Shown here one piece after another: positions 1-64,000 of a stretch of DNA of 64,000 bases. The DNA is from Qipengyuania flavescens (GTDB lineage: Bacteria > Pseudomonadota > Alphaproteobacteria > Sphingomonadales > Sphingomonadaceae). The position numbers and the translations under genes were made by a program. The DNA is taken from NCBI RefSeq assembly GCF_029688735.1, contig NZ_JARULD010000001.1, positions 434,001-498,000 on the forward strand, in the 5' to 3' direction. Position 1 is the first letter of the stretch. Every line of letters begins with the position of its first letter. A model generated the notes under the pieces. The model saw nothing but the letters and a program-made list of their open reading frames with translations, did not search any database and had not been told where the DNA came from.

Positions 1-974
1 CGGCTACCAGCTCCGGCGACACGGCAGCTATGTCCGAAAAATAGCGCGCCATGGCATCGGCGGTATCTTCGGACAGCGCGATATGCGCGCGCCGCCGGTC
101 CTCAGGATCGGCCACGCGCACAAGCAAGCCGGTCTCGACCATCTGGCCGATCCAGCGCAGCGCCGTCGTCGCCGGGACGCCCGAGGCGATGCAGAGCGAG
201 GTCACACAAACCTTGGTGCCTTCCGCCCGCGCCGCCGCAAGGTCGAGCAGCATGTCCCAGGCCGGGTCCGCGAACAGGTCGCCATCGAAATAGCGCGCAC
301 GCGCCTGGCGGTGCTTGATGATCTGCCGGATATGGCCGGCATCGGGCAGGCGCGGGCGATTGCCCGCCGGACGCTGCCGCACATAGGCATCGTCGTCGCT
401 GCGCCAGCCGGGCTGCGGCGCTTCCAGCCGGAACGCTCCGCCGCTCACTCGCTGGCCGGGAGCAGTCTTCTCCAGCCGCTCTGCCATGCGCCCCACCTGC
501 TCGGTCAGGCGGAGCAGCATCATCCGGTCTTCCTCGCCCAGCTCGCGCAGGCGCAGGTTCGGAACATGCGCCAGCACGCGCCCGATCGCGATCACCCGCT
601 CCGACCGGCAGGGGTCGACGAGGATTTGCGGCGCGGAGGAAGAGAAACACCCGAAAATCGCATCGAGCGCGCCCATGGTGGTCGAGACGACCATCTGCGT
701 ACCCGCCTTGCCCGCCCGCATGTCGAGCCGCGATAGCAAGGCCAGAGCCTCCGCCGTATCCTCGGCGCAATCGACCAGCAGCACATCGCCCAACGCAGTA
801 ATCGCGCCGTTCGCATACTCGGCGAGCGACATGGAATGCAGCACACAGAACCCCGCGGCCTCGGCATCGTCGCGCAACTCGCCGCGGATATGCGCGCGGT
901 CTGCCAGCACGGTCACGCCGATCTGGCACCCGGCCGAATTGCACACCGGCTCGTAACTGAAATCCGCCTGCATC
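1..974 (-). CDS. winged-helix (MarR-like) regulator, C-terminus cut by window edge
   Basis: The open frame runs from an ATG at 972-974 (complement) off the left edge with no stop, giving at least 324 residues. A CAGGAG ribosome-binding site lies about ten bases upstream. The N-terminal 130 residues are alternating hydrophobic strand and helix, with a VLLVDC segment reminiscent of a receiver-like fold, but the receiver residues are not clear. A basic linker follows. The visible C-terminal end (roughly residues 245-324) reads as a winged helix: a helix-turn-helix around VTSLCIASGVPATTALRWI, then a DPEDRRR wing as in MarR proteins. This suggests a transcriptional regulator with an N-terminal sensory or dimerisation domain. 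The ligand and targets are unknown. Longer frames on both strands here are shadows. Confidence 0.75.
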
Positions 975-1035
975 GAATCGCGCTCCTGCTGTTTCTTGCG
1001 AACAGGATGAGAACAAATACGGATCAGGTCAAGAC

Positions 1036-1548
1036 TCAGGCACGGATTTCGATCGGGGTCCCATCGGGCACCAGGCTCCACAACTCGGCGATTTCCGCAT
1101 TGGTCAGGGCGATGCAGCCGTCGGTCCAGTCGCCCGGCACCCGCTGGTTGTTCGGCAGGCCGTTGGGCTGGCCGTGGATGAAGATCAGCCCGCCCGGCGA
1201 GCGGCCGCGCGCTCGTGCATAGGCCCGGTCGGCGGCGTTGGGATAATCGATGTAGAGCGACAGGAAGTAGCTCGACTGCCGGTTGCCGTAGGCGATCGTA
1301 TAGCGGCCCTCGGGCGTACGCTCGTCGCCTTCGAATTGCTTGTGGCCGATGGGCCGGTCGCCGAACTGCAGGCCGCGATAGGTGCGGATGACCTCCGCAC
1401 CCTGATAGACCCACAGCGTCCGCTCCGACTTGTCGATCAGGATGAAGTCGGCGACCTCGCCCTCGCGCGCCTGTTGGGTCGACCCAGGCGACGCGCCGAG
1501 CAGCGATAGCGAGAGCAACAGGATAGCGAGCCAGCGCATGGCGCGCAT
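1036..1548 (-). CDS. L,D-transpeptidase (YkuD) family protein, secreted
   Basis: 170 residues. Residues 1-25 form a signal peptide (MRAMRW, then a leucine-rich stretch ending at ASPGS). The remainder is a YkuD domain with the expected pair: His125 in IFIHGQ and catalytic Cys145 in WTDGCIALTN. Members cross-link peptidoglycan stem peptides or attach lipoproteins to the wall in the periplasm. The protein is short, a single catalytic domain with no LysM or peptidoglycan-binding module, as in the ErfK/YafK-like subgroup. It sits just downstream of purA on the same strand with a 19-base gap and may be cotranscribed. Family is confident; substrate is unknown. Confidence 0.88.
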   Translation of the reverse strand: MRAMRWLAILLLSLSLLGASPGSTQQAREGEVADFILIDKSERTLWVYQGAEVIRTYRGLQFGDRPIGHKQFEGDERTPEGRYTIAYGNRQSSYFLSLYIDYPNAADRAYARARGRSPGGLIFIHGQPNGLPNNQRVPGDWTDGCIALTNAEIAELWSLVPDGTPIEIRA

Positions 1549-1567
1549 CCTGCCACCGCTGCGGCAA

Positions 1568-2857
1568 TCAGTCCATGAACGGATCGCGCATCAGGATCGT
1601 GTCGTCGCGCTCCGGGCTGGTCGAAACCAGCGCGACGGGCGTTTCGATCAGCTCCTGCACGCGCTGGATGTATTTCACCGCATTGGCCGGCAAATCGGCG
1701 AAGCTGCGCGCGCCGGCGGTGCTTTCCTTCCAGCCGTCCATGCTCTCGTAGATCGGTTCGACCGCGGCCTGGTCGGCGGCGTGGCTGGGGAAGTAGTCGA
1801 ACACCTGCCCGCGCAGGCGATAGCCGGTGCAGATCTTCACCTCGTCCAGCCCGTCGAGCACGTCGATCTTGGTCAGCGCAATGCCCGTCACGCCACTGAT
1901 TGCGCAGCTTTGCCGCACGATGACCGCATCGAACCAGCCGACACGGCGCTGGCGGCCGGTGACAGTGCCGAATTCGTGGCCCCGCTCGCCCAGCCCCTGG
2001 CCGATCTCGTCCTCCAGCTCGGTCGGAAACGGGCCGCTGCCGACGCGGGTGGTGTAGGCCTTGACGATGCCGAGCACATAGCCGGTCGCATTGGGCCCCA
2101 GCCCGCTGCCCGCCGCAGCCGTCCCGCTGACGGTGTTGGAGCTGGTGACGAAGGGATAAGTGCCGTGATCGATATCGAGCAGCACGCCCTGCGCGCCCTC
2201 GAACAGGATCTTCGCGCCCGCCTTGCGGACCTTCTTGAGGCGCTTCCACACCGGCTGCGCATATTGCAGCACGAAATCGGCTATTTCGCGCAGCTCCTGC
2301 AACAGCGCCTCGCGATCTACCGGCGGCTGGTCGAACCCGGCGCGCAGTGCGTCGTGATGGGCGCACAGGCGGTCGAGCTGCGGTTCCAGATCGTCCAGAT
2401 GCGCCAAATCGCACACGCGGATCGCGCGGCGGCCGACCTTGTCCTCGTACGCCGGTCCGATGCCGCGCCCTGTGGTGCCGATCTTGCCAGTGCCCGCTGC
2501 CGCTTCGCGCAGGCCGTCGAGGTCGCGGTGGATCGGCAGGATAAGCGGGCAATTGTCCGCCACGGCGAGATTGTCGGCAGTGACCTTCACGCCCTGCCCC
2601 TCGATCTTCTCGATCTCGGACTTGAGCGCCCAAGGGTCGAGCACCACGCCATTGCCGATGACGCTCAGCGTGCCGGACACGATGCCGCTGGGCAGCAGCG
2701 ACAGCTTATATGTGGTACCGTCGATGACCAGCGTGTGGCCGGCATTGTGCCCGCCTTGGAAACGAACGACGGCATCGGCGCGGCTGGCCAGCCAGTCGAC
2801 GATCTTGCCCTTGCCTTCATCGCCCCACTGGGCGCCGATCACGGTGACGTTGGCCAT
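1568..2857 (-). CDS. purA: adenylosuccinate synthetase PurA
   Basis: Makes adenylosuccinate from IMP, aspartate and GTP, the first committed step to AMP, in the cytosol. The 429-residue length matches the family (about 430). The GTP-binding loop GDEGKGK is at residues 12-18 and the GGHNAGHT loop follows near residue 38. I chose the ATG at 2855-2857 because it begins the conserved [18 protein letters not shown] start. The frame is open 23 codons further upstream, but that stretch is not conserved-looking. An AGGGA site lies upstream. It is divergent from the aldo/keto reductase, so the 125-base gap should hold both promoters. Confidence 0.97.
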
Positions 2858-2982
2858 GTTGGATAAGCTTCCCTGCAATACTGCACAAACGCCGCGGGCG
2901 TTAGGCGCATGCGAAAGGTGGAGCAAGGCATTTGCCCGGAAACTTGCCGCCAGTTCTCCATTGTAAAGGCAAAGGAGACAGC

Positions 2983-3801
2983 ATGACCGATTATCCCACT
3001 CTCACCCTTAACGACGACCGCCAGATTCCGCAGCTCGGCTTCGGCACATGGCAGATCGAGGAGGACGACGCTCCGCAAGCCGTGAAGACCGCGCTCGAGA
3101 CCGGCTACTGGCTGGTCGACACCGCAGCGATCTACCAGAACGAGCGCGGCGTCGGCAAAGGCATCGGTGACTGGGCCGACATCTTTTTGCAGACCAAGAT
3201 CTGGAACGAGAGCCAGGGGTACGACCGGACGCTGAAGGCGGCGGACAAGTGCCTTGAGCGGCTGGACCGCGACCACGTGGACATGCTGTTGATCCACTGG
3301 CCCTGCCCCGACAAGGGCCTGTTCGTCGACACCTGGAAAGCGCTGATCGAACTGCGCGACCAGGGCAAAGCGAAGAGCATCGGGGTCTCGAACTTCCGCG
3401 AGGAGGATTTGAAGCGGATCGTCGACGAGTCCGGCGTGGTCCCCGCGCTCAACCAGATCGAACTGCACCCCGGCTTTCAGCAGCGCGAAATGCGCAAGGT
3501 GCATGACGAGATGGGCATCGTAACCCAGAGCTGGTCTCCGCTCGGACAGGGCGGCGGCATGGATAGCGATGCGGTGAAATCGGTGGCCGAGGAGAGCGGC
3601 CAGGACCCGAGCGCCGTGGTCCTGCGCTGGCATATCCAGCATGGTCTGTGCCCGATCCCACGCTCGACCAACCCCGATCACATCCGCGCCAACTTCACCG
3701 CGCTCGATTTCGAACTGTCGGACGATCAGATGGCGAAACTCGACGCGCTGGACGACAGCGAAGGCAGGCTTGGGCCGGAACCGGGCAAGTTCAACGACTG
3801 A
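2983..3801 (+). CDS. aldo/keto reductase
   Basis: 272 residues, NADPH-dependent reduction of aldehydes or ketones on a TIM barrel. The catalytic tetrad is visible: Asp and Tyr in [10 protein letters not shown], Lys in FLQTKIWN and His in LLIHWPCP. The family signature around [10 protein letters not shown] and the cofactor-binding [10 protein letters not shown] segment are also present. The length and pattern match the 2,5-diketo-gluconate reductase/AKR5-like bacterial group, but the substrate cannot be inferred. The start at 2983 is preceded by AAAGGAG; the frame is open to 2932 without a ribosome-binding site. A long frame on the opposite strand here is a shadow. Confidence 0.93.
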
Positions 3802-3856
3802 GGCGCAAACGGAGGGGATGCGAAGAACGTCCGCGCCTGCTATCAGCGCTGCCGCC

Positions 3857-4804
3857 ATGTCGCATCCTGTCCGCATAGCCGCGCTCTACCACTTCACGCG
3901 CTTCGACGATCCTGTCGTGATCCGGCCGGAACTGCTTACTCTGTGCGAAGCGCAGGGGGTGCGCGGCACGCTGCTGCTCGCGCGCGAGGGCATCAACGGG
4001 ACGATCGCCGGGAGCGCGGACGGCATCGACACTGTGCTCGACCACATCCGGCAACTGCCCGGTTGCACGGATCTGGAGGTCAAGTTCTCGCAGGCCGACG
4101 CAATGCCCTTCAATCGGATGAAAGTGCGGCTGAAACAGGAGATCGTCACGATGGGCCAGCCCGATCTCGACCCGGTGCAGGGCGTCGGCACCTATGTCGA
4201 CCCGCAAGACTGGAATGCTCTTATTGCCGATCCCGACACAATCGTGATCGACACGCGCAACGATTATGAAGTGCAGATCGGCACCTTCGCAGGCGCGGTC
4301 GATCCGCAGACCACCAGCTTCCGCGAATTTCCCCAGTGGTTCCGCGCCAAGCGCGCCGAACTGGAGGCAGCAGGCCGCACGCCGAAAATCGCGATGTTCT
4401 GCACCGGCGGCATCCGCTGCGAGAAGTCGACGGCCTTCGCCAGGGCCGAGGGCGTGGAAGAGGTGTTCCACCTCAAGGGCGGCATCCTCAAATATCTCGA
4501 AACCGTCCCGGCGGAGCAAAGCCTGTGGCAGGGCGAATGCTTCGTATTCGACGAACGCGTCAGCGTCGGCCACGGCCTCGCGCCGGGTGATCACACACTG
4601 TGCCGCGCCTGCCGCCGGCCGGTGAGCGAAGCCGATCGCGCCGACGATCGCTTCGAGGAAGGCGTCAGTTGCCCGCGCTGTTTCTCCGAGCGCAGCGACG
4701 AGCAGCGCGCCCGCTATGCCGAGCGCCAGCGCCAGGAACGCCTCGCTGCCGAGCGTGGCGAAGAACACGTCGGGCGGCGCGAAATTGCGAGCGACGATGG
4801 CTGA
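3857..4804 (+). CDS. trhO: tRNA uridine(34) hydroxylase TrhO (YceA), rhodanese-like
   Basis: 315 residues. TrhO hydroxylates U34 in the anticodon of several tRNAs on the route to 5-carboxymethoxyuridine. The N-terminal acylphosphatase-like domain contains REGINGT. The rhodanese domain carries [14 protein letters not shown] and the active loop [10 protein letters not shown], with catalytic Cys182. A C-terminal zinc-ribbon-like segment (CRAC...CPRC) and a basic helical tail follow. The start at 3857 (MSHPVR) fits the family N-terminus; upstream codons in this frame overlap the previous gene. The stop overlaps the start of the downstream GST gene by 8 bases, so the two are probably translationally coupled. 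Confidence 0.93.
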
Positions 4805-5408
4805 GGCGATCCTCTACAGCTTCCGCCGCTGTCCTTATGCGATGCGCGCCCGCATGGCGTTGCATGTCAGCGGCCTCGCCTACGAACACCGCGAGGTCGT
4901 GCTGCGCGACAAGCCCGCGGCCATGCTGGAGGTATCGCCCAAGGGAACGGTGCCCGTTTTCGTGACCGCGGAGGGCGAGGTGCTGGAAGAGAGCCTCGAC
5001 ATCATGCGCCATGGTTTGGCGCAGAACGATCCCGAGGACTGGCTGGGCCGCGACGATCAGGCGCTGGTCGCTACGAACGACGGCCCGTTCAAGCACCACC
5101 TCGACCGATACAAATATGCCAGCCGCTACGAGGCCGTCGACCCTGAGCAGCACCGCGCCGCAGCGGTCGACATCCTTGCCGAGATCGACCGTCGCCTCGC
5201 TGCGTCACCCTATTTGTGCGACGACAAACCCGGCTTCGCCGACATCGCGATATTTCCCTTCGTGCGGCAGTTCGCCAATCACGATCGCGAACGGTTTGAC
5301 GCCGATCTAATGCCGCACCTACAGGCGTGGCTGCAGGCACTCGTGTCCTCCGAGCTATTCGCTGCAATCATGACGAAGTATCCGAAATGGGAGCCGGTCG
5401 AAACTTAG
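4797..5408 (+). CDS. glutathione S-transferase family protein
   Basis: 203 residues. The N-terminal thioredoxin-fold half has the glutaredoxin-like CPYAMRAR motif near residue 12, the cis-proline segment GTVPVF and the glutathione-contacting EESLDIM. The C-terminal half is all-alpha. Proteins of this type conjugate or reduce substrates with glutathione; the substrate is unknown. It overlaps trhO by 8 bases, suggesting an operon. It ends tail-to-tail with hisZ, with the two stop codons sharing bases 5405-5408, leaving no room for a conventional terminator between them. Confidence 0.9.
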
Positions 5409-6517
5409 AGAGAAACGGCTTCGGCTCCGTCCAGGCGATGTGTGCATCCTAGCTCCGCCGCATTTTCCTCGCTCGTGATTGCCGCCACAGTGCGCCAGCC
5501 AATTGCGCGCAGGCGGGCGGCAATATTGCGGTCGTGGCCGATGGGAAGGTACAGGGTCTTGCGGGTGTCGGGCGTTCGATCACCGAGCGCATCGAGCAGA
5601 GGGTCGATATAGAGTGAGAAGCCCGTTGCCTCCTCATCGCTGCCCTTGATCACATAGGTTCCGCCCCGCCCCAGCGCGCCCCGCGCGCCTTCGCCGTAGA
5701 GGGTGAAGCCGAACCAGCTCTGGTATTCGAAGCCGTGGCGTTCGGTCGGATCGAGCGTCAGGCGGGCGCGGTCGCCGACCGAGGCGGCGATTTCTCGCAG
5801 GCCCGCGATCCGGCTGGCGAGCGCACCGCCAGCATCGATCGCGGCCAACTTTTCGATGGCGTCGGGCAAGGGGCCGGTTGCGTAAAGGAGCGGCAGGTAA
5901 GCTTCGCCGCCGACTGCCGACAGCCCGCCCGCATCCTTGGTGTCGAGTTCGCGGCGGACCGCCTCGCGCTGCCCGGGATCGAGCGGAAGCGCCTTCTCGG
6001 CCAGGGTGTCGACCAGATCGGGCAGTGTGAAGTCGAGCGAAATATTCGCGACTCCTGCCGCTTCGAGTGCATCGATGGCGACATTTACGATCTCGCTTGC
6101 CGCGGCCACGCTGTCGCTACCGACGAGTTCCGCACCCATCTGTAAGCGCTGGCGGGCTGGGTCGAGCTGGTCCGCCTTCAGCAGGGCGACGTCGCCCGCG
6201 TAGCACAGGCGCAGAGGCCGCGGCGCTTCGGCGAGGCTGGTCGCCGCGATGCGTCCGACCTGCACCGTCATGTCGCTACGCAGCGCGAGCGTGCGCAAGC
6301 TGTCGGGGTCGGTGAAGCGCACCATGCGCCGAGTAGCGACGCCTTCCATGCGTCCGGCGAGCGATTTCTCGAACTCCACCAGCGGTGGCCGCACGCGGTC
6401 GTAGCCATGCGAGTCCATGCTATCGAGCACGGCACGCATGGCCTGGACTATGGCCCGCGATCGCGCCGGCAGCGCGTCTTCGAGCCCGACGGGCAGGAGG
6501 TCGTCTTGATTTGTCAT
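5405..6517 (-). CDS. hisZ: ATP phosphoribosyltransferase regulatory subunit HisZ
   Basis: 370 residues, resembling a class II histidyl-tRNA synthetase core without the anticodon domain. HisZ partners with short-form HisG for the first and feedback-regulated step of histidine synthesis. Recognisable parts are LLPVGLEDALPARS at the N-terminus, the motif-2-like region VRFTDPDSLRTLALRSDMT, and the C-terminal GRGGTYV. No hisG is in this window, so the pair is unlinked here. It lies downstream of serA on the same strand, separated by a REP-type palindrome. The stop overlaps the stop of the convergent GST gene. Confidence 0.92.
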   Translation of the reverse strand: MTNQDDLLPVGLEDALPARSRAIVQAMRAVLDSMDSHGYDRVRPPLVEFEKSLAGRMEGVATRRMVRFTDPDSLRTLALRSDMTVQVGRIAATSLAEAPRPLRLCYAGDVALLKADQLDPARQRLQMGAELVGSDSVAAASEIVNVAIDALEAAGVANISLDFTLPDLVDTLAEKALPLDPGQREAVRRELDTKDAGGLSAVGGEAYLPLLYATGPLPDAIEKLAAIDAGGALASRIAGLREIAASVGDRARLTLDPTERHGFEYQSWFGFTLYGEGARGALGRGGTYVIKGSDEEATGFSLYIDPLLDALGDRTPDTRKTLYLPIGHDRNIAARLRAIGWRTVAAITSEENAAELGCTHRLDGAEAVSL

Positions 6518-6528
6518 TGAACCTCATT

Positions 6529-6609
6529 CGTCATCCCGGCCCCCGAGCCGGGATCGCTATCGACCAAGCGCCTAGCCGAGACCGATCCCGGGTCAAGCCC
6601 GGGATGACG
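6529..6609. repeat. REP/BIME-like palindromic unit between serA and hisZ
   Basis: The unit starts CGTCATCCCGG and ends CCCGGGATGACG, so its two ends are inverted copies. Inside are two short hairpins: CCCGGC/GCCGGG at 6535-6552 and CCCGGG/CCCGGG at 6587-6603. This head-to-head two-hairpin design is typical of bacterial REP doublets. It occupies nearly the whole gap between serA and hisZ. A related unit lies at 8230-8310. Confidence 0.8.
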
Positions 6610-6622
6610 ATCTGGGGGATCG

Positions 6623-8218
6623 TCAGAACGCCAGAGGCATTACGGTCTTCACGCCTTCCAGCGCGCAGGCCTGTTTCACCACCTCGTCCGGAATCGGCTG
6701 GTCGACGCTCAGCAGCAGGGTGGCTTCCCCGCCCGCCGCGCGGCGGCCGAGGTTGAAGGTACCGATGTTGATGCCGTTTTCGCCCAGCAGCGAGCCAATG
6801 CGGCCGATGAAGCCAGGCGCGTCCTCGTTGACGATGTAGAGCATGTACCCCTTCAGCTCAGCCTCGATCCGCACGCCGAACATTTCGGTCAGGCGCGGTG
6901 CGTCGGCGCCGAACAGCGTCCCGGCCACCGAGCGATCGCCCTGCTCCGTCCCCACGGTCACGCGGATAAGCGTATTGTAAGCCCCTTCTTTTTCGTGACG
7001 GATGGAGCGGATGTCGAGGCCCCGCTCCTTGGCGAGATAGGGCGCGTTGACCATGTTCACCGTGTCGGAATATTGCCGCATCAGCCCCGCAAGGACCGCG
7101 CCCTCGATGGGCTTGCCGGACAGCTGCGCCGCCGCGCCTTCGCGCTCGATGCTGATCTTGGTCAGATTGCCGTGCGCCAGCTGCCCGACGAGGCTGCCGA
7201 GGTTTTCGGCCAAACCCATATAAGGCTTGAGCTTCGGGGCTTCCTCGGCGCTTAGGCTCGGCATGTTGAGCGCATTGGTGACGCCGCCGTTGACGAGGTA
7301 GTCGGCCATCTGCTCGGCGACCTGCAGGGCCACGTTGACCTGCGCTTCGGTGGTCGACGCACCAAGATGCGGCGTGCAGATGAAATTGGACTTGCCGAAC
7401 AGCGGCGATTCCTTCGCCGGTTCGGTCTGGAACACGTCCAGCGCCGCGCCTGCGACCTGGCCGCTATCTAGCGCCTCGGCCAGGGCCGCCTCGTCGATCA
7501 GCCCGCCGCGCGCGCAGTTGACGATGCGGACGCCCTGTTTGGTCTTGGCAAGGTTTTCCTTCGACAGGATATTGCGCGTTTCGTCGGTCAGCGGGGTGTG
7601 CAGTGTGATGAATTCGGCGCGCCCCAGCAGCGTATCAAGATCGACCTTCTCGACTCCGATTTCCACCGCCCGTTCCTCCGTCAGGAAGGGGTCGAATGCG
7701 ACTACCTTCATGCGCAGGCCCTGCGCGCGGGCGGCGACGATCGATCCGATGTTGCCCGCGCCGATCAGGCCGAGCGTCTTGCCGGTCAGCTCCACGCCCA
7801 TGAAGTCGTTCTTGGGCCACTCACCGGCTTGCGTACGTGCATTGGCCTGCGGGATTTGCCGGGCGAGCGCGAACATCATCGCGACGGCGTGTTCGGCGGT
7901 GGTGATGGAATTGCCGAAGGGCGTGTTCATCACCACCACGCCCTTAGAACTGGCGTAGGGAATGTCGACGTTGTCGACCCCGATTCCAGCCCGCCCGATG
8001 ACCTTGAGGTTGGTCGCTGCGTCGAGGATTTCGGGAGTGACCTTGGTCGAGGAGCGAATGGCGAGGCCATCATACTCGCCGATGCGGGCTTTCAGTTCTT
8101 CGGGCGCCTCGCCGGTGATGACGTCGACGTCGCAGCCGCGCTCTTCGAAGATACGCGCGGCGTTCGGGTCCATCTTGTCGCTGATGAGCACTCGGGGCCT
8201 CTTTGGGGGCTTGGTCAT
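6623..8218 (-). CDS. serA: D-3-phosphoglycerate dehydrogenase SerA
   Basis: 531 residues, the long form of the enzyme. It oxidises 3-phosphoglycerate to 3-phosphohydroxypyruvate, the first step of serine synthesis. The substrate domain contains AIRSSTKVTPEIL. The Rossmann domain has GLIGAGNIGS near residue 150. Catalytic Arg, Glu and His are in CARGGLIDE and TPHLGAST. An intervening domain and a C-terminal ACT domain (ending GVKTVMPLAF) follow; the ACT domain usually mediates serine feedback. It is downstream of serC on the same strand, so the two steps are probably one transcript under the serC leader RNA, with a REP unit in the gap. Confidence 0.97.
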   Translation of the reverse strand: MTKPPKRPRVLISDKMDPNAARIFEERGCDVDVITGEAPEELKARIGEYDGLAIRSSTKVTPEILDAATNLKVIGRAGIGVDNVDIPYASSKGVVVMNTPFGNSITTAEHAVAMMFALARQIPQANARTQAGEWPKNDFMGVELTGKTLGLIGAGNIGSIVAARAQGLRMKVVAFDPFLTEERAVEIGVEKVDLDTLLGRAEFITLHTPLTDETRNILSKENLAKTKQGVRIVNCARGGLIDEAALAEALDSGQVAGAALDVFQTEPAKESPLFGKSNFICTPHLGASTTEAQVNVALQVAEQMADYLVNGGVTNALNMPSLSAEEAPKLKPYMGLAENLGSLVGQLAHGNLTKISIEREGAAAQLSGKPIEGAVLAGLMRQYSDTVNMVNAPYLAKERGLDIRSIRHEKEGAYNTLIRVTVGTEQGDRSVAGTLFGADAPRLTEMFGVRIEAELKGYMLYIVNEDAPGFIGRIGSLLGENGINIGTFNLGRRAAGGEATLLLSVDQPIPDEVVKQACALEGVKTVMPLAF

Positions 8219-8229
8219 TTTGCTAACCT

Positions 8230-8310
8230 CGTCATCCCAGCGAACGCTGGGATCGTTATCGGAAATGTCGGAGCGTGCGGGAAGCGGTCCCAGCTTTCGC
8301 TGGGACGACG
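8230..8310. repeat. REP/BIME-like palindromic unit between serC and serA
   Basis: Two hairpins with inverted outer ends: TCCCAGCG/CGCTGGGA at 8235-8252 and TCCCAGC/GCTGGGA at 8288-8305, flanked by CGTCA and GACG. It has the same architecture as the unit at 6529-6609, but the stem sequence differs (CCCAGC rather than CCCGG). Both sit within the same minus-strand gene series. Confidence 0.8.
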
Positions 8311-8314
8311 CCTG

Positions 8315-9472
8315 TCAGCCCGCTTTCACGGTCTCATAGGCCCATTCGATCCATGGAAGGAGACGCTTAAGGTCCTCCTGCTCGACCGTGCCGCCGCACC
8401 AGATGCGCAGGGACGGCGGGGCGTCGCGATAGCCGTTGAAGTCGTAGCCGACGTCGCGCTCTTCGAGCAGCTTGACGATCTTCTTGGGAACGCCCGCCTT
8501 GTCCTTGTCGGACAGGCTGTCGTACCACTCGCCCTGGAAGACGAAGCACACGCCGGTGTTGGTGCGCTTGGCAGGGTCAGAGACCATGTTGCGCAGCCAC
8601 GGGGTCGCCTCGATCCAGTCGAGCACGATCTTCGCATTGGCATCGGCGCGTTCGAACATCGCCTTGCGGCCGCCCATCGCCTGCGCCCATTCGAGCGCAT
8701 CGATATAGTCTTCGGTCGCCAGCATTGAGGGCGTGTTGATGGTCGCGCCTTCGAAGATGCCGGTGTTGATCTTGCCGCCCTTCTTGAGGCGGAAGAGCTT
8801 GGGCAGCGGCCATTCGGGATCGTAGCTTTCGATCCGTTCGACCGCTTTGGGGCTGAGGATCAGCATACCGTGTTGGGCTTCGCTTCCCATCACCTTCTGC
8901 CAGCTGTAGGTCGTGGCATCGAGCTTGGCCCAGTCCATCTCCATCGCGAAAACGGCGCTGGTGGCGTCATTGATCGCCACACCCTCGCGGCCCGGCGCGA
9001 GCCAGTCGGTGTTCGGAATTTTCGCCCCCGAAGTCGTGCCGTTCCAGGTGAAGACCACGTCGTTCTCCTGCGGGATCGACGCAAGATCGGGGATCTCGCC
9101 GTAGTCGGCATCCAGCGTGGTCAGCTTGGGCAGCTTGAGCTGCTTGACCGCATCCTGGATCCAGACGTTGCCGAAGCTTTCCCACGCCGCAACGGTTGCC
9201 GGGCGATCGGGGCGCAGCATCGTCCACATCGCGCATTCGAGCGCGCCGGTATCCGATGCGGGCATGATGCCGACGAGGTAATCCTCGGGCACGCCGAGCA
9301 TCTCCTTCGACAGGTCGATGGCATATTTCAGCCGCGACTTGCCGAGGGCGCTGCGATGCGAGCGGCCGAGCGATTCGGTTTTGAGATTGGATGCGGACCA
9401 GCCCTTGTGCTTGGCAGTCGGTCCGGACGAAAAGAAGGGGCGCTCAGGCTTGAGCGTCGGTTCGGCAGTCAT
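8315..9472 (-). CDS. serC: phosphoserine aminotransferase SerC
   Basis: 385 residues. It transaminates 3-phosphohydroxypyruvate to phosphoserine with glutamate, using PLP, and acts right after SerA. It begins TLKPERPFFSSGPTAKHKGW, characteristic of the alphaproteobacterial/archaeal-type SerC. The PLP region includes FTWNGTTSGAKIP and the lysine in TTYSWQKVMGSEAQHG. I chose the ATG at 9470-9472 because an AAGGAG site lies directly upstream; the frame stays open to 9865 only because it runs through intergenic repeats. That ribosome-binding site lies inside the second hairpin of the leader RNA. Confidence 0.96.
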   Translation of the reverse strand: MTAEPTLKPERPFFSSGPTAKHKGWSASNLKTESLGRSHRSALGKSRLKYAIDLSKEMLGVPEDYLVGIMPASDTGALECAMWTMLRPDRPATVAAWESFGNVWIQDAVKQLKLPKLTTLDADYGEIPDLASIPQENDVVFTWNGTTSGAKIPNTDWLAPGREGVAINDATSAVFAMEMDWAKLDATTYSWQKVMGSEAQHGMLILSPKAVERIESYDPEWPLPKLFRLKKGGKINTGIFEGATINTPSMLATEDYIDALEWAQAMGGRKAMFERADANAKIVLDWIEATPWLRNMVSDPAKRTNTGVCFVFQGEWYDSLSDKDKAGVPKKIVKLLEERDVGYDFNGYRDAPPSLRIWCGGTVEQEDLKRLLPWIEWAYETVKAG

Positions 9473-9477
9473 GTATT

Positions 9478-9516
9478 CTCTCCTTGCAGAGAGCACGCGC
9501 GGCGTTGGGACCGCGT
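9478..9516 (-). promoter_or_regulatory. serC-type leader RNA element (two hairpins, second covers the ribosome-binding site)
   Basis: Directly before serC the transcript can form two 5-bp hairpins. Hairpin 1 is CGCGG-UCCCAACG-CCGCG (9515 down to 9498). Hairpin 2 is CUCUC-UGCAAG-GAGAG (9493 down to 9478), and it encloses the AAGGAG site 8 bases before the ATG. Position, order and sequence agree with my recollection of the serC RNA motif known from alphaproteobacterial serC-serA leaders. The assignment is from memory of that motif; no covariance search was run. The likely role is serine-biosynthesis control at translation start. Confidence 0.72.
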
Positions 9517-9640
9517 GGCCCGTCGACGGCAATAATCTTGCGGGCAGCGTAGTCAATGCGAAATAGGAATGCATCGACAGGCTGGGGGTTCGCTGGGTCA
9601 ACGCAGGCTGGCAGGAATGGGTCCGTTTTTGTTTAATGCG

Positions 9641-9660
9641 GGCCAGACATCCGTCCGGCC
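9641..9660. repeat. hairpin with ATCC tip, copy 1
   Basis: GGCCAGAC-ATCC-GTCCGGCC: 7 of 8 stem pairs with an ATCC loop. It is one of at least five hairpins in the window sharing the central ACATCCGT (or its complement) with different stems; the others are at 9707, 9820, 59186 and 59216. It sits in the serC to glycosyltransferase gap, where no gene is supported. Confidence 0.7.
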
Positions 9661-9706
9661 CTCGCTGTTCCATCCCGCGGGCCCTCCCGGCGCTTTTGTT
9701 GCGTAC

Positions 9707-9728
9707 GGAAAGCACATCCGTGCTTTCC
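9707..9728. repeat. hairpin with ATCC tip, copy 2
   Basis: GGAAAGCAC-ATCC-GTGCTTTCC: a perfect 9-bp stem and ATCC loop. It is preceded by TTTTGTTGCGTACGG, which has a close match (TTTTTTGCGTACGG) beside copy 5 near 59236-59250. Its stem shares only the inner AC/GT with the other copies. Confidence 0.75.
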
Positions 9729-9730
9729 TT

Positions 9731-9815
9731 GGCTGTTCCGTCCCACTCTCCCACCCGGCCACCCAAACAGTATAGTGCCGTGGGTGGCCGGGTGGGGGAG
9801 TGGGACGGAACAGCC
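9731..9815. repeat. large near-perfect hairpin, 35-bp arms
   Basis: Arms 9731-9765 and 9781-9815 are reverse complements at 34 of 35 positions; the exception (T9749) would form a U-G pair in plus-strand RNA. The loop is 15 bases (9766-9780). The outer ends are GGCTGTTCCG and CGGAACAGCC. It is not a normal terminator because no T-tract follows on either strand. It lies between ATCC-tip hairpin copies 2 and 3. The corresponding place in the second locus (59161-59250) has no such arm pair, so it looks like an insertion into that composite. Confidence 0.85.
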
Positions 9816-9819
9816 GCAA

Positions 9820-9841
9820 GCCTTCGACGGATGTCGAAGGC
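9820..9841. repeat. hairpin with ATCC tip, copy 3
   Basis: GCCTTCGAC-GGAT-GTCGAAGGC: a perfect 9-bp stem with the complementary loop. A 30-base segment containing it (9813-9842, from GCCGCAAG to AAGGCG) is identical to the reverse complement of 59185-59214. GACTCTC also follows at a similar distance in both loci. Confidence 0.8.
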
Positions 9842-9895
9842 GCAACCAACCAGGACTCTCGCCAAACGCTCTCCTGCACCCTATGGCCCGCGACG

Positions 9896-11044
9896 ATGAA
9901 CGCTTCCGACCTTCGCATCGCCATGTTCAGCGGCAACTACAACATGACCGTGGACGGCGCGAACAAGGCATTGAACAGGCTGGCCGAGTTCCTGCTTCGC
10001 CAAGGTGTTACCTTGCGCGTGTATTCACCGACCATCGACACACCCGCGTTCGAACCGCAAGGCGATCTGGTCAGCCTGCCCTCCGTGCCCATCCCCGGCC
10101 GCTCGGAATATCGCGTCCCTTATGGATTGAATGACGAGGTGCGCCGCGATCTGGAAGACTTCCGGCCCAACATGATGCACATCTCGTCGCCGGATTTCAG
10201 TGCGAGAGCGGCTGTGGAATGGGCGCGCAAACGCGATATTCCCGTGCTCGGTTCGGTGCACACACGCTTCGAAACCTATCCGCGCTACTATAAGCTCGGC
10301 TTCCTCGAACCGCTGGTCGAAACGTACCTCCGCAGTCTTTATCGCAAGTGCGACGCGTTGGTGACGCCCTCGCAAAGCATGGTCGATACTTTGCACGAAC
10401 AGCGCATGCATCGCGATATCTCGATCTGGTCGCGCGGGGTCGACCGGACCATTTTCCACCCCTCCAAGCGCGATATGGAGTGGCGCCGCGCCCAGGGGCT
10501 GGCGGACGACGACGTGGCCATCGTCTTCCTCGGCCGGCTGGTCATGGAGAAGGGCCTCGACATCTTCGCCGACACGATCGTCGAACTTCGCAAGGAGCAG
10601 GTGCCGCACAAGGTGCTGGTCATCGGCGACGGCCCGGCGCGCGGATGGTTCGAAAAGACCCTGCCCGGCGGGACCTTCGTGGGTTTCCAGGGCGGCGCGG
10701 ACCTGGGCCGGGCGCTGGCGAGCGGCGACATCTTCTTGAACCCGTCGGTCACGGAAACCTTCGGCAATGTCACCCTGGAGGCGATGGCCTGCGGGCTGCC
10801 GGTCGTGGCTGCCGGAGCGACAGGGAGCGCCAGCCTGGTCGAAGACTGGGAGACCGGCCGTCTGGTCGAGGCAGGCAAGCCGCGCGAATTCGCCGAGGCG
10901 CTCGCCCCTTACTGCATGAACCCGGAGCTGCGCGCGCGCCACGGCGAGGCCGGCGCACGCGCAGCTAGCGAGTATTCTTGGGACGCGATCAATCAGGTGG
11001 TAGTCGATACCTACCTGCGCCTGCTCGAGCAGCGCAGAGCTTAG
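9896..11044 (+). CDS. glycosyltransferase family 4
   Basis: 382 residues with the GT-B two-domain fold. The N-terminal acceptor domain has MFSGNYNMTVDGANKAL and DFRPNMMHISSPD. The C-terminal nucleotide-sugar domain has FLGRLVMEKGLDIF and the E-x7-E donor motif in TETFGNVTLEAMACGLPVV. It most resembles the GDP-mannose/SqdX-type transferases that build glycolipids at the inner membrane, but donor and acceptor are uncertain. I chose the ATG at 9896. The frame is open to 9800, but those codons read through the repeat hairpins. The gene stands alone, downstream of the repeat tract. Confidence 0.9.
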   Translation: MNASDLRIAMFSGNYNMTVDGANKALNRLAEFLLRQGVTLRVYSPTIDTPAFEPQGDLVSLPSVPIPGRSEYRVPYGLNDEVRRDLEDFRPNMMHISSPDFSARAAVEWARKRDIPVLGSVHTRFETYPRYYKLGFLEPLVETYLRSLYRKCDALVTPSQSMVDTLHEQRMHRDISIWSRGVDRTIFHPSKRDMEWRRAQGLADDDVAIVFLGRLVMEKGLDIFADTIVELRKEQVPHKVLVIGDGPARGWFEKTLPGGTFVGFQGGADLGRALASGDIFLNPSVTETFGNVTLEAMACGLPVVAAGATGSASLVEDWETGRLVEAGKPREFAEALAPYCMNPELRARHGEAGARAASEYSWDAINQVVVDTYLRLLEQRRA

Positions 11045-11050
11045 CTCCGG

Positions 11051-11488
11051 TCAGCGCAGCACGCCCTTGCGCCGCATGCTGATTGCATAAACCAGCAGGA
11101 ACACCGCGATGCTCCACAGCAGGATCGGGAACCAGCCCGGCTGTATTTCAGCCAGTTCGGGCGGCATGTCGGCCCCCGCCTCGTAGAGCGTCGTCAGCGC
11201 GATGCCGACGATCGACAGCGCAAACGACCACACCGCAAACCGGCTGCGCATCAGCAATAGCACCGATCCGATTACTGCGCCCCAGACACCCAGCGCCCAG
11301 CCGCTATGCGCCCAGATCGGAAATGCATCGAGATAGGCGATGCCTTCCGCCGGATAGCCCATGGATTCGAGATAGGCCTGGTTCCTCAGGTTGGTCATGG
11401 TGTAATCATACGCGCCGAAGGCGTTCCACAGCAGCGAAACCACGCCGACCAGCCACAAGTGCCACGGTGTCCTGACAGTTTCCGTCAT
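11051..11488 (-). CDS. four-helix membrane protein of unknown function
   Basis: 145 residues with four predicted membrane helices: around 10-28, 63-82, 86-104 and 118-137. It starts WHLWLVGVVSLLWNAFGAYDY and has a basic C-terminus (RRKGVLR). It looks like a conserved small proteobacterial membrane protein, but I cannot assign a function. GGGAGAG precedes the ATG. It is codirectional with, and 73 bases downstream of, the PadR regulator, so the regulator may control it; the gap holds a 15-bp hairpin. Confidence 0.8.
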   Translation of the reverse strand: MTETVRTPWHLWLVGVVSLLWNAFGAYDYTMTNLRNQAYLESMGYPAEGIAYLDAFPIWAHSGWALGVWGAVIGSVLLLMRSRFAVWSFALSIVGIALTTLYEAGADMPPELAEIQPGWFPILLWSIAVFLLVYAISMRRKGVLR

Positions 11489-11501
11489 ACTTCACTCTCC
11501 C

Positions 11502-11544
11502 CTCTGCCGACCCTCGTCACGCAGCGTAGCGAGGATCGGCAGAG
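11502..11544. repeat. hairpin between PadR gene and membrane-protein gene
   Basis: Arms 11502-11516 and 11530-11544 pair at 14 of 15 positions (CTCTGCCGA.CCTCG and its complement) around a 13-base loop. No T-run follows on the minus strand, so it is not a clear intrinsic terminator. It could attenuate or stabilise the message between the two genes, or be a dispersed repeat. Confidence 0.65.
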
Positions 11545-11561
11545 AGGCAAGCAAGACAGGG

Positions 11562-12323
11562 TCATAGCCGCTCGATCTTCTTCGCCAGATCGTCCACCAG
11601 ATCGACGATTTCGCGCATGGTCTTCTCGTCGAGCTGGCCGCTCTTGGCGCGGTTCTTCAGCACTGTGGCGAGATTACCGACGGCACGGAACATCTCGGGT
11701 GTGGCGAAAGCCTTGCCGGATTTCGCGCGGCGCTGACGCTGGCCTTCGATCCGCTCGACCAGGCTTTCGATCTCGTCCTTGCGATCGACCAACTCGCCAC
11801 GCCCTTTTTCCGTAGCACGATAGGCCTTGCGCGGCTCGTCGCCATCGACTTCGCGGATCAGCCCCTCGTCCTCGAGCAACGAAAGCGTCGGATAGACCGT
11901 GCCCGGGCTCGGCGAATAATTGCCGCCAGTCATGTCCTCCACCGCCTTGATGAGCTCGTAGCCGTGGCGCGGTTCCTCCGCGATCAGGTGCAGCAGCAAC
12001 AGGCGCAATTCGCCCGGAGCGAACATGCGGCGGCGGCGCGCGCGGTGCTTCCCGCCGGATCTGCGGGAGCCGTTGCCGAAGGGTCCGTTCGGGCCGAAGG
12101 GTCCGCCGGGTCCGAAAGGTCCGTCCGGGCCGAAGGGGCCCTTGGGTCCGAATACGCCCTCGGGTCCAAAAAAGCCCGACGCGCTATAAGTGCGGCTGTA
12201 AGAACCGTCGCGGTCGGGATCAACATCGTCCTCGATGTCCACATCGACGTCGAAGTCCTCACCTTCGGGATGATCGGGGATGTTGCCTTCCAGCGGCTCG
12301 TCGCGTTCGTCTTTGCCAGTCAT
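11562..12323 (-). CDS. PadR-family transcriptional regulator with FGP-repeat N-terminal arm
   Basis: 253 residues. Residues 1-48 are strongly acidic (EDFDVDVDIEDDVDPD). Residues 52-83 are a glycine/proline repeat of FGPxGP units. A basic patch RARRRR follows, then a PadR winged helix from about 100 to 175 (PGELRLLLLHL, HGYELIKAVEDMTGG, SPGTVYPTLSLLEDEGLI). The C-terminus is a helical dimerisation region. PadR proteins usually repress neighbouring transporter or stress genes in response to small molecules. The start at 12323 has AAAGGAG upstream. A palindromic AT-rich site lies just before it, suggesting autoregulation. The disordered acidic arm is unusual for the family. Confidence 0.88.
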   Translation of the reverse strand: MTGKDERDEPLEGNIPDHPEGEDFDVDVDIEDDVDPDRDGSYSRTYSASGFFGPEGVFGPKGPFGPDGPFGPGGPFGPNGPFGNGSRRSGGKHRARRRRMFAPGELRLLLLHLIAEEPRHGYELIKAVEDMTGGNYSPSPGTVYPTLSLLEDEGLIREVDGDEPRKAYRATEKGRGELVDRKDEIESLVERIEGQRQRRAKSGKAFATPEMFRAVGNLATVLKNRAKSGQLDEKTMREIVDLVDDLAKKIERL

Positions 12324-12338
12324 ATCGTAACTCCTTTT

Positions 12339-12359
12339 AGATATGACTAAGATATATCT
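12339..12359 (-). promoter_or_regulatory. candidate PadR operator (AGATATATCT palindrome)
   Basis: AGATATATCT at 12350-12359 is a perfect 10-base palindrome, and a second AGATAT half-site begins at 12339. This AT-rich island in a GC-rich genome lies 16-36 bases before the PadR start codon, overlapping where the promoter or leader must be. Autorepression by PadR proteins through such sites is common; binding here is inferred. Confidence 0.45.
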
Positions 12360-12421
12360 TCCATTGCCTCCCGCAAGAGCCCCCTGCAAAAGCTCGACGA
12401 AACCCCTATGTCAGCCGACCA

Positions 12422-13741
12422 ATGGCCGACCTCTTCCCCGACAGCCTCCCGGCGACTGCCGAGACCGAACCGCCGCGCGAAGATGCGCCGCTGGCTGATC
12501 GGTTGCGCCCGCAGGTGCTCGACGAGGTGGTCGGGCAAGATCATCTGACCGGTCCCGAAGGCGCAATCGGGCGGATGGTAGCAGCAGGCCGCCTGTCCAG
12601 CATGATATTGTGGGGGCCGCCCGGCACCGGGAAGACGACGATCGCGCGCCTGCTGGCCGACAGCGTCGGCATGCGCTTCGAGAGCGTCAGCGCCGTGTTC
12701 AGCGGCGTCGCCGACCTCAAGAAGGCCTTTGCCGCCGCCGACAAGGCCGCAGCAGCCGGACAGCGCACGCTATTGTTCGTGGACGAAATCCATCGCTTCA
12801 ACCGCGCCCAGCAGGACGGCTTCCTCCCCTTCGTGGAACGCGGCACGGTCACGCTAGTCGGCGCGACGACCGAGAACCCCAGCTTCGCGCTCAACGCCGC
12901 GCTGCTCAGCCGCGCGCAGGTGCTGATTCTCCAGCGGCTCGACCACGATGCGCTGGGTTCGCTGCTCGACAAGGCTGAGGAACTGGAAGGCGCCCTCCCC
13001 CTCACTCCCGAGGCCCGCGATGCACTGGTTGCCAGTGCAGATGGCGACGGGCGGTTCCTGCTCAATCAGGCCGAAACGCTCTACAACGCGAAGATCGACG
13101 AGCCGCTCGATCCCGCCGCGCTCGGACAATTTCTGCAACGCCGGGTCGCCGTCTACGACAAGGATCGGGAGGGGCATTACAATCTCATCTCCGCACTTCA
13201 TAAAGCAGTGCGTGGCAGCGACGTACAGGCGAGCCTTTATTATCTCGCTCGCATGCTTACTGCAGGCGAAGAACCGCGCTTCCTTGCCCGTCGCCTGATC
13301 CGCATGGCAGTGGAGGATATCGGCATGGCCGATCCGCAGGCGCTGGTGCAATGCATGGCAGCCAAGGATGCCTACGAATTCCTCGGCAGCCCCGAAGGCG
13401 AGCTCGCGCTGGTGCAGGCTTGCACTTATCTCGCTACCGCGCCGAAATCGAACGCGGTCTATAAGGCGCAGAAGGCGTCGTTCAAATCGGCTAGGGAAAC
13501 CGGCAGCCTGATGCCGCCGCAGAACATCCTCAACGCGCCGACCAAGCTGATGAAGGATATCGGCTACGGCGCGGGCTACAGCTACGATCACAATTCCGAC
13601 GAGGGTTTCTCGGGCGACAATTACTGGCCCGACGAAATGGAGCCGCAGGAATACTACCAGCCCGTCGATCGCGGCTTCGAGCGCGAGGTGAAGAAGCGGC
13701 TCGATTACTGGGACAAGCTGAGAAACGAGAGGCATTCGTAA
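12422..13741 (+). CDS. rarA: replication-associated recombination protein RarA (MgsA), AAA+ ATPase
   Basis: 439 residues, matching the family. It acts at stalled replication forks. Walker A is GPPGTGKTT at residues 65-73 and Walker B is LLFVDEIHRF near residue 118. Sensor 1 is GATTENPSF and the arginine-finger region LLSRAQ. The C-terminal MgsA tetramerisation domain includes HYNLISALHKAVRGSD. Divergent from padR; the next gene overlaps its stop codon. Confidence 0.95.
   Translation: MADLFPDSLPATAETEPPREDAPLADRLRPQVLDEVVGQDHLTGPEGAIGRMVAAGRLSSMILWGPPGTGKTTIARLLADSVGMRFESVSAVFSGVADLKKAFAAADKAAAAGQRTLLFVDEIHRFNRAQQDGFLPFVERGTVTLVGATTENPSFALNAALLSRAQVLILQRLDHDALGSLLDKAEELEGALPLTPEARDALVASADGDGRFLLNQAETLYNAKIDEPLDPAALGQFLQRRVAVYDKDREGHYNLISALHKAVRGSDVQASLYYLARMLTAGEEPRFLARRLIRMAVEDIGMADPQALVQCMAAKDAYEFLGSPEGELALVQACTYLATAPKSNAVYKAQKASFKSARETGSLMPPQNILNAPTKLMKDIGYGAGYSYDHNSDEGFSGDNYWPDEMEPQEYYQPVDRGFEREVKKRLDYWDKLRNERHS
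13727..13732 (+). promoter_or_regulatory. ribosome-binding site GAGAGG that supports an ATC start at 13741
   Basis: GAGAGG at the end of rarA stands 8 bases before ATC at 13741. No ATG, GTG or TTG occurs in this reading frame for at least 180 bases upstream. The only canonical start downstream, GTG 13846, would delete the conserved N-terminal motif of the next gene. The site therefore decides the start choice. Confidence 0.4.
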
Positions 13742-14613
13742 TCCGCAATTTCGACAATTTCCTCGCCATCGACTGGTCGGGCGCGAAGGGGCGCAAACAC
13801 AGGGGCATCGCGCTCGCATTCGCCAAAGCAGGCGGCGGCGCACCGGTGCTGATCGACCATCGCTGGAGCCGCGAGGAAGTGCTCACGGTGCTGCGCGAAG
13901 ACCTGCCGAAGAACACCCTCGTCGGTCTCGATCTCGGCATCAGCCTGCCCCACGCCGATTGCGGCGCATATTTTCCGGAGAACAAAGTCTCGCTGCCCGA
14001 TGCTCCAGCGCTATGGGCCCTGATCGACGATATCTGCCGCAAGGACGAGCATTTCGGCGTGCAGTCTTTCGTCGACCATCCGGATTACGCGCCCTATTTC
14101 CGCAATGGAACCGATACCGGCGCGCATTTCGGCTGCGACGATGCGGCGCATGGCCGCGGGCGCTTCCGCGTGACCGAAAAAGCGCAGGCAGAGATGGGTT
14201 GCAAACCCTATTCCAATTTCAACCTCGTCGGGGCGGCGCAGGTCGGCAAGTCGAGTCTGACGGGCATGCGGATGCTGCATCACTTGCGCGGCCTGCTGCC
14301 GGTCTGGCCGATCGACCCGCTGCCGCGCAAAGGCTCGGTCATCGTCGAAATCTACACCAGCCTTGCTGCGATGGAGGCCGGGCGCAGCGCATCGCGCGCC
14401 AAGATGCGCAGCCATGAGGATTTGAACGAGGCGCTCGCCGCACTCGGATCGACACCGGTGTCGGGCAAAGGGCCGATCGACGACCATTCCTCCGATGCGC
14501 TCCTCAGCGCCGCATGGCTACGCAAGGTGGCTGGAGAAAGGCGTCGGTGGCAGCCCACGGCGATGACCCCGCAAATCGCGCGCACGGAGGGCTGGACTTT
14601 CGGCGCGTTTTGA
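13741..14613 (+). CDS. DUF429-like protein, RNase H-like fold, apparent non-canonical start
   Basis: If read from ATC 13741 the product is 290 residues and begins RNFDNFLAIDWSGAKG, the strand with the conserved aspartate typical of DUF429-type RNase H-fold proteins. Other markers are VGLDLGISLPHA, VIVEIYTSLAAM and DDHSSDALLSAAWL, which would supply further acidic residues. The biochemical role is unknown. The stop of rarA (TAA 13739-13741) shares its last base with the ATC, a layout that would normally be TAATG. Either an unusual ATC initiator is used, or the gene starts at GTG 13846 and lacks its first motif, or the base is a sequencing error. Confidence 0.7.
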   Translation: MRNFDNFLAIDWSGAKGRKHRGIALAFAKAGGGAPVLIDHRWSREEVLTVLREDLPKNTLVGLDLGISLPHADCGAYFPENKVSLPDAPALWALIDDICRKDEHFGVQSFVDHPDYAPYFRNGTDTGAHFGCDDAAHGRGRFRVTEKAQAEMGCKPYSNFNLVGAAQVGKSSLTGMRMLHHLRGLLPVWPIDPLPRKGSVIVEIYTSLAAMEAGRSASRAKMRSHEDLNEALAALGSTPVSGKGPIDDHSSDALLSAAWLRKVAGERRRWQPTAMTPQIARTEGWTFGAF

Positions 14614-14704
14614 CGCAGTGGCGCGCCACGTTACGACGCTTGTCATTGACCTCTTGCAGGGCACCAACACCCCTCAAGTGGCGAAGCGCTAGGGCGAAAA
14701 TTGT

Positions 14705-14780
<76 letters not shown>

Positions 14781-14850
14781 AATTTAACTAAAAGCACAAT
14801 CAAGCATTTTGCCTTGGCCATTGGCTACTTGCCACCTAGGTAAATGCGTG

Positions 14851-15393
14851 ATGGATACCTTCTTCACCAGCGCCGAACTCCCTGCAGGTCTGCGCAGCGC
14901 TTTTGCCGAGAGCCGCATTTCGCTCAGCCTGGCCGATGCGAAGGCTGAAGACATGCCGCTGATCGCAGTGAATCAGCCATTCTGCGATATGTCCGGTTAC
15001 GGCCCGGACGAGGTTCTGGATCGCAACTGCCGTTTCCTCCAGCCGGACGAATCTCCCGACGCCGTTCGCAAGGATATGCGAGAATTCCTCTACGATTCCG
15101 ACGAGCCCGATGGCCGGTTCGTAATTCCGAACGTCACGAAGGACGGGCGGAAATTCCTGAACCTGGTGTATATGGCCAAGCTCAAGAAAGACGATGAGGT
15201 CACTTACGTGCTCGGCTCGCAGTTTCCGGTCGACCCGGAGAAGGCTTCCGAGCCCGACCTCTACGATCGCGCGCTCAAGGAGAGTCTGAAGCAGCTCAAT
15301 TTGCTGACCGGCGATGACAACTGGGCCCTGCTCGGCAGTTTCGACGCGCTGGCGTCGAGCCACTCCATCATTGCAAGGGCCCGAATGGAATGA
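14851..15393 (+). CDS. short LOV-domain blue-light photoreceptor
   Basis: 180 residues: a LOV (PAS) domain from about 18 to 128 plus a C-terminal helical extension. The flavin-binding signature is intact: DRNCRFLQ with photoactive Cys60, Asn59 and Gln64, Asn in KFLNLVYMAK and Gln124 in LGSQFPV. Light should form a flavin-Cys60 adduct and shift the C-terminal helix. There is no output domain. The stop overlaps the next start as ATGA, so it is coupled to the CheB-CheR-HWE kinase; a photosensor acting in trans on that kinase is my inference. The start ATG at 14851 was preferred over longer frames that reach into the tRNA spacer. Confidence 0.92.
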   Translation: MDTFFTSAELPAGLRSAFAESRISLSLADAKAEDMPLIAVNQPFCDMSGYGPDEVLDRNCRFLQPDESPDAVRKDMREFLYDSDEPDGRFVIPNVTKDGRKFLNLVYMAKLKKDDEVTYVLGSQFPVDPEKASEPDLYDRALKESLKQLNLLTGDDNWALLGSFDALASSHSIIARARME

Positions 15394-18300
15394 AGGAGGG
15401 CGCACCAGCAAGCAAGCCCGCACGATCGGGCGAATTCGCGATCGTCGGCGTCGGTGCGTCGGCGGGCGGGCTGGAAGCCTTGCGCGAAATGTTCAGCGGC
15501 TTCGACGGCCAGAGCGGCATGGCCTTCGTGGTGGTCCAGCATCTCGATCCCACGCACGAATCGCTGATGGCGCAGCTGCTCGAACGCTACACGCCGATGG
15601 CGGTGAAGCAGGCGGAAGGCGGGGAGAAGCTCGAACCCGACCATATTTACGTCATTCCGCCGGCCCATGGCCTCGCGGTGAAGGACGGTGTGCTCGAGCT
15701 GACGGAATTCACCGAACAGCGCGGCATGCGTCGCCCGATCGACGATTTCTTCGAGAGCCTTGCGAAGGATCAGGGCGAGCGCGCGGCCTGTGTGATCCTC
15801 TCGGGCACCGGCGCGGATGGCAGCCGGGGCCTGCGGGCGATCAAGGAACATTCGGGCATCTGCATCGCGCAGGATCCCGACACAGCCGCCTATGACGGCA
15901 TGCCCACTGCCGCCATCGGCACGGGGCTGGTCGACATCACCTGCGACCCGCGCGACACGGTCGAGCACCTGTCGAAATTCTTCCAGCGCGCCGGCCTCGC
16001 CGATGTGGTCGAGAACGATCTCGAGGATGCCGACACGCTGCTCGATATCTGCGATGTCCTGCGCGAGGCCGTCGGCCACGATTTCTCGAATTACAAGCGC
16101 AGTACGCTCAATCGCCGGGTCGCTCGCCGAATGCAGGTTCTCGGTATCGAGAATACCAAGGCGTATCTCAAGCACCTCCAGGAAAACGGCAACGAATGCA
16201 GCGCATTGTTCAGCGACCTGCTGATCAACGTCACCCGCTTCTTCCGCGATTCCGAACATTTCAAGCAGCTCGACGAGTTGGTCATTTCGCCGATGGTGAA
16301 AGAAGCCAAGAACGGCGAAGAGCTGCGGATTTGGGTGCCTGGCTGCTCCAGTGGCGAAGAGGCTTATAGCATTGCCATGCTGTTTGCAGAAGCAGCCAAG
16401 CGGTTCGACAAGCGCCCCTATGTGCAGGTGTTCGCTACCGACATCGACGACAAGATGCTCGATATAGGGCGGAGGGGCGTCTACCCGCTGGCGTCGCTGC
16501 AGGACATCCCCAAGCTTTTCCAGGATGAATACATCTACGGAAGCAAGGACAAGTTCACCATCGCCCCGCAGATCAGGGACATGGTGCGCTTCAGCGTCCA
16601 CAACCTCGTGCGCGATCCGCCCTATTCCAAGATCGATCTCGTCGCCTGCCGCAACGTCCTGATCTATTTCGACGATTCGCTGCAGAAGCTGGTGTTCCCA
16701 TTGTTTCACTTCGCCACTCGGGAAAGCGGTTACCTGTTCCTCGGATCGTCGGAAACGATCGGGCGGCATGAAGACCTTTTCGAATCCGTGGACCAGTCGG
16801 CGCGGATTTTCCGGCGCAAGAACGTGAAGGGCAACTACACGCTCAATCTGGCCAGCGACGTATCGCGGCAAATCAATCGCAGCCGACAAAGGCCGAACCG
16901 GGAGGAAACCACGCGGCGGGGCGGCGTCGAGCTGCGCGCTCTGGAAAAGCTGGCGCAGCGCTACTCGCCCGTCAGCCTCTTGCTCGATCGTGAGGCCATG
17001 CTGCTTGAACGCTGGGGATCGGCCGGGCGGTATCTCGATTTCCCCGAGCGGTTGGAACGCTCGATCCACGTGCCCTCGCTCGCCCGCCCGGGCCTGCGCG
17101 AATTGTTCGGCCCGATGATCCGCCAGGTCTCCAACACCGGGCGCAGGGCCATCGTGAAAGAGGTAGAGATCGTTACCGATTTCGGCACGCTGGAGGCGAC
17201 CATCGTCTGCGAGCCGATCGACAACCAGACCTTCCTCTTCGTCGTGAACGAGACCCGCGGCCTCGAACCCGACACCGGGGATGATTACGACGAATTCGAT
17301 CCCGAAGACGGCCAGCGGCAGTTCCTCGAAGAAGAGTTGCAGGCCACCCGGCATCGACTGCGCTCGACGGTGGAGGAGCTGGAAACGACGAACGAGGAGC
17401 TGAAGAGCTCCAACGAAGAAATGATGTCGATGAACGAGGAGCTCCAATCCACCAACGAGGAGCTTACGACCGTCAACGACGAGCTGAAGAACAAGGTCGA
17501 TCAGCTGACCACGGCCAATGCCGATCTCAAAAACTTCTTCGACAGCACCAAGCTGGCGGTGATCGTCGTCGATTCCGAGCTGAAACTACGCAGCTTTACC
17601 GATGCAGCCGAAGACCTCTTCCCGCTGACGAAGGAGAATATCGGGGAACCGCTCTCCACCCTACCGCATAATCTCGACAACGATCATTTCGTCCAAATGG
17701 CGAAGAGCGCCGCCAAGCAGGGAATGCAGGTTGAAGAGGGTATGCATTCGAGTTCTCTTGATCGCGAGCTCGTGTTGCAAGCAATCCCTTATCGCTTGCT
17801 TGACGGTCAGCTGGACGGCGCAACGCTGATCTTCACCGACGTCTCCGAAACGCTGTCGCTGGAACGCGACCTGCGTGAAGAACGCGAGCGTCTGAGGCTC
17901 GCCCTGGAGGTCGCGAAGATCGGCGTCTGGGAATACGAACCCTCGACCGACAAGACGGTGCTGGATCCGACCGAGCGCAATCTGTTCGACCTAGCCCAGG
18001 ACGATCCCGGCGACACGCTGGAGCCGATCATGGCCTCGCTGCCGCCGAATGATCGCGATCGCGTCAATCGCGCATTGCGCATGGCGATGGAAGGAGACAG
18101 CGATTTCGACGAAGTCTTCCGCTTGCCGCTCGACGATGGCGAGACCCGCTACCTCCACGGCCTCGGCAAGCTCATCGAGGTCTCCGGAACGCGCAAATTC
18201 ATCGGCGTGACCTTCGATGTGTCTGCCGAACGCCGCCTGCTCGATCAGCGCGAGCTGATGATCCGCGAGATGAACCACCGGGTGAAGAACCTGTTCTCGG

Positions 18301-18821
18301 TCATCTCGGCGATGGTTTCGATTGCCGCGCGCGATGCCGAGGATATCGCAACCTTCGCCGAGGGCCTGCGCGATCGCATTCATGCGCTTGGCCGGTCGCA
18401 CTCGCTGACCAACGAGGCGGGAAGTGCCGCGGATGGTGGCATTGCGCTATCGAAGCTCGTCGATACGGTCCTGCGGCCTAATCTCGCCGGTCAAAAGGTC
18501 GACATGTCCGGACCCGATACGACCATTGGCAACGAAAAGATTACATCGATTGCGCTGATTCTGCATGAGTGGGCCACCAATTCGACCAAGTACGGAGCGC
18601 TGGCCACCCGCGACGGGTCGATTGACATTCGCTGGATCGCACAGGATGACGAAGTCGCGATCGACTGGCAGGAGGACGGTCAGGCAGCGGGGGAGAAGGT
18701 CGACAGCGGGCCGGGCTTCGGCACCAAGCTCGTGCAAACGGCTGCACGTCAGCTTCGCGGTGAAGCCAGCGGCGATGCGATCGAAGGCGGTTATCGCCGG
18801 ACTTTGAAATTCCCGACTTAG
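15390..18821 (+). CDS. CheB-CheR-PAS-HWE hybrid histidine kinase
   Basis: 1143 residues. CheB methylesterase occupies about 15-200, with Ser24 (GASAGG), His51 (VVQHLD) and Asp143 (SGTGADGS), but no receiver domain. CheR methyltransferase occupies about 215-480 (NRRVARRM, INVTRFFRD, GCSSGEEAYSIAML, CRNVLIYF). A glutamate-rich coiled coil (about 640-715, repeated NEEL heptads) joins to PAS domains at about 715-950. The kinase module has His963 in REMNHRVKN and the HWE hallmarks HEWATNSTKYGAL and WQED. There is no chemotaxis gene nearby. The architecture belongs to the CheB/CheR-PAS-HK class, often tied to general stress or biofilm signalling. Confidence 0.93.
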   Translation: MKEGAPASKPARSGEFAIVGVGASAGGLEALREMFSGFDGQSGMAFVVVQHLDPTHESLMAQLLERYTPMAVKQAEGGEKLEPDHIYVIPPAHGLAVKDGVLELTEFTEQRGMRRPIDDFFESLAKDQGERAACVILSGTGADGSRGLRAIKEHSGICIAQDPDTAAYDGMPTAAIGTGLVDITCDPRDTVEHLSKFFQRAGLADVVENDLEDADTLLDICDVLREAVGHDFSNYKRSTLNRRVARRMQVLGIENTKAYLKHLQENGNECSALFSDLLINVTRFFRDSEHFKQLDELVISPMVKEAKNGEELRIWVPGCSSGEEAYSIAMLFAEAAKRFDKRPYVQVFATDIDDKMLDIGRRGVYPLASLQDIPKLFQDEYIYGSKDKFTIAPQIRDMVRFSVHNLVRDPPYSKIDLVACRNVLIYFDDSLQKLVFPLFHFATRESGYLFLGSSETIGRHEDLFESVDQSARIFRRKNVKGNYTLNLASDVSRQINRSRQRPNREETTRRGGVELRALEKLAQRYSPVSLLLDREAMLLERWGSAGRYLDFPERLERSIHVPSLARPGLRELFGPMIRQVSNTGRRAIVKEVEIVTDFGTLEATIVCEPIDNQTFLFVVNETRGLEPDTGDDYDEFDPEDGQRQFLEEELQATRHRLRSTVEELETTNEELKSSNEEMMSMNEELQSTNEELTTVNDELKNKVDQLTTANADLKNFFDSTKLAVIVVDSELKLRSFTDAAEDLFPLTKENIGEPLSTLPHNLDNDHFVQMAKSAAKQGMQVEEGMHSSSLDRELVLQAIPYRLLDGQLDGATLIFTDVSETLSLERDLREERERLRLALEVAKIGVWEYEPSTDKTVLDPTERNLFDLAQDDPGDTLEPIMASLPPNDRDRVNRALRMAMEGDSDFDEVFRLPLDDGETRYLHGLGKLIEVSGTRKFIGVTFDVSAERRLLDQRELMIREMNHRVKNLFSVISAMVSIAARDAEDIATFAEGLRDRIHALGRSHSLTNEAGSAADGGIALSKLVDTVLRPNLAGQKVDMSGPDTTIGNEKITSIALILHEWATNSTKYGALATRDGSIDIRWIAQDDEVAIDWQEDGQAAGEKVDSGPGFGTKLVQTAARQLRGEASGDAIEGGYRRTLKFPT

Positions 18822-18834
18822 TCGGGCAAAAGCG

Positions 18835-19200
18835 TCAGGCAGCGCAGCTTTTGACTTCGCCGGCCATTTCGAGAGCCGTGCCGATATCTGCTGGCGATGC
18901 CGGCTTTTCGAGCTTCGGGCAGTCGGAAAATTCCTGGCACAGCTCTTTGTGCGAGAGGTTCGCGCTGACGAAAATCACCGGAACGCCCTTCGCAGTCAGG
19001 TCACGGGCGACCGGCCAGACCGGCACTCCTGCGACATCGATATCCAGCAGGGCGAGGTCGGGGGCTTCGCTTTCCAAAGAGGCCAGCGCACCCTCCACGC
19101 TCGTCGATTCCGAGTGGATCGCGTAGCCGAGATCTTCGACGGTATGGACGAGGTCGAGCAGCACCAGTGCCTCGTCGTCTACAATCATAACATTCTGCAT
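18835..19200 (-). CDS. single-domain response regulator (LovR/FixJ-receiver-like)
   Basis: 121 residues, a receiver domain alone. Acidic pocket Asp8-Asp9, phospho-acceptor Asp53 (LALLDIDV), switch Ser79 (VIFVSAN) and Lys99 (KLEKP) are all present. Single-domain regulators paired with HWE kinases act as phosphate sinks or shuttles; in Caulobacter, LovR does this for the LOV kinase LovK. It is convergent with the HWE kinase gene (13-base gap), which is likely to be its partner. A sigma-EcfG-type promoter lies 44-69 bases before its start. Confidence 0.92.
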   Translation of the reverse strand: MQNVMIVDDEALVLLDLVHTVEDLGYAIHSESTSVEGALASLESEAPDLALLDIDVAGVPVWPVARDLTAKGVPVIFVSANLSHKELCQEFSDCPKLEKPASPADIGTALEMAGEVKSCAA

Positions 19201-19243
19201 CGGGGCGACTTTTAACCTTATCCCGCCTTAATCGTGTGGACCG

Positions 19244-19269
19244 AACGGCCCAATCCCGAAAACTGTTCC
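19244..19269 (-). promoter_or_regulatory. sigma-EcfG (general stress response) promoter for the response regulator
   Basis: On the minus strand GGAAC (19269-19265) is followed after exactly 17 bases by CGTT (19247-19244). This matches the alphaproteobacterial general-stress sigma consensus GGAAC-N16/17-CGTT, and it points at the response-regulator gene 44 bases downstream. A second GGAAC lies further upstream without a well-spaced CGTT. Confidence 0.72.
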
Positions 19270-19322
19270 ACGCTTCGTCGATTTTCGTGAAGTTCCGTTA
19301 ACCATTGGGTAACCCATCGTAG

Positions 19323-20429
<1,107 letters not shown>

Positions 20430-20436
20430 GCGAAGA

Positions 20437-21570
20437 ATGCACAGGCACATGGCGCAGGCTGTCCCTCTCGACCTCACCGCAAGCCGACGTCTTGTCGTCA
20501 AGGTCGGCTCGGCACTGCTGGTCGAAGACGGTGCTCCCCGCGCAGACTGGCTGGCGACGCTGGCAGAGGACCTTGCGATGCTACGCGCGCAGGGGATCGA
20601 GATCGTCGTGGTGTCCTCAGGCGCAATCGCCCTCGGCGCGGCGAAGCTCGGCATGGCGAAGGGCGGGCGCGGTAGCCTGGCTGACGCGCAGGCGGCGGCG
20701 AGTGTCGGCCAGGTCGAGCTGGCGCGGCTTTGGTCGGAAAATCTCGGCCGCCACGAAATTACTGCCGCGCAGATGCTGGTCACATTGGGTGACCTGGAAG
20801 ACCGGCGGCGCTACCTCAACGCCTCGGCCACGCTGCAGCGTCTGATTGAGGCCGGCGCGGTGCCGGTAGTGAACGAGAACGACAGCGTCGCCACCGAGGA
20901 AATCCGCTTTGGAGACAATGATCGGCTGGCCGCGCGCGTGGCGCAGGCGGCGGGTGCCGATGCCGTGATCCTGCTGTCCGACGTCGACGGTCTCTACGAC
21001 CGCGACCCGCGCGAAGACGGCGCGGTTCGTCTGGAGCGGGTCGAGGGCGTTACGCCGGAGATTATCGCCATGGCGGACACCTCTTCGACTTCGGGGCTCG
21101 GTTCGGGCGGGATGCTCGCCAAGCTGCAAGCAGCGCGCATTGCGGAGCGGGCTGGAATCTCGCTGGTAATCGCCAATGGCACCCACCTCTCGCCGCTCAG
21201 TCGGTACCGTGAGACCGGTGTCGGCACGGTCTTTGCGCCGCAACAGGATGCCAGTGCGCGCAAGGCATGGCTGGCTGGGAGGCTCGCACCGGCAGGGGTG
21301 CTGACTGTCGATGCGGGATGCGCCGAAGCACTCGGCAAAGGTGCCAGCCTGCTCGCTGCCGGCCTCGCCGAGATTGAGGGCGAATTCGCACGCGGCGATC
21401 TCGTCGCGATCTTCGGGCCCAAGGGCGAACGGCTCGGACAGGGGCTCGTCGAATATAGCGATGCCGAATGCCGTGCGATTCTCGGCCTTCGCGAAGAGCA
21501 GCAGGAAGCGAAGCTTGGCTACGCCCCTCGCGCTGCCGTAATCCATCGCGATCATATGGTGCAGGCATGA
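20437..21570 (+). CDS. proB: glutamate 5-kinase ProB
   Basis: 377 residues. It phosphorylates glutamate in the first step of proline synthesis. The amino-acid-kinase domain has VVKVGSALL, VSSGAIALG, NENDSV and ILLSDVDGLYDRDP. The C-terminal PUA domain (from about residue 290) is also present. Two starts are plausible: ATG 20437 (MHRHMAQ, with AGG six bases ahead) and ATG 20449 (MAQ). I took the first on ribosome-binding-site spacing. The proA partner is not in the window. The stop overlaps the next start as ATGA. Confidence 0.95.
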   Translation: MHRHMAQAVPLDLTASRRLVVKVGSALLVEDGAPRADWLATLAEDLAMLRAQGIEIVVVSSGAIALGAAKLGMAKGGRGSLADAQAAASVGQVELARLWSENLGRHEITAAQMLVTLGDLEDRRRYLNASATLQRLIEAGAVPVVNENDSVATEEIRFGDNDRLAARVAQAAGADAVILLSDVDGLYDRDPREDGAVRLERVEGVTPEIIAMADTSSTSGLGSGGMLAKLQAARIAERAGISLVIANGTHLSPLSRYRETGVGTVFAPQQDASARKAWLAGRLAPAGVLTVDAGCAEALGKGASLLAAGLAEIEGEFARGDLVAIFGPKGERLGQGLVEYSDAECRAILGLREEQQEAKLGYAPRAAVIHRDHMVQA

Positions 21571-22478
21571 CCATCGCTCTGACCGGTGCGACCGGCTTCG
21601 TCGGTCAGGCCGTGCTTGATGAGGCAATACAGCGCGAGGTCGCGATCCGCGCCCTCTCCCGCCGCGCACAAAAGGATCGCGCCGGAGTCGAGTGGATCGA
21701 GGGAACCCTAGCCGACACTGCGTCGCTCGAAACGCTCGCGTGCGGAGCGGACGCGATGATCCACGTCGCGGGCCTGACCAATTCGCCGGATCCGGCAGCC
21801 TTTGAGACCGCGAATGTCGATGGCACGTCGCACGTCATCGCGGCAATGAAGGCAGCGAAATGCAAGCGGCTGGTCTTCGTCTCCTCGCTCTCCGCCCGCG
21901 AGCCGGGCTTGTCCGCCTATGGGGCATCCAAGGCGCGCGCCGAGGAGCTGGTGCAGGCGAGCGGCCTCGACTGGACGATCCTGCGCCCGCCCGGCGTCTA
22001 TGGCCCGCGGGATATCGACTATCTCGAGATGTTTCGCAGCGCGAAATGGGGCTTCATCCCCCTGCCCCCGCGCGGCGCAAGCTCGATCATCCACGTCGGC
22101 GATCTGGCGCGGCTGCTGCTCGACCTCGTCGATGCGCCGCCCGCACTGGTTCGCCGCCAGACCTTCGAGCCCGACGACGGGCGCGAGGGCGGCTGGGCGC
22201 ACAAGGAACTCGCCCGCGAGATCGGACGCGCTGTCGGTCGCCGCGTCTTCGCCCCGCACCTGCCGAAACCGCTCATGCTCGCAGGTGCGCGCGCCGATCG
22301 CCTGTTGCGTGGCGACAAGGCACGGCTCACACCTGACCGCGTCGGCTACATGGCGCATCCCAACTGGGTCGCCCGCTCCGCCAGGCGCGTGCCCAATTCG
22401 GTGTGGGAGCCGCACATCAAAGGCGAAGATGGCTTGAAGCAAACCGCCGAGTGGTACCGCCGCGAAGGCTGGCTCTAG
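21567..22478 (+). CDS. NAD(P)-dependent epimerase/dehydratase-type SDR
   Basis: 303 residues. The extended or atypical SDR fold has GATGFVG at the N-terminus for dinucleotide binding and YGASKARAEEL as the Tyr-x3-Lys catalytic motif. LRPPGVYGPRD resembles nucleoside-sugar epimerases and the NDUFA9-like group. The substrate is unknown. It overlaps proB by the ATGA junction, so it closes the obgE-proB series. It ends 3 bases from the convergent cysH stop. Confidence 0.88.
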   Translation: MTIALTGATGFVGQAVLDEAIQREVAIRALSRRAQKDRAGVEWIEGTLADTASLETLACGADAMIHVAGLTNSPDPAAFETANVDGTSHVIAAMKAAKCKRLVFVSSLSAREPGLSAYGASKARAEELVQASGLDWTILRPPGVYGPRDIDYLEMFRSAKWGFIPLPPRGASSIIHVGDLARLLLDLVDAPPALVRRQTFEPDDGREGGWAHKELAREIGRAVGRRVFAPHLPKPLMLAGARADRLLRGDKARLTPDRVGYMAHPNWVARSARRVPNSVWEPHIKGEDGLKQTAEWYRREGWL

Positions 22479-22481
22479 GCG

Positions 22482-23237
22482 TTAGAGGAACGGTTCTTCG
22501 CCCCGCTTGTGGATGCCGCACTCGACCTTGTCCCAGCCGGCCCAGCGCCCGGCGCGCGGGTCCTCGCCCTCGCCCACCCGGCGGGTGCAGGGCGAGCAGC
22601 CGATGGAGGGGAAGCCGCGTTCTACCAGCGGGTGGCGCGGCAGGTCGTGCTCTTCGAAATAGGCAGCGATGTCCTCTGCCGACCAGTCGATGAGCGGATT
22701 GATCTTCAAGCGGCCCTGCGCATCCGAGGTGTCCAGTTCGAAGCGCGGCAAATTGGCGCGCGTGGAGGACTGGAACGCCTTGCGCCCGGTAAAACTCGCG
22801 TCGAAATCGGCGAGCGCCTTGGCGAGCGGCTTGACCTTGCGGAGCTCACAGCAGCCATCGGGGTCGTAGGACCAGCGCAGCCCGCTTTCGTCGCGCGTTT
22901 CAAGATCGGCGATCTCAGGATAGAGATCGATGCGGTTGAGGCCGAGGCGCTCGGTCAGCTCGTCGCGATAGGCCAGCGTTTCGGGAAAATGCTTGCCGGT
23001 GTCGAGGAACAGCACCGGCACCTTCGGATCGATCTGCGAAATCAGGTGTAGCAGGGCCGCGCTCTCCGCGCCGAAGCTTGACACGATCGCCGCATCGCCA
23101 ACCAGATTGCCTTCGATCACCGCGCGCAGCCATTCCTCCGTCTCGGAGCCGCGAAACATGCGGTTGAGGCGAATGGCATCGTGCTCCGAAAAACGCGGAG
23201 CCGTGTCGAGGCGGTCGATGGCGCGAAGTTCGTTCAT
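22482..23237 (-). CDS. cysH: adenylyl-sulfate (APS/PAPS) reductase CysH
   Basis: 251 residues. It reduces activated sulfate to sulfite using thioredoxin. The P-loop-like segment is VSSFGAESAALLHL. The paired cysteines DPDGCCELRKV and SIGCSPCTRRV supply the four ligands of a [4Fe-4S] cluster, so this is the APS-reducing form. The catalytic Cys is in ECGIHKR near the C-terminus. It is the last gene of the sulfate-assimilation operon and overlaps DUF934 by 4 bases. Confidence 0.96.
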   Translation of the reverse strand: MNELRAIDRLDTAPRFSEHDAIRLNRMFRGSETEEWLRAVIEGNLVGDAAIVSSFGAESAALLHLISQIDPKVPVLFLDTGKHFPETLAYRDELTERLGLNRIDLYPEIADLETRDESGLRWSYDPDGCCELRKVKPLAKALADFDASFTGRKAFQSSTRANLPRFELDTSDAQGRLKINPLIDWSAEDIAAYFEEHDLPRHPLVERGFPSIGCSPCTRRVGEGEDPRAGRWAGWDKVECGIHKRGEEPFL

Positions 23238-23659
23238 GCGTGCCGTTTCGTCCAGATCGGTGTGCGGTCGTCTGCCGCGCTCTGGTAGACTTCGGGCCAG
23301 CGCTCGAAGGCGGCCTGCACGTCGTCTTTGTCGAGCTGCTGGTCGGGCTCGAAGGCATCGAAGCCGCAGCGCCGCATATAAGCGAGCTGGTCGACCAGCA
23401 CGTCTCCGACGGCACGCAATTCGCCGTCGTATCCGGCCTCGCGCAGGATGCGGGCCGAGGAGTAGCCGCGCCCGTCGCCGAATGCGGGGAAGTTCACCTC
23501 GACTAGCGCCAGCCGTTCGAGGTGCGGCAAAAGATCGCGGGCATCGTCGCCCGGCTCGATCCGCACCGCGCTGGCATTCGACTGGTCGAGGAAGGCATCG
23601 ACCGTCACTGCGGGGTGATCGACCGTCTCGTCGTCGCGATAGCGCAGAAGCTCAGCCAT
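23234..23659 (-). CDS. DUF934 family protein
   Basis: 141 residues. The conserved segments FGDGRGYSSARILREAGYDGELRAVGDVL and AYMRRCGFDAFE identify the family, which is found almost only between sulfite reductase and cysH in proteobacteria. Its role in sulfite reduction is suspected but unproven. It overlaps both neighbours (cysI by 8 bases, cysH by 4). Confidence 0.9.
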   Translation of the reverse strand: MAELLRYRDDETVDHPAVTVDAFLDQSNASAVRIEPGDDARDLLPHLERLALVEVNFPAFGDGRGYSSARILREAGYDGELRAVGDVLVDQLAYMRRCGFDAFEPDQQLDKDDVQAAFERWPEVYQSAADDRTPIWTKRHA

Positions 23660-25286
23660 AGAGCGCCTCCTTGAAGGGGTTCATGCCGATGCGGCGATAG
23701 GTATCGAGGAAGCGTTCGCCGTCCTCGCGCTCGCGTTCGTAGACCGTGGTGACCGTTTCCACCGCATCGACGATGCCATGCTCGTCGAAGCCGGGGCCGG
23801 TGATCTTGGCGAGGCTGACGTCCTCCGCCTCGCTGCCGCCGAGGAGGAGCTGGTAGTTCTCCACGCCCTTGCGGTCGACGCCGAGAATGCCGATGTGGCC
23901 GGCGTGGTGATGCCCGCAGGCGTTGATACATCCGCTGATCTTCAGCTTGAGCTGGCCGAGCGTTTCGGTCTTGCCGGTCTTGGCGAACCGCTCCGAAATC
24001 CGCTGCGCAACCGGGATCGAGCGGGCATTGGCCAAGCTGCAGTAATCGAGACCGGGGCAGGCGATAATGTCCTCCACCGTGTCGAGGTTGGGCGCGCCCA
24101 GCCCTGCTTCGTCCAGCGCGGTCCACAACGCATGGAGATCGGCCTTGCGGACATGCGGCAGGACGATGTTCTGCGTGTGCATCACGCGAAGCTCGTCGAA
24201 GCTGTAATCCTTCGCGAGATCGGCCATCAGGCGCATCTGCTCGGCCGTCGCGTCGCCCGGAATGCCGCCGACCGGCTTGAGGCTGATCACGGCAGAGACA
24301 TAGCCGTCCGCCTTGTGCGCGACGGTATTGCGATCGACCCATAGCGCGAAGTCGGGGTCAGACCGGTCGATGTCAGGAGATGCGTCCGCTTCGAACAACG
24401 GGTCCTCGAAGAAGGTGCGGACGCGCTCCAGCTCGGCGAAGGGCGGTTCGACGCCCTGATCGAGCAGAAGGGTGAATTCCTCTTCGACCTGGCGGGTATA
24501 TTCCTCGGCGCCCAGTTCGTGGACGAGGATCTTGATCCGCGCCTTGTACTTATTGTCGCGCCGACCGTAGCGATTGTAGACCCGCAGGCACGCCTCGGCA
24601 TAGGTCACCAGCCGGTCGAGCGGCACAAAGTCGTTGATGCAAGGCGCGATCATCGGCGTGCGGCCCATGCCGCCTCCGACGTAGAAGGCTGCGCCCAGCT
24701 CGCCCGCATCGTTCCGCACGATGTTGATGCCGATATCGTGCAACCGCATGGCTGCACGATCAGTGTCGCTGGCGATCACCGCGATCTTGAACTTGCGCGG
24801 AAGGTAGCTGAATTCGGGATGGAAGCTCGACCACTGGCGAAGCAGCTCCGCATAGGGGCGCGGGTCGACAACCTCGTCGGCCGCAGCGCCTGCAAAATGG
24901 TCGGAGCTGATGTTGCGGATGCAATTGCCGCTGGTCTGTATCGCATGCATCTCGACCTTGGACAGGTCGGCGAGAATGTCTGCCGCATCTTCCAGCTTGA
25001 TCCAGTTGTACTGGATGTTCTGGCGCGTGGTGAAATGGCCGTACCCACGATCGTATTTGTCCGCGATGTCGGCCAGCGCGTGCATCTGGCGGCTGTCGAG
25101 CGTGCCATAGGGAATGGCGACGCGCAGCATATAGGCATGGAGCTGGAGGTAGAGGCCGTTCATCAGCCGCAGCGGCTTGAACTGGTCCTCGGTCAGCTTG
25201 CCTTCGAGGCGGCGGCGGGCCTGGTCGCGGAATTCCTCCACGCGGGCATCGACCATCGCCTGGTCGTATTGATCGTATTTATACAT
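23652..25286 (-). CDS. cysI: sulfite reductase hemoprotein (CysI/SiR type)
   Basis: 544 residues. It reduces sulfite to sulfide by six electrons. Two ferredoxin-like half-domains and two siroheme-binding halves are present. Substrate-binding arginines are likely in TRQNIQYNW and SGNCIRNISSD. The [4Fe-4S]/siroheme ligands are in CPGLDYCSLANA and KISGCINACGHHH. The partner flavoprotein is not here, so electrons probably come from ferredoxin or NADPH through another protein. An assimilatory nitrite reductase is excluded mainly by the cysH/DUF934 context. Confidence 0.93.
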   Translation of the reverse strand: MYKYDQYDQAMVDARVEEFRDQARRRLEGKLTEDQFKPLRLMNGLYLQLHAYMLRVAIPYGTLDSRQMHALADIADKYDRGYGHFTTRQNIQYNWIKLEDAADILADLSKVEMHAIQTSGNCIRNISSDHFAGAAADEVVDPRPYAELLRQWSSFHPEFSYLPRKFKIAVIASDTDRAAMRLHDIGINIVRNDAGELGAAFYVGGGMGRTPMIAPCINDFVPLDRLVTYAEACLRVYNRYGRRDNKYKARIKILVHELGAEEYTRQVEEEFTLLLDQGVEPPFAELERVRTFFEDPLFEADASPDIDRSDPDFALWVDRNTVAHKADGYVSAVISLKPVGGIPGDATAEQMRLMADLAKDYSFDELRVMHTQNIVLPHVRKADLHALWTALDEAGLGAPNLDTVEDIIACPGLDYCSLANARSIPVAQRISERFAKTGKTETLGQLKLKISGCINACGHHHAGHIGILGVDRKGVENYQLLLGGSEAEDVSLAKITGPGFDEHGIVDAVETVTTVYEREREDGERFLDTYRRIGMNPFKEALYG

Positions 25287-25582
25287 CAGATCACCCAGTT
25301 GCCGAGATCGGGCTCAGCGGGTTTGAGGGTCAGGTCGGGGCGCACCGTCGGGCCCAGAGTGCGGACGCGCTCCTTGATATGCGTCGGGCGGGGAACGCCG
25401 TCCTGCATTTCCGCATCGATGGCATAAGGCGCGTTGACGCGGCGCGCGGCTTCTTCGCGGCGGGCGGTCTCGTCCTCGCTGCCGGTGACATCGGCGGCGT
25501 CTTCGACATGGATCGACCAGTCGCTGCCGGTCCACCACGTGACCGCGCCGGTTTTGAGATCGTTTCCGGTAAGCAGTCTCAT
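25286..25582 (-). CDS. DUF2849 family protein
   Basis: 98 residues. It starts MRLLTGNDLKTGAVTWW and ends near LKPAEPDLGNWVI. This small family is recurrent between the siroheme methylase and sulfite reductase genes in alphaproteobacteria; no function is established. The start ATG at 25580-25582 overlaps the upstream gene by 4 bases (ATGA), and its stop overlaps cysI by one base, so it is firmly inside the operon. Confidence 0.88.
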   Translation of the reverse strand: MRLLTGNDLKTGAVTWWTGSDWSIHVEDAADVTGSEDETARREEAARRVNAPYAIDAEMQDGVPRPTHIKERVRTLGPTVRPDLTLKPAEPDLGNWVI

Positions 25583-26337
25583 CGCGCAGCCTCCTGTGCC
25601 TGCTTGGCAAGTGTCGCGGCATCGCGGGCGGTGACTTCGCCGATCACGATCAGCGCAGGGCTGACGACGCTCTCGCGCTCGACCAGTTCGGGCAGCCCGG
25701 CGAGCAATCCGCGCAGCACGCGCATCTCGGGCCGCGTGCCGTTCTCGATCACCGCAACCGGCATGTCGGGGGCGAGACCGTCTTCCATCAGCTTCTCGGC
25801 GATCTGCGGTGCGGTTTTCACGCCCATGTAGATCACCAGCGTGCGCCCCTTGCCGGCAAGCCCTGCCCAGTCCTGGTCCTTCAGCCCCTTGCACTGGCCC
25901 GCAACGAAGCTGACGATGCTGGAGGAGTCGCGATGGGTCAGCGGGATCTGCGCTGCGGCAGCCGCACCGTTCGCGGCGCTGATGCCGGGGACGATTTCGA
26001 CGGTAACACCTGCCGCACGAGCCACTTCGGCTTCCTCGCCGCCGCGACCGAAAACGAAGGGATCGCCGCCCTTGAGGCGCACGACATCCTCGCCCGAGCG
26101 CGCGAGGCGAACCAGCAGGTCGCTGATGTCCTCCTGCGGCATGGTGTGGTGAGAGCGGCGCTTGGCCACACAGATCAATTCCGCATCCTCGCGCGCGATG
26201 GCGAGGATTGCAGGATCGACGAGGCCGTCGTGCACGATCACTCGCGCACGTTCAATCAGCCTCGCGGCGCGGATCGTCAGGAGGTCGGGATCACCCGGCC
26301 CCGCGCCGACGAGATAAATGGTTCCGGTCTGTGCCAT
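25579..26337 (-). CDS. cobA: uroporphyrinogen-III C-methyltransferase
   Basis: 252 residues. It is an SAM-dependent methylase making precorrin-2, the precursor of siroheme needed by the sulfite reductase downstream. VGAGPGDPDLLTIRA and the VRLKGGDPFVFGRGGEEAEV signature are clear, as is PGISAANGAAAAAQIPLTHR. The CysG N-terminal dehydrogenase/chelatase domain is absent, so those steps must be encoded elsewhere. The start was placed at 26337 (MAQTGT). It is the first gene of the sulfur operon. Confidence 0.95.
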   Translation of the reverse strand: MAQTGTIYLVGAGPGDPDLLTIRAARLIERARVIVHDGLVDPAILAIAREDAELICVAKRRSHHTMPQEDISDLLVRLARSGEDVVRLKGGDPFVFGRGGEEAEVARAAGVTVEIVPGISAANGAAAAAQIPLTHRDSSSIVSFVAGQCKGLKDQDWAGLAGKGRTLVIYMGVKTAPQIAEKLMEDGLAPDMPVAVIENGTRPEMRVLRGLLAGLPELVERESVVSPALIVIGEVTARDAATLAKQAQEAAR

Positions 26338-26434
26338 GCTGCCAAGATGCGGGTCATCGCGGCATGGCGCCAATCAGAATGGGTGTCCGGCACGGTAGGC
26401 GAGATTTTGAAATCGGACCTTCCGGCGCGGCAAT

Positions 26435-27505
26435 CTATTCTTTTGTAACCTTGGAGGCCTTGGTTTTCTGGTCGGCAAACTGCGCGAACATGCGCTCGAG
26501 TTGGTCGCTGCTGCGCAAATGGATGTCGCGCTGCGGGAAGGGGATCTCTACGCCGTTCTCCTTGAACAGCCACCACAGCTTCTTCAACACGGCAGAGCGG
26601 ACGTTGCCCACCCCTTCCTCGGGATCGTCGATCCAGCAATGGATCGTGAAATTGACGGAATTGTCGCCATATTCGCTCATCCACACCGTCGGCGGCGGCG
26701 CCTTCAATACGCGATCGCATTGCGAGGCCGCTTCGAGCATCAGCTTTTCAGCGAGGTCCATATCGGCCTCGTAGCTGACACCGACAGCCACCTGCATGCG
26801 CACGTTCTTGCTGGAGTAGGACCAGTTTTCGACCTGGTTGATCATCAGGTTCTCGTTCGGGATCAGATATTCGCGCTGATCTCGGGTCGTCACCGAAACG
26901 GCGCGCACCCCGATTTTGCGGATCTGCCCGAACGTTTCGTTGCCCGCCATGTCGGCCACGGCGATGACGTCGCCGGGCTTGATGGACTTGTCCATCAACA
27001 GGATGATCCCGGCGATCAGGTTGCCGAAGGTCTTCTGCAGGCCGAAACCGATCGCGAGGCCGAAGGCGCCGGAGAAGACTGCCAGCGCGGTCAGATCGAT
27101 GCCGAGCAGGTCGATCCCGAGGAAGAACGCCGCAGCCCAGACCACGATGGTGACGATCTTCTCGACCAGCAATTGCTGCGTATCGTCGAGCCTGGTGATC
27201 CGGCGCACGCCGCGCTTGGCCAGCTTGCTGATGAACCACGCCAGCGCGAGAACCCCGAAGATCACCACGACGACGATCAGGATGTCGAACACCGACACGC
27301 GGAAATCGCCGAAACTCAGAGCGAATGCATCGAGCGTATCAAGGATCGTGCCGGCGGTTTCGCTTTTCGAGCTGACCGCTTCGCGGATACCCTCGGCGGC
27401 GGCGACGGAGGTTTCCTCGGGCGCGTCTTCGGCCAGGCTCCATGCCTGTTCGACCGGTGTCGGCTCTGCCGATGGTGTCGCTGTCGGGGCGGCTGTGCCT
27501 TGCAC
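26435..27505 (-). CDS. small-conductance mechanosensitive channel (MscS family)
   Basis: 356 residues. An N-terminal proline/glutamate-rich stretch is followed by membrane helices at about 70-90, 112-135 and the pore helix TM3 (AVFSGAFGLAIGFGLQKTFGNLIAG). The beta domain (KPGDVIAV, GQIRKIGVRAV) and the C-terminal alpha/beta vestibule (VGVSYEADMDLAEKLM) follow. The start is a GTG at 27505 with AAGGA ahead, 2 bases beyond the metC stop, so it is coupled to metC. It relieves osmotic downshock or transports small ions; gating details are not predictable. Confidence 0.93.
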   Translation of the reverse strand: MQGTAAPTATPSAEPTPVEQAWSLAEDAPEETSVAAAEGIREAVSSKSETAGTILDTLDAFALSFGDFRVSVFDILIVVVVIFGVLALAWFISKLAKRGVRRITRLDDTQQLLVEKIVTIVVWAAAFFLGIDLLGIDLTALAVFSGAFGLAIGFGLQKTFGNLIAGIILLMDKSIKPGDVIAVADMAGNETFGQIRKIGVRAVSVTTRDQREYLIPNENLMINQVENWSYSSKNVRMQVAVGVSYEADMDLAEKLMLEAASQCDRVLKAPPPTVWMSEYGDNSVNFTIHCWIDDPEEGVGNVRSAVLKKLWWLFKENGVEIPFPQRDIHLRSSDQLERMFAQFADQKTKASKVTKE

Positions 27506-27507
27506 GT

Positions 27508-28716
27508 CTATCCTTCGTTCATCGCCGCAAAGCCGCGTTCGAGATCGGCGATTAGGTCGGCTGGGTCTTCGAGACCGATCGATAGCCGCACTGCATGGCG
27601 ATCCTCAAGCCCCCAGCCCGCTTTCGGCCAGTCCATGCAGCTGCGCACGGGTTCGACGTCGAACGGCAGGGCGAGGCTCTCGTAGCCGCCCCAGCTATAG
27701 CCGATGCCGAACAGGTCGAGCGTGTCGACGAGGCGGCAGCGCGCGGCATCGTCGCGGCCGGCGATCACGAAACTCAGCAGGCCGCAGCCGCCGGTGAAGT
27801 CGCGCTGCCAGAGCTCATGGCCGGGCGCGCCCCGCAGCATGGGGCACAGGACATGCGCCACATCGTCGCGCGCTGCGAGCCATTCGGCAATCATGAGCGC
27901 ACTTGCACTTTCCTGATCCAGCCGCAGCTTCATGGTCCTGAGACCGCGAAGTGCCAGCGCCGCATCGTCGGGCGAGACCACATGGCCCAGTTGTTGCGCC
28001 GTCATCCGCAGGCGGCGATACCAGCGCTCGCCCGCACTGGCAGCGCCCATCATCAGGTCGGAATGGCCGCCGACATGCTTGGTGAGCGAAGTAATGGCGA
28101 TGTCGCAGCCATGCTGGAGCGCCGGAAAGCCGAGCGAAGTGGCCCAGGTGTTGTCGATCAGGCTGACCGCGCCATGCTCGCGCGCGATCGCGGCAAGCGC
28201 CGGAATATCGCAGACCTCCATGGTGAGGCTGCCGGGCACTTCCAGCATGACCGCGCGGGTCTTGTCGCAGAACGCGGCGCGGAAGCCGTCGAGGTCGAGG
28301 GGGTCGAAAAAGCGGTGCTCCACGCCGAACTGCTTCAGAATGCCCATCGCGGTGCTGCGCGTGGGGTCATAGGCATTGTCCGTCACCAGCAGCACGTCGC
28401 CGCTGCGCAGCACCGCCATCAGCGCACCGACGATCGCGGCGACGCCGCTGGGATAGAGCACCGTTCCCGCCGCCCCGGGTTCGAGTTCGGTCAGCGCCTC
28501 GCTCAGCGCCCATTGAGTCGGTGCTCCGCGGCGACCGTAGAAGAATTTCCCATCGGCATTGCTCTTCGGCCCGGCCCGCAGCGCTGCGCAGTTTTCGTAT
28601 AGATGCGTGCTGGCGCGCCAGACGGGCGGATTGACGACACGGTCCGCAAACTCGCCCGAGCGGCCTGCAGTGACGAGGCGCGTAGCTGGCTTCGCATCGT
28701 CGCGACTATTCGCCAT
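27508..28716 (-). CDS. metC: cystathionine beta-lyase (Cys/Met PLP enzyme)
   Basis: 402 residues. The PLP lysine is in TSLTKHVGGHSD, with phosphate-binding PSGVAAIVGAL and the aspartate in SLIDNTWA. The SWGGYESLALP near the C-terminus is typical of MetC-like lyases. It converts cystathionine to homocysteine, pyruvate and ammonia. Its start at 28716 overlaps the sseA end by 11 bases and its stop is 2 bases before mscS, forming the sulfur-related series sseA-metC-mscS. Confidence 0.93.
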   Translation of the reverse strand: MANSRDDAKPATRLVTAGRSGEFADRVVNPPVWRASTHLYENCAALRAGPKSNADGKFFYGRRGAPTQWALSEALTELEPGAAGTVLYPSGVAAIVGALMAVLRSGDVLLVTDNAYDPTRSTAMGILKQFGVEHRFFDPLDLDGFRAAFCDKTRAVMLEVPGSLTMEVCDIPALAAIAREHGAVSLIDNTWATSLGFPALQHGCDIAITSLTKHVGGHSDLMMGAASAGERWYRRLRMTAQQLGHVVSPDDAALALRGLRTMKLRLDQESASALMIAEWLAARDDVAHVLCPMLRGAPGHELWQRDFTGGCGLLSFVIAGRDDAARCRLVDTLDLFGIGYSWGGYESLALPFDVEPVRSCMDWPKAGWGLEDRHAVRLSIGLEDPADLIADLERGFAAMNEG

Positions 28717-29542
28717 GAGCACCACTTTCCTTCGGGGTTGCAGGATCGCTGCCCCACTCCATCCAGCTGCCGTCGTAAAGCGCGGCATCGTTCTTGCCCG
28801 CAAGGCCCATGCCGAACAGCAGGACGCAGGCGGTCATGCCGCTGTTGCAGCTTGCGACGACCGGCCGATCCAGATCAAGCCCTGCCTCTGCGAACTCGGA
28901 GCGCAGGGCTGGCGTATCTTTCCACGTGCCATCCTCACGAAACAGACGCGGGAAGTGAAGGTTCGCCGCATCGGGAATGTGCCCCTCCGAACCGCTGTCC
29001 GGTGCACCGGCAAAGCGCGCAGTATCGCGGGCATCGACGACTTGCTCCTCGCGGGTGGCGCAATTGGCGAGCATGTCCGCCTTGCTACGGACCGACCGTC
29101 GCGGCGTCGGGACGGGGTAATCGACTGCGTAGTATGCTTCGTCACCGTCGGAGGTTTCACGACCTTCCGCCTGCCATTTCGCAAGGCCGCCATCGAGGAT
29201 CGCGACCTGGTCCATGCCGTAATGGTCGAAGATGAACCACGCACGCGAAGCGCTTTTGATCGCGCTGTCGTCATAGAGGACGACGCGACTGGACGGCACG
29301 ATGCCAAGCGAGCCCATCCGCGCGGCAAACTGCTCGGCGGTAGGAAGCGCTTTGGGCACTTTCGAGCTCTCGTCGATAAGGCTCGCCAGATCGAGAAAAC
29401 GCGCGCCGGGAATGTGCGCTGCAAGAAATTCAGCCCGCGCATCGCGGCCGCTGTCCGGCAGGTGCATCGTCGCATCCAGCACGACGAGGTCCGTGTCCTT
29501 GTGGTGCTGGGCTAACCAGTCGGTCGAAACGAGGCGATCCAT
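28706..29542 (-). CDS. sseA: 3-mercaptopyruvate sulfurtransferase
   Basis: 278 residues with tandem rhodanese domains. The C-terminal active loop is CNSGMTA, which fits the CxSGxT mercaptopyruvate pattern better than the CRxGxR thiosulfate pattern. The N-terminal half has LDATMHLPDSGRDA and HIPGARFLDL. It transfers sulfur from 3-mercaptopyruvate to thiol acceptors. Start at 29542 (MDRLVS) was chosen from family N-termini; the frame is open ten more codons. Confidence 0.93.
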   Translation of the reverse strand: MDRLVSTDWLAQHHKDTDLVVLDATMHLPDSGRDARAEFLAAHIPGARFLDLASLIDESSKVPKALPTAEQFAARMGSLGIVPSSRVVLYDDSAIKSASRAWFIFDHYGMDQVAILDGGLAKWQAEGRETSDGDEAYYAVDYPVPTPRRSVRSKADMLANCATREEQVVDARDTARFAGAPDSGSEGHIPDAANLHFPRLFREDGTWKDTPALRSEFAEAGLDLDRPVVASCNSGMTACVLLFGMGLAGKNDAALYDGSWMEWGSDPATPKESGAHGE

Positions 29543-29593
29543 CCGCTGCGGGTAGCGGCGCGCGGCGCGCAAGTCGAGCCAGTGGTCGGGACT

Positions 29594-30709
29594 TCAGGCC
29601 AACTCACGCTGCGCGATCGGGGCATAACTGCGCGGCGGCTCGTCGAGGCGGAAGGGCTGGACGCGGCCGCCATCGGGCTGGCCCTGGCCGACCACGAAGG
29701 TCTTCACCAGCGCACCATCGCCCGCGCCATCGACCCGCACGCGCATAAGCGGCACGAGCAGCGGATGGCGACCCTGCATGATGACCTGCGCGGTCGACAG
29801 CGGCAGCTGGACCTGCCCCTCGACAGCAACATTCTGGCGCGGCGCGATGCGGGCCAGCGTATGCTTCGGCTCGAGGCTCGTCTCGGTCGTCGCCACCTGC
29901 TGCTCCATCGGGCTCGCCGCGCTGGCGGACACCAGATCGACGCCGACAGTAACATTGCTCAACGCCGCGTCGGTACGGTTGACGAGCGTCAGGCGATATT
30001 TGAGCGTCGCGAACATGGCGCTGCGGGTGAGTTTTTCCGCGGTCAGCCGAACGGTCAGAGCATCGGCGGCCGTGGCCGCATTGGCTTTCGGCACCGATGC
30101 AACGACGGGCCGCTCGATCTGCGGAGCAGGCGCGCTGGTCCGGCGACGCTTCCAGAAAAGCAGTCCGGCCCCGATCGCAGCAAGCGCAGCGACAACGATC
30201 ACCAGCCATGTCCAGTCGGTGTTCTCGGAGCCGGGGTCCGCAGGACCGGCAATCTCCGCTTCTTCCAGCGGCTGCTGAATATCCGGCGCAGCGGGCGGAG
30301 CGGGAATGGGCGGCGTACCGTCGGTGGGCTGGACCGGGGGAATATCCTGCACTGGCTCTTGGGGCGCTGGGATACGCGGCGACACCGGAACGGTCTCGAC
30401 CGAGCGCGGCACCGGCGTAGGCCGCGGGCTCGCTACGCTACGCGGCGAGGTCACGGTAGCGCTAGGCGTAGGGGTTGGGGTCGGCGTCGGTGTGGAAGTC
30501 GCCGTCGCCCTCGGTGTCGGGCGCGCCGTATTAATTACGCGCGGCGCGACCGGTACGACGCTGCCCTCTTCATCGACCGGGCCCTGCGCGCGCGGGCTTG
30601 CCGTCGGCGTCGGCCCCGGCGGGAGCGAGAAATCCTGTGCCGATTGCGCCATCGCAGGCGCGGAAAGGCTCAGCATCAGGGCAGTCAGGGGCAGGCGAGA
30701 AGTCGGCAT
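29594..30709 (-). CDS. membrane-anchored proline/threonine-rich protein, unknown
   Basis: 371 residues. A signal peptide (1-22, ending PAMAQS) precedes a low-complexity extracytoplasmic stretch, about 25-160, with TPTPTP runs and many PxP motifs. One membrane helix (WLVIVVAALAAIGAGLLFW) and a basic stop-transfer KRRR follow. A roughly 170-residue beta-rich cytoplasmic domain contains TVRLTAEKLTRSAMFATLKY. I do not recognise a family. The arrangement suggests an envelope-spanning linker with a cytoplasmic reader, but this is inference. The start ATG at 30709 gives the signal peptide; divergent from queF. Confidence 0.75.
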   Translation of the reverse strand: MPTSRLPLTALMLSLSAPAMAQSAQDFSLPPGPTPTASPRAQGPVDEEGSVVPVAPRVINTARPTPRATATSTPTPTPTPTPSATVTSPRSVASPRPTPVPRSVETVPVSPRIPAPQEPVQDIPPVQPTDGTPPIPAPPAAPDIQQPLEEAEIAGPADPGSENTDWTWLVIVVAALAAIGAGLLFWKRRRTSAPAPQIERPVVASVPKANAATAADALTVRLTAEKLTRSAMFATLKYRLTLVNRTDAALSNVTVGVDLVSASAASPMEQQVATTETSLEPKHTLARIAPRQNVAVEGQVQLPLSTAQVIMQGRHPLLVPLMRVRVDGAGDGALVKTFVVGQGQPDGGRVQPFRLDEPPRSYAPIAQRELA

Positions 30710-30827
30710 GTTTTGGGCGCGTTCGTGAAAAGCAGGCACATGCGCTGCGCCGCGCTGAATAGGTACTGAAGCACGCGCTTCCAAGCCCCGCCTTGCGCCG
30801 GGCCGCCTTTCACGGCAGATGCGCGGC

Positions 30828-31286
30828 ATGAGCGACACACACAGCCCCCGGTTCCTTGGCGAGAACAGCCCGCTACCGGGTTCGCCCGAAGAAGCGGACC
30901 TCGACTACGTGCCGAACCCGCGCGCCGGCGAGCTCTACCTCGTACGGTTCGCCGCGCCCGAGTTCACCTCGCTGTGTCCGGTAACCGGCCAGCCCGATTT
31001 CGCCCATCTGGTGATCGATTATGCGCCGGGCGAAACGATCGTGGAATCGAAGAGCCTGAAACTTTTCCTCGGCTCCTTCCGCAATCACAACGGTTTCCAC
31101 GAGGATGTCACCGTGGGGATCGGCAAGCGCCTGTTCGACGAGATGCGCCCCAAGTGGCTGCGGATCGGCGGCTACTGGTATCCGCGCGGCGGCATTCCGA
31201 TCGACGTATTCTGGCAGAGCGGCGCGCCGCCTGCCGACCTTTGGCTGCCCGACCAGGGCGTTGCATCCTACAGGGGGAGAGGCTGA
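30828..31286 (+). CDS. queF: NADPH-dependent 7-cyano-7-deazaguanine reductase QueF
   Basis: 152 residues, the unimodular QueF type. It reduces preQ0 to preQ1 in queuosine synthesis. The catalytic Cys is in [14 protein letters not shown] and the signature [21 protein letters not shown] is present. ATG 30819 would add MRG; neither start has a strong ribosome-binding site, so I kept the shorter. No other queuosine gene is in the window. Confidence 0.95.
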
Positions 31287-31288
31287 GC

Positions 31289-32179
31289 ATGGCCGAGCAT
31301 AACGAGACCGACCCGACCACTCACGACGACACCGCGACCACCACCTCGAGCGAGACAGCCGCGACGCAGAGGCCGCGCCGCGTCTGGCGCAAGAGCCTGC
31401 CGAAATGGTCGCTATGGCTTTCGCTTGCAGTGCTCGCGTGGTTCGCCCTCGCCGCATTCGGGCCGAAGTTCGGCATCATCCCCTGGCAGACCGGCCTCGG
31501 CTTCATGATCCGCGAGGCTGGCGTGATCCTGCTACTCGTCGCGTCGATCTTCGCGATCGTCGCGCTGGCATTCGCCTTCTTCAAGACGCCGCGCGGCCCG
31601 TGGTGGAAAGCGGCCATCGGCCTCGCCATTCCGGCAATTCTGTTCATGGGTCTCGCCACGATCCGCAGTCAGGCGGAAAGCGTTCCACCGATCCACGACG
31701 TCTCCACCGACTTGCGCGACCCACCCGAATTCTCGCCCCGCACCATGACCCTGCGCGGCGAAATGGGTGCCAATCCGATCAATGATTACGGTACTCCTCT
31801 CGGCGAGCTGAGGATGTGGGCGGACAGCGACGACGCGGCGCTCAAGGCGAAGAACCACGCCGACCTGATCGCCGAGAACTACGACAATCTCGATCCCATC
31901 GTGATCGGCAACCGCACGGACGAGGAAGCCTTCGATGCGATCGTGGCCGCCATGGGCGCGATCGGCCTGACGGATGTGCGCCGCGTGTCGGGTATGAACT
32001 CGGTCGAAGGCGTGGCGGAGACCTTCGCCTTCGGCTTCAAGGACGATGTCGTTGCCCGCGTACAGGACGGCCAGATCGACCTGCGCTCGGTCAGCCGGGT
32101 CGGGGTCTCCGATCTCGGCTACAATGCCGACCGGCTGGAAGACCTGCGCGAAGCGATCATCGACCGGCTGGGCGCGTAA
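31289..32179 (+). CDS. DUF1499 domain membrane protein
   Basis: 296 residues. A low-complexity Thr/Asp/Glu N-terminus is followed by three hydrophobic helices (about 42-58, 72-95 and 105-120) and a DUF1499 domain from about 135, with ENYDNLDPI, AFDAIVAAMGAIG and ETFAFGFKDDVVARV. The function of the family is unknown. It starts 2 bases after queF and so is probably cotranscribed with it. It overlaps the convergent FAD oxidoreductase gene by 23 bases. Confidence 0.87.
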   Translation: MAEHNETDPTTHDDTATTTSSETAATQRPRRVWRKSLPKWSLWLSLAVLAWFALAAFGPKFGIIPWQTGLGFMIREAGVILLLVASIFAIVALAFAFFKTPRGPWWKAAIGLAIPAILFMGLATIRSQAESVPPIHDVSTDLRDPPEFSPRTMTLRGEMGANPINDYGTPLGELRMWADSDDAALKAKNHADLIAENYDNLDPIVIGNRTDEEAFDAIVAAMGAIGLTDVRRVSGMNSVEGVAETFAFGFKDDVVARVQDGQIDLRSVSRVGVSDLGYNADRLEDLREAIIDRLGA

Positions 32180-33275
32180 ATCGCCTGATCCAGCGGGTGT
32201 CGAGCCAGTCCTTCACCCGTCGCAACCAGCGTGATTGCAGGCCGAACCGCCGGTAGCTGGCGATCGCTTCGCCGCGACAGGTGTTGAGCAGGTAGAAGTC
32301 CATGAAACGCGGGCTGTAGCTGCGGCGCGGCGGCTTGCCGCCCAGCAGGCGCCGAAGGTTTTTGGCCAGCACCGGCCCGGTGTAAACGGCATGGACGCCC
32401 GAATGCGGCACGCTCCTGTCGGTCCGGCGCGCGACATCGCCTGCGGCAAGGATATGTTCGAATCCGCAGACCCGCTGATGTTCGTCGACCTGCACGAAGC
32501 CGTCCTCATCGACCGGCAAGCCGCTGGCGGTGGGCCAGTCAGGCGCGCCGCTGCCGATTGCGGCTGCGATCAGGTCGAGCGGCTCGAGCGAACGGTCGCC
32601 TGCCATCAGCGCGCCATCGCGGATCGCCGCATCTTCGCGCATCACCGCAATGCCCTGCGCTTCCAACTCCCGAGCTACGCGCTCGCGCACAGCAGTAGCG
32701 TGATCGGGCAATAAACCTCCGACCCCGGTCACGAGAGTGACGCCGCAATCGCGCCAATGGCTCGAATTGCGAAAACCGAAGGCCAGTTCGACACCGCCCG
32801 CCCCGCCACCAATCACCGCGATCCAACGATGCACTGGCTCTCTCTCGCGAAGCACCTGCCAGCGGCCAATGAAACCACTCAGCGGGCGGATGTCGAGCAG
32901 GCGCTCATCCGCACCCAGAACGTCGCTCGCCTGCCCTGCACCTCCGGTCGCGATGGAGCAGATGTCGAACGCCAGCGTCTCGCCATTGTCGAGGTAGGCG
33001 ATGCGCTTTTGCGGATCGATCCGGACAAGGCGCGCCCTATGCCATTCCAGGGCCGCCTCTTTTACCAGCGGTGCCAGTGAGATGGCCAGCTCGTTGGCGC
33101 GATATTCGCCGGCGATCCAGCCCGGCACCATGCCTGAATAGAGCATCGCGTCGAGCGGCTCGACCAGCAGCGTGCGTGCGCGTGGTGGGCCGTGCTTGCG
33201 CCAGTCGTCGATTACCCCGAGATGCGAGTGGCCCGCGCCGACGAGCAGGAGGACGGGATCGGCGCGCGCAATCAT
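32157..33275 (-). CDS. FAD-dependent pyridine nucleotide-disulfide oxidoreductase (Ndh-2/SelD-associated type)
   Basis: 372 residues. The FAD-binding GAGHSHL at residue 13 is the variant seen in the oxidoreductase domain fused to or near SelD. The second nucleotide-binding loop is VIGGGAGGVELA and the FAD-contacting ILAAGDVAR is present. There is no redox-active CxxxxC pair, as in type II NADH dehydrogenases. It may pass electrons from NADH to quinone; that is inferred from fold only. Its 3' end overlaps the DUF1499 gene. Confidence 0.85.
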   Translation of the reverse strand: MIARADPVLLLVGAGHSHLGVIDDWRKHGPPRARTLLVEPLDAMLYSGMVPGWIAGEYRANELAISLAPLVKEAALEWHRARLVRIDPQKRIAYLDNGETLAFDICSIATGGAGQASDVLGADERLLDIRPLSGFIGRWQVLREREPVHRWIAVIGGGAGGVELAFGFRNSSHWRDCGVTLVTGVGGLLPDHATAVRERVARELEAQGIAVMREDAAIRDGALMAGDRSLEPLDLIAAAIGSGAPDWPTASGLPVDEDGFVQVDEHQRVCGFEHILAAGDVARRTDRSVPHSGVHAVYTGPVLAKNLRRLLGGKPPRRSYSPRFMDFYLLNTCRGEAIASYRRFGLQSRWLRRVKDWLDTRWIRRFTRPAGR

Positions 33276-33324
33276 GTCGCAACACTAGCGCTTCGAGCAC
33301 GACTTGTCGTGGGATTGGCAAGCC

Positions 33325-33400
<76 letters not shown>

Positions 33401-33489
33401 GTTCCAGCTTGCGGCCCGACCGTGGCCGGGAAGGCGCGCCAATTAACGCGGCGCGCCGTCCATTTCCAGACCAAATCCGGCGGGACTGC

Positions 33490-34398
33490 TCAATCCTGCG
33501 GCGTGCCGCTGTCATCAGCATCGCTAGGAACCGGCTGGACGATGGGCGTCGACTCGTTGCGCGTATCGACCGGCACCACAGGAATGCGTGCGCCCGTATC
33601 GGGATCGACCACGGTGGTCTCGCTGACGTTCGCCTGATTGGTCAAAAGCGCGGGATCGCTCAGGCCCGGCTGCGGTGCGACCAGAGAAGCGCGGGCCTGC
33701 TGCGCCGCGACATACCCGGGCTGCGAGGAGCCGTAGCGCGCCCCGTATTGCGCATCCCAGGCCGCCGAGTCCCGCTCGTATTGCTCATAGGCGCGGAAGA
33801 AGTTCTCGAACGGCTGTTCGAAGGTGCTGAAATTCGTCAGCGCGAAGGCGGTCGGATCGACCGTGTCCATCGCATTGTACTGGTTCGCAAGCTGCAGCGT
33901 CGTGTCGCAGAACTCGCCGCGAGCGGGCGGCAGGGCGAAATAGTTGTAGACCATGGTCATCTGTGCCTCGCGCGCCACGATCGCTTCCCTGCGCGTGCTG
34001 GCCTCCTTGCGATATTCGGCGTCGATCCGGTCGTTGACCCGCTTGAGCGCGCGCCCGTGGGTGGAGATGTAATCGCTGTAGCCGTCCAGGATCGGCTGAT
34101 ATTGCGGATCGAGGCAATTGAGCGCCGCCACGTTCCAGGCGGAGCGGAAGTGCCACACGCGCTCGTCGTCGCTGATGCCTGTGTTTACGGTCTGGCGAAC
34201 GCCCAGCGGGCCGACGCGCGGGATGTCCATGACATAAGCCGCCTGCTTCGGCGGCACCGGACGATAGGGCACCGCTTCGACCGGAGGCGGAGGCGGCGGC
34301 GGCGGGGGCGGAGGAGGCGGCGTCGCACAGGCGCCGAGGGCAGCGATCGTGCCGATCACGGCGGTTATGCGAAGTATCGGTTGTGCGGCGCTGCTCAT
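33490..34398 (-). CDS. putative lipoprotein with polyproline stretch, unknown function
   Basis: 302 residues. The signal peptide ends at the lipobox LGAC (Cys near residue 24), immediately followed by 13 consecutive prolines. The rest is alpha-helical: residues 90-220 contain ALNCLDPQYQPIL, RRVNDRI-like helices and a FFRAYEQYERDSAAWDAQYG segment. The last 70 residues are low-complexity (PVVPVDTRNEST). The polyproline run suggests a stiff linker from the outer membrane. I do not recognise the family. The start at 34398 gives the lipoprotein signal. Confidence 0.8.
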   Translation of the reverse strand: MSSAAQPILRITAVIGTIAALGACATPPPPPPPPPPPPPVEAVPYRPVPPKQAAYVMDIPRVGPLGVRQTVNTGISDDERVWHFRSAWNVAALNCLDPQYQPILDGYSDYISTHGRALKRVNDRIDAEYRKEASTRREAIVAREAQMTMVYNYFALPPARGEFCDTTLQLANQYNAMDTVDPTAFALTNFSTFEQPFENFFRAYEQYERDSAAWDAQYGARYGSSQPGYVAAQQARASLVAPQPGLSDPALLTNQANVSETTVVDPDTGARIPVVPVDTRNESTPIVQPVPSDADDSGTPQD

Positions 34399-34491
34399 GG
34401 CTGGCGGACCCTCCTGGAAGTACATCTGTCGTTAATTTGCCCCGCCCCGGATTGACCGGGGATGAAGCATCAATCCTTAGCGGCTGGCAGA

Positions 34492-34531
34492 GACAAAGAA
34501 AATGCCCGGAGCGCGCATTGCGCCCCGGGCA
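34492..34531 (-). terminator. intrinsic terminator after the BAX-inhibitor-1 gene
   Basis: On the minus strand TGCCCGG and CCGGGCA pair around a 15-base loop that itself contains GCGC complementarity, followed by TTTTCTTTGTCT. It begins 38 bases beyond the stop at 34570. This is the clearest rho-independent terminator in the window. Confidence 0.8.
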
Positions 34532-34569
34532 CGTTCAAACGAATCCTGTGTGCGATCAGTGGAGCGCGA

Positions 34570-35313
34570 TCACTCGCGGCTGCCCATGAACCGCAGGAGG
34601 AACAGGAACATGTTGATGAAGTCGAGATAGAGGCTCAGCGCGCCCATGATGATCGCCTTACCGGCGAACTCGGTACCGCGCAGGTACTGGTACTCGCGCT
34701 TCAGGCGCTGTGTATCGTAGGCGGTGAGGCCCGCGAAGATCAGCACACCGAGGAAGCTTACGGCCAGAGCCAGCGTGCTCGACTGCAGGAAGATGTTGAT
34801 GACCATCGCGATCAGCAGACCGATCACACCCATCACCAGGAACGTGCCGAAACCCGACAGGTCCTTCTTGGTGGTGTAGCCGAACAGGCTGAGGCCGGCA
34901 AAGGCGCCTGCAGTGGCGAAGAAGGTCGCCGCGATACTCTCGCCGGTATAGACGAGGAAGATTGTCGAGAGCGACAGGCCCATGACGATCGCGAAGGCCC
35001 AGAACATGATCTGAAGCGTCGGCTTGGAGAACTTGTTCACCCCGAAGCTCATCGCGAAGACAAAGGCCAGCGGCGCCAGCGCTACGATCCACATCAGCGG
35101 ACCGCTGGCGAAGGTCAGCGCCAGCCCGCTACGCGCAGTAAGCAGCGCGACGATGCCGGTCAGCAGCACCCCCGAAGCCATGTAATTGTAGATCGACAGC
35201 ATGTGCTTGCGCAGCCCTGCGTCGAAGGTTTCCTGCCGGGTAACGGCATCGCCCGCGCGGGGCACGGAGCCGAAGCCCTGCCGCTGCTCGGTGTTGTCGT
35301 TCCAATTGGCCAT
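34570..35313 (-). CDS. BAX inhibitor-1/YccA family membrane protein
   Basis: 247 residues with seven predicted membrane helices and a soluble N-terminal tail (QRQGFGSVPRAGDAVTRQETFDAGLRKHM). The family signature FVMSFG-like FAMSFGVNKF, the TAYDTQRLK segment and the C-terminal ALSLYLDFINMFLFLLR are present. Members are pH-sensitive calcium-leak channels or protease modulators. The start at 35313 begins MANWNDN. The leader carries a perfect 8-bp hairpin and an odd palindrome (separate entries). Confidence 0.93.
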   Translation of the reverse strand: MANWNDNTEQRQGFGSVPRAGDAVTRQETFDAGLRKHMLSIYNYMASGVLLTGIVALLTARSGLALTFASGPLMWIVALAPLAFVFAMSFGVNKFSKPTLQIMFWAFAIVMGLSLSTIFLVYTGESIAATFFATAGAFAGLSLFGYTTKKDLSGFGTFLVMGVIGLLIAMVINIFLQSSTLALAVSFLGVLIFAGLTAYDTQRLKREYQYLRGTEFAGKAIIMGALSLYLDFINMFLFLLRFMGSRE

Positions 35314-35329
35314 TTCAAAGTACTCCCAT

Positions 35330-35388
35330 AAGCGGCGATCACATGCGCCGCTTCTCATACGCGCAATATCGCCATTCGGGCCCCGAAT
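35330..35388 (-). promoter_or_regulatory. leader hairpin and 15-base palindrome upstream of the BAX-inhibitor-1 gene
   Basis: AAGCGGCG and CGCCGCTT pair perfectly around an 8-base loop (35330-35353), 17 bases before the ATG. Further upstream, ATTCGGG-C-CCCGAAT (35374-35388) is a perfect odd palindrome that could be an operator or extend the leader fold. No known riboswitch is recognised. Confidence 0.45.
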
Positions 35389-35447
35389 TTCAAGGGAAAC
35401 CGACGAACGTCGACCCTTGCCCGATTAACCAAAATTACTGACCATAC

Positions 35448-35951
35448 TCAGGCCTCGCCCGCCGCATCGACCATGGCCGCACTGAGCGCGTCGGAGGGCG
35501 ATTTGTCGCCCCACAATACGAACTGGAATGCCGGGTAGAAGCGGTCGCACTCGTCGACCGCGATTTCGACCAGCGCCTGTGCCTGTGCGAGGCTGAGTAA
35601 TCCGTCGTCACCCAGCATCGTACCGTTGCGATAAAGCACGACGCCGCCGTTGGACCATATGTCGAAATGGCCGAGCCAGAGTTGCTCGTTGATCCGCGCG
35701 GCCAGCTCGTGCGCGGCTTTCTTTTTACCGTCCGGCACACGAATCTCCGGCAGGCAGATGACCTGCAGGACCATGTCTTCCGGCCGCCAGATCCCGCGCA
35801 ACTGGTAGTTCGTCCAGCTGCCCTGAATTTCGCCGCTCATCTCCCCCTGCACGCTTTGGCACGGCCATCCGCGTGCCTCGAACAGGGCCACCAGCATATC
35901 GAGCGGAGCTGCGTCCTCGTCCGCTTCGTAGCTTTCGCTTGCCGTTCTCAT
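35448..35951 (-). CDS. YbjN domain-containing protein
   Basis: 167 residues. The fold is that of type III secretion chaperones/YbjN: DMLVALFEARGWPCQ, QLRGIWRPEDMVLQVICLPEIRVP and the C-terminal QALVEIAVDECDRFYPAFQFVLWG. Proteins of this kind modulate or chaperone unknown partners. There is no secretion system nearby. It stands alone between the BAX-inhibitor-1 gene and the SPOR protein gene. Confidence 0.85.
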   Translation of the reverse strand: MRTASESYEADEDAAPLDMLVALFEARGWPCQSVQGEMSGEIQGSWTNYQLRGIWRPEDMVLQVICLPEIRVPDGKKKAAHELAARINEQLWLGHFDIWSNGGVVLYRNGTMLGDDGLLSLAQAQALVEIAVDECDRFYPAFQFVLWGDKSPSDALSAAMVDAAGEA

Positions 35952-36047
35952 CGAGCCTGTCCCTCACACGTCATGCACGCTGGATGCCGACAGGACACGG
36001 GACTTGGCAATCCAGCCGATTGTCGCTGCTGGGGAGAACCGTTTTCG

Positions 36048-36070
36048 CTTGTGCAAACCCTGTGCACAAG
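36048..36070. repeat. 8-bp hairpin downstream of the SPOR-protein gene
   Basis: CTTGTGCA at 36048-36055 and TGCACAAG at 36063-36070 pair around 7 bases, 15 bases past the stop of the SPOR-protein gene. On the minus strand it is followed by CGAAAACGG, not by a T-run. It may be a weak terminator. Confidence 0.5.
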
Positions 36071-36084
36071 GCGCGCGCCATGGG

Positions 36085-37773
36085 TCAGCCGAGGGGCTCG
36101 ATCGCTTCGCCTTCGGCACTGCGGAAGGTAAAGCTATCGATATCCAAACCTTTGAGCTCGTTCATCATTTCACGTGCAGTCGCCGCATCGGGATAGGGCC
36201 CGGAAAGAAGGCGGTTGGCCTCTCCCCATGGCGTCACAAAGGGCCCCTTGCCGTCGAGCAGCCCGTCCGCCTTGCGAGCGATCCGGCGCCAGTCGAAACC
36301 GAGAGCCGATACATCCTTGCCGGTCGCAACCTGCACCCAGTGCCTCGAAGGATGGGCGGGCGGCGGCGGGGGATCGGGCTCGGCCTTCTCGCGCGGTGCC
36401 TCGATGCGCGTGATGTCGACCGCCCCCTGTGCTGCCGGACGTGACGTTGTCGGCTCGAGGGTAAAGCCGGCGAAAGCTTGCTCGAGCGTGGGTGCCGGTT
36501 CGCTAGGTGGCGACGGCGGTGGTGGTGGTGAAGCGGCGGTCGCGCGGGCGGGATCGATGCTGTTCGGCGTGGTGGCAGGTTGCCGCGCAATCACCACAGG
36601 CGCGGTCTCTGCAGGCGCTGGCGCCGACGCAGTAGCAGCCAAAATGGCAGCGGCTCGCGATGCTTCCTCTGCCGCTCTGGAACTTTGCGCAGGCTGCGCG
36701 GGAGCGGGAGCTTGCTGCGGCACCGGCTGCGCCACTGGTTGTTGTTGCGCCGCCCGCGTAGTCGCCGGGGAGAGATCGGGTGCAATCCCCGCATTTTCGC
36801 TCGAACGCGGCCCGACGGTTGCCGTCCGGCGCGGTCGTTCCTGTAGCTGGCGTGCGGGAGCCCTGCTCTCGGACTGGCGAGACGCAACGCGCCGTTGCGG
36901 CGTCGCTCGAGGCTGGGGAGCAGCGGCAGCTGGCGGTGTCGTCGCCGGTGCTTGCGACGTCGCTGGTGAAGGAGCGGCCGGCGCGTAGGCGGCGATTTGC
37001 GGGTCGTCCGTGCCGATATTGGCCGCGCGCGGAAACACGCCGAGCGTTCCCGCCGCCGCCTGCTGCGCCGGCGTCAGGCGAGGCATGAATTCGAGATAGG
37101 GCCTGACGCGACCCGCCATCTGCACGGGCAGCATCGCATCGGAAATCTCGATCGCCTCGCGCGTATCCCCGAGGATCGCCAGACCGAATGCGCGTGTGCG
37201 AAAAGCCGCGAGATCGCGGGCTTCGAGCAAGGGCAGCAGGGTCTGTTCGAATTTCTCGCGCTCTCCCGAGATCGCCAGGCTGAGCGCGAGGCGGCGTTTT
37301 ACTTCCGATCCGGCACCTTGCGCCAGCGCCAGCCGGAAAAGCTCCTGCGCGCTGCGGTTGTCGCCGACGAGCATGAAGGCCGTGCCCCGGTCTTCCGCCA
37401 TGCGATCGTTGGTGACGCCCGCCCGTTCTGCCTCGGCAAACAGGCGCAAGGCCTCGATCGGTTGGCGCGAGCGGGCATAGGCTTTGCCGAGGCCGAGGCT
37501 GATGCGGCTGTTGGTGGGTGAAAGCTGCTTTGCTCGGCCGAAAAAGCCGATCGCTGCGTCGATATCGCCGACATCCAGTGCCGCCTCGCCGGCGTCGAGC
37601 AGGGCCGACACATCGGCCGCATTGCGCGCCAGCCGCCGCAAGGCGTCGCTCAACCGGTCGGACCCTTTCGGCGGCAAGGGCTGGACGATCTCGCGCTGCG
37701 CGTGGGCCGCGGTCGGCACGGCAACTGCAGCGGCCAAGACCGCTGCAACCGTGATCCGCGATAGTGTTACCAT
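36085..37773 (-). CDS. TPR and SPOR-domain envelope protein
   Basis: 562 residues. Signal peptide 1-26 (ending AHAQ). Tetratricopeptide repeats occupy about 45-215 (DVSALLDAGEAALDVGDIDAAIGFFGRAKQL, GLGKAYARSRQPIEAL). A long disordered region rich in Pro, Ala and Gln covers about 245-455. A SPOR domain ends it (about 480-555: HWVQVATGKDVSALG, LLSGPYPDAATAREMM). SPOR domains bind denuded septal peptidoglycan, so the protein should be periplasmic and recruited to division sites. It lies downstream of ftsZ on the same strand, 57 bases away, which fits a division role. Confidence 0.88.
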   Translation of the reverse strand: MVTLSRITVAAVLAAAVAVPTAAHAQREIVQPLPPKGSDRLSDALRRLARNAADVSALLDAGEAALDVGDIDAAIGFFGRAKQLSPTNSRISLGLGKAYARSRQPIEALRLFAEAERAGVTNDRMAEDRGTAFMLVGDNRSAQELFRLALAQGAGSEVKRRLALSLAISGEREKFEQTLLPLLEARDLAAFRTRAFGLAILGDTREAIEISDAMLPVQMAGRVRPYLEFMPRLTPAQQAAAGTLGVFPRAANIGTDDPQIAAYAPAAPSPATSQAPATTPPAAAAPQPRATPQRRVASRQSESRAPARQLQERPRRTATVGPRSSENAGIAPDLSPATTRAAQQQPVAQPVPQQAPAPAQPAQSSRAAEEASRAAAILAATASAPAPAETAPVVIARQPATTPNSIDPARATAASPPPPPSPPSEPAPTLEQAFAGFTLEPTTSRPAAQGAVDITRIEAPREKAEPDPPPPPAHPSRHWVQVATGKDVSALGFDWRRIARKADGLLDGKGPFVTPWGEANRLLSGPYPDAATAREMMNELKGLDIDSFTFRSAEGEAIEPLG

Positions 37774-37785
37774 GATCCTGCCCTT

Positions 37786-37819
37786 ACCCGGGCGCGCCTG
37801 AACAAGCGCTGGCCCGGGT
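37786..37819. repeat. hairpin between ftsZ and the SPOR-protein gene
   Basis: ACCCGGGC and GCCCGGGT pair perfectly around an 18-base loop. It starts 12 bases past the ftsZ stop (on the minus strand) and ends 12 bases before the next ATG, with no T-tract. It may separate ftsZ expression from the downstream gene or protect the ftsZ message end. Confidence 0.6.
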
Positions 37820-37830
37820 GGCTAAGTGTC

Positions 37831-39462
37831 TTACTGGTTGTTCTGGCGACCGAGGAAGCGGGGAATGTTCAGCGAACCACCTTCGCCATCGTCGTCGTCT
37901 TCGTCGTCCTCTTCGTCCGGCTTGTTGGCACCGCGCGAGAGATTGGCCATCCGCTCGAACAGCGTGCTGCCGGCACCGGCATCGCTCCCGCTGTCGTCAC
38001 CGCCCAGCACGGGGCGCTTCTTGCCCGGCTTGCTGGCGAGCGGGCTGTCGCCCTCGCCATAGGAGCTGTCCTGACCGCCTTCTTCCATCGGCTCGGACAG
38101 GTCGAGCGGCGAAGGCTGCCCGGCATCTTCCGCCCAGCCGCCGCCAAATTCTCCGTCCTCGGCGGGGGGCGGAACTTCGCCATCCTCGTTGCGCAGGCCG
38201 GCGAGCGGATCCACGATGCCGTCGACATCGTCGTAATCTTCTTCTTCGTCGTCGTCAGCAGAACCGTAGCCGAGATCGTCGGACAGGACCGAGGAGCTAT
38301 CGTCGCCCGCTTCCGCCGTGAGGTCGAGCGTGTCGGCGTCGCCGGACTCGGCATCCGGCTCGGCGGACAGGCCTTCGGACAATTCGAAGGGTTCATCGTC
38401 GTCGATCGTCTCGGTCGGCAGGTCGAGCACGGGGCGCTTGGGCGCGCGGCTATCGCTCATCGAGAAGGCCTGCGGCGCGCTCGCCTGCGACGTTCCATCC
38501 GTTTCGATACCGGTCGCAACGACCGACACGCGGATCTTGCCTTCGAGCTCGGGATTGAAGGCCGAACCCCAGATGATGTTCGCGTCTTCGTCGACCAGTT
38601 CGCGAATGTGGTTCGCGGCCTCGTCCACTTCGAGCAGCTTCATGTCCTCGCCGCCGATGATCGAGATGATCACGCCCTTGGCGCCGGTCATGCTGACGCC
38701 GTCGAGCAGCGGATTGGCGATGGCCCGTTCGGCGGCTTCGAGCGCGCGATTGTCGCCCTCGCCCTCGCCCGTACCCATCATCGCCTTGCCCATCTCCATC
38801 ATCACCGAACGCACGTCGGCGAAGTCGAGATTGATGAGGCCCGGCATGACCATGAGATCGGTGATCGAGCGCACGCCCTGCTGCAGCACCTCGTCGGCAA
38901 GCATGAAGGCTTCCTTGAAGGTCGTTTCCGCCTTCGCCACCAGGAACAGGTTCTGGTTAGGGATCACGATCAGTGTATCGACATGCTTTTGCAGCTCGTC
39001 GATGCCCGCTTCTGCGGCGCGCATGCGGCGCGTGCCTTCGAACAGGAACGGCTTGGTCACGACGCCGACGGTCAGCACACCCTTCTTGCGAGCGGCCTCG
39101 GCAATAACGGGAGCAGCGCCGGTGCCGGTGCCGCCGCCCATGCCGGCCGCGATGAACACCATGTTACAGCCATCGAGCGCGTCTTCGATATCCTCGACCG
39201 TTTCCTCGGCTGCCGCCTTACCCACTTCGGGGCGCGCCCCTGCGCCGAGGCCGCCGGTGATGTCCGGGCCGAGCTGGATGCGCTTTTCCGCCGGCGAGGA
39301 GCTGAGCGCCTGCGCGTCGGTGTTGCTGACGATGAAGTCGACGCCTTCGATGCCGGCGTCCATCATGTTGGCGATCGCGTTGCCGCCCGCGCCGCCGACG
39401 CCGATCACCATGATCTTGGGGCGGAGGTCGTCGCTGGATGCCGGACCGATATTGATGCTCAT
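37831..39462 (-). CDS. ftsZ: cell division protein FtsZ
   Basis: 543 residues. The tubulin-like GTPase domain occupies about 10-330: [13 protein letters not shown], the tubulin signature [11 protein letters not shown] and the T7 loop [12 protein letters not shown] long acidic linker (about 350-525, many Asp/Glu with [10 protein letters not shown]) leads to the conserved C-terminal peptide [10 protein letters not shown] that binds FtsA and other partners. The linker explains the length over the roughly 380-residue E. coli protein and is normal for alphaproteobacteria. The 135-base gap to ftsA suggests its own promoter. Confidence 0.98.
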
Positions 39463-39552
39463 TGGGTATCCCCCGGAAAGTCGGAATTCTGAAAAATCAC
39501 TATGTCACATTACGCGCGCAAAGCGAATCGCGCGAAGACTCGTAGAAGAAGC

Positions 39553-39561
39553 TTATCCACA
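39553..39561 (+). promoter_or_regulatory. perfect DnaA box upstream of ftsZ
   Basis: TTATCCACA, the canonical high-affinity DnaA-binding sequence, lies 91 bases before the ftsZ start in the ftsA-ftsZ gap. In Caulobacter DnaA activates ftsZ, so a link between replication initiation and division is plausible. A chance match is possible; only this one perfect box was noticed here. Confidence 0.5.
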
Positions 39562-39597
39562 AAGGCCTAATGCCCTGTTGTGCATGGGTTTCAACCA

Positions 39598-40884
39598 TCA
39601 GAAATACTCGCGCACCGCCTGTACGACACGGTTCACCAGACCGAAGCCGGAATAGCGGCTTGTCGATTGGTAGTTCGAGCCGACCGAACGAATGTCTACC
39701 GGGTCTTCCGCAGCGTAAAGGCACAGGCCCGCAAGCGTCGCAAATCCAGGCGTCGCATGCGCTTCGGGCAGGCCCTGAAGCGCAGGCGGCTTGCCAATCC
39801 GCACCGGCTGGCCGAGCGCGCCCTGCATGAAGTCGGCGATGCCGTGCAGTTCGGCTCCGCCACCCGTCAGGACGACCTGCCCGCCTTGCGAACCGCCGAA
39901 GCCGAGCGCCTTGAGTGCCTTCGCAATCTCGCCGCTCATCACGCCGAGGCGATCTGTGACCGTGCCGACCAAATCCGCGCGCGGGATGCGGTTCTGCTCG
40001 TCCGCGCCGCGTGCCAGCCGGCCGTCGGGCTTGTCGCCCGGGCCATCGACCGGGATCATCTCGCGGTGATCGGTCGGCGTGGCGATCGCCGATCCCGACA
40101 CGCATTTCAGCCGCTCGGCCTGGCTCCGGCGGATACCGAGCGAGGATGCGAGCGCATCGGTAATGTCGTTCGAGCCGACCGGGATCGAGCGCAGACCGAG
40201 CAGCATGCCCGCCGCATGGACGGAAACATTGGTTACCTGCGCGCCAATCTCGACCAGCGCCACCCCGAGATCGCGCTCTTCGGCGGAGAGGCAGGCGTAT
40301 GCTGTCGCGAGGGGGCTGGCGACCACACCTTCGACCTCGAGATGCGCGCCCTGCACCGCCTCGATCAAATTGCGAACCGGTGCGCCTTCGGCGAACGTTA
40401 CATGGACGTCGACGCCCAGCGCTTCGGCATGGAGGCCCTTGGGATTGGCGACGCCATGCGCGCCGTCGAGCATGTAATGCGCCGGCTGCGCGTGCAGGAC
40501 CATGCGCCCGTCGGGATGCAGGTGGTCGCGCGCTGCATGGAGGAGATGCTCGATATCGTCCTCCTCGATGCGCCGCCCACCAATGGCGATCTCGACGCTG
40601 GAGATGCGGCTCGACAGCCCTGCCCCGGCGCAGCCGATCCAGACGCTGGAGATCGAGGTATTGGCATTCGCCTCCGCTTTCTCGACTGCAGTGCGGATCG
40701 AGTGGCTCGCGGCGCGCATATCGGTGACATAGCCGCGCTTGATGCCTTCGCTCGCGCGGTGGCTGGAACCGAGCACGACCATTTCGCCGCCCTCGGCCTC
40801 ACCCATAATCATGGCCGATACCCGGAAGGATCCGACGTTCACGGCACCATAGACGCGGGTTATGCGCGGCGTCGGGGCGGCCAT
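39598..40884 (-). CDS. ftsA: cell division protein FtsA
   Basis: 428 residues, an actin-like ATPase that tethers FtsZ to the membrane. Phosphate-binding GAVNVGSFRVSAM, the inserted 1C subdomain (about 85-160), VALVEIGAQVTNVSV and the adenosine loop VLTGGGAELHG are present. The C-terminal end FGLVNRVVQAVREYF is the amphipathic membrane helix. The start ATG overlaps the ftsQ stop by one base (TGATG). Confidence 0.97.
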   Translation of the reverse strand: MAAPTPRITRVYGAVNVGSFRVSAMIMGEAEGGEMVVLGSSHRASEGIKRGYVTDMRAASHSIRTAVEKAEANANTSISSVWIGCAGAGLSSRISSVEIAIGGRRIEEDDIEHLLHAARDHLHPDGRMVLHAQPAHYMLDGAHGVANPKGLHAEALGVDVHVTFAEGAPVRNLIEAVQGAHLEVEGVVASPLATAYACLSAEERDLGVALVEIGAQVTNVSVHAAGMLLGLRSIPVGSNDITDALASSLGIRRSQAERLKCVSGSAIATPTDHREMIPVDGPGDKPDGRLARGADEQNRIPRADLVGTVTDRLGVMSGEIAKALKALGFGGSQGGQVVLTGGGAELHGIADFMQGALGQPVRIGKPPALQGLPEAHATPGFATLAGLCLYAAEDPVDIRSVGSNYQSTSRYSGFGLVNRVVQAVREYF

Positions 40885-41792
40885 CACTCGGCCCGCCCGT
40901 TGCGCGCAAGCTGGGTCGGGCAGGGGCCGTCCTTACAGCGCAGATAAACACGGTCCGGCACGCGCATGTCCACCGCGATGGGCTTGCCGCCGATCAGCCT
41001 GTGCATGCCGTCGAGCTGGGCAAACTTGACCAGCGCGGGCGCGCCCGCCTCGCCTTCCGGCAAGGCAAGCAATTGCCCGCTGGTGAAGGTGAGATTCCAC
41101 CGCCGGTTGCCGACCCATTCGGCGCCAGCAATATGCGGTTTCAGCGCCGGCGCGGCGTCCAGCAGACGGCCGAGTTCCTCGACCTGCCTCTGCGCACCGG
41201 GGCCTTCGATCAGCAGCTTACCCTTGGCCGCCTCGCGCGCGATCGGCTCGAGTTCGTGGCCCTGCCCGTCGACCAGCATCAGCCGGTCGGGCTTGCGCAG
41301 CACGGCGTGCGGCTCGCGCTCGACAATATCGATCTTCAGCGTATCCGGCAGCTGGCGCGAGACCCGCGCATCGGCCACCCAGGGCAGCTCCAGCAGGCTG
41401 TCACGCACGTCGCCGAGTTCGACCAGCGGCATCGGCCGGTCGCGCTGGGCGAGCACGCGTTCGTAGACCAGCTGTTCGTTCATCCGCTCGACGCCGGAGA
41501 CGCGGACCTTGCTGACCTCGAAGCCGGAGCGCGAGGCCGATTTCGCGAGCTCGTCGCGCGCGATTTCCGGCACGCCCGCATAGCTGGCGACCGTCCACGC
41601 AATGGCGAGGCCGACGATGATGATCGAAGTCAGGAAGAACTTGTGCCACTGCTCCTCGGTGAAAGGCAGCGCGGCCATGATGCGATCGAGAATGCCGCTG
41701 GTATGCTTGCGCGCGGCCCGAGCCTTCTGGCTGCGGCTCCGCGCAGCGGCAGAACGCCGCACCCCCTGGGGCTTGCGGCTAACCCTGGCCAT
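40884..41792 (-). CDS. ftsQ: cell division protein FtsQ
   Basis: 302 residues, bitopic. A basic cytoplasmic N-terminus (VSRKPQGVRRSAAARSRSQKARAARKH) precedes one membrane helix (about 55-72). The periplasmic POTRA domain (FEVSKVRVSGVERMNEQLV) and the FtsQ beta domain (LPWVADARVSRQLPDTLKIDIVEREP) follow. It scaffolds FtsB/FtsL in the divisome. Start at 41792 (MARVSRK) overlaps ddlB by 14 bases. Confidence 0.95.
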   Translation of the reverse strand: MARVSRKPQGVRRSAAARSRSQKARAARKHTSGILDRIMAALPFTEEQWHKFFLTSIIIVGLAIAWTVASYAGVPEIARDELAKSASRSGFEVSKVRVSGVERMNEQLVYERVLAQRDRPMPLVELGDVRDSLLELPWVADARVSRQLPDTLKIDIVEREPHAVLRKPDRLMLVDGQGHELEPIAREAAKGKLLIEGPGAQRQVEELGRLLDAAPALKPHIAGAEWVGNRRWNLTFTSGQLLALPEGEAGAPALVKFAQLDGMHRLIGGKPIAVDMRVPDRVYLRCKDGPCPTQLARNGRAE

Positions 41793-42774
41793 CGCCCCTG
41801 CCCTTACCTGCATGGCCCTTACCCGCATGGTGGCGCAAGGCCGCGGCGATCACGGTCTCCACCAGCTCGCCATACTCCATGCCGACATGCTTGGCCTGCT
41901 CGGGCACGAGGCTGAGCGGGGTCATGCCGGGCTGGGTGTTGGTTTCGAGGATGAACAGCCCATCCTCGCCCTGCTCCTCGTCCCAGCGGAAATCGGTGCG
42001 GCTGGTGCCCCGGCAGCCGAGCACCTGGTGCGCGCGGAGTGCATATTCGAGACACAGCCTTGCAATGTTCTGAGGAATGTCCGCCGGGCAGATGTGATCG
42101 GTCATGCCGTCGGTATATTTGGCGTCGAAATCGTAGAAGCCGCTCTTCGGCTTCAGTTCGGTTACCGCGAGCGCGCGCGGGCCGTCCTCGAAATCGACCA
42201 CCGCCGTCGTCATCTCGCGGCCCTTGATATAAGGCTCGGCGAGCAGTTCGGCGAATTCCCGCCACGGCCCCTTGGCGTCGCGCGCGATGGGATTGCCGTA
42301 GTCGCTCTCGTCGGTGACGATCGCCACGCCGACGCTGCTGCCTTCGTTGACGGGCTTGAGCACGTAGGGACGTGGCAGCGGATCGCGCACGTGCAGGTCG
42401 GCGCTCTTGACGATGCGCCCGCCGGGCATGGGAATGCCGTGCGGGACCAGCGCCTGCTTGGTCAGCTGCTTGTCGATCGCGACCACCGACGTGGCGAGGC
42501 CCGAATGCGTATAGGGCACGCCCATCAGGTCGAGCATGCCCTGCACCGTGCCGTCCTCGCCCGGAACCCCGTGGAGCGCATTGAACACGACATCGGGCGC
42601 GACCTCGGCAATGCGCGCCGCCACCTGCCGGTCCATGTCGATTCGCGTCACCCGGTGCCCGCGCTCTTCCAGCGCTTTGGCAACGCCCTCGCCCGACATG
42701 AGGCTGACGGGCCGCTCGTTCGCCCAGCCGCCCATGAGGACGGCGATGTGCAGGTCTTTGGGAAGGTCGGTCAT
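41779..42774 (-). CDS. ddlB: D-alanine-D-alanine ligase
   Basis: 331 residues. It makes the D-Ala-D-Ala dipeptide for MurF. ATP-grasp fold: VLMGGWANERPVSLMSG, HGVPGEDGTVQGML, KPVNEGSSVGV and metal/ATP ligands in FILETNTQPGMTPLSL. The start at 42774 (MTDLPKD) is 8 bases beyond the murB stop. Cytosolic peptidoglycan precursor enzyme in its normal dcw position. Confidence 0.97.
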   Translation of the reverse strand: MTDLPKDLHIAVLMGGWANERPVSLMSGEGVAKALEERGHRVTRIDMDRQVAARIAEVAPDVVFNALHGVPGEDGTVQGMLDLMGVPYTHSGLATSVVAIDKQLTKQALVPHGIPMPGGRIVKSADLHVRDPLPRPYVLKPVNEGSSVGVAIVTDESDYGNPIARDAKGPWREFAELLAEPYIKGREMTTAVVDFEDGPRALAVTELKPKSGFYDFDAKYTDGMTDHICPADIPQNIARLCLEYALRAHQVLGCRGTSRTDFRWDEEQGEDGLFILETNTQPGMTPLSLVPEQAKHVGMEYGELVETVIAAALRHHAGKGHAGKGRGDGQG

Positions 42775-42782
42775 GTCAGTTC

Positions 42783-43754
42783 CTAAGGCCGCCCCACGCG
42801 CTGGATTTCCCATTCGAGTTCGACGCCCGAATGCTCGTAGACGCGACGTTTAACTTCTTCGCCCAGCCCTTCGATATCGGCGCTGGTCGCGTCGTCGACG
42901 TTGATCAGGAAGTTGGTGTGCTTCTCGCTCACCTGCGCACCGCCCATTTGCAGGCCGCGGCAGCCCGCCGCATCGACCAGTTCCCAAGCCTTGCGACCGG
43001 GCGGGTTCTTGAAAGTCGAGCCGCCGGTCTTGGTGCGCAGCGGCTGCGAGTTTTCGCGCGCTTCGGCGATCTCGTCCATCTTCGCACCGATCGCTTCGGG
43101 GTCGCCGGGCTCGCCCTGGAAGCGGGCGGCGACCACCACCGCGCCGTCCGGCAAGGCCGAGTGGCGATAGGTATATTGCAGGTCGGCCTTGGGCAGCGTC
43201 ACCAGATTGCCGCCCGGCAGGATGACGTCGCAGTCGATCAGCACGTCGCTCACCTCGCGCCCGTATGCGCCGCCGTTCATGCGCACGAAGCCGCCGACCG
43301 TGCCGGGGATGCCGCGCATGAATTCGAGGCCGGCGATCCCGGCATCGCGTGCCGTCGAGGCGACGAGGATGCCATGCGCCCCCGCACCGCAGGCGACCAC
43401 ATGATCGTCACGCGTTTCGATCTTCGCAAAGGGCTTGCCGAGCTTGATGACCACGCCCGGCACTCCGCCATCGCGCACGATCAGATTGGAGCCGAGGCCG
43501 AGCGCCATCACCGGCAGCTTGCCGCCCAGCCGTTCGAGGAAGACGCGCAAATCGTCGAGATCTTCCGGCTCGAACAGCCAGTCGGCATTGCCGCCGCTCT
43601 TGAACCAGACCAGCTTGGCAAGCGGCGCATCGTGCGTCAGTTTGCCGCGCAAGTCGTCGATCGCAACGGGTGCGGAGACGCCGCCATCGACCTCGCAATC
43701 GGGAGCCATGCCGCTGTCCCAGTTCCACACGTCGTCGGGTTGGTCCATCTCCAT
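42783..43754 (-). CDS. murB: UDP-N-acetylenolpyruvoylglucosamine reductase MurB
   Basis: 323 residues. It reduces UDP-GlcNAc-enolpyruvate to UDP-MurNAc with NADPH and FAD. It is of type II: WFKSGGNADWL, GLGSNLIVRDGGVPGVVIKLG, GIPGTVGGFVRMNGGAYGRE and the catalytic-acid loop GGSTFKNPPGRKAWELVDAAGCRG. Preceded 3 bases earlier by the murC stop. Confidence 0.97.
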   Translation of the reverse strand: MEMDQPDDVWNWDSGMAPDCEVDGGVSAPVAIDDLRGKLTHDAPLAKLVWFKSGGNADWLFEPEDLDDLRVFLERLGGKLPVMALGLGSNLIVRDGGVPGVVIKLGKPFAKIETRDDHVVACGAGAHGILVASTARDAGIAGLEFMRGIPGTVGGFVRMNGGAYGREVSDVLIDCDVILPGGNLVTLPKADLQYTYRHSALPDGAVVVAARFQGEPGDPEAIGAKMDEIAEARENSQPLRTKTGGSTFKNPPGRKAWELVDAAGCRGLQMGGAQVSEKHTNFLINVDDATSADIEGLGEEVKRRVYEHSGVELEWEIQRVGRP

Positions 43755-43757
43755 CGC

Positions 43758-45176
43758 TCAGCTCGCCAGCGCGATCTGGTTCTGCAGGCCGGCCGCCCAG
43801 CGGGTGATGTCGCCCGCGCCGAGGCAAATCACGAAATCGCCTTCCTGCAATTCGGCTGCGAGCGTTTCGGCGAGATCCTGCTCGTCCTCGATCGTCGCGG
43901 CGGCGCGGTGTCCGCGTGCCTTGAGGCCATCGACCAGCGCCTGCGCGTCGACGCCGGGGATCGGGTCTTCGCCCGCCGCATAAACCGGGGTGACATAGAC
44001 GAGGTCGGCTTCGTTGAAGCAGGTCTGGAATTCGTCCATCAGATCGTTGAGACGGGTGTAGCGGTGCGGCTGGACGACGGCGATCACGCGCCCCCGCCCT
44101 GCACTTTCGCGGGCCGCGCCCAGCACCGCCCTGATCTCGACCGGGTGGTGGCCATAGTCGTCGATGATCGTCGCGACGCCGCCACCGGTCGGAACTTCGC
44201 CGACCTTGGTGAAGCGCCGCCGGACGCCGCCGAACTGGCTGAACCCGTTGCAGATCACCTCGTCCGGACAGCCCATCTCGATCGAGACGGCAATCGCGGC
44301 GAGCGCGTTCTGGACGTTGTGCCGGCCGGGCATCGGCAGGCGCACGCCCTCGATCCGGCGATCCTCCTGCCCGCGACGGCGCACGATGACGTCGAAGCAA
44401 TTGCCACCCGCATCGGGCCGCACATTCACGCCGCAAATGTCGGCCTGCAGGTTGAAGCCATAGGTCACGACATTGCGATCGCGCACCTTGGCGATCACGG
44501 CCTGAACCTCGGGATGGTCGATGCACAGCACCGCCGCGCCATAAAAGGGCACGTTGTGGATGAACTCCACGAAGGCGTCCTTCACGCCCTCGAAATCGCC
44601 GTAATGATCGAGGTGTTCGGGATCGATATTGGTGACCACCGCGATCGTGCCGTCGAGCCGCAGGAAACTGCCGTCGCTCTCGTCGGCTTCGACCACCATC
44701 CAGTCGCTATCGCCGAGACGAGCGTTGGAGCCATATTGCTCGATGATGCCGCCATTAATGACGGTGGGATCGATCTTGCCCGCATCGAGCAAGGCGGCAA
44801 TCATGCTGGTCGTGGTCGTCTTGCCATGCGTCCCGGCGACCGCGACGGTCGATTTGAGGCGCATGAGCTCGGCCAGCATCTCTGCACGGCGAACCACGGG
44901 AATACGGTTTTCCAGCGCGAAGGCGACTTCGGGATTGGTCCGCTTCACGGCGGTGGACGTGACCACCACTGCCGCGCCTTCGACATTCTCCGGCGCGTGG
45001 CCGATGGACACTGTCACGCCGCGACTGCGCAGCCGCTCGATCACCGGGCTTTCCTTGATGTCGGAGCCTTGCACGCTGTAGCCGAGATTGTTCATCACCT
45101 CGGCGATGCCGGACATGCCGATCCCGCCGATGCCGACGAAATGGATGGTCCCGATATCGGTCGGCACACCCCTCAT
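43758..45176 (-). CDS. murC: UDP-N-acetylmuramate--L-alanine ligase MurC
   Basis: 472 residues. It adds L-Ala to UDP-MurNAc with [20 protein letters not shown] starts the uracil-binding domain. The ATP loop is [11 protein letters not shown] and later motifs include [22 protein letters not shown] and [10 protein letters not shown]. The start at 45176 overlaps murG as ATGA. The frame open to 45338 is only read-through into murG. Confidence 0.97.
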
Positions 45177-46369
45177 TCGGCGGCCTCCTTCGCAGCGCCT
45201 TGGCCGGCGGGCGCGCCCTGTGTCGCGCCGCGCGCATTGTTTCCGCCGACGCGGATGACGTCCATCATGTCGGCCCCGCCGAAGCTTTCGACGAGGTCGG
45301 CCAGATCCTCGACGGCCTTGGGACGACCGCAGTTCCATGCGGCATGGGCGGCTCTGTTCAAACCTTGCGGGTTCTCGGCAAGCGCCTTGATCTGCTTGGC
45401 GAGTTCCTTAGCCGTAAAACGCTCCTGCCGGATCATCCGTGCGCCGCCGGCCTTCGCCATTTCGCGCGTGTTCGACGCCTGATGGTCGTCGGTCGCGATC
45501 GGCAGCGGGACGAGGATGGCCGGGCGGCCCACCGCGGTGAGCTCGGCAATGGTCGAGGCCCCGGCGCGGCCGATGAACAGATGCGCATCGGCAAGGCGCG
45601 TGGCCATGTCCTCGAAATAGGTCGCTAGTTCTGCCGGAATCTCGTGATTGCGATAGCGCTCGCGGACGGCCTCGAGATCCTCGGCGCGGCACTGCTGCGT
45701 TACCTGCAAACGCTGGCGCAGCGCGGGCGGGAGCATGGCGAGCCCGTCGGGCACGACTTCGGACAGCACGCGGGCACCCTGGCTGCCGCCGGTCACGAGG
45801 ACGCGCAGCAGGCCGTCCTCGGTGAACTCGGGGAATGGCTCCTCACGCAGCGAGAGCACGCCTGCGCGCACCGGATTGCCGACGAGGTGGACCTTGTCCG
45901 AGTGCTTGTCCGCCAGCCGCTCGACATCGGGATAGGCCGTCGCGATCGCCTGCACGCGGCCTGCCAGCAGGCGATTGACGCGGCCGAGCACGGCATTCTG
46001 TTCGTGCAGGATCGTCGGGATATCGGCGGAGGTCGAGGCGAGCACCGCCGGGGCGGAGGGATAGCCGCCGAAGCCGATCACCGCGCTCGGTTCGAAACTC
46101 TCGTACAGCCGCAGCGCCATACGCCGCCCTTCCAGCACAGCGCGTATGCCCTTGATCCATTGCAGCGGGTTCTTGCCGAAGCGGCCTGCGGGAATGACAT
46201 GCGCGGGCATGAAATCGGGCTTGCCCGGGATCTCCGCCCCGCGTTCGTCGGTGATCAGGGCGACGTGATGCCCGCGCCGGTCGAGTTCGGTCGCCAGCGC
46301 GAAGGCGGGCAGCAAGTGCCCGCCGGTGCCGCCGGCGGCGAGGACATAGTGGCGGCTGGAGCGAGTCAT
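45173..46369 (-). CDS. murG: undecaprenyl-PP-MurNAc-pentapeptide-UDP-GlcNAc transferase MurG
   Basis: 398 residues, making lipid II at the cytoplasmic face. GT-B fold: glycine loop [47 protein letters not shown] and the UDP-GlcNAc site [25 protein letters not shown] 35-residue Gly/Ala tail exceeds the usual length. Overlaps ftsW by 4 bases. Confidence 0.97.
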
Positions 46370-47634
46370 GGCTGGATCTCACGCACGGGGCGAGCGGAAG
46401 GGGAATTCATCGCGTCCGCCTGCCCTATTCCCATCCACTCGCCAAGCCCCTTGGTCCGGCTTTTCAGGAAGGGATTTCGCCGCGTTACCGCCAAGAGCAG
46501 GCCCACGGTCAGGCCGATGGCAATGGTCGAGGAACCGCCATAGCTGACCAGCGGCAACGTCATGCCCTTGGAGGGAAACAGCTGCAGGTTCACCAGCATA
46601 TTGATGAACGCTTGCCCGCCGAGCAGCGAGACCAGCCCCGCCCCGGCCAGCAGCGCGAACAGATCCTCCTCGTCCACCAGCCGCATCAGCACGCGGCCGG
46701 CGATGGCAAGATAGAGGATCACGATCACCGCGCAGGCGAGCAGGCCGAACTCCTCACCGATCACGCTGAAGATATAGTCGGTATGCGCTTCGGGCAGGCT
46801 CATCTTACGAATGCCGAGGCCGTAGCCCGCGCCGGTCCAGCCGCCCGCCAGCAGCGTGCGACTGGCGAGGTCCACCTGGTCGTAAGCCGTGCCGCCGCCG
46901 AGGAAGCTGTCGATGCGGTGGCGGGCGTTGTCATAGAGGAAATAGGCGGCGGTGATGCCTGCGATCCCGCCGCCGATGACGAAGCCGATGCGCTTGGCGT
47001 CCACACCGGACAGCACGACCATCACGAACCACACGCCGGCAAACAGGATGGTGCCACCGAAGTCGGGCTGCGCCATCATCAGCGCAGCGATCAGGCCTAG
47101 AGTTCCGGTCGCGATGCCGAGGACGGGCAGGTTCGGGTCGCGCAGGCGCCAGGCGAAGATCCATGCCATGGCGATGGCGAAGCCGGGTTTCAGGAATTCG
47201 GACGGCTGGAACTGCATGCCGATCCTGATCCAGCGCCTTGCGCCATTGATCTCGACGCCGATCAGCGGTGTGAGGAACAGGAAGAACAACATCACCGCCG
47301 CAAGGACGATGCCGAGCCGCCGAGCATTGTCGCGGGTCAGCATCGACACGCCGAGCATCGTACAGATGCCGACCACCTGCCAGGCGATGTGGCGGTAGAA
47401 GAAATAGAGCGGATCGAGCGTCTCGCTGCTGGTCGAAAGGCGATTGGCCGTGGCCGGGCTGGCGGCGGCGACGGCGATGGTGCCGAAGCTCATCAGCAGC
47501 AGGATCAGGAACAGCAGCACGCGATCGATTTCGCGCCACCAGATCTTCAGCTCCGACCAGCGCGAGAGGCGGCCCTTGGGCATATGCGCGGGCTGGCGCT
47601 TGCCGGGGACATAGGGCTGCATGGTGGTACTCAT
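46366..47634 (-). CDS. ftsW: peptidoglycan glycosyltransferase FtsW
   Basis: 422 residues with about ten membrane helices. SEDS-family polymerase of septal peptidoglycan. Diagnostic segments are GARRWIRIG, QPSEFLKPGFAIAMAW, QPDFGGTILF, GIRKMSLPEAHTDYIFSVIGEEFGL and SYGGSSTIAIGL. Start at 47634 (MSTTMQP) overlaps murD as ATGA; the frame upstream reads through murD. Partner transpeptidase ftsI is in the same cluster. Confidence 0.96.
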   Translation of the reverse strand: MSTTMQPYVPGKRQPAHMPKGRLSRWSELKIWWREIDRVLLFLILLLMSFGTIAVAAASPATANRLSTSSETLDPLYFFYRHIAWQVVGICTMLGVSMLTRDNARRLGIVLAAVMLFFLFLTPLIGVEINGARRWIRIGMQFQPSEFLKPGFAIAMAWIFAWRLRDPNLPVLGIATGTLGLIAALMMAQPDFGGTILFAGVWFVMVVLSGVDAKRIGFVIGGGIAGITAAYFLYDNARHRIDSFLGGGTAYDQVDLASRTLLAGGWTGAGYGLGIRKMSLPEAHTDYIFSVIGEEFGLLACAVIVILYLAIAGRVLMRLVDEEDLFALLAGAGLVSLLGGQAFINMLVNLQLFPSKGMTLPLVSYGGSSTIAIGLTVGLLLAVTRRNPFLKSRTKGLGEWMGIGQADAMNSPSARPVREIQP

Positions 47635-48899
47635 TTCAGGCCCTCCACCAGCTCGCGGAAATGGTCGCCGCGCGCTTCGAAATCGCGATACTGGTCGAAG
47701 CTGGCGCAGGCGGGAGAGAGGAGGACGGTGTCGCCTCTGACGGCGTGACTTGCGGCGCGAGTCACGGCGTGATCGAGCATTTCGCACGGCGTGACCGGCA
47801 CGCGGCCTTCGAGCAAAGCGGCGAAATCGGGTCCAGACTTCCCGATGGTGTAGGCGGCTTTCACATGGCCCAGTTCGGCCTCACATTCACCCAGCCCCGG
47901 CTCCTTGGCGAGCCCGCCGAGGATCCAGTGGATGTTGTCGAATGCGGCCAGCGCAGGCGCGGAGGCAGCGGTGTTGGTGCCCTTGCTGTCGTTGACGTAA
48001 GCGACGCCGGCGATTTCGGCGACCCGCTCCATGCGGTGCGGAAGGCCGGGGTAGGTCACGACGCCCTCGTCAATCTCCGCCGGTGTCAGATCAAGTTCGA
48101 TGCAGATGAGGCGGGCCGTCATCGTGTTTTGCGCGTTATGCGGACCGGCCAGAACGGGATTTCCCCCGGTGATCCCATTCTCGATCTCGACCGGATTGGT
48201 CGAGAACCCCTCTGCCGCGAGTTCGCCGTACAGCTCACTCTCACCAACGAAATTAAGATGATTGCCGGACTGCATCTCGAATAGCCGGAGCTTGGACGCG
48301 CGGTAGGCCGAGAAACCATCATACCGGTCGAGATGATCCGGGGTGATGTTCAGCAGCACCGCCACGTCGCAATCGAGCGAATAGGTCAGGTCGATCTGAA
48401 AGCTCGACAGCTCCAGCACATAGACCCCGCCTTCCGGCAACGGCTCCTGCTCGAGGATCGGCAGGCCGATGTTGCCGCCCATGGTGGTCGGCACGCCTGC
48501 GGTCTTGAGGATGTGGTGGACCAGCGCGGTGGTGGTCGACTTGCCGTTGGTGCCGGTGATGCCGACGACCTTGTGCGACGGCAGACCGCTGCGCGCCTGC
48601 GCGAAGAGTTCGATATCGCCGATCACCGGCACGCCGAAGCTGTCGGCATGCGGCTTGATCGGGTGGGTGTTGAGCGGCACGCCGGGGCTGACGACTATGC
48701 CTGCGAAGCCGGTCAGATCCGCCTCGACCGGATCGGCCAGTTCGATGCGATCCGCGAACTCGGCGCGCGCTTCCTCGCTTCTGTCCCACGCCATGACCTC
48801 GGCCCCGCTCCCCAGCAGCGCCTCGACCGTCGCCCGGCCGGACCGCGCGAGGCCGAGCACCGCGTAGCGTTTGTCCTTCCAGGCGGTCGAAGTGATCAT
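47631..48899 (-). CDS. murD: UDP-N-acetylmuramoylalanine--D-glutamate ligase MurD
   Basis: 422 residues. [17 protein letters not shown] opens the uridine domain. The ATP loop is [40 protein letters not shown] and [14 protein letters not shown] follow, then [15 protein letters not shown]. Adds D-Glu in the cytosol. Overlaps mraY by 4 bases. Confidence 0.97.
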
Positions 48900-49966
48900 C
48901 GCAGCTTCAGCGTCGCCAGGCCCATCAGCGCGAGGATGATCGAGACGATCCAGAAGCGGATCACCACCTTGCTTTCCGACCAGCCGAGCTGTTCGAAATG
49001 GTGGTGGATGGGCGCCATGCGGAACACGCGCTTGCCGGTCCGCTTGAACCAGAAGACCTGGATGATGACGGAAAGCGCCTCGAACACGAACAGTCCGCCG
49101 ACGATCGCCAGCACCACCTCGTGATGCGTTGCCACGGCTATCGCGCCGAGCGCGCCGCCCAGTGCCAGCGAGCCGGTGTCACCCATGAACACGGCGGCCG
49201 GCGGCGCATTGAACCACAGGAAGGCAAGCCCCGCCCCCATGATCGCGGCGCAGAAGATCGCCAGTTCACCCGCGCCCTCGACATGCGGAATGCCGAGATA
49301 TTCGGAATAGTCCACTCGCCCGACCAGATAGGCGATCAGCGCGAAGGTGCCCGCCGCGATGATAACCGGCATGGTCGCCAGCCCGTCCAGCCCGTCGGTC
49401 AGGTTCACGGCATTGCCCGCGCCCACGATAACGATGGCGGCGAACAGGTAGTAGAACGGCCCCAGCTCGACCCCGAAATCGTTCACGAAGGGCACGTAGA
49501 CGAAAGTGTTGATCTGGCTGACGACGATATAGCTCGCCGCGCCCGCGACGAGGAATTCCGCCAGCAGCCGCGTCCGGGCGGAAACGCCTTTGTGGCTCGA
49601 TTTCGAAACCTTGTCGTAATCGTCGAGGAAGCCGATCAGGCCGAAGCCCAGCGTCACGGCAAGGCACGCCCAGATGAACGGGTTCCTGAGGTCCATCCAG
49701 ATGAGCACTGCCAGCGACAGGCTGATCAGGATCATCAACCCGCCCATGGTCGGCGTACCGACCTTGGCGAGGTGCGTCTGCGGCCCGTCGGTGCGGATCG
49801 GCTGGCCCTTGCCCTGGCGCACGCGCAGCATGGCGATGAAGCGCGGGCCGATCAGCAGGCCGATCACCAGCGCCGTCATCAGCGTCGCCCCGGCGCGGAA
49901 CGTCTGATAGCGCACGAGGTTGGCGACGCCTTCGAAGTTCAGCCATTCGGCAAGAAGGTAAAGCAA
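48896..49966 (-). CDS. mraY: phospho-N-acetylmuramoyl-pentapeptide transferase MraY
   Basis: 356 residues with about ten membrane helices. Makes lipid I on undecaprenyl phosphate. Metal-binding and catalytic motifs are [56 protein letters not shown] and the [11 protein letters not shown] loop. It follows murF by 18 bases, one of the few real gaps in the cluster. Confidence 0.97.
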
Positions 49967-49984
49967 ATGCGCCTCTTGTCGCGC

Positions 49985-51451
49985 CTATCCGGCGCGGGTG
50001 AAGTGATCCACGAGCCGACCGAGGCCGACCGAATTGGAGCCTTTGACCAGCACGGCATCGCCAGCGACGACGCCGAAATTCTCGAGCAGTTCGATGGCCT
50101 CTTCGGCAGTTCGGCAATGCGCCCACGCAATGGGCTTGCCAAGCACGTCGCTCTGCGGTTTCCCCAGTTCGCGCGCAAGCACGCCCATCTCGTCGCCGAC
50201 CAGCACCGCATAGTCGATATCGGCAGCGAGCAGCGGCTCGGCGAGGCCGGCGTGGAACTTCGGGCCGAAATCGCCCAACTCCTTCATCGACCCGAGCACG
50301 GCGATGCGGCGACCCGAGGGCGTCTGGCCGAGCTGCGCCAGCGTGGCGCGCATGCTGGCGGGATTGGCGTTGTAGCTTTCGTCGATCAGCAGCGCCTTGC
50401 CGCCCGGCGCGGTAATGCCATGGCGCGCACCGCGGCCCTTCAATCCGCCCATCTCCGCCAGCGCGAGACCTGCCGCGGCGAGATCGCCGCCCGCCGCGCG
50501 CACTGCCGCCATGACGGCGAGCGAATTGGCGACCCAGTGCTCGCCTGGCTCGGCCACGGTGTAGCACAGTCGCCCTTCGGGAAATTCGCAGGTCACCAGG
50601 CTGCCGCCATTGGCGCTGGGGATCGCGTCGAGCAGCCGCATGTCGGCATGGCGCGCCGTGCCGAAACTCATCACCCTCGCGCCGACTTTCTCGGCAGCGG
50701 ACTTCAGCTGTTCGTAATAAGGCGTGTCGGTCGGGATGACGGCAGTGCCGCCGGGCTCCAGCCCCGCGAAAATTTCCGCCTTGGCCGCAGCGATGGCCTC
50801 CATGGAGCCGAGGTTCTCGATATGCGCCGGCGCGATGGTGGTGATGACCGCGACATGGGGGCGGACCTGCGTCGTCAGTCCCTCGATCTCGCGGGCGTTG
50901 TTCATGCCCATTTCGAAGATGCCGAAGCGGCTGCGCGCGGGCATGCGGGCGAGGCTTAGCGGCACGCCGACATGGTTGTTGTAGCTGCGGATGGACCGGT
51001 GCGCCGCGCCGCGGCTGGCGCGTTCGAGTGCGGCGAAAATCGCTTCCTTGACCCCGGTCTTGCCGACCGAACCGGTCACGCCGATGATCTTTGCCTCGGT
51101 GCGGGCGCGCGCTGCGCGAGCCAGGGCCTTCAGCGCTTCGGTCGTGTCTTCGACCAGGATGTGCGGCCAGTCGACCGGGCGATCGACCATGGCCCCTGCA
51201 GCGCCATTGGCGAAGGCCTTGTCGAGGAAGCGATGCCCGTCCATCGCCTCGCCCTTGAGCGCGACGAAGAGATCGCCGTTCACCACATCGCGGCTGTCCA
51301 TCTCGACGCCTGCGACCTGGAAATCATGGCTCGCCGTGCCGCCGACCGCTTCGGCGATGCTCTTTGCGTCCCACAGCGTCAGCGGCAGGCGATCGCGCGG
51401 ATCGGCAGGCCATTCGACATAGGCCGGATGGCGCAGGATGGCGGCGCTCAT
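49985..51451 (-). CDS. murF: UDP-MurNAc-tripeptide--D-Ala-D-Ala ligase MurF
   Basis: 488 residues. Adds D-Ala-D-Ala to complete the pentapeptide. VEMDSRDVVNGDLFVALKGEAMDGH, ATP loop GVTGSVGKTGVKEAI, MGMNNAREIEGL and DESYNANPASMRATL are present. Start at 51451 (MSAAILR) overlaps murE by 4 bases. Confidence 0.97.
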   Translation of the reverse strand: MSAAILRHPAYVEWPADPRDRLPLTLWDAKSIAEAVGGTASHDFQVAGVEMDSRDVVNGDLFVALKGEAMDGHRFLDKAFANGAAGAMVDRPVDWPHILVEDTTEALKALARAARARTEAKIIGVTGSVGKTGVKEAIFAALERASRGAAHRSIRSYNNHVGVPLSLARMPARSRFGIFEMGMNNAREIEGLTTQVRPHVAVITTIAPAHIENLGSMEAIAAAKAEIFAGLEPGGTAVIPTDTPYYEQLKSAAEKVGARVMSFGTARHADMRLLDAIPSANGGSLVTCEFPEGRLCYTVAEPGEHWVANSLAVMAAVRAAGGDLAAAGLALAEMGGLKGRGARHGITAPGGKALLIDESYNANPASMRATLAQLGQTPSGRRIAVLGSMKELGDFGPKFHAGLAEPLLAADIDYAVLVGDEMGVLARELGKPQSDVLGKPIAWAHCRTAEEAIELLENFGVVAGDAVLVKGSNSVGLGRLVDHFTRAG

Positions 51452-52923
51452 GCGCGCTCTCCCGCGATTTCGGCAGCGCATTCGCGCGCGACTTCCACGT
51501 CGTCGAAGGGCAGCACCCGCATGTTTTCTCCCGACCCGATGATCTGACCCGTTTCATGTCCCTTGCCGGCGACGAGGACGATATCCTCGGCGCCCGCTTC
51601 GGCGATGGCTGCTTTGATGGCTTCGCGACGACCGCCTATTTCGCGTGCTTGGGGCGCGCCCTCAAGCACTGCCGCACGGATATCCGCAGCAGTTTCGCCC
51701 CGGGGGTTGTCGTCCGTCACGATGACGACATCGCTGGCCTGGGCCGCGGCCTCGCCCATCGGCGCGCGCTTGCCATGGTCGCGGTCGCCGCCTGCGCCGA
51801 ATACGGTGATGAGCCTGCCGGTGACATGGGGGCGCAGCGCCGCGATCGCGGCTTCGAGCGCGTCGGGTGTGTGGGCATAGTCGATGTATACCGGCGCACC
51901 GCTCGGCGAGATTACGGCGCGTTCGAGCCGCCCGCGCACCGGCTGCAGGCGCGATACCGCATCCCAGACGCCCGAGGCACTCGTGCCCGTAGCAAGAGCA
52001 AGGCCCGCTGCGCACAGCGCATTCGAGACCTGATAAGCACCGATCAGCGGCAGGGTGATCTTGCGCTCCTGCCCGTCATGTTCGACCGTCAGCACCTGGC
52101 CAAGCTGGGTAGGCTCGCGTGAGGTCAGGCGGATGTCGCACCCCTGCTCGCCGACGGTCATGACGGTCAGGCCGCGCTTCCCGGCATGGTCGACCACCCG
52201 TGCATTCCAGCCGCTTTCGCCGGACCCCATCCAAACGACTGCAGTCGCGCCGTCGGACACGACCTCGTCGAACAACCGCATCTTGGCCGCGAAATAGTCT
52301 TCCATGTCGGCATGGTAATCGAGGTGGTCGCGGCTGAAATTGGTGAAGGCGGCGGCTTCGACCGGAATGCCTTCGTTGCGGAATTGGGAGAGGCCGTGGC
52401 TGGATGCCTCGTAGGCGACATGCGTCACGCCCTCGCGCGCCAGCCCGCTGAGGTTGGAGAGAAAGGTGACGATATCGGGCGTGGTGAGCCCGGTGGAGAC
52501 GCTCTCGTCCGGCGTGGTGACGCCGAGCGTGCCGATGCTGGCCGCGCGTTCGCCGGTCATGCGCCAGATCTGGCGCGTCATCTCGACGGTCGAGGTCTTG
52601 CCATTGGTGCCCGTCACCGCGACGATGTGCTCCGGCACCGGCGTGAAATAGCGCGAGGCGAGGCGGGCAAAGGCGCGGCGCGGTTCGGGCTCGGCGATGT
52701 GGACCGCGCCTTCGACTGTGACCTCAGGCCTCGCCACCACGGCGATGGCGCCTGCTTCGATGGCGGCAGGAATGAAGTCCTCGCCATTGACCTGCGTGCC
52801 CTGGAACGCGCCGAAGACCGTGCCCGGTGCCACCTTGCGGTTGTCGATCGCAAAGCCGGTGACTTCGGCATCGCTGCCGCCGCAATCGAGGCCCGCCGCC
52901 GCACAGAGTTTCGCCAGCTTCAT
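51448..52923 (-). CDS. murE: UDP-MurNAc-L-Ala-D-Glu--2,6-diaminopimelate ligase MurE
   Basis: 491 residues. The ATP loop is VTGTNGKTSTVEM. DDNPRGETAADIR carries the DNPR motif specific for meso-diaminopimelate rather than lysine, implying a Gram-negative type wall. DYAHTPDALEAAI and GAGGDRDHGKR are also typical. The frame remains open upstream to 54720, but this is read-through into ftsI and not a fusion; the ATG at 52923 starts MKLAKLC and overlaps ftsI by 4 bases. Confidence 0.97.
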   Translation of the reverse strand: MKLAKLCAAAGLDCGGSDAEVTGFAIDNRKVAPGTVFGAFQGTQVNGEDFIPAAIEAGAIAVVARPEVTVEGAVHIAEPEPRRAFARLASRYFTPVPEHIVAVTGTNGKTSTVEMTRQIWRMTGERAASIGTLGVTTPDESVSTGLTTPDIVTFLSNLSGLAREGVTHVAYEASSHGLSQFRNEGIPVEAAAFTNFSRDHLDYHADMEDYFAAKMRLFDEVVSDGATAVVWMGSGESGWNARVVDHAGKRGLTVMTVGEQGCDIRLTSREPTQLGQVLTVEHDGQERKITLPLIGAYQVSNALCAAGLALATGTSASGVWDAVSRLQPVRGRLERAVISPSGAPVYIDYAHTPDALEAAIAALRPHVTGRLITVFGAGGDRDHGKRAPMGEAAAQASDVVIVTDDNPRGETAADIRAAVLEGAPQAREIGGRREAIKAAIAEAGAEDIVLVAGKGHETGQIIGSGENMRVLPFDDVEVARECAAEIAGERA

Positions 52924-54689
52924 GACGTCTTCCCCGGAATTAGCGGACGAATATCGGAAATGTCGACGTCGCGCGTCTCGTCGGGCCGCACGCCGATCAG
53001 CGGGCCGATCCGCGGGACCAGTCGGCCGACGATCGGCGCGGCGGTCCAGCCGGCCGTGCGCTGATAGCTCGATGCCACGGTGCCACGGGGCTCGTCGAGC
53101 ATGGCGATGACGACGTAGCGCGGGCGATCCATCGGGAAGGCGGCTGCGAAGGTGGAGACCAGCGCCGTGCGGCGATAGCCCGCGCTGCCACCCGGCTTTT
53201 CCGCCGAACCTGTCTTCCCGCCCACGCGATAACCGTGGGCATCGGCGTTCTTGCCCGTTCCGAACACGGTGATAGCGCGCAGCAACTGGCGCATGCGGCT
53301 CGATGTCGAAGCCTTGAACACGCGGCGCCCCTTCGGCGCGGCGCCCGGCTCCACCTTGTGCAGGGTCGCTGGACGCCAGATGCCGCCATTGACCATCGCC
53401 GCATAAGCGCTGGCGAGATGCAGCGGCGTCACCGCGATACCGTGGCCGTAGCTCACGGTCATGTTCCGAAGGCGCGGCCAGTTGTCGCCCGGCCAGATCG
53501 GGAAGCCCTTGGCCGGCAGCTCGATATAGGGTCGTTCGTTCAGCCCCATGTCGATCATGTAGCGGCGCATGCGTTCGGGGCCGAGATCGTCGGCGATCCG
53601 CGCGGTAACGGTGTTCGACGAATAGACCAGCGTCTCGACCACGTTGAGTGTATTGCCCTTCGAATGCAGGTCCTTGATTGCGAAACGACCGACCTTGACC
53701 GGGGTCGCATCGTACCGCCGGGAGAAGTCTCGCACCACGCCGGCATCGATCGCGGCAGCGACCGAGAGGGGCTTGAAGGTCGAGCCGAGCTCGTAGACCT
53801 GGTTGGTCACGCGGTTGAACATCAGGCTCTGCCCGCGCTCGTCGATCTTGTTCGGATCGAACTCCGGCAGAGAGGCCAGCGCCAGCACCTCGCCGGTATC
53901 GACATCCAGCACGATGCCTGCGCCGCCCTGCGCATCGACCAGCTTCATGCCGCGCCGCAATTCGTCCTCCAGCGCGCCCTGCACCCGCACGTCGATCGAG
54001 AGGGCGGCAGGCGTCCCGCGGGTCACCGGATCGTTGAGCTGCGTGTCGAGCACCTGCTCCATGCCGACGCGGCCTTTGCCGTCGGCAGCGACGTAACCCA
54101 GCACATGGGCCGCCATCGATCCTTGCGGATAGTGGCGATCGTTCTCCATCGGCATTTCGAGCGCGAGCTCGCCGATTTCCTGCACGCGGTTGGCGTCTTC
54201 CGGCAGCACGCGGCGGCGCAGGTAGCCCTGCTGACCGCTGGCAAGCTGCTTGGCGACGCGGCTTTCGTCCATGTCGGGGAAGATCGCCTTGAGCTTGGCA
54301 GCGACTTCTGCCGGATCGCGGACCAGCGGATCGCCATCCTCGCCCAGCGCCTTGGGATTGAACCACAGCGCATAGGCCGGGAAGGCGCGTGCCATCGGGA
54401 TGCCGTTGCGATCGACGATCTCGCCGCGCGGGGGCAGCAGCGCCTCCTCCAGCGAGGTCGCACGCGAAGCGCTGTCGGACATGCCGAGATAGCCGAGCCG
54501 CAGCAGCGCCATCAGCGCAACGAAGGCGAAGCCGAGCGCAATCCACAGTACTCGCCAGCGGGCGACCGTCAGCGATCGCTGGCGCAGGGTGACAAGCTGC
54601 ACGCGGCCGGAGGCGACGGCCATGCTGACCGCTCCGTGACCTGTGCGCCCTGCCGCGATCGCGGGACCATAGCCCGCGTAAGCGTTCAC
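52920..54689 (-). CDS. ftsI: peptidoglycan D,D-transpeptidase FtsI (PBP3)
   Basis: 589 residues. One membrane helix (about 44-65) and the PBP dimerisation domain (PPRGEIVDRNGIPMA) lead to the class B transpeptidase domain: SxxK in GSTFKPLSV, SxN in YSSNTVTARI and KTG in VGGKTGSAEKPGG. It cross-links septal peptidoglycan with FtsW. An additional 30-residue basic N-terminus is seen. Overlaps ftsL by 4 bases. Confidence 0.96.
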   Translation of the reverse strand: MNAYAGYGPAIAAGRTGHGAVSMAVASGRVQLVTLRQRSLTVARWRVLWIALGFAFVALMALLRLGYLGMSDSASRATSLEEALLPPRGEIVDRNGIPMARAFPAYALWFNPKALGEDGDPLVRDPAEVAAKLKAIFPDMDESRVAKQLASGQQGYLRRRVLPEDANRVQEIGELALEMPMENDRHYPQGSMAAHVLGYVAADGKGRVGMEQVLDTQLNDPVTRGTPAALSIDVRVQGALEDELRRGMKLVDAQGGAGIVLDVDTGEVLALASLPEFDPNKIDERGQSLMFNRVTNQVYELGSTFKPLSVAAAIDAGVVRDFSRRYDATPVKVGRFAIKDLHSKGNTLNVVETLVYSSNTVTARIADDLGPERMRRYMIDMGLNERPYIELPAKGFPIWPGDNWPRLRNMTVSYGHGIAVTPLHLASAYAAMVNGGIWRPATLHKVEPGAAPKGRRVFKASTSSRMRQLLRAITVFGTGKNADAHGYRVGGKTGSAEKPGGSAGYRRTALVSTFAAAFPMDRPRYVVIAMLDEPRGTVASSYQRTAGWTAAPIVGRLVPRIGPLIGVRPDETRDVDISDIRPLIPGKTS

Positions 54690-55192
54690 CGGGCCACCTC
54701 GGAAACTCCGGCAGCTGCAACCGGCCGGGTCAGCCGCTTTGCGAGATCGGTAGAGGCGAACTCACGCGTCGTAGGGCGACCGGGGCGCGCAGCGGCGTCT
54801 GGATCGTCGCCAAGCCAGTTGGCCAGCAAGCCCTGCTCTTCGCGCGGCGGCCGGTTGAGCGCGACGCGCACCGGCGAAGGTGCATCGAGCCCGCGCGGCG
54901 TGCCGAGTGCGGCAAGCTGGCGCTCGCTTTCGAGATACTGGTCGGCGCGCGGCGGACCATAGCCGAATTCGATCGCGTTCCAGTTGGCGAGCTGCTGCTG
55001 ACTGGCGCGGGTCTGGAACTCGGTTTCCAGCATCAGCTTGTCGTGCTGGGCGGCAATAATATGGCGCTCGGTCAGGCGAACCTGGCTCTTCACCGCGTTC
55101 ACCTTGAAGGTGAGCGCGAGGAGCAGACCGAAGCATACGGCCAGCACCAGCGCCCAGCCGATCTGGCGCAGACGGGAGCCACCGGCGATCAT
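54686..55192 (-). CDS. ftsL: cell division protein FtsL
   Basis: 168 residues. One N-terminal membrane helix ([17 protein letters not shown]), then a heptad-rich coiled coil ([38 protein letters not shown]), and a proline/arginine-rich tail. Identification rests on this layout and its position between rsmH and ftsI. The tail of about 90 residues is longer than in E. coli FtsL. It overlaps rsmH by 4 bases. Confidence 0.9.
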
Positions 55193-56127
55193 GCCGCTTC
55201 CCTCGCGGGTGTGGCGGTGCGCACCGCATGGCGCAGGACGGACGAGCGCGCACGCGGATTGCGCTCGATCTCCGCCGCGCCCGGCTTGATCGCCTTGCTG
55301 ACAGGAGAGAAGACCGGATCGCCAAGCGCCGCCAGTGGGACGTGACGCGAAGCGCTCGGGGTCGAGGATGCCTCGCGCAGGAAGCGCTTGACGATCCGGT
55401 CTTCGAGGCTGTGGAAGCTGACCACCGCAAGGCGGCCCCCTTCACGCAGCAGGTGTTCGGCGGCCGACAGGCCTTGGGACAGTTCGTCGAGCTCGCCGTT
55501 CACGTGAATTCTGATGGCTTGAAACGTGCGCGTGGCCGGGTCTTTCTTGTCGTGCGGCTTGTGGCCCAGCGCCTTGCGCACGACGCGGGCGAGATCGCCG
55601 GTCGTCTCCAGCGGGCGGGCCGCCACGATCGCACGCGCGACGCGGCGCGACTGGCGCTCCTCGCCGTACTGGTAGATGACATCGGCAATCGCGCTCTCGT
55701 CGGCGCTGTTGAGGAAATCGGCGGCGCTTTCGCCCTGCTGGCTCATCCGCATGTCGAGCGGACCGTCGGCCGAAAAGGCGAAGCCGCGTTCGGCCTGGTC
55801 AAGCTGCATGGACGACACGCCGATATCCATCACGATCCCGTCGACTCGCGCCACACCGGCCGATGTCATGACGTCGAGCATTTCGGAGAAACGGTGCGGG
55901 TGGAGAATAAGGCGCGGCGGGTTTTCCCCCGTCTCGCGCCAGTTGCGACCCGAAGCGATTGCATCGGGATCCCGGTCGAAGGCATGCACCGTCGCGCCGC
56001 GCTCCAGCAGCGCACGCGTATAGCCGCCCGCCCCGAAGGTCGCGTCGATCACGACATCGCCCGGCTGCGGGTCGAGCGCGTCGATCACCTCGTCGAGGAG
56101 GACGGGAATGTGCGGCGCGCGGATCAT
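55189..56127 (-). CDS. rsmH: 16S rRNA m4C1402 methyltransferase RsmH (MraW)
   Basis: 312 residues. [13 protein letters not shown] opens the protein; the SAM site is [15 protein letters not shown] and [33 protein letters not shown] and [14 protein letters not shown] complete the family pattern. The start at 56127 overlaps mraZ by 4 bases; the longer frame runs through mraZ. Confidence 0.97.
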
Positions 56128-56609
56128 TTGCCCTTCGCCTTCGCATCGGCGAGCAGGCTTTCGCAGGCTGCCTTGGCGCTGGCCCAGTCGTCGCCCATCT
56201 TGGCGAGTTCGTCCGGGTTCCACAGCGTGAAAAAGCGTCCGCCACCCTGGAAATAGAGCCCTTCCTCGATCCCGGCGAGGCTGCGCAGGTGATCGGGCAT
56301 GACGAAACGGCCGCTGTCGTCGAAGGGCATTTCGAGGAAGCCGAACAGCTGGCTGGCCCGAGTGTCGCGATCGAAATCCTTGCCGACACGGACGGCGATT
56401 TCTTCCTCTCGGTCGAGCTGGGCGTCGAGCTCTTCTTTGCGGCTGAGTCCGAAGCCGACGAGGCAATTCCACGTGGGGTGTTTCATGAGGCAGAGAACAC
56501 GGCCGTCGCTGCTTTCCTTGACGGCCTTGCGGAACAGCGGCGGAAGCACAAAGCGGCCCTTATCGCCCGCAGGCGAATAGGCTTGTCCGCTGTACCCTCC
56601 GAAAGTCAC
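56124..56609 (-). CDS. mraZ: transcriptional regulator MraZ
   Basis: 161 residues with two AbrB/SpoVT-like halves, each with its [12 protein letters not shown] or [12 protein letters not shown] repeat. In E. coli MraZ represses the dcw promoter upstream of itself. The start is a GTG at 56609. It is the first gene of the 16-gene dcw cluster, so its leader should contain the main promoter. Confidence 0.95.
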
Positions 56610-56953
56610 TTGCCCCAGTTCCCGAATGCGCGTTCAACATCTCCCCCGGGCAAGACTTCCTCCCCCTCGCCCACGTGCATGGGCGAGCTGCACCGCTCGC
56701 GAGCGGTACGCGCATAGACAGCCTTGTCCGATGTCCTGAGGATTTATCGCGGGACGGCCGGGGATGGAAGGGAAAATTGCGGGATTTCACGGGATAAGCC
56801 CGTATATACCTGATTTCTTTATGCTATTTTTGCACCCGCGTTCCAGAAACACTTACCACTTTACTAATGAGGTCGCTGGAAACACTCACGATTCCGTCGA
56901 GCCGTGCGGAGTTTCCCGCGCCATCCCCGACTCGCTCCCGCAATTTCCCGTGA
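56610..56953 (-). promoter_or_regulatory. dcw leader/promoter region with a 16-base perfect palindrome
   Basis: This 344-base gap holds no credible gene. ACCGCTCGCGAGCGGT at 56692-56707 is a perfect 16-base palindrome. Next to it CTCGCCCA and TGGGCGAG (56666-56687) form an 8-bp hairpin. G-rich runs on the minus strand (TGGGCGAGGGGGAGG) could hold MraZ-type GTGGG repeats, but the spacing is not convincing. An AT-rich stretch around 56800-56840 is the most likely promoter core; I could not fix -35/-10 boxes. Confidence 0.5.
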
Positions 56954-57709
56954 TCAGAAATCGAGCGCAGCCGCGACCAGGTCATCGAGCGCCGCCCTGC
57001 GCCGCGAGGGCGGATCGCCCTCCCCTTCCCAATCGAGGATGGCGGCATCGGCCAGCAGCGTCACGCGGCCTTCGCCGACCTCGCACTGGGCGAGCAGGCC
57101 GCCGTCCGACACAGTGCATTGCGACGGCGCGCTTGCATCGACCTGTACGAACTTGCCGGGGAGATTCACCGGAAACTCCCCGTCATAGGCATCGGTCCAG
57201 CGTTCGCCGACAGGCTGCGTCTCGTCGAATTGCAGCTCCAGCCCCCACCGCTTCAGGATGGGCGAGATCAGCACGACGTCCTGCGGGCGGCGTCTGTCGC
57301 CAATGGAAAACTCGCTATGCCGCGTCAGCAGCGGGTCCGCGAAAATCAGCAGGCGCCCACCACCGCGTAGCCACTCGTCGAGCGCGACGTTTTCAGATGG
57401 CGCGAGCGGCCGGGGCTGGGCCAGTAGCAAGCGATCGACATTCGCGAGGGTTTCCGGCTCGAGCGCGTCGAGCGGTGCGAGTTCGAACCTGCGCTCCAGC
57501 GACTCGCGCACCCAGTCCTTTTCCTGAGCGGTATCGAGCAGGGTGGCCACATCCCCGCCGCTTCCCCAATAGATAGGCAGCGTGGAGAACAGGCCAAGTT
57601 GCTGCTTGTCGGCGGCGTTGTCCGACGGGGCGACGCCCTGGCCGCAGGCGGCAAGTGCCAGCCCCAGACCGAAAAGCGCAGCCTTAAGGCTGTTGTGGCT
57701 GGGGGGCAC
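56954..57709 (-). CDS. GldG/ABC_transp_aux-like lipoprotein
   Basis: 251 residues. The signal peptide ends at lipobox LAAC (Cys22). The region DRLLLAQPRPLAPSENVALDEWLRGGGRLLIFADPLL matches the core of the GldG/DUF4350-type ABC-auxiliary domain, which resembles a glutamine-amidotransferase fold without its catalytic residues. No ABC transporter genes are adjacent. It precedes the dcw leader. Its first 26 bases overlap the upstream small membrane-protein gene, so the two are coupled. Confidence 0.78.
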   Translation of the reverse strand: MPPSHNSLKAALFGLGLALAACGQGVAPSDNAADKQQLGLFSTLPIYWGSGGDVATLLDTAQEKDWVRESLERRFELAPLDALEPETLANVDRLLLAQPRPLAPSENVALDEWLRGGGRLLIFADPLLTRHSEFSIGDRRRPQDVVLISPILKRWGLELQFDETQPVGERWTDAYDGEFPVNLPGKFVQVDASAPSQCTVSDGGLLAQCEVGEGRVTLLADAAILDWEGEGDPPSRRRAALDDLVAAALDF

Positions 57710-58052
57710 TGAGATCCTGCTCCGGCGCGGCGGGCGAAGGCGTGCCGGTCACCGCGGTAGTGGGCTCTGCGGGAAGTTCGGGCACGACGCCTGCCTCGGC
57801 CAGCGGGTCGTTCCGCGGCATCGCCTGCGTCGGTTCGGTGGTCGGTGCCGCTTCCGGCACGGCGGTTGCATCGGTCTGCGCCGCGCGATTGCTCACTACG
57901 CTGGCCAGCGCGACCAGCAGCACCATCATGACGATACCCGTCCCGCCGATCTGCAGGCGCTGGAGATTGCGCTCGCGCCGGGCGCGGTTGCCGGGAATGT
58001 CCGACACCTCGCCCTTATCCGGCTTGCGGCTCATATCGAAGAATTGCGCCAT
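57684..58052 (-). CDS. small single-pass membrane protein, unknown
   Basis: 122 residues. The N-terminus is basic (SRKPDKGEVSDIPGNRARRERNLQRLQ). One membrane helix (GGTGIVMMVLLVALASVV) follows, then a Pro/Thr/Glu-rich extracytoplasmic tail. I do not recognise it. The frame overlaps the GldG-like lipoprotein gene by 26 bases, suggesting the two proteins function together. Confidence 0.7.
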   Translation of the reverse strand: MAQFFDMSRKPDKGEVSDIPGNRARRERNLQRLQIGGTGIVMMVLLVALASVVSNRAAQTDATAVPEAAPTTEPTQAMPRNDPLAEAGVVPELPAEPTTAVTGTPSPAAPEQDLSAPQPQQP

Positions 58053-58086
58053 CGACCGCAGCGATACGCCGCAAGCGCCCGTGCGG

Positions 58087-59103
58087 TCAATCGTCGCCTT
58101 GCAACCAATCGAAGACGGGCAGGTCTTTCGATGCCAGCCATTCGGGATCGTAAAGCGTCGAGAGATAGCGGAAGCCGGTATCGCACAGGATCGTGGCGAC
58201 GCGCGGGCTTTCGCGCCCCTCGGCTACCAGTTGCTTGCCCAGCGCGATAGCGCCAGCGACGTTGATGCCGGAGGACAGGCCAAGGCACAGCCCCTCTTCG
58301 CGCAGCAGGCGAGCGACCCAGAGGAGGCCCTCCTCGTCCGACACGCGGAACTGCGTATCGATCGGCGCGCCTTCGAGATTGGCGGTGATCCTGCCCTGTC
58401 CGATCCCCTCGGCGACCGAGGAGCCTTCGGCCTTCAGCTCGCCATTGGCGAAGTAATTGTAGAGCGCCGCACCATGCGGGTCGGTCAGGGCGATCTGCAC
58501 GCTCTCGTCGAATTCCTTGAGGCCCATGCCGACGCCGGCGATCGTCCCGCCAGTGCCCGCTGCGCAGGTGAAGCCGTCGATCCGGCCGTCGAGCTGCTGC
58601 CACAGCTCCTTCGCCGTGCCTTCGATATGCGCCTTGCGATTGGCGGTATTGTCGAACTGGCCCGCCCAGATAGCGCCTTCCGTCTCCTCGGCCATGCGGC
58701 GCGAGACGTGCTGGAAGTGGTTGGGATCGGCATATTTCGTCGGCGGCACCGTGACCAGTTCTGCACCCAGCGCGCGGATCGTCTGCATCTTCTCGCGGCT
58801 CTGGTTATCCGGCATCACGATGATCGTGCGATACCCGAGCGCATTGGCGACCAGCGCGATGCCGATACCGGTATTCCCCGCCGTCCCCTCGACGACCGTG
58901 CCGCCGGGCTTCAGCTCGCCCCGCGCTTCCGCATCGCGGATGATGTAAAGCGCAGCGCGATCCTTTACGGAAGCGCCGGGATTGGCGAATTCGCATTTGC
59001 CGAAAATGTCGCAACCGGCTTCGGCGCTCGGGCCTTCCAAGCGGACCAGCGGGGTGTTGCCGATGAGGTCGAGCGTGTGCTCGCGTACGGGAATTGCTGT
59101 CAT
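58087..59103 (-). CDS. cysK: cysteine synthase A
   Basis: 338 residues. PLP-dependent synthesis of cysteine from O-acetylserine and sulfide, the end point of the sulfate pathway encoded at 22-26 kb. The PLP lysine is in NPGASVKDRAA. The substrate loop is EGTAGNTGIG, the phosphate cup GTGGTIAGV and the C-terminal segment DTGFRYLSTLYDPEW. Start at 59103 (MTAIPVREH). It is a single-gene locus preceded by the second hairpin cluster. Confidence 0.95.
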   Translation of the reverse strand: MTAIPVREHTLDLIGNTPLVRLEGPSAEAGCDIFGKCEFANPGASVKDRAALYIIRDAEARGELKPGGTVVEGTAGNTGIGIALVANALGYRTIIVMPDNQSREKMQTIRALGAELVTVPPTKYADPNHFQHVSRRMAEETEGAIWAGQFDNTANRKAHIEGTAKELWQQLDGRIDGFTCAAGTGGTIAGVGMGLKEFDESVQIALTDPHGAALYNYFANGELKAEGSSVAEGIGQGRITANLEGAPIDTQFRVSDEEGLLWVARLLREEGLCLGLSSGINVAGAIALGKQLVAEGRESPRVATILCDTGFRYLSTLYDPEWLASKDLPVFDWLQGDD

Positions 59104-59160
59104 ATGAGGCGAGGTAGGCGCGGGTGAGCCAGTGCGCAAACTACAAGCGCTTGCAAGTCG

Positions 59161-59250
59161 GAAAGGGAGAGTCTTTGTGGGGTACGCCTTCGACATCCGT
59201 CGAAGGCTTGCGGCACCAGGACGGATGTCCGGCCCGTACGCAAAAAATAA
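59161..59250 (-). repeat. second ATCC-tip hairpin cluster (copies 4 and 5)
   Basis: Copy 4, GCCTTCGAC-ATCC-GTCGAAGGC (59186-59207), is a perfect 9-bp hairpin. Copy 5, AGGAC-GGAT-GTCCG (59218-59231), is shorter. Read on the minus strand the order is TTTTTTGCGTACGG, copy 5, GCCGCAAG, copy 4, then GACTCTC. That is the same order as 9693-9860, but without the large hairpin. It fills the cysK to ferredoxin gap; no gene is supported. Confidence 0.8.
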
Positions 59251-59253
59251 TAC

Positions 59254-59571
59254 TCAATCCTCGGGCGCGATAGTAACCTTCAGCCCGTCCAGTTCCGCCG
59301 TGAACGGGATCTGGCAAGCGAGGCGCGAGCCGTCGGTGCGGTGATCGGTGGACTCGAGCAGATCGTCCTCGTCCTCGCTCATTTCCGGCAGCTTGTCGGC
59401 AAAGGCCTGGTCGACATGCACATGGCAGGTCGCGCAGCTGCAGCAGCCGCCGCACAGGGCCAGCAATTCGTCAAAGCCGTTGTCGCGGATGGCTTCCATC
59501 ACGGTCAGGCCGTCCTCGACCTCGATTTCGGAGGTTTCGCCTTCGCGGGTGGTGACGATCAGCTTGGGCAT
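59254..59571 (-). CDS. 2Fe-2S ferredoxin (adrenodoxin/putidaredoxin type)
   Basis: 105 residues. Cluster cysteines are in the [12 protein letters not shown] loop (a C-x5-C-x2-C set with one extra Cys) and in RLACQIPF. Acidic surface segments ([11 protein letters not shown]) resemble partners for P450s or for Fe-S assembly. There is no P450 or isc gene nearby. Start at 59571 (MPKLIV), divergent from the AlkA-like gene. Confidence 0.92.
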
Positions 59572-59661
59572 GAATGCTTCCTCGGTTGCAATGGGCCACT
59601 GGCCCGACCTATGCGGGCGGCTGCTATTCAATCGAACGCGGGAAGGCAAGCACGCGCCGCC

Positions 59662-60279
59662 ATGGGCTTGACGAATGCACAATTGCGCGAGCATCTCGAT
59701 GCGGTTGCGCGCGACGATGCGACCGTCGCGGCGGCGTTGGAGCGTTGCGGCTATCCCGAAGAGCGGATCAGGCCGACCGGCTATCGCACGCTGCTCCGCA
59801 CCATCGTGGGCCAGCAGGTCAGCGTGGCGGCGGCTGCCTCGGTGTGGAACAAGCTGGAGGCCGAGCTTGGCGAGGATATGGACCCGCAGGATCTGCTCGA
59901 CCGCGATTTCGACACGTTGCGCGCCTGTGGCCTGTCGCGGCAGAAGCAGGGCTATGCGCGGTCACTGTGCGAGCTGGTCGCAAGCAATGCGCTGAGCCTC
60001 AACAATCTGCCGGAAGACAACGAGGAGGCGATTGCCGAACTTACCCGGATCAAGGGCATCGGCCGCTGGTCGGCGGAAATCTACCTGCTGTTCGCGGAAG
60101 GCCGGCCCGACATCTGGCCCGCAGGCGACCTCGCCGTGCAGGAGGCGGTCGGGCGCTTGCTCGACCTACCCGCGCGACCGAGCGAGAAGGAAACACGCGC
60201 GCTGGGCGAACGATGGCGACCCTATCGCGGGGCCATGGCGATTTTCACCTGGCACACCTACAACAATGCCGCGCTGTAG
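59662..60279 (+). CDS. DNA-3-methyladenine glycosylase II (AlkA-like, HhH-GPD)
   Basis: 205 residues. Base-excision glycosylase. The helix-hairpin-helix is [18 protein letters not shown] and the catalytic Asp lies in [23 protein letters not shown] begins the DNA-binding core. It lacks the N-terminal beta domain and Ada fusion of E. coli AlkA, so it is the compact bacterial form. Start at 59662 (MGLTNAQ); the frame extends upstream but overlaps the ferredoxin gene. Confidence 0.92.
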
Positions 60280-60298
60280 CGCGCTCGAGGAGAGAGAC

Positions 60299-61105
60299 AT
60301 GGCGGACCGTAAAGCGATCTTCATCACCGGCGGCGGGTCGGGCATCGGCCGTGCGGTCGCGACCTATTTCGGCGCGCGCGACTGGTTCGTCGGCGTCGGG
60401 GATATCGACCAGGCGGGCATGGACGAGACGCTCGGCATGATCGGCCACGGCTTCACCTATTCGCACAAATTCGATGTCCGCGACCGTTCCGCCTGGGACG
60501 AGGCGCTGGAAAGCTTCGCCACCGCGGCGGGCGGACGCATCGACGTGGTGTTCAACAATGCCGGCATTCCGATCGGCGGATCGCTGGTGGAGAATTCGAC
60601 CGAGGAAATCGAACGCTGCCTCGACATCAATCTCAAGGGCGTGCTGTTCGGCGCGCAGGCGGCCTATCCGCATCTCAAGAAGACCGCGCCCGGTTCGTGC
60701 CTGCTCAATACGGCGAGCGCGGCCGGGATTTACGGCACGCCGGGTGCCAGCGTCTATTCAACAACCAAGTTCGGCGTTCGCGCCATTACCGAAAGCCTCG
60801 ACGGCGAATGGGCGGAGGACGGGATCAAGGTCCGCTCTTTGATGCCCAGCTTCATAGACACGCCGCTGCTGGACCACACGCCCAATGCGCAGACCAACGA
60901 GGGCATTCGCCAGCGCGTGACCGAAGCCGGGCTGGAAATCACCCCTGTGCTGGACGTCGCGCAGGCCGCATGGGACGCGGTGCATGGCGAGAAGCTGCAC
61001 ACGGCGGTCGGCAAGACCGCCAGGCAGATGGCCTTTGCCGCGCGCTGGCTGCCGGGCCGGGTCCGCAAGCAGACCCGCGGGAGCGCGCGCCCCCTCGGTC
61101 GGTGA
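60299..61105 (+). CDS. short-chain dehydrogenase/reductase
   Basis: 268 residues, classical SDR. The cofactor loop is GGGSGIGRAVA, the NNAG motif is FNNAGIPIGG, and the catalytic triad lies in NTASAAG (Ser) and YSTTKFGVRA (Tyr, Lys). Start ATG 60299 has GAGGAGAG ahead. It is 19 bases after the AlkA-like gene; function is not predictable. Confidence 0.93.
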   Translation: MADRKAIFITGGGSGIGRAVATYFGARDWFVGVGDIDQAGMDETLGMIGHGFTYSHKFDVRDRSAWDEALESFATAAGGRIDVVFNNAGIPIGGSLVENSTEEIERCLDINLKGVLFGAQAAYPHLKKTAPGSCLLNTASAAGIYGTPGASVYSTTKFGVRAITESLDGEWAEDGIKVRSLMPSFIDTPLLDHTPNAQTNEGIRQRVTEAGLEITPVLDVAQAAWDAVHGEKLHTAVGKTARQMAFAARWLPGRVRKQTRGSARPLGR

Positions 61106-61109
61106 AGGA

Positions 61110-61412
61110 CTAGCCCAGCAAAGCGTCGATCTTGCGCGCCATCTTCACGTCGCGCAGGCTCAAGCCGCCGGCGTCATGCGTGGTGAGCGTGATCTCGACT
61201 TTGTTGTAGACGTTGAACCACTCGGGATGGTGGTCGCGCTTCTCCGCGATCAGGGCAACGCGGGCCATGAATCCGAAGGCTTCAGAGAAATCGTCGAATT
61301 CGAACTTGCGCTCGATCGCATCACCGTCGCGGGCCAGCGACCATTTCGGCAAGGCGCTCAGCCAGGTCTTGCGTTCTTCCTCGCTCAGCTTTTCGACCGA
61401 CATCCTGTTCAT
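61110..61412 (-). CDS. phhB: 4a-hydroxytetrahydrobiopterin dehydratase
   Basis: 100 residues, matching the family. It regenerates the pterin cofactor of aromatic amino-acid hydroxylases. The active-site motif is [23 protein letters not shown] at 61403 is an alternative start three codons in. Convergent with the SDR gene, 4 bases away. Confidence 0.94.
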
Positions 61413-61473
61413 CCTTCGAAGACCTCGTCACCTTGCTTGTGACAGCCGCGGCTTTTGCCTATCGCTGCGCGCC

Positions 61474-62055
61474 ATGCAAGCCCGCCTCGCCGCGAAAGAC
61501 CTCGCCTGCCGACGCGGCGACCGCCTGCTGTTCAGGGGGCTAAGTCTCGAATGTGACAGCGGTGCGGCAGTCCACGTGACCGGCGCGAACGGGATCGGCA
61601 AGTCGAGCCTGATCCGCATCCTTGCGGGGCTGCTCCGCCCTTTCGCGGGCACAGTGGAAACTGTCGGCGGTATCGGCCTGGTGGACGATCGCCTCGCGCT
61701 GGACGGGTCGCTGCCGCTGGGCAAGGCGCTGGCCTTCTGGGAGACGCTCGACGGCTGCCGCGATGCGGGCCGGGCGATGGAATTGCTCGATCTCGCCGAC
61801 CTGCTGGACGTGCCGGTGTGCTTCTTGTCGACCGGCCAACGCAAACGCGCCGCGCTCGCCCGTTTGCTCAATCGCAATTGTCCGGTCTGGCTGCTGGACG
61901 AGCCGCTGAACGGGTTGGACACGCAGGCACAGAAAGCCTTCGAGGCACTGATCGCGCAGCACTGCCAAGGCGGCGGGATCGCCATCGTCGCCTCGCACCA
62001 GCCCATTGCCCTGCCCTCCCAACGCACCATCGCGCTGGCGGAGTTTGCCGCATGA
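61474..62055 (+). CDS. ccmA: cytochrome c biogenesis ATP-binding protein CcmA
   Basis: 193 residues, the ABC ATPase of heme handling in system I. Walker A is GANGIGKSSL, the signature motif is LSTGQRKRAALARLL and Walker B is VWLLDEPLNGLD. The C-terminus lacks extra domains. Start at 61474 (MQARLAAK). It overlaps ccmB by 4 bases; the rest of the ccm system is not in the window. Confidence 0.93.
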   Translation: MQARLAAKDLACRRGDRLLFRGLSLECDSGAAVHVTGANGIGKSSLIRILAGLLRPFAGTVETVGGIGLVDDRLALDGSLPLGKALAFWETLDGCRDAGRAMELLDLADLLDVPVCFLSTGQRKRAALARLLNRNCPVWLLDEPLNGLDTQAQKAFEALIAQHCQGGGIAIVASHQPIALPSQRTIALAEFAA

Positions 62056-62705
62056 TCGGCCCCCTGCTGCGCCGCGATCTCGGCCTGCTGCTACCCGGCG
62101 GGCGTGGCGGTGCAGGCGTGCTGCCGCTGCTCTTCTTCCTCGCCGTCGCGATGCTTTACCCGTTCGCCGTCGGGCCCGACGCGCAACTGCTGGCGCGAAC
62201 CGGCGGCGGCGTGATCTGGGTCGCAGCGCTGCTCGCGGCGATCCTCCCGCTGGAAAAGCTTGTCACTGCCGATCTCGATGCAGGCGTTTTCGACCAGCTG
62301 CACCTGCGCGGCGCGAGCGAGGAACTCGCCATGGCGTCGCGCCTGCTCGCGCACTGGCTGGCCTTCGCGCCGTTGCTGTTGCTGGCAACCCTGCCCGCTG
62401 CGGCCCTACTCGGCCTGAGCGGAGAAATGCTGCGGACCGTACTCCTCGGCCTGCTGGCCGGCACGCCGGGCCTGGCCGCCGTCGGCCTCATCGTCGCCGC
62501 GCTCACCGCATCGCTGCGCGGCGGCGCGGCGCTCGCAGGTCTGATGGTGATCCCGCTGGCCGTGCCGATCCTGATTTTCGGAGCAGGCGCGCTCTCGCGG
62601 CCCGAAAGCAGCGGACTCCTGCTCACGGCGGCCATCAGCCTCGGCCTCTGCGCCATCGCGCCTTTTGCGGCAGGGGCGGCAATCAGGTCGGCGCGAGAAG
62701 GATGA
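62052..62705 (+). CDS. ccmB: heme exporter protein CcmB
   Basis: 217 residues with six predicted membrane helices. It starts MIGPLLRRDLGLLL and has the family segments VAALLAAILPLEKLVTADLDAGVFDQL and LSPRRAL-type loop RGGAALAGLMVIPLAVPILIFG. It is the membrane partner of CcmA. Its gene starts within the ccmA stop codon (ATGA). Confidence 0.93.
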   Translation: MIGPLLRRDLGLLLPGGRGGAGVLPLLFFLAVAMLYPFAVGPDAQLLARTGGGVIWVAALLAAILPLEKLVTADLDAGVFDQLHLRGASEELAMASRLLAHWLAFAPLLLLATLPAAALLGLSGEMLRTVLLGLLAGTPGLAAVGLIVAALTASLRGGAALAGLMVIPLAVPILIFGAGALSRPESSGLLLTAAISLGLCAIAPFAAGAAIRSAREG

Positions 62706-62717
62706 AGTTGCGCGTGC

Positions 62718-62790
62718 CCTTCGACAGGCTCAGGGCGAGCGGACTTTGTAAATTCCACCCCGAGCCCGCTCATCCTGAGCTTGTCGAAGG
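62718..62790. repeat. REP-like palindrome between ccmB and map
   Basis: Arms CCTTCGACAGGCTCAGG... (62718-62742) and ...CCTGAGCTTGTCGAAGG (62766-62790) pair over 25 positions with three mismatches, loop 23 bases. This is the familiar alphaproteobacterial CTTCGACAAGCTCAGG class, distinct from the other repeats here. In the ccmB-map convergent gap it could also act as a bidirectional terminator. Confidence 0.8.
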
Positions 62791-62815
62791 ATAAGCACCG
62801 CGCCCGAAACCCTAC

Positions 62816-63643
62816 TCAGTACGGCGGCTTGTGCAGCCCCTTCGGACTTTCGGTGAAGATTTCCACCCCGTCGTCGGTAATCGCGATCGAATGTTCGAAC
62901 TGCGCGGAGAGCGACTTGTCGCGCGTCACTGCGGTCCAGCCGTCACGCAGGATCTTCGCATGCGGACGGCCGAGGTTGATCATGGGTTCGATGGTGAAGA
63001 ACATGCCGGGCTTCAATTGCGGGCCGGTCCCGGCCTTTGCCGCATGGATGACTTCGGGCGCATCGTGGAACAGGCGGCCGAGGCCATGGCCGCAGAACTC
63101 CTGCACCACGCCATAGCGAAACTGCCGCGCATGCGCCTCGATCGCGGCGCCGATATCGCCGAGCCGCGCGCCAGGCTTGGCCGCGGCCTCGATCCCCAAC
63201 ATCAGGCATTCGTAAGTCACATCGACCAGCTTCGTGGCCTTGAGCGCAGGCTCCCCGGCGTAGAACATGCGGCTGGTATCGCCGTGCCACCCGTCGAGCA
63301 GCGGGGTAACGTCGATGTTGACGATATCGCCGTCCTTCAGCGCCTTTTCGCTAGGGATACCGTGGCAGATCACATGGTTGATCGAGGTGCAGCAGCTATG
63401 CGCATAGCCGCGATAGCCCATGGTCGCAGGAACCGCGCCCGCGTCCAGCGTCATACCGCGCACGAGGTCGTCGATCTCGCCGGTCGTCACGCCGGGCTTC
63501 ACGAACGTAGTCAGCTCGTCGAGAATTTCTGCTGCCAGCCGGCCGGCCTTGCGCATGCCTTCGAAACCATCCTCGCCATGCAGCTTGATGGTCCCGTCGC
63601 GGTAGACGGTCTGGTCGCCTTCGATCACCTGATATTCTGTCAT
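62816..63643 (-). CDS. map: methionine aminopeptidase, type I
   Basis: 275 residues. It removes the N-terminal methionine. Metal ligands are in NIDVTPLLDGWHGDTSRMF (two Asp), GHGLGRLFHDAP (His), FTIEPM (Glu) and EHSIAI (Glu). The class without an N-terminal zinc extension. Convergent with ccmB. Confidence 0.96.
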   Translation of the reverse strand: MTEYQVIEGDQTVYRDGTIKLHGEDGFEGMRKAGRLAAEILDELTTFVKPGVTTGEIDDLVRGMTLDAGAVPATMGYRGYAHSCCTSINHVICHGIPSEKALKDGDIVNIDVTPLLDGWHGDTSRMFYAGEPALKATKLVDVTYECLMLGIEAAAKPGARLGDIGAAIEAHARQFRYGVVQEFCGHGLGRLFHDAPEVIHAAKAGTGPQLKPGMFFTIEPMINLGRPHAKILRDGWTAVTRDKSLSAQFEHSIAITDDGVEIFTESPKGLHKPPY

Positions 63644-63683
63644 GCACGCGACATAGCGATTGCCGCGACGGATTGCGAGCCAA

Positions 63684-64000
63684 TCAGCGCTTCACGCTGA
63701 AGGCACCGGCATATCGCGGCTTCACCGCATCGATAACGCTGGCCGTCACCGGGAAATCGAGTTCGTAATCGCCTTCGGCATAGGGACCGGCCACGTAGGG
63801 CCCGAAATAGACCGCGATCCGGTCGAAAGTCTTTCCGTTGGAGGAGCCGACGAGGATCGATGCCTCGTCCAGTCCCGGGCAATCGTTCGGCCATTCACCA
63901 TCTTGCCCGACCGGCCCGCCGCGGCGCTTTGCTCGGGCCTCGTTCAACGCGGTGCACAGCTTTGCGCCTAGAGCTTGCTCGAGATCGACCGGCGAATTGA
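63684..64000 (-). CDS. DUF3298-like protein, N-terminus beyond window
   Basis: At least 105 residues; the frame runs open to the right edge. Visible sequence: NSPVDLEQALGAKLCTALNEARAKRRGG, then SILVGSSNGKTFDRIAVYFGPYVAGPYAEGDYELDFPV, ending KPRYAGAFSVKR. The VYFGPYVAGPYAEG segment is typical of the DUF3298 (RsiV-like) beta-rich domain, usually secreted. The TTG at 63947 is not the true start. It is 40 bases beyond the map start on the same strand. Confidence 0.65.
   Translation of the reverse strand, partial: NSPVDLEQALGAKLCTALNEARAKRRGGPVGQDGEWPNDCPGLDEASILVGSSNGKTFDRIAVYFGPYVAGPYAEGDYELDFPVTASVIDAVKPRYAGAFSVKR

Follow-up and report, generated by a model that had tools for sequence, protein, structure and literature searches.

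A short LOV protein gene, a CheB-CheR-HWE kinase gene and a receiver gene as a candidate light-signalling module in Qipengyuania flavescens

Organization of the LOV, kinase and receiver genes

Three adjacent genes lie at one locus of the window, the whole 64,000-nucleotide stretch of DNA from the marine bacterium Qipengyuania flavescens that we analyzed (Table 1). The initial annotation had described an intact LOV photosensor without an output domain whose gene overlaps that of a giant kinase with CheB, CheR, PAS and HWE domains, followed by a convergent receiver-only protein. All three genes were confirmed as described. PAS_9 was the sole Pfam domain of the LOV protein, which retained Cys60, and the kinase start codon at 15390 overlapped the LOV stop codon as ATGA. 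Pfam also recovered the four domain types of the kinase and a lone Response_reg domain in the receiver.

Table 1. Features of the locus, with coordinates in the window and residues in the proteins.
Feature	Coordinates	Strand	Basis
Stand-alone short LOV photosensor, 180 aa	14851..15393	+	Pfam PAS_9, PDB LOV matches
LOV protein regions: LOV core about 20-127; Jalpha helix 134-156; conserved C-terminal tail 157-180 (LASSHSIIA)			
CheB-CheR-coiled coil-PAS-PAS-HWE histidine kinase, 1143 aa	15390..18821	+	Pfam, PDB matches
Kinase domains: CheB 19-190; CheR_N 220-266; CheR 280-470; PAS_10 713-818; PAS_3 863-939; HWE_HK 960-1043			Pfam
Coiled coil, kinase residues 642-712, heptads EExx[AST], proposed methylation substrate	17313..17525	+	Conservation, pattern control
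Convergent receiver-only response regulator, 121 aa, phospho-acceptor D53	18835..19200	-	Pfam Response_reg
Promoter-type box for the general-stress sigma factor EcfG, GGAAC-N17-CGTT, ahead of the receiver gene	19244..19269	-	Consensus match

The LOV protein has no covalently attached effector domain and is thus a short LOV protein. It contains the PAS core, the GXNCRFLQ-type motif with its adduct cysteine and the flavin contacts of a LOV photoreceptor; the NCRFLQ portion is intact, and D replaces the initial G in this copy (DRNCRFLQ). N59, C60, R61, Q64, N94, N104 and Q124 were invariant among 34 homologues. The closest PDB relatives were LOV proteins, the top match being 7ob0, a 176-residue 'LOV protein' whose alignment was limited to residues 14-130. 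The NCBIfam LOV-kinase and YtvA models matched the LOV part of the protein far below their cut-offs. In the AlphaFold2 model (mean pLDDT 83.5) ten-residue blocks between residues 21 and 130 scored 81-96, and region 128-180 was modelled as a helix, a short strand and a helix, with low confidence for the final 20 residues (61-62). The C-terminal tail was kept in diverged plasmid copies as well. No sigma-70 promoter was found ahead of the LOV gene.

We also considered that the tail might be a degenerate kinase DHp domain. Two BLASTP alignments between short LOV proteins and LOV kinases extended towards the H-box region, but the idea was dropped, the profile test giving a score of 12.2 (E = 0.22), and a profile comparison of the LOV protein with the kinase found nothing (probability 0.2%). 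The tail also resembled a strand-helix segment of CheR (kinase residues 433-457) with a score of 23.5, which 0 of 100 column shuffles reached, at an hhalign probability of only 6%; we keep this likeness as a lead only.

The kinase contains an HWE_HK domain with the H-box, N-box and WxE motif of HWE kinases. The CheB residues S24, H51 and D143 and the HWE kinase residues H963, N1064, W1093 and E1095 were invariant in 33 sequences, and H1059 was nearly so. The PDB matches were structures of CheR, CheB and blue-light kinases, and the HWE part matched the BluLightHisKinLov model below its cut-off. Pfam found neither a receiver domain nor an MCP signalling domain in the kinase, which also lacks a transmembrane-like hydrophobic stretch (hydropathy maximum 1.06). 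The initial statement that chemotaxis genes are absent held near the locus but not for the genome, in which four places encode an MCP domain and one encodes another CheR.

In the receiver D8, D9, D53, S79 and K99 were invariant among 17 sequences. Its PDB relatives were 2lpm and 2msw, with SdrG (5ieb) as the third match, and its best NCBIfam response-regulator subfamily scored 57.7 bits against a cut-off of 151. FVSAN occupies the site of the FATG-type motif of FAT GUY receivers. By sequence the protein resembles SdrG/PhyR-type receivers.

The outer end of the EcfG-type box is nucleotide 19269, where the described stretch ends. This box was the only strict match in the window, with 1.17 expected by chance in 64 kb. 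Among 50 regions upstream of homologous receiver genes, 19 contained GGAAC-N16-18-[CG]GTT, compared with 0.36 expected in shuffled sequences, and 27 had no box even in the widest form. PhyR is present in the genome, and its locus has the same box. Ahead of the LOV and kinase genes of the window no such box was found. Boxes upstream of LOV genes were found at 4 of 64 loci, more than in shuffled versions of these regions (mean 0.39, maximum 2); with the wider pattern, four of six were at loci with a Crp/FNR-type gene. Among diverged copies, eight of the nine LOV-upstream regions tested were without a box. Judged by this consensus match, the receiver gene looks to be under EcfG control in this lineage.

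Conservation of the LOV-kinase pair

Conservation of the gene order had been set beforehand as a check on the initial annotation. The order was kept in several taxa, mostly in other flanks, and this adjacency supports the claim that a separated LOV protein is partnered with a methylation-domain HWE kinase. A short LOV gene adjoined the kinase gene in all 19 genus genomes that have a short LOV, in 14 of 15 family genomes with LOV, and at 38 of 43 named loci in Sphingomonadales and Rhodobacterales (38 of 47 if L100-L103, which were left out, are included). The genus, family and named samples overlap in genomes, and these counts are not independent. In the family sample the pair was present in all 14 genomes having a kinase of at least 53% identity (Fisher p = 5e-22, with the cut chosen post hoc). 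Plasmids gave 29 records with a LOV match, and the 13 best (E of 4e-22 or better), three of them from Rhizobiaceae, all had the pair. With LOV identities of 30-43%, the adjacency spans Sphingomonadales, Rhodobacterales and plasmids of Rhizobiaceae. Of 18 relatives only 3 had rarA or Obg next to the module, the flanks being mostly unlike. The module is conserved far beyond chance.

Evolutionary distances were correlated between LOV and kinase (0.90) and between receiver and kinase (0.88) at 35 of 45 loci, those left after removing kinases at least 95% alike; shared descent alone would give the same correlations. In a kinase tree of 40 sequences, from which L107 (a wrong-strand frame) and L154 were omitted, 30 LOV-linked kinases grouped at 98/100, and a single split between kinases with and without LOV was found at only 66/41. 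Just outside the LOV-linked group were L151, without LOV, and L149, with LOV. The receiver gene followed the kinase gene in the same direction on eight of nine plasmids inspected. In the diverged copies the two co-directional genes mostly overlapped, and on one plasmid they were fused.

The arrangement also has exceptions. Five Rhodobacterales LOV relatives (L081, L082, L084, L098 and L099) lie away from any such kinase, and for four of them no orthologous kinase was found in the genome (a 33-34% match in two, none at E 1e-60 in the other two). Conversely, kinases L150 and L151 (44-45%) have a receiver and no LOV match in the upstream sequence covered, which was up to 1.5 kb long. At six loci a Crp/FNR-type gene lies between LOV and kinase and the receiver is missing; L060 has neither gene. 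The other 16 plasmid LOV matches had E values of 3e-15 or weaker; of the seven looked at, six were frames of ~335-400 aa that combine LOV with part of a kinase, and one was an unclassified PAS gene. L100-L103 had been considered as LOV fused to CheB/CheR, which was rejected from the open frames read out for three of them: L101 and L103 have a ~920-aa LOV frame in a chemotaxis-like cluster with no fusion, and L100 yielded no clear frame, while L102 was assigned on the similarity of its layout.

The EE-heptad coiled coil of the kinase

The kinase coil carries EE pairs at 648, 662, 669, 676, 683 and 690, and residues 661-700 form the most conserved 40-residue window of the protein (0.987 versus 0.675 overall). 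Chemoreceptor methylation sites have the consensus [ASTG][ASTG]xx[EQ][EQ]xx[ASTG][ASTG] with EE at heptad positions b and c, as given in PMC6829392. The EE pairs of the kinase are in this register. The right half of the consensus is complete at 648, 662, 669 and 683 and limited to its first residue at 676 and 690; of the left half only the second residue is present, and neither at 648. Among 6066 open frames, three or more EExx[ST] heptads were confined to CheB/CheR fusion-kinase frames, flagged by the CheB motif alone, and two chemoreceptor frames, flagged by Pfam.

The same domain order and coil occur in CheB-CheR fusion kinases (kinases >1000 aa were compared), which are annotated on plasmids as 'cheBR', 'CheR family methyltransferase' or 'chemotaxis protein CheB'. 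In contrast to the window kinase, the seven plasmid records listed of 208 others, with at most about 34% identity, are without such a LOV. Enzyme domains and EE register are likewise common to the window kinase and the MCP-CheR-CheB system of chemoreceptor adaptation, but here the enzymes, the proposed substrate and the kinase are in one chain that has no MCP signalling domain.

The EE-heptad coil suggests that the kinase takes light input and carries its own means of adaptation by methylation. In its fullest form this would be a self-adapting light kinase, in which LOV acts in trans on one chain holding methyltransferase, methylesterase and methyl-accepting coil, providing chemotaxis-style memory without chemoreceptor, CheA or CheW, wired here to the general stress response; we put this forward as speculative. 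Kinase coiled coils often contain NEEL-type heptads, and all six EE sites lack the outer small residue on the left side of the full consensus. The coil could be a signalling-helix-type dimerisation element only, with CheB and CheR as inherited passengers or as domains that bind rather than modify, an explanation that we give nearly an even chance. Speaking against it, conservation at positions b, c, e and g is close to that at the core positions a and d (0.94-0.99), with 0.87 at f, the CheB residues are invariant as described above, and the genome's ten other HWE-kinase frames lack NEEL heptads, three of them containing a single isolated match of the type EExx[ASTG][ASTG].

Proposed mechanism and relation to known systems

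We propose, with a probability of roughly 0.55, that the three genes encode a dedicated light-signalling module. Blue light would form the Cys-FMN adduct of LOV, which through its Jalpha helix and C-terminal tail would bind the kinase and alter its autophosphorylation in trans, rather than within a fusion as in LovK and EL346. Action of LOV in trans is our best inference; against it, the tail is the least confidently modelled part of the LOV structure (pLDDT 61-62) and showed no significant resemblance to DHp. The kinase would pass phosphate to the receiver, its presumed cognate regulator. Since the receiver gene looks EcfG-controlled, the module would in this lineage feed into, and get feedback from, the PhyR-NepR-EcfG response, and light may thereby tune the general stress response. 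More tentatively, CheR and CheB would methylate and demethylate the kinase's own coil and let the kinase adapt to background light in the manner of chemoreceptors.

The CheB and CheR domains might instead act on the cell's chemoreceptors and couple light to motility or taxis. The four MCP-domain places would supply targets, a Rhizobium rhizoryzae plasmid has two MCP genes just upstream of LOV, and Rhizobium sp. CC-CFT758 has CheR and CheB genes there. However, no MCP was annotated within 3-4 kb at the other seven plasmid loci inspected, for which the gene tables were incomplete, and with another CheR in the genome and a strongly conserved coil in the kinase itself we consider this unlikely. 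Still less probable, in our judgment, is that LOV and kinase are neighbours by shared inheritance without a shared function, LOV serving another partner. Adjacency at 30-43% LOV identity across three groups, mostly in unlike flanks, argues against it. It would nonetheless accommodate the orphan LOV relatives without a kinase, the intervening Crp/FNR-type genes and the LOV proteins known to have transcription-factor partners: PmSB-LOV acts on the LitR regulator (PMC9758184) and LdaP, a kinase-like LOV protein, on PpsR (PMC10890935).

Another reading concerns the receiver, which within the proposed module may serve for output, relay or feedback as readily as for the phosphate sink inferred in the initial annotation. 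Caulobacter LovR has reportedly been proposed as a phosphate sink or negative feedback element, and stress-induced transcription by EcfG might similarly raise the amount of receiver and so drain phosphate from this and other HWE kinases. Its receiver-only architecture and the restriction of the EcfG-type box to its gene fit such a role, which we regard as possible but doubtful. SdrG, its relative by sequence, reportedly relays positively to PhyT/PhyR in Sphingomonas (PMC5898713), the receiver genes of diverged copies mostly overlap the kinase gene and so have no separate promoter region, and the Crp/FNR-type gene that replaces the receiver at six loci would be left unexplained.

LovK-LovR and the LOV-HWE/HisKA_2 kinases EL346, RT-HK and Brucella LOV-HK likewise join LOV input and HWE-type output to an EcfG stress link. 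A receiver-only partner is encoded beside the kinase here, as LovR is in Caulobacter. Because LOV and kinase are on separate genes and not in one chain, we class the module as LovK-LovR-like and not as a member. It differs further in the convergent receiver gene and in a kinase whose HWE part is joined to CheB and CheR domains, two PAS domains and a long EE-heptad coil. We regard it as a variant of alphaproteobacterial LOV-HWE signalling, and no description of the three-gene module was found in the literature searched. Pak kinases with SdrG and PkrB in Sphingomonas melonis similarly place stress-sensing kinases and single-domain receivers on PhyR/EcfG, PkrB being associated with PakB (PMC5898713, PMC6599016); unlike here, the terms 'CheB' and 'CheR' are absent from the main text of both papers.

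PpSB1-LOV, PmSB-LOV, RsLOV and DsLOV also consist of a LOV core with caps and no effector, but the window LOV has a kinase gene as its usual neighbour and a conserved C-terminal tail. Few partners of short LOV proteins are known. Such proteins presumably signal in trans (PMC6798134), and the conserved sensor-kinase-receiver set is directly testable in culturable strains. It bears on the routes, other than fused LOV kinases, by which light acts on the stress response of alphaproteobacteria; in Erythrobacter litoralis DSM 8509 a LOV kinase only partly controls the dark-activated stress response, as cited in PMC12148442. Should the coil prove to be methylated, a histidine kinase would be found to contain chemotaxis-style adaptation, and the same reasoning would apply to the other CheB-CheR fusion kinases with this coil. 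The Q. flavescens genome also contains a second, fused LOV-HWE gene, the frame of which appears broken in this assembly.

Gene content of the LOV-kinase-receiver module

All parts of the module were intact. Comparison with the PDB gave LOV proteins as the best solved-structure relatives of the short LOV protein, in which NCRFLQ and further flavin-site residues were kept and were invariant among 34 homologues. The LOV stop codon and the kinase start codon overlap in an ATGA sequence, and a search of the kinase for a transmembrane-like stretch found none. The receiver resembles SdrG-type receivers in sequence, and its D8, D9, D53, S79 and K99 residues were kept in 17 sequences. The closest named relatives were uncultured Erythrobacter and Qipengyuania sp., which places the window in the Erythrobacteraceae.

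Features of the module and its surroundings (window coordinates; residues for kinase domains)
Feature	Position	Strand	Basis or remark
tRNA-Thr gene	14705-14780		
Short LOV gene	14851-15393	+	180 aa; one PAS_9 match, no further Pfam family
Kinase gene	15390-18821	+	1143 aa; Pfam
CheB domain	19-190		Pfam
CheR_N domain	220-266		Pfam
CheR domain	280-470		Pfam
PAS_10 domain	713-818		Pfam
PAS_3 domain	863-939		Pfam
HWE_HK domain	960-1043		Pfam
Receiver-only gene	18835-19200	-	Pfam and conserved residues
EcfG-type box, strict GGAAC-N16-18-CGTT	19244-19269	-	Only strict match in the window
Obg	start 19374		

No description of a short LOV protein paired with a CheB-CheR-HWE kinase was found in the literature searched, the scope of which took in few subscription papers. 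A CheB-CheR hybrid is mentioned for Rhodospirillum centenum in PMC2890560.

Conservation of the gene set

The LOV search took in 61 genomes: 37 from the genus (the source genome included) and 24 that belong to the same order but to different families. The short LOV gene was present in 19 of the 37 genus genomes (E 2.2e-44 or better) and in none of the 24 others at E 1e-15. Five genus genomes had weaker LOV matches, and those at loci L021, L023 and L024 continue directly into an HWE kinase region. In 19/19 genus genomes the gene following the short LOV gene was a CheB-CheR-HWE kinase, counting locus L029, in which a contig end truncates the kinase. A convergent receiver followed the kinase in 17 of the 19; the exceptions were L029, at the contig edge, and L028, which is without a receiver. 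Searching the genus for the kinase (E 1e-150) returned the identical 19 genomes and G033. In G033 (L136) the kinase is broken, there is no LOV match, and the receiver is kept with an EcfG-type box. In another genome, the MAG G002 (L034 and L073, at about 6254 and 10254), LOV is split over two frames and the kinase and receiver are intact. Only 3 of 18 relatives had rarA or Obg in the stretch that was fetched, so the module is mostly kept in differing surroundings. In the window, LOV is preceded at a distance of 70 bases by a tRNA-Thr gene, which may mark an insertion site because the module flanks differ in most relatives.

We also examined wider samples. Among 249 family genomes, a kinase of at least 53% identity was found in 14, with LOV about 1 kb or less upstream in every case, and LOV (E 1e-25) was found in 15, the extra match, in G469, aligning over 4-97 only. 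The co-occurrence of LOV and kinase gave a Fisher p of 5e-22 at a 53% cut that was picked after the data were seen. Locus L149 has a 48% kinase, a 31% LOV upstream and a receiver on the same strand, and loci L150 and L151 (kinases of 44-45%) have a receiver and no LOV match within the fetched flank. In the class-wide sample the kinase was found at E 1e-150 in 5 of 385 genomes, including the source genome.

Of 47 named loci, L100-L103 were left out, and LOV and kinase were paired in 38 of the 43 counted. These 38 comprise 29 with a receiver, six with a Crp/FNR-type gene and no receiver, and three with neither, two of which are contig ends. The Crp/FNR-type loci are from Croceicoccus and Pararhodobacter, and the gene was identified by Pfam in two and by tblastn in the others. 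In L078, L079, L083, L086, L087 and L088 it separates LOV from the kinase and no receiver is present; four of these six loci have an EcfG-type box ahead of LOV. The five unpaired loci (L081, L082, L084, L098 and L099) are short-LOV relatives in Rhodobacterales with no such kinase nearby; a kinase ortholog was not found in the genomes of the last four, two having a 33-34% match and two none. Among L100-L103, the LOV-containing frame in Microvirga and Rubritepida is about 920 aa long and belongs to a chemotaxis-like cluster in which CheB-CheR form a region of their own. The Microvirga cluster also has an MCP, and the layout in Roseococcus (L100) is similar.

On plasmids, short LOV matched at E 4e-22 or better in 13 records (H29-H41). 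The kinases of these records top the kinase list (H9-H21, 44.7-48.9% identity, among the best 20 of 221 records), and LOV and kinase were adjacent by coordinates in all 13. There were 16 weaker LOV records, and the seven inspected proved to be six fused LOV-kinase frames and one unclassified PAS gene. We inspected the annotation of nine of the 13 loci and found LOV, kinase and receiver on one strand in eight; in one such module, L183, the kinase is annotated as broken pieces. In the ninth locus (L180, 4001-7852; Sagittula sp. P11), receiver and kinase form one open frame of 1283 aa with the receiver at its end (a weak Pfam match, below the cut-off), and this fused receiver shares 86% identity with the receiver that S. 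stellata encodes as a separate protein. The fusion is a single supporting case only, because the kinase and receiver genes of S. stellata overlap and one small change could suffice. The receiver is part of the LOV-kinase set. The module has MCP genes, or separate genes for CheR and CheB, as neighbours in the Rhizobium plasmid loci L181 and L183.

An EcfG-type box upstream of the receiver gene

The EcfG-type box begins 69 bases ahead of the receiver start. The chance expectation for the strict box is 1.17 per window; the evidence for it lies in its position and conservation. In partly redundant sets of loci, GGAAC-N16-18-[CG]GTT occurred in 19 of 50 receiver-upstream regions, as compared with 0.36 expected (maximum 3) in 200 mononucleotide shuffles, and in 4 of 64 LOV-upstream regions (0.39 expected, maximum 2). 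With the [ACG]GTT variant these counts were 23/50 and 6/64, and four of the six LOV-upstream boxes belong to loci with a Crp/FNR-type gene and no receiver. The strict box was also found at the PhyR locus of the same genome. The S. melonis EcfG motif is given as GGAAC-N17-20-GTT in PMC6599016. Among nine diverged operons examined, one had the box; because these operons are mostly without it, the stress link characterizes only part of the family.

Short LOV proteins presumably act in trans, according to PMC6798134. The LOV protein of the module would regulate the kinase in trans, the kinase would phosphorylate the receiver, and the receiver may act on PhyR/EcfG, as a relay or as a drain.

The kinase coil and the LOV tail

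Residues 661-700 of the kinase, within the coil (residues 642-712, between CheR and PAS_10), are its most conserved 40-residue window, with a majority fraction of 0.987 as compared with 0.675 overall (33 sequences). All seven heptad positions of the coil are conserved (0.87-0.99), and EE pairs occupy heptad positions b and c with small residues behind them. The chemoreceptor methylation consensus, as stated in PMC6829392, is [ASTG][ASTG]XX[EQ][EQ]XX[ASTG][ASTG], typically at heptad c. The EE pairs of the coil are in a register matching that of chemoreceptor methylation sites. On its left side the consensus is matched by half at best. The kinase has four strict [EQ][EQ]xx[ASTG][ASTG] matches, all within the coil; the four MCP frames of the same genome have at most two each, and NEEL heptads occurred in none of its 10 other HWE-kinase frames. 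At least three consecutive [EQ][EQ]xx[ASTG] heptads occurred in 68 of the 6066 open frames with a minimum length of 100 aa in the fetched loci (65 of 6013 with the first form of the count). These numbers indicate specificity rather than frequency, because such kinases were the centre of the stretches collected and many of the loci resemble one another. Fifty-eight of the 68 have a CheB motif, two are called MCPsignal by Pfam, and the remaining eight are from CheB/CheR kinase loci (L050, L135, L136, L151, L153, L154, L173 and L174). NEEL-rich coils are common in kinases. Because of this, the partly matched consensus and the few matches in MCP frames, methylation of the coil stands as a hypothesis. 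The literature searched, with its few subscription papers, gave no description of coil methylation in CheB-CheR-HWE kinases.

Another LOV in the source genome is part of a fusion with an HWE kinase (L052; G000 contig C5, about 254934-255572, minus strand). In this assembly its frame appears to be interrupted after the N-box region, which could also be an assembly error. Because the fused frame appears broken, the split module may be the main intact LOV input of this genome.

In the structure model of the short LOV protein (mean pLDDT 83.5) a standard core is followed by a Jalpha helix and a strand-helix tail of low confidence, with pLDDT of 61-62 over the last 20 residues. The tail residues are conserved even among diverged copies, and the tail is a plausible candidate docking piece. 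LOV residues 143-167 resemble a CheR strand-helix stretch at kinase residues 433-457, with 0 of 100 shuffles as good and an hhalign probability of 6%.
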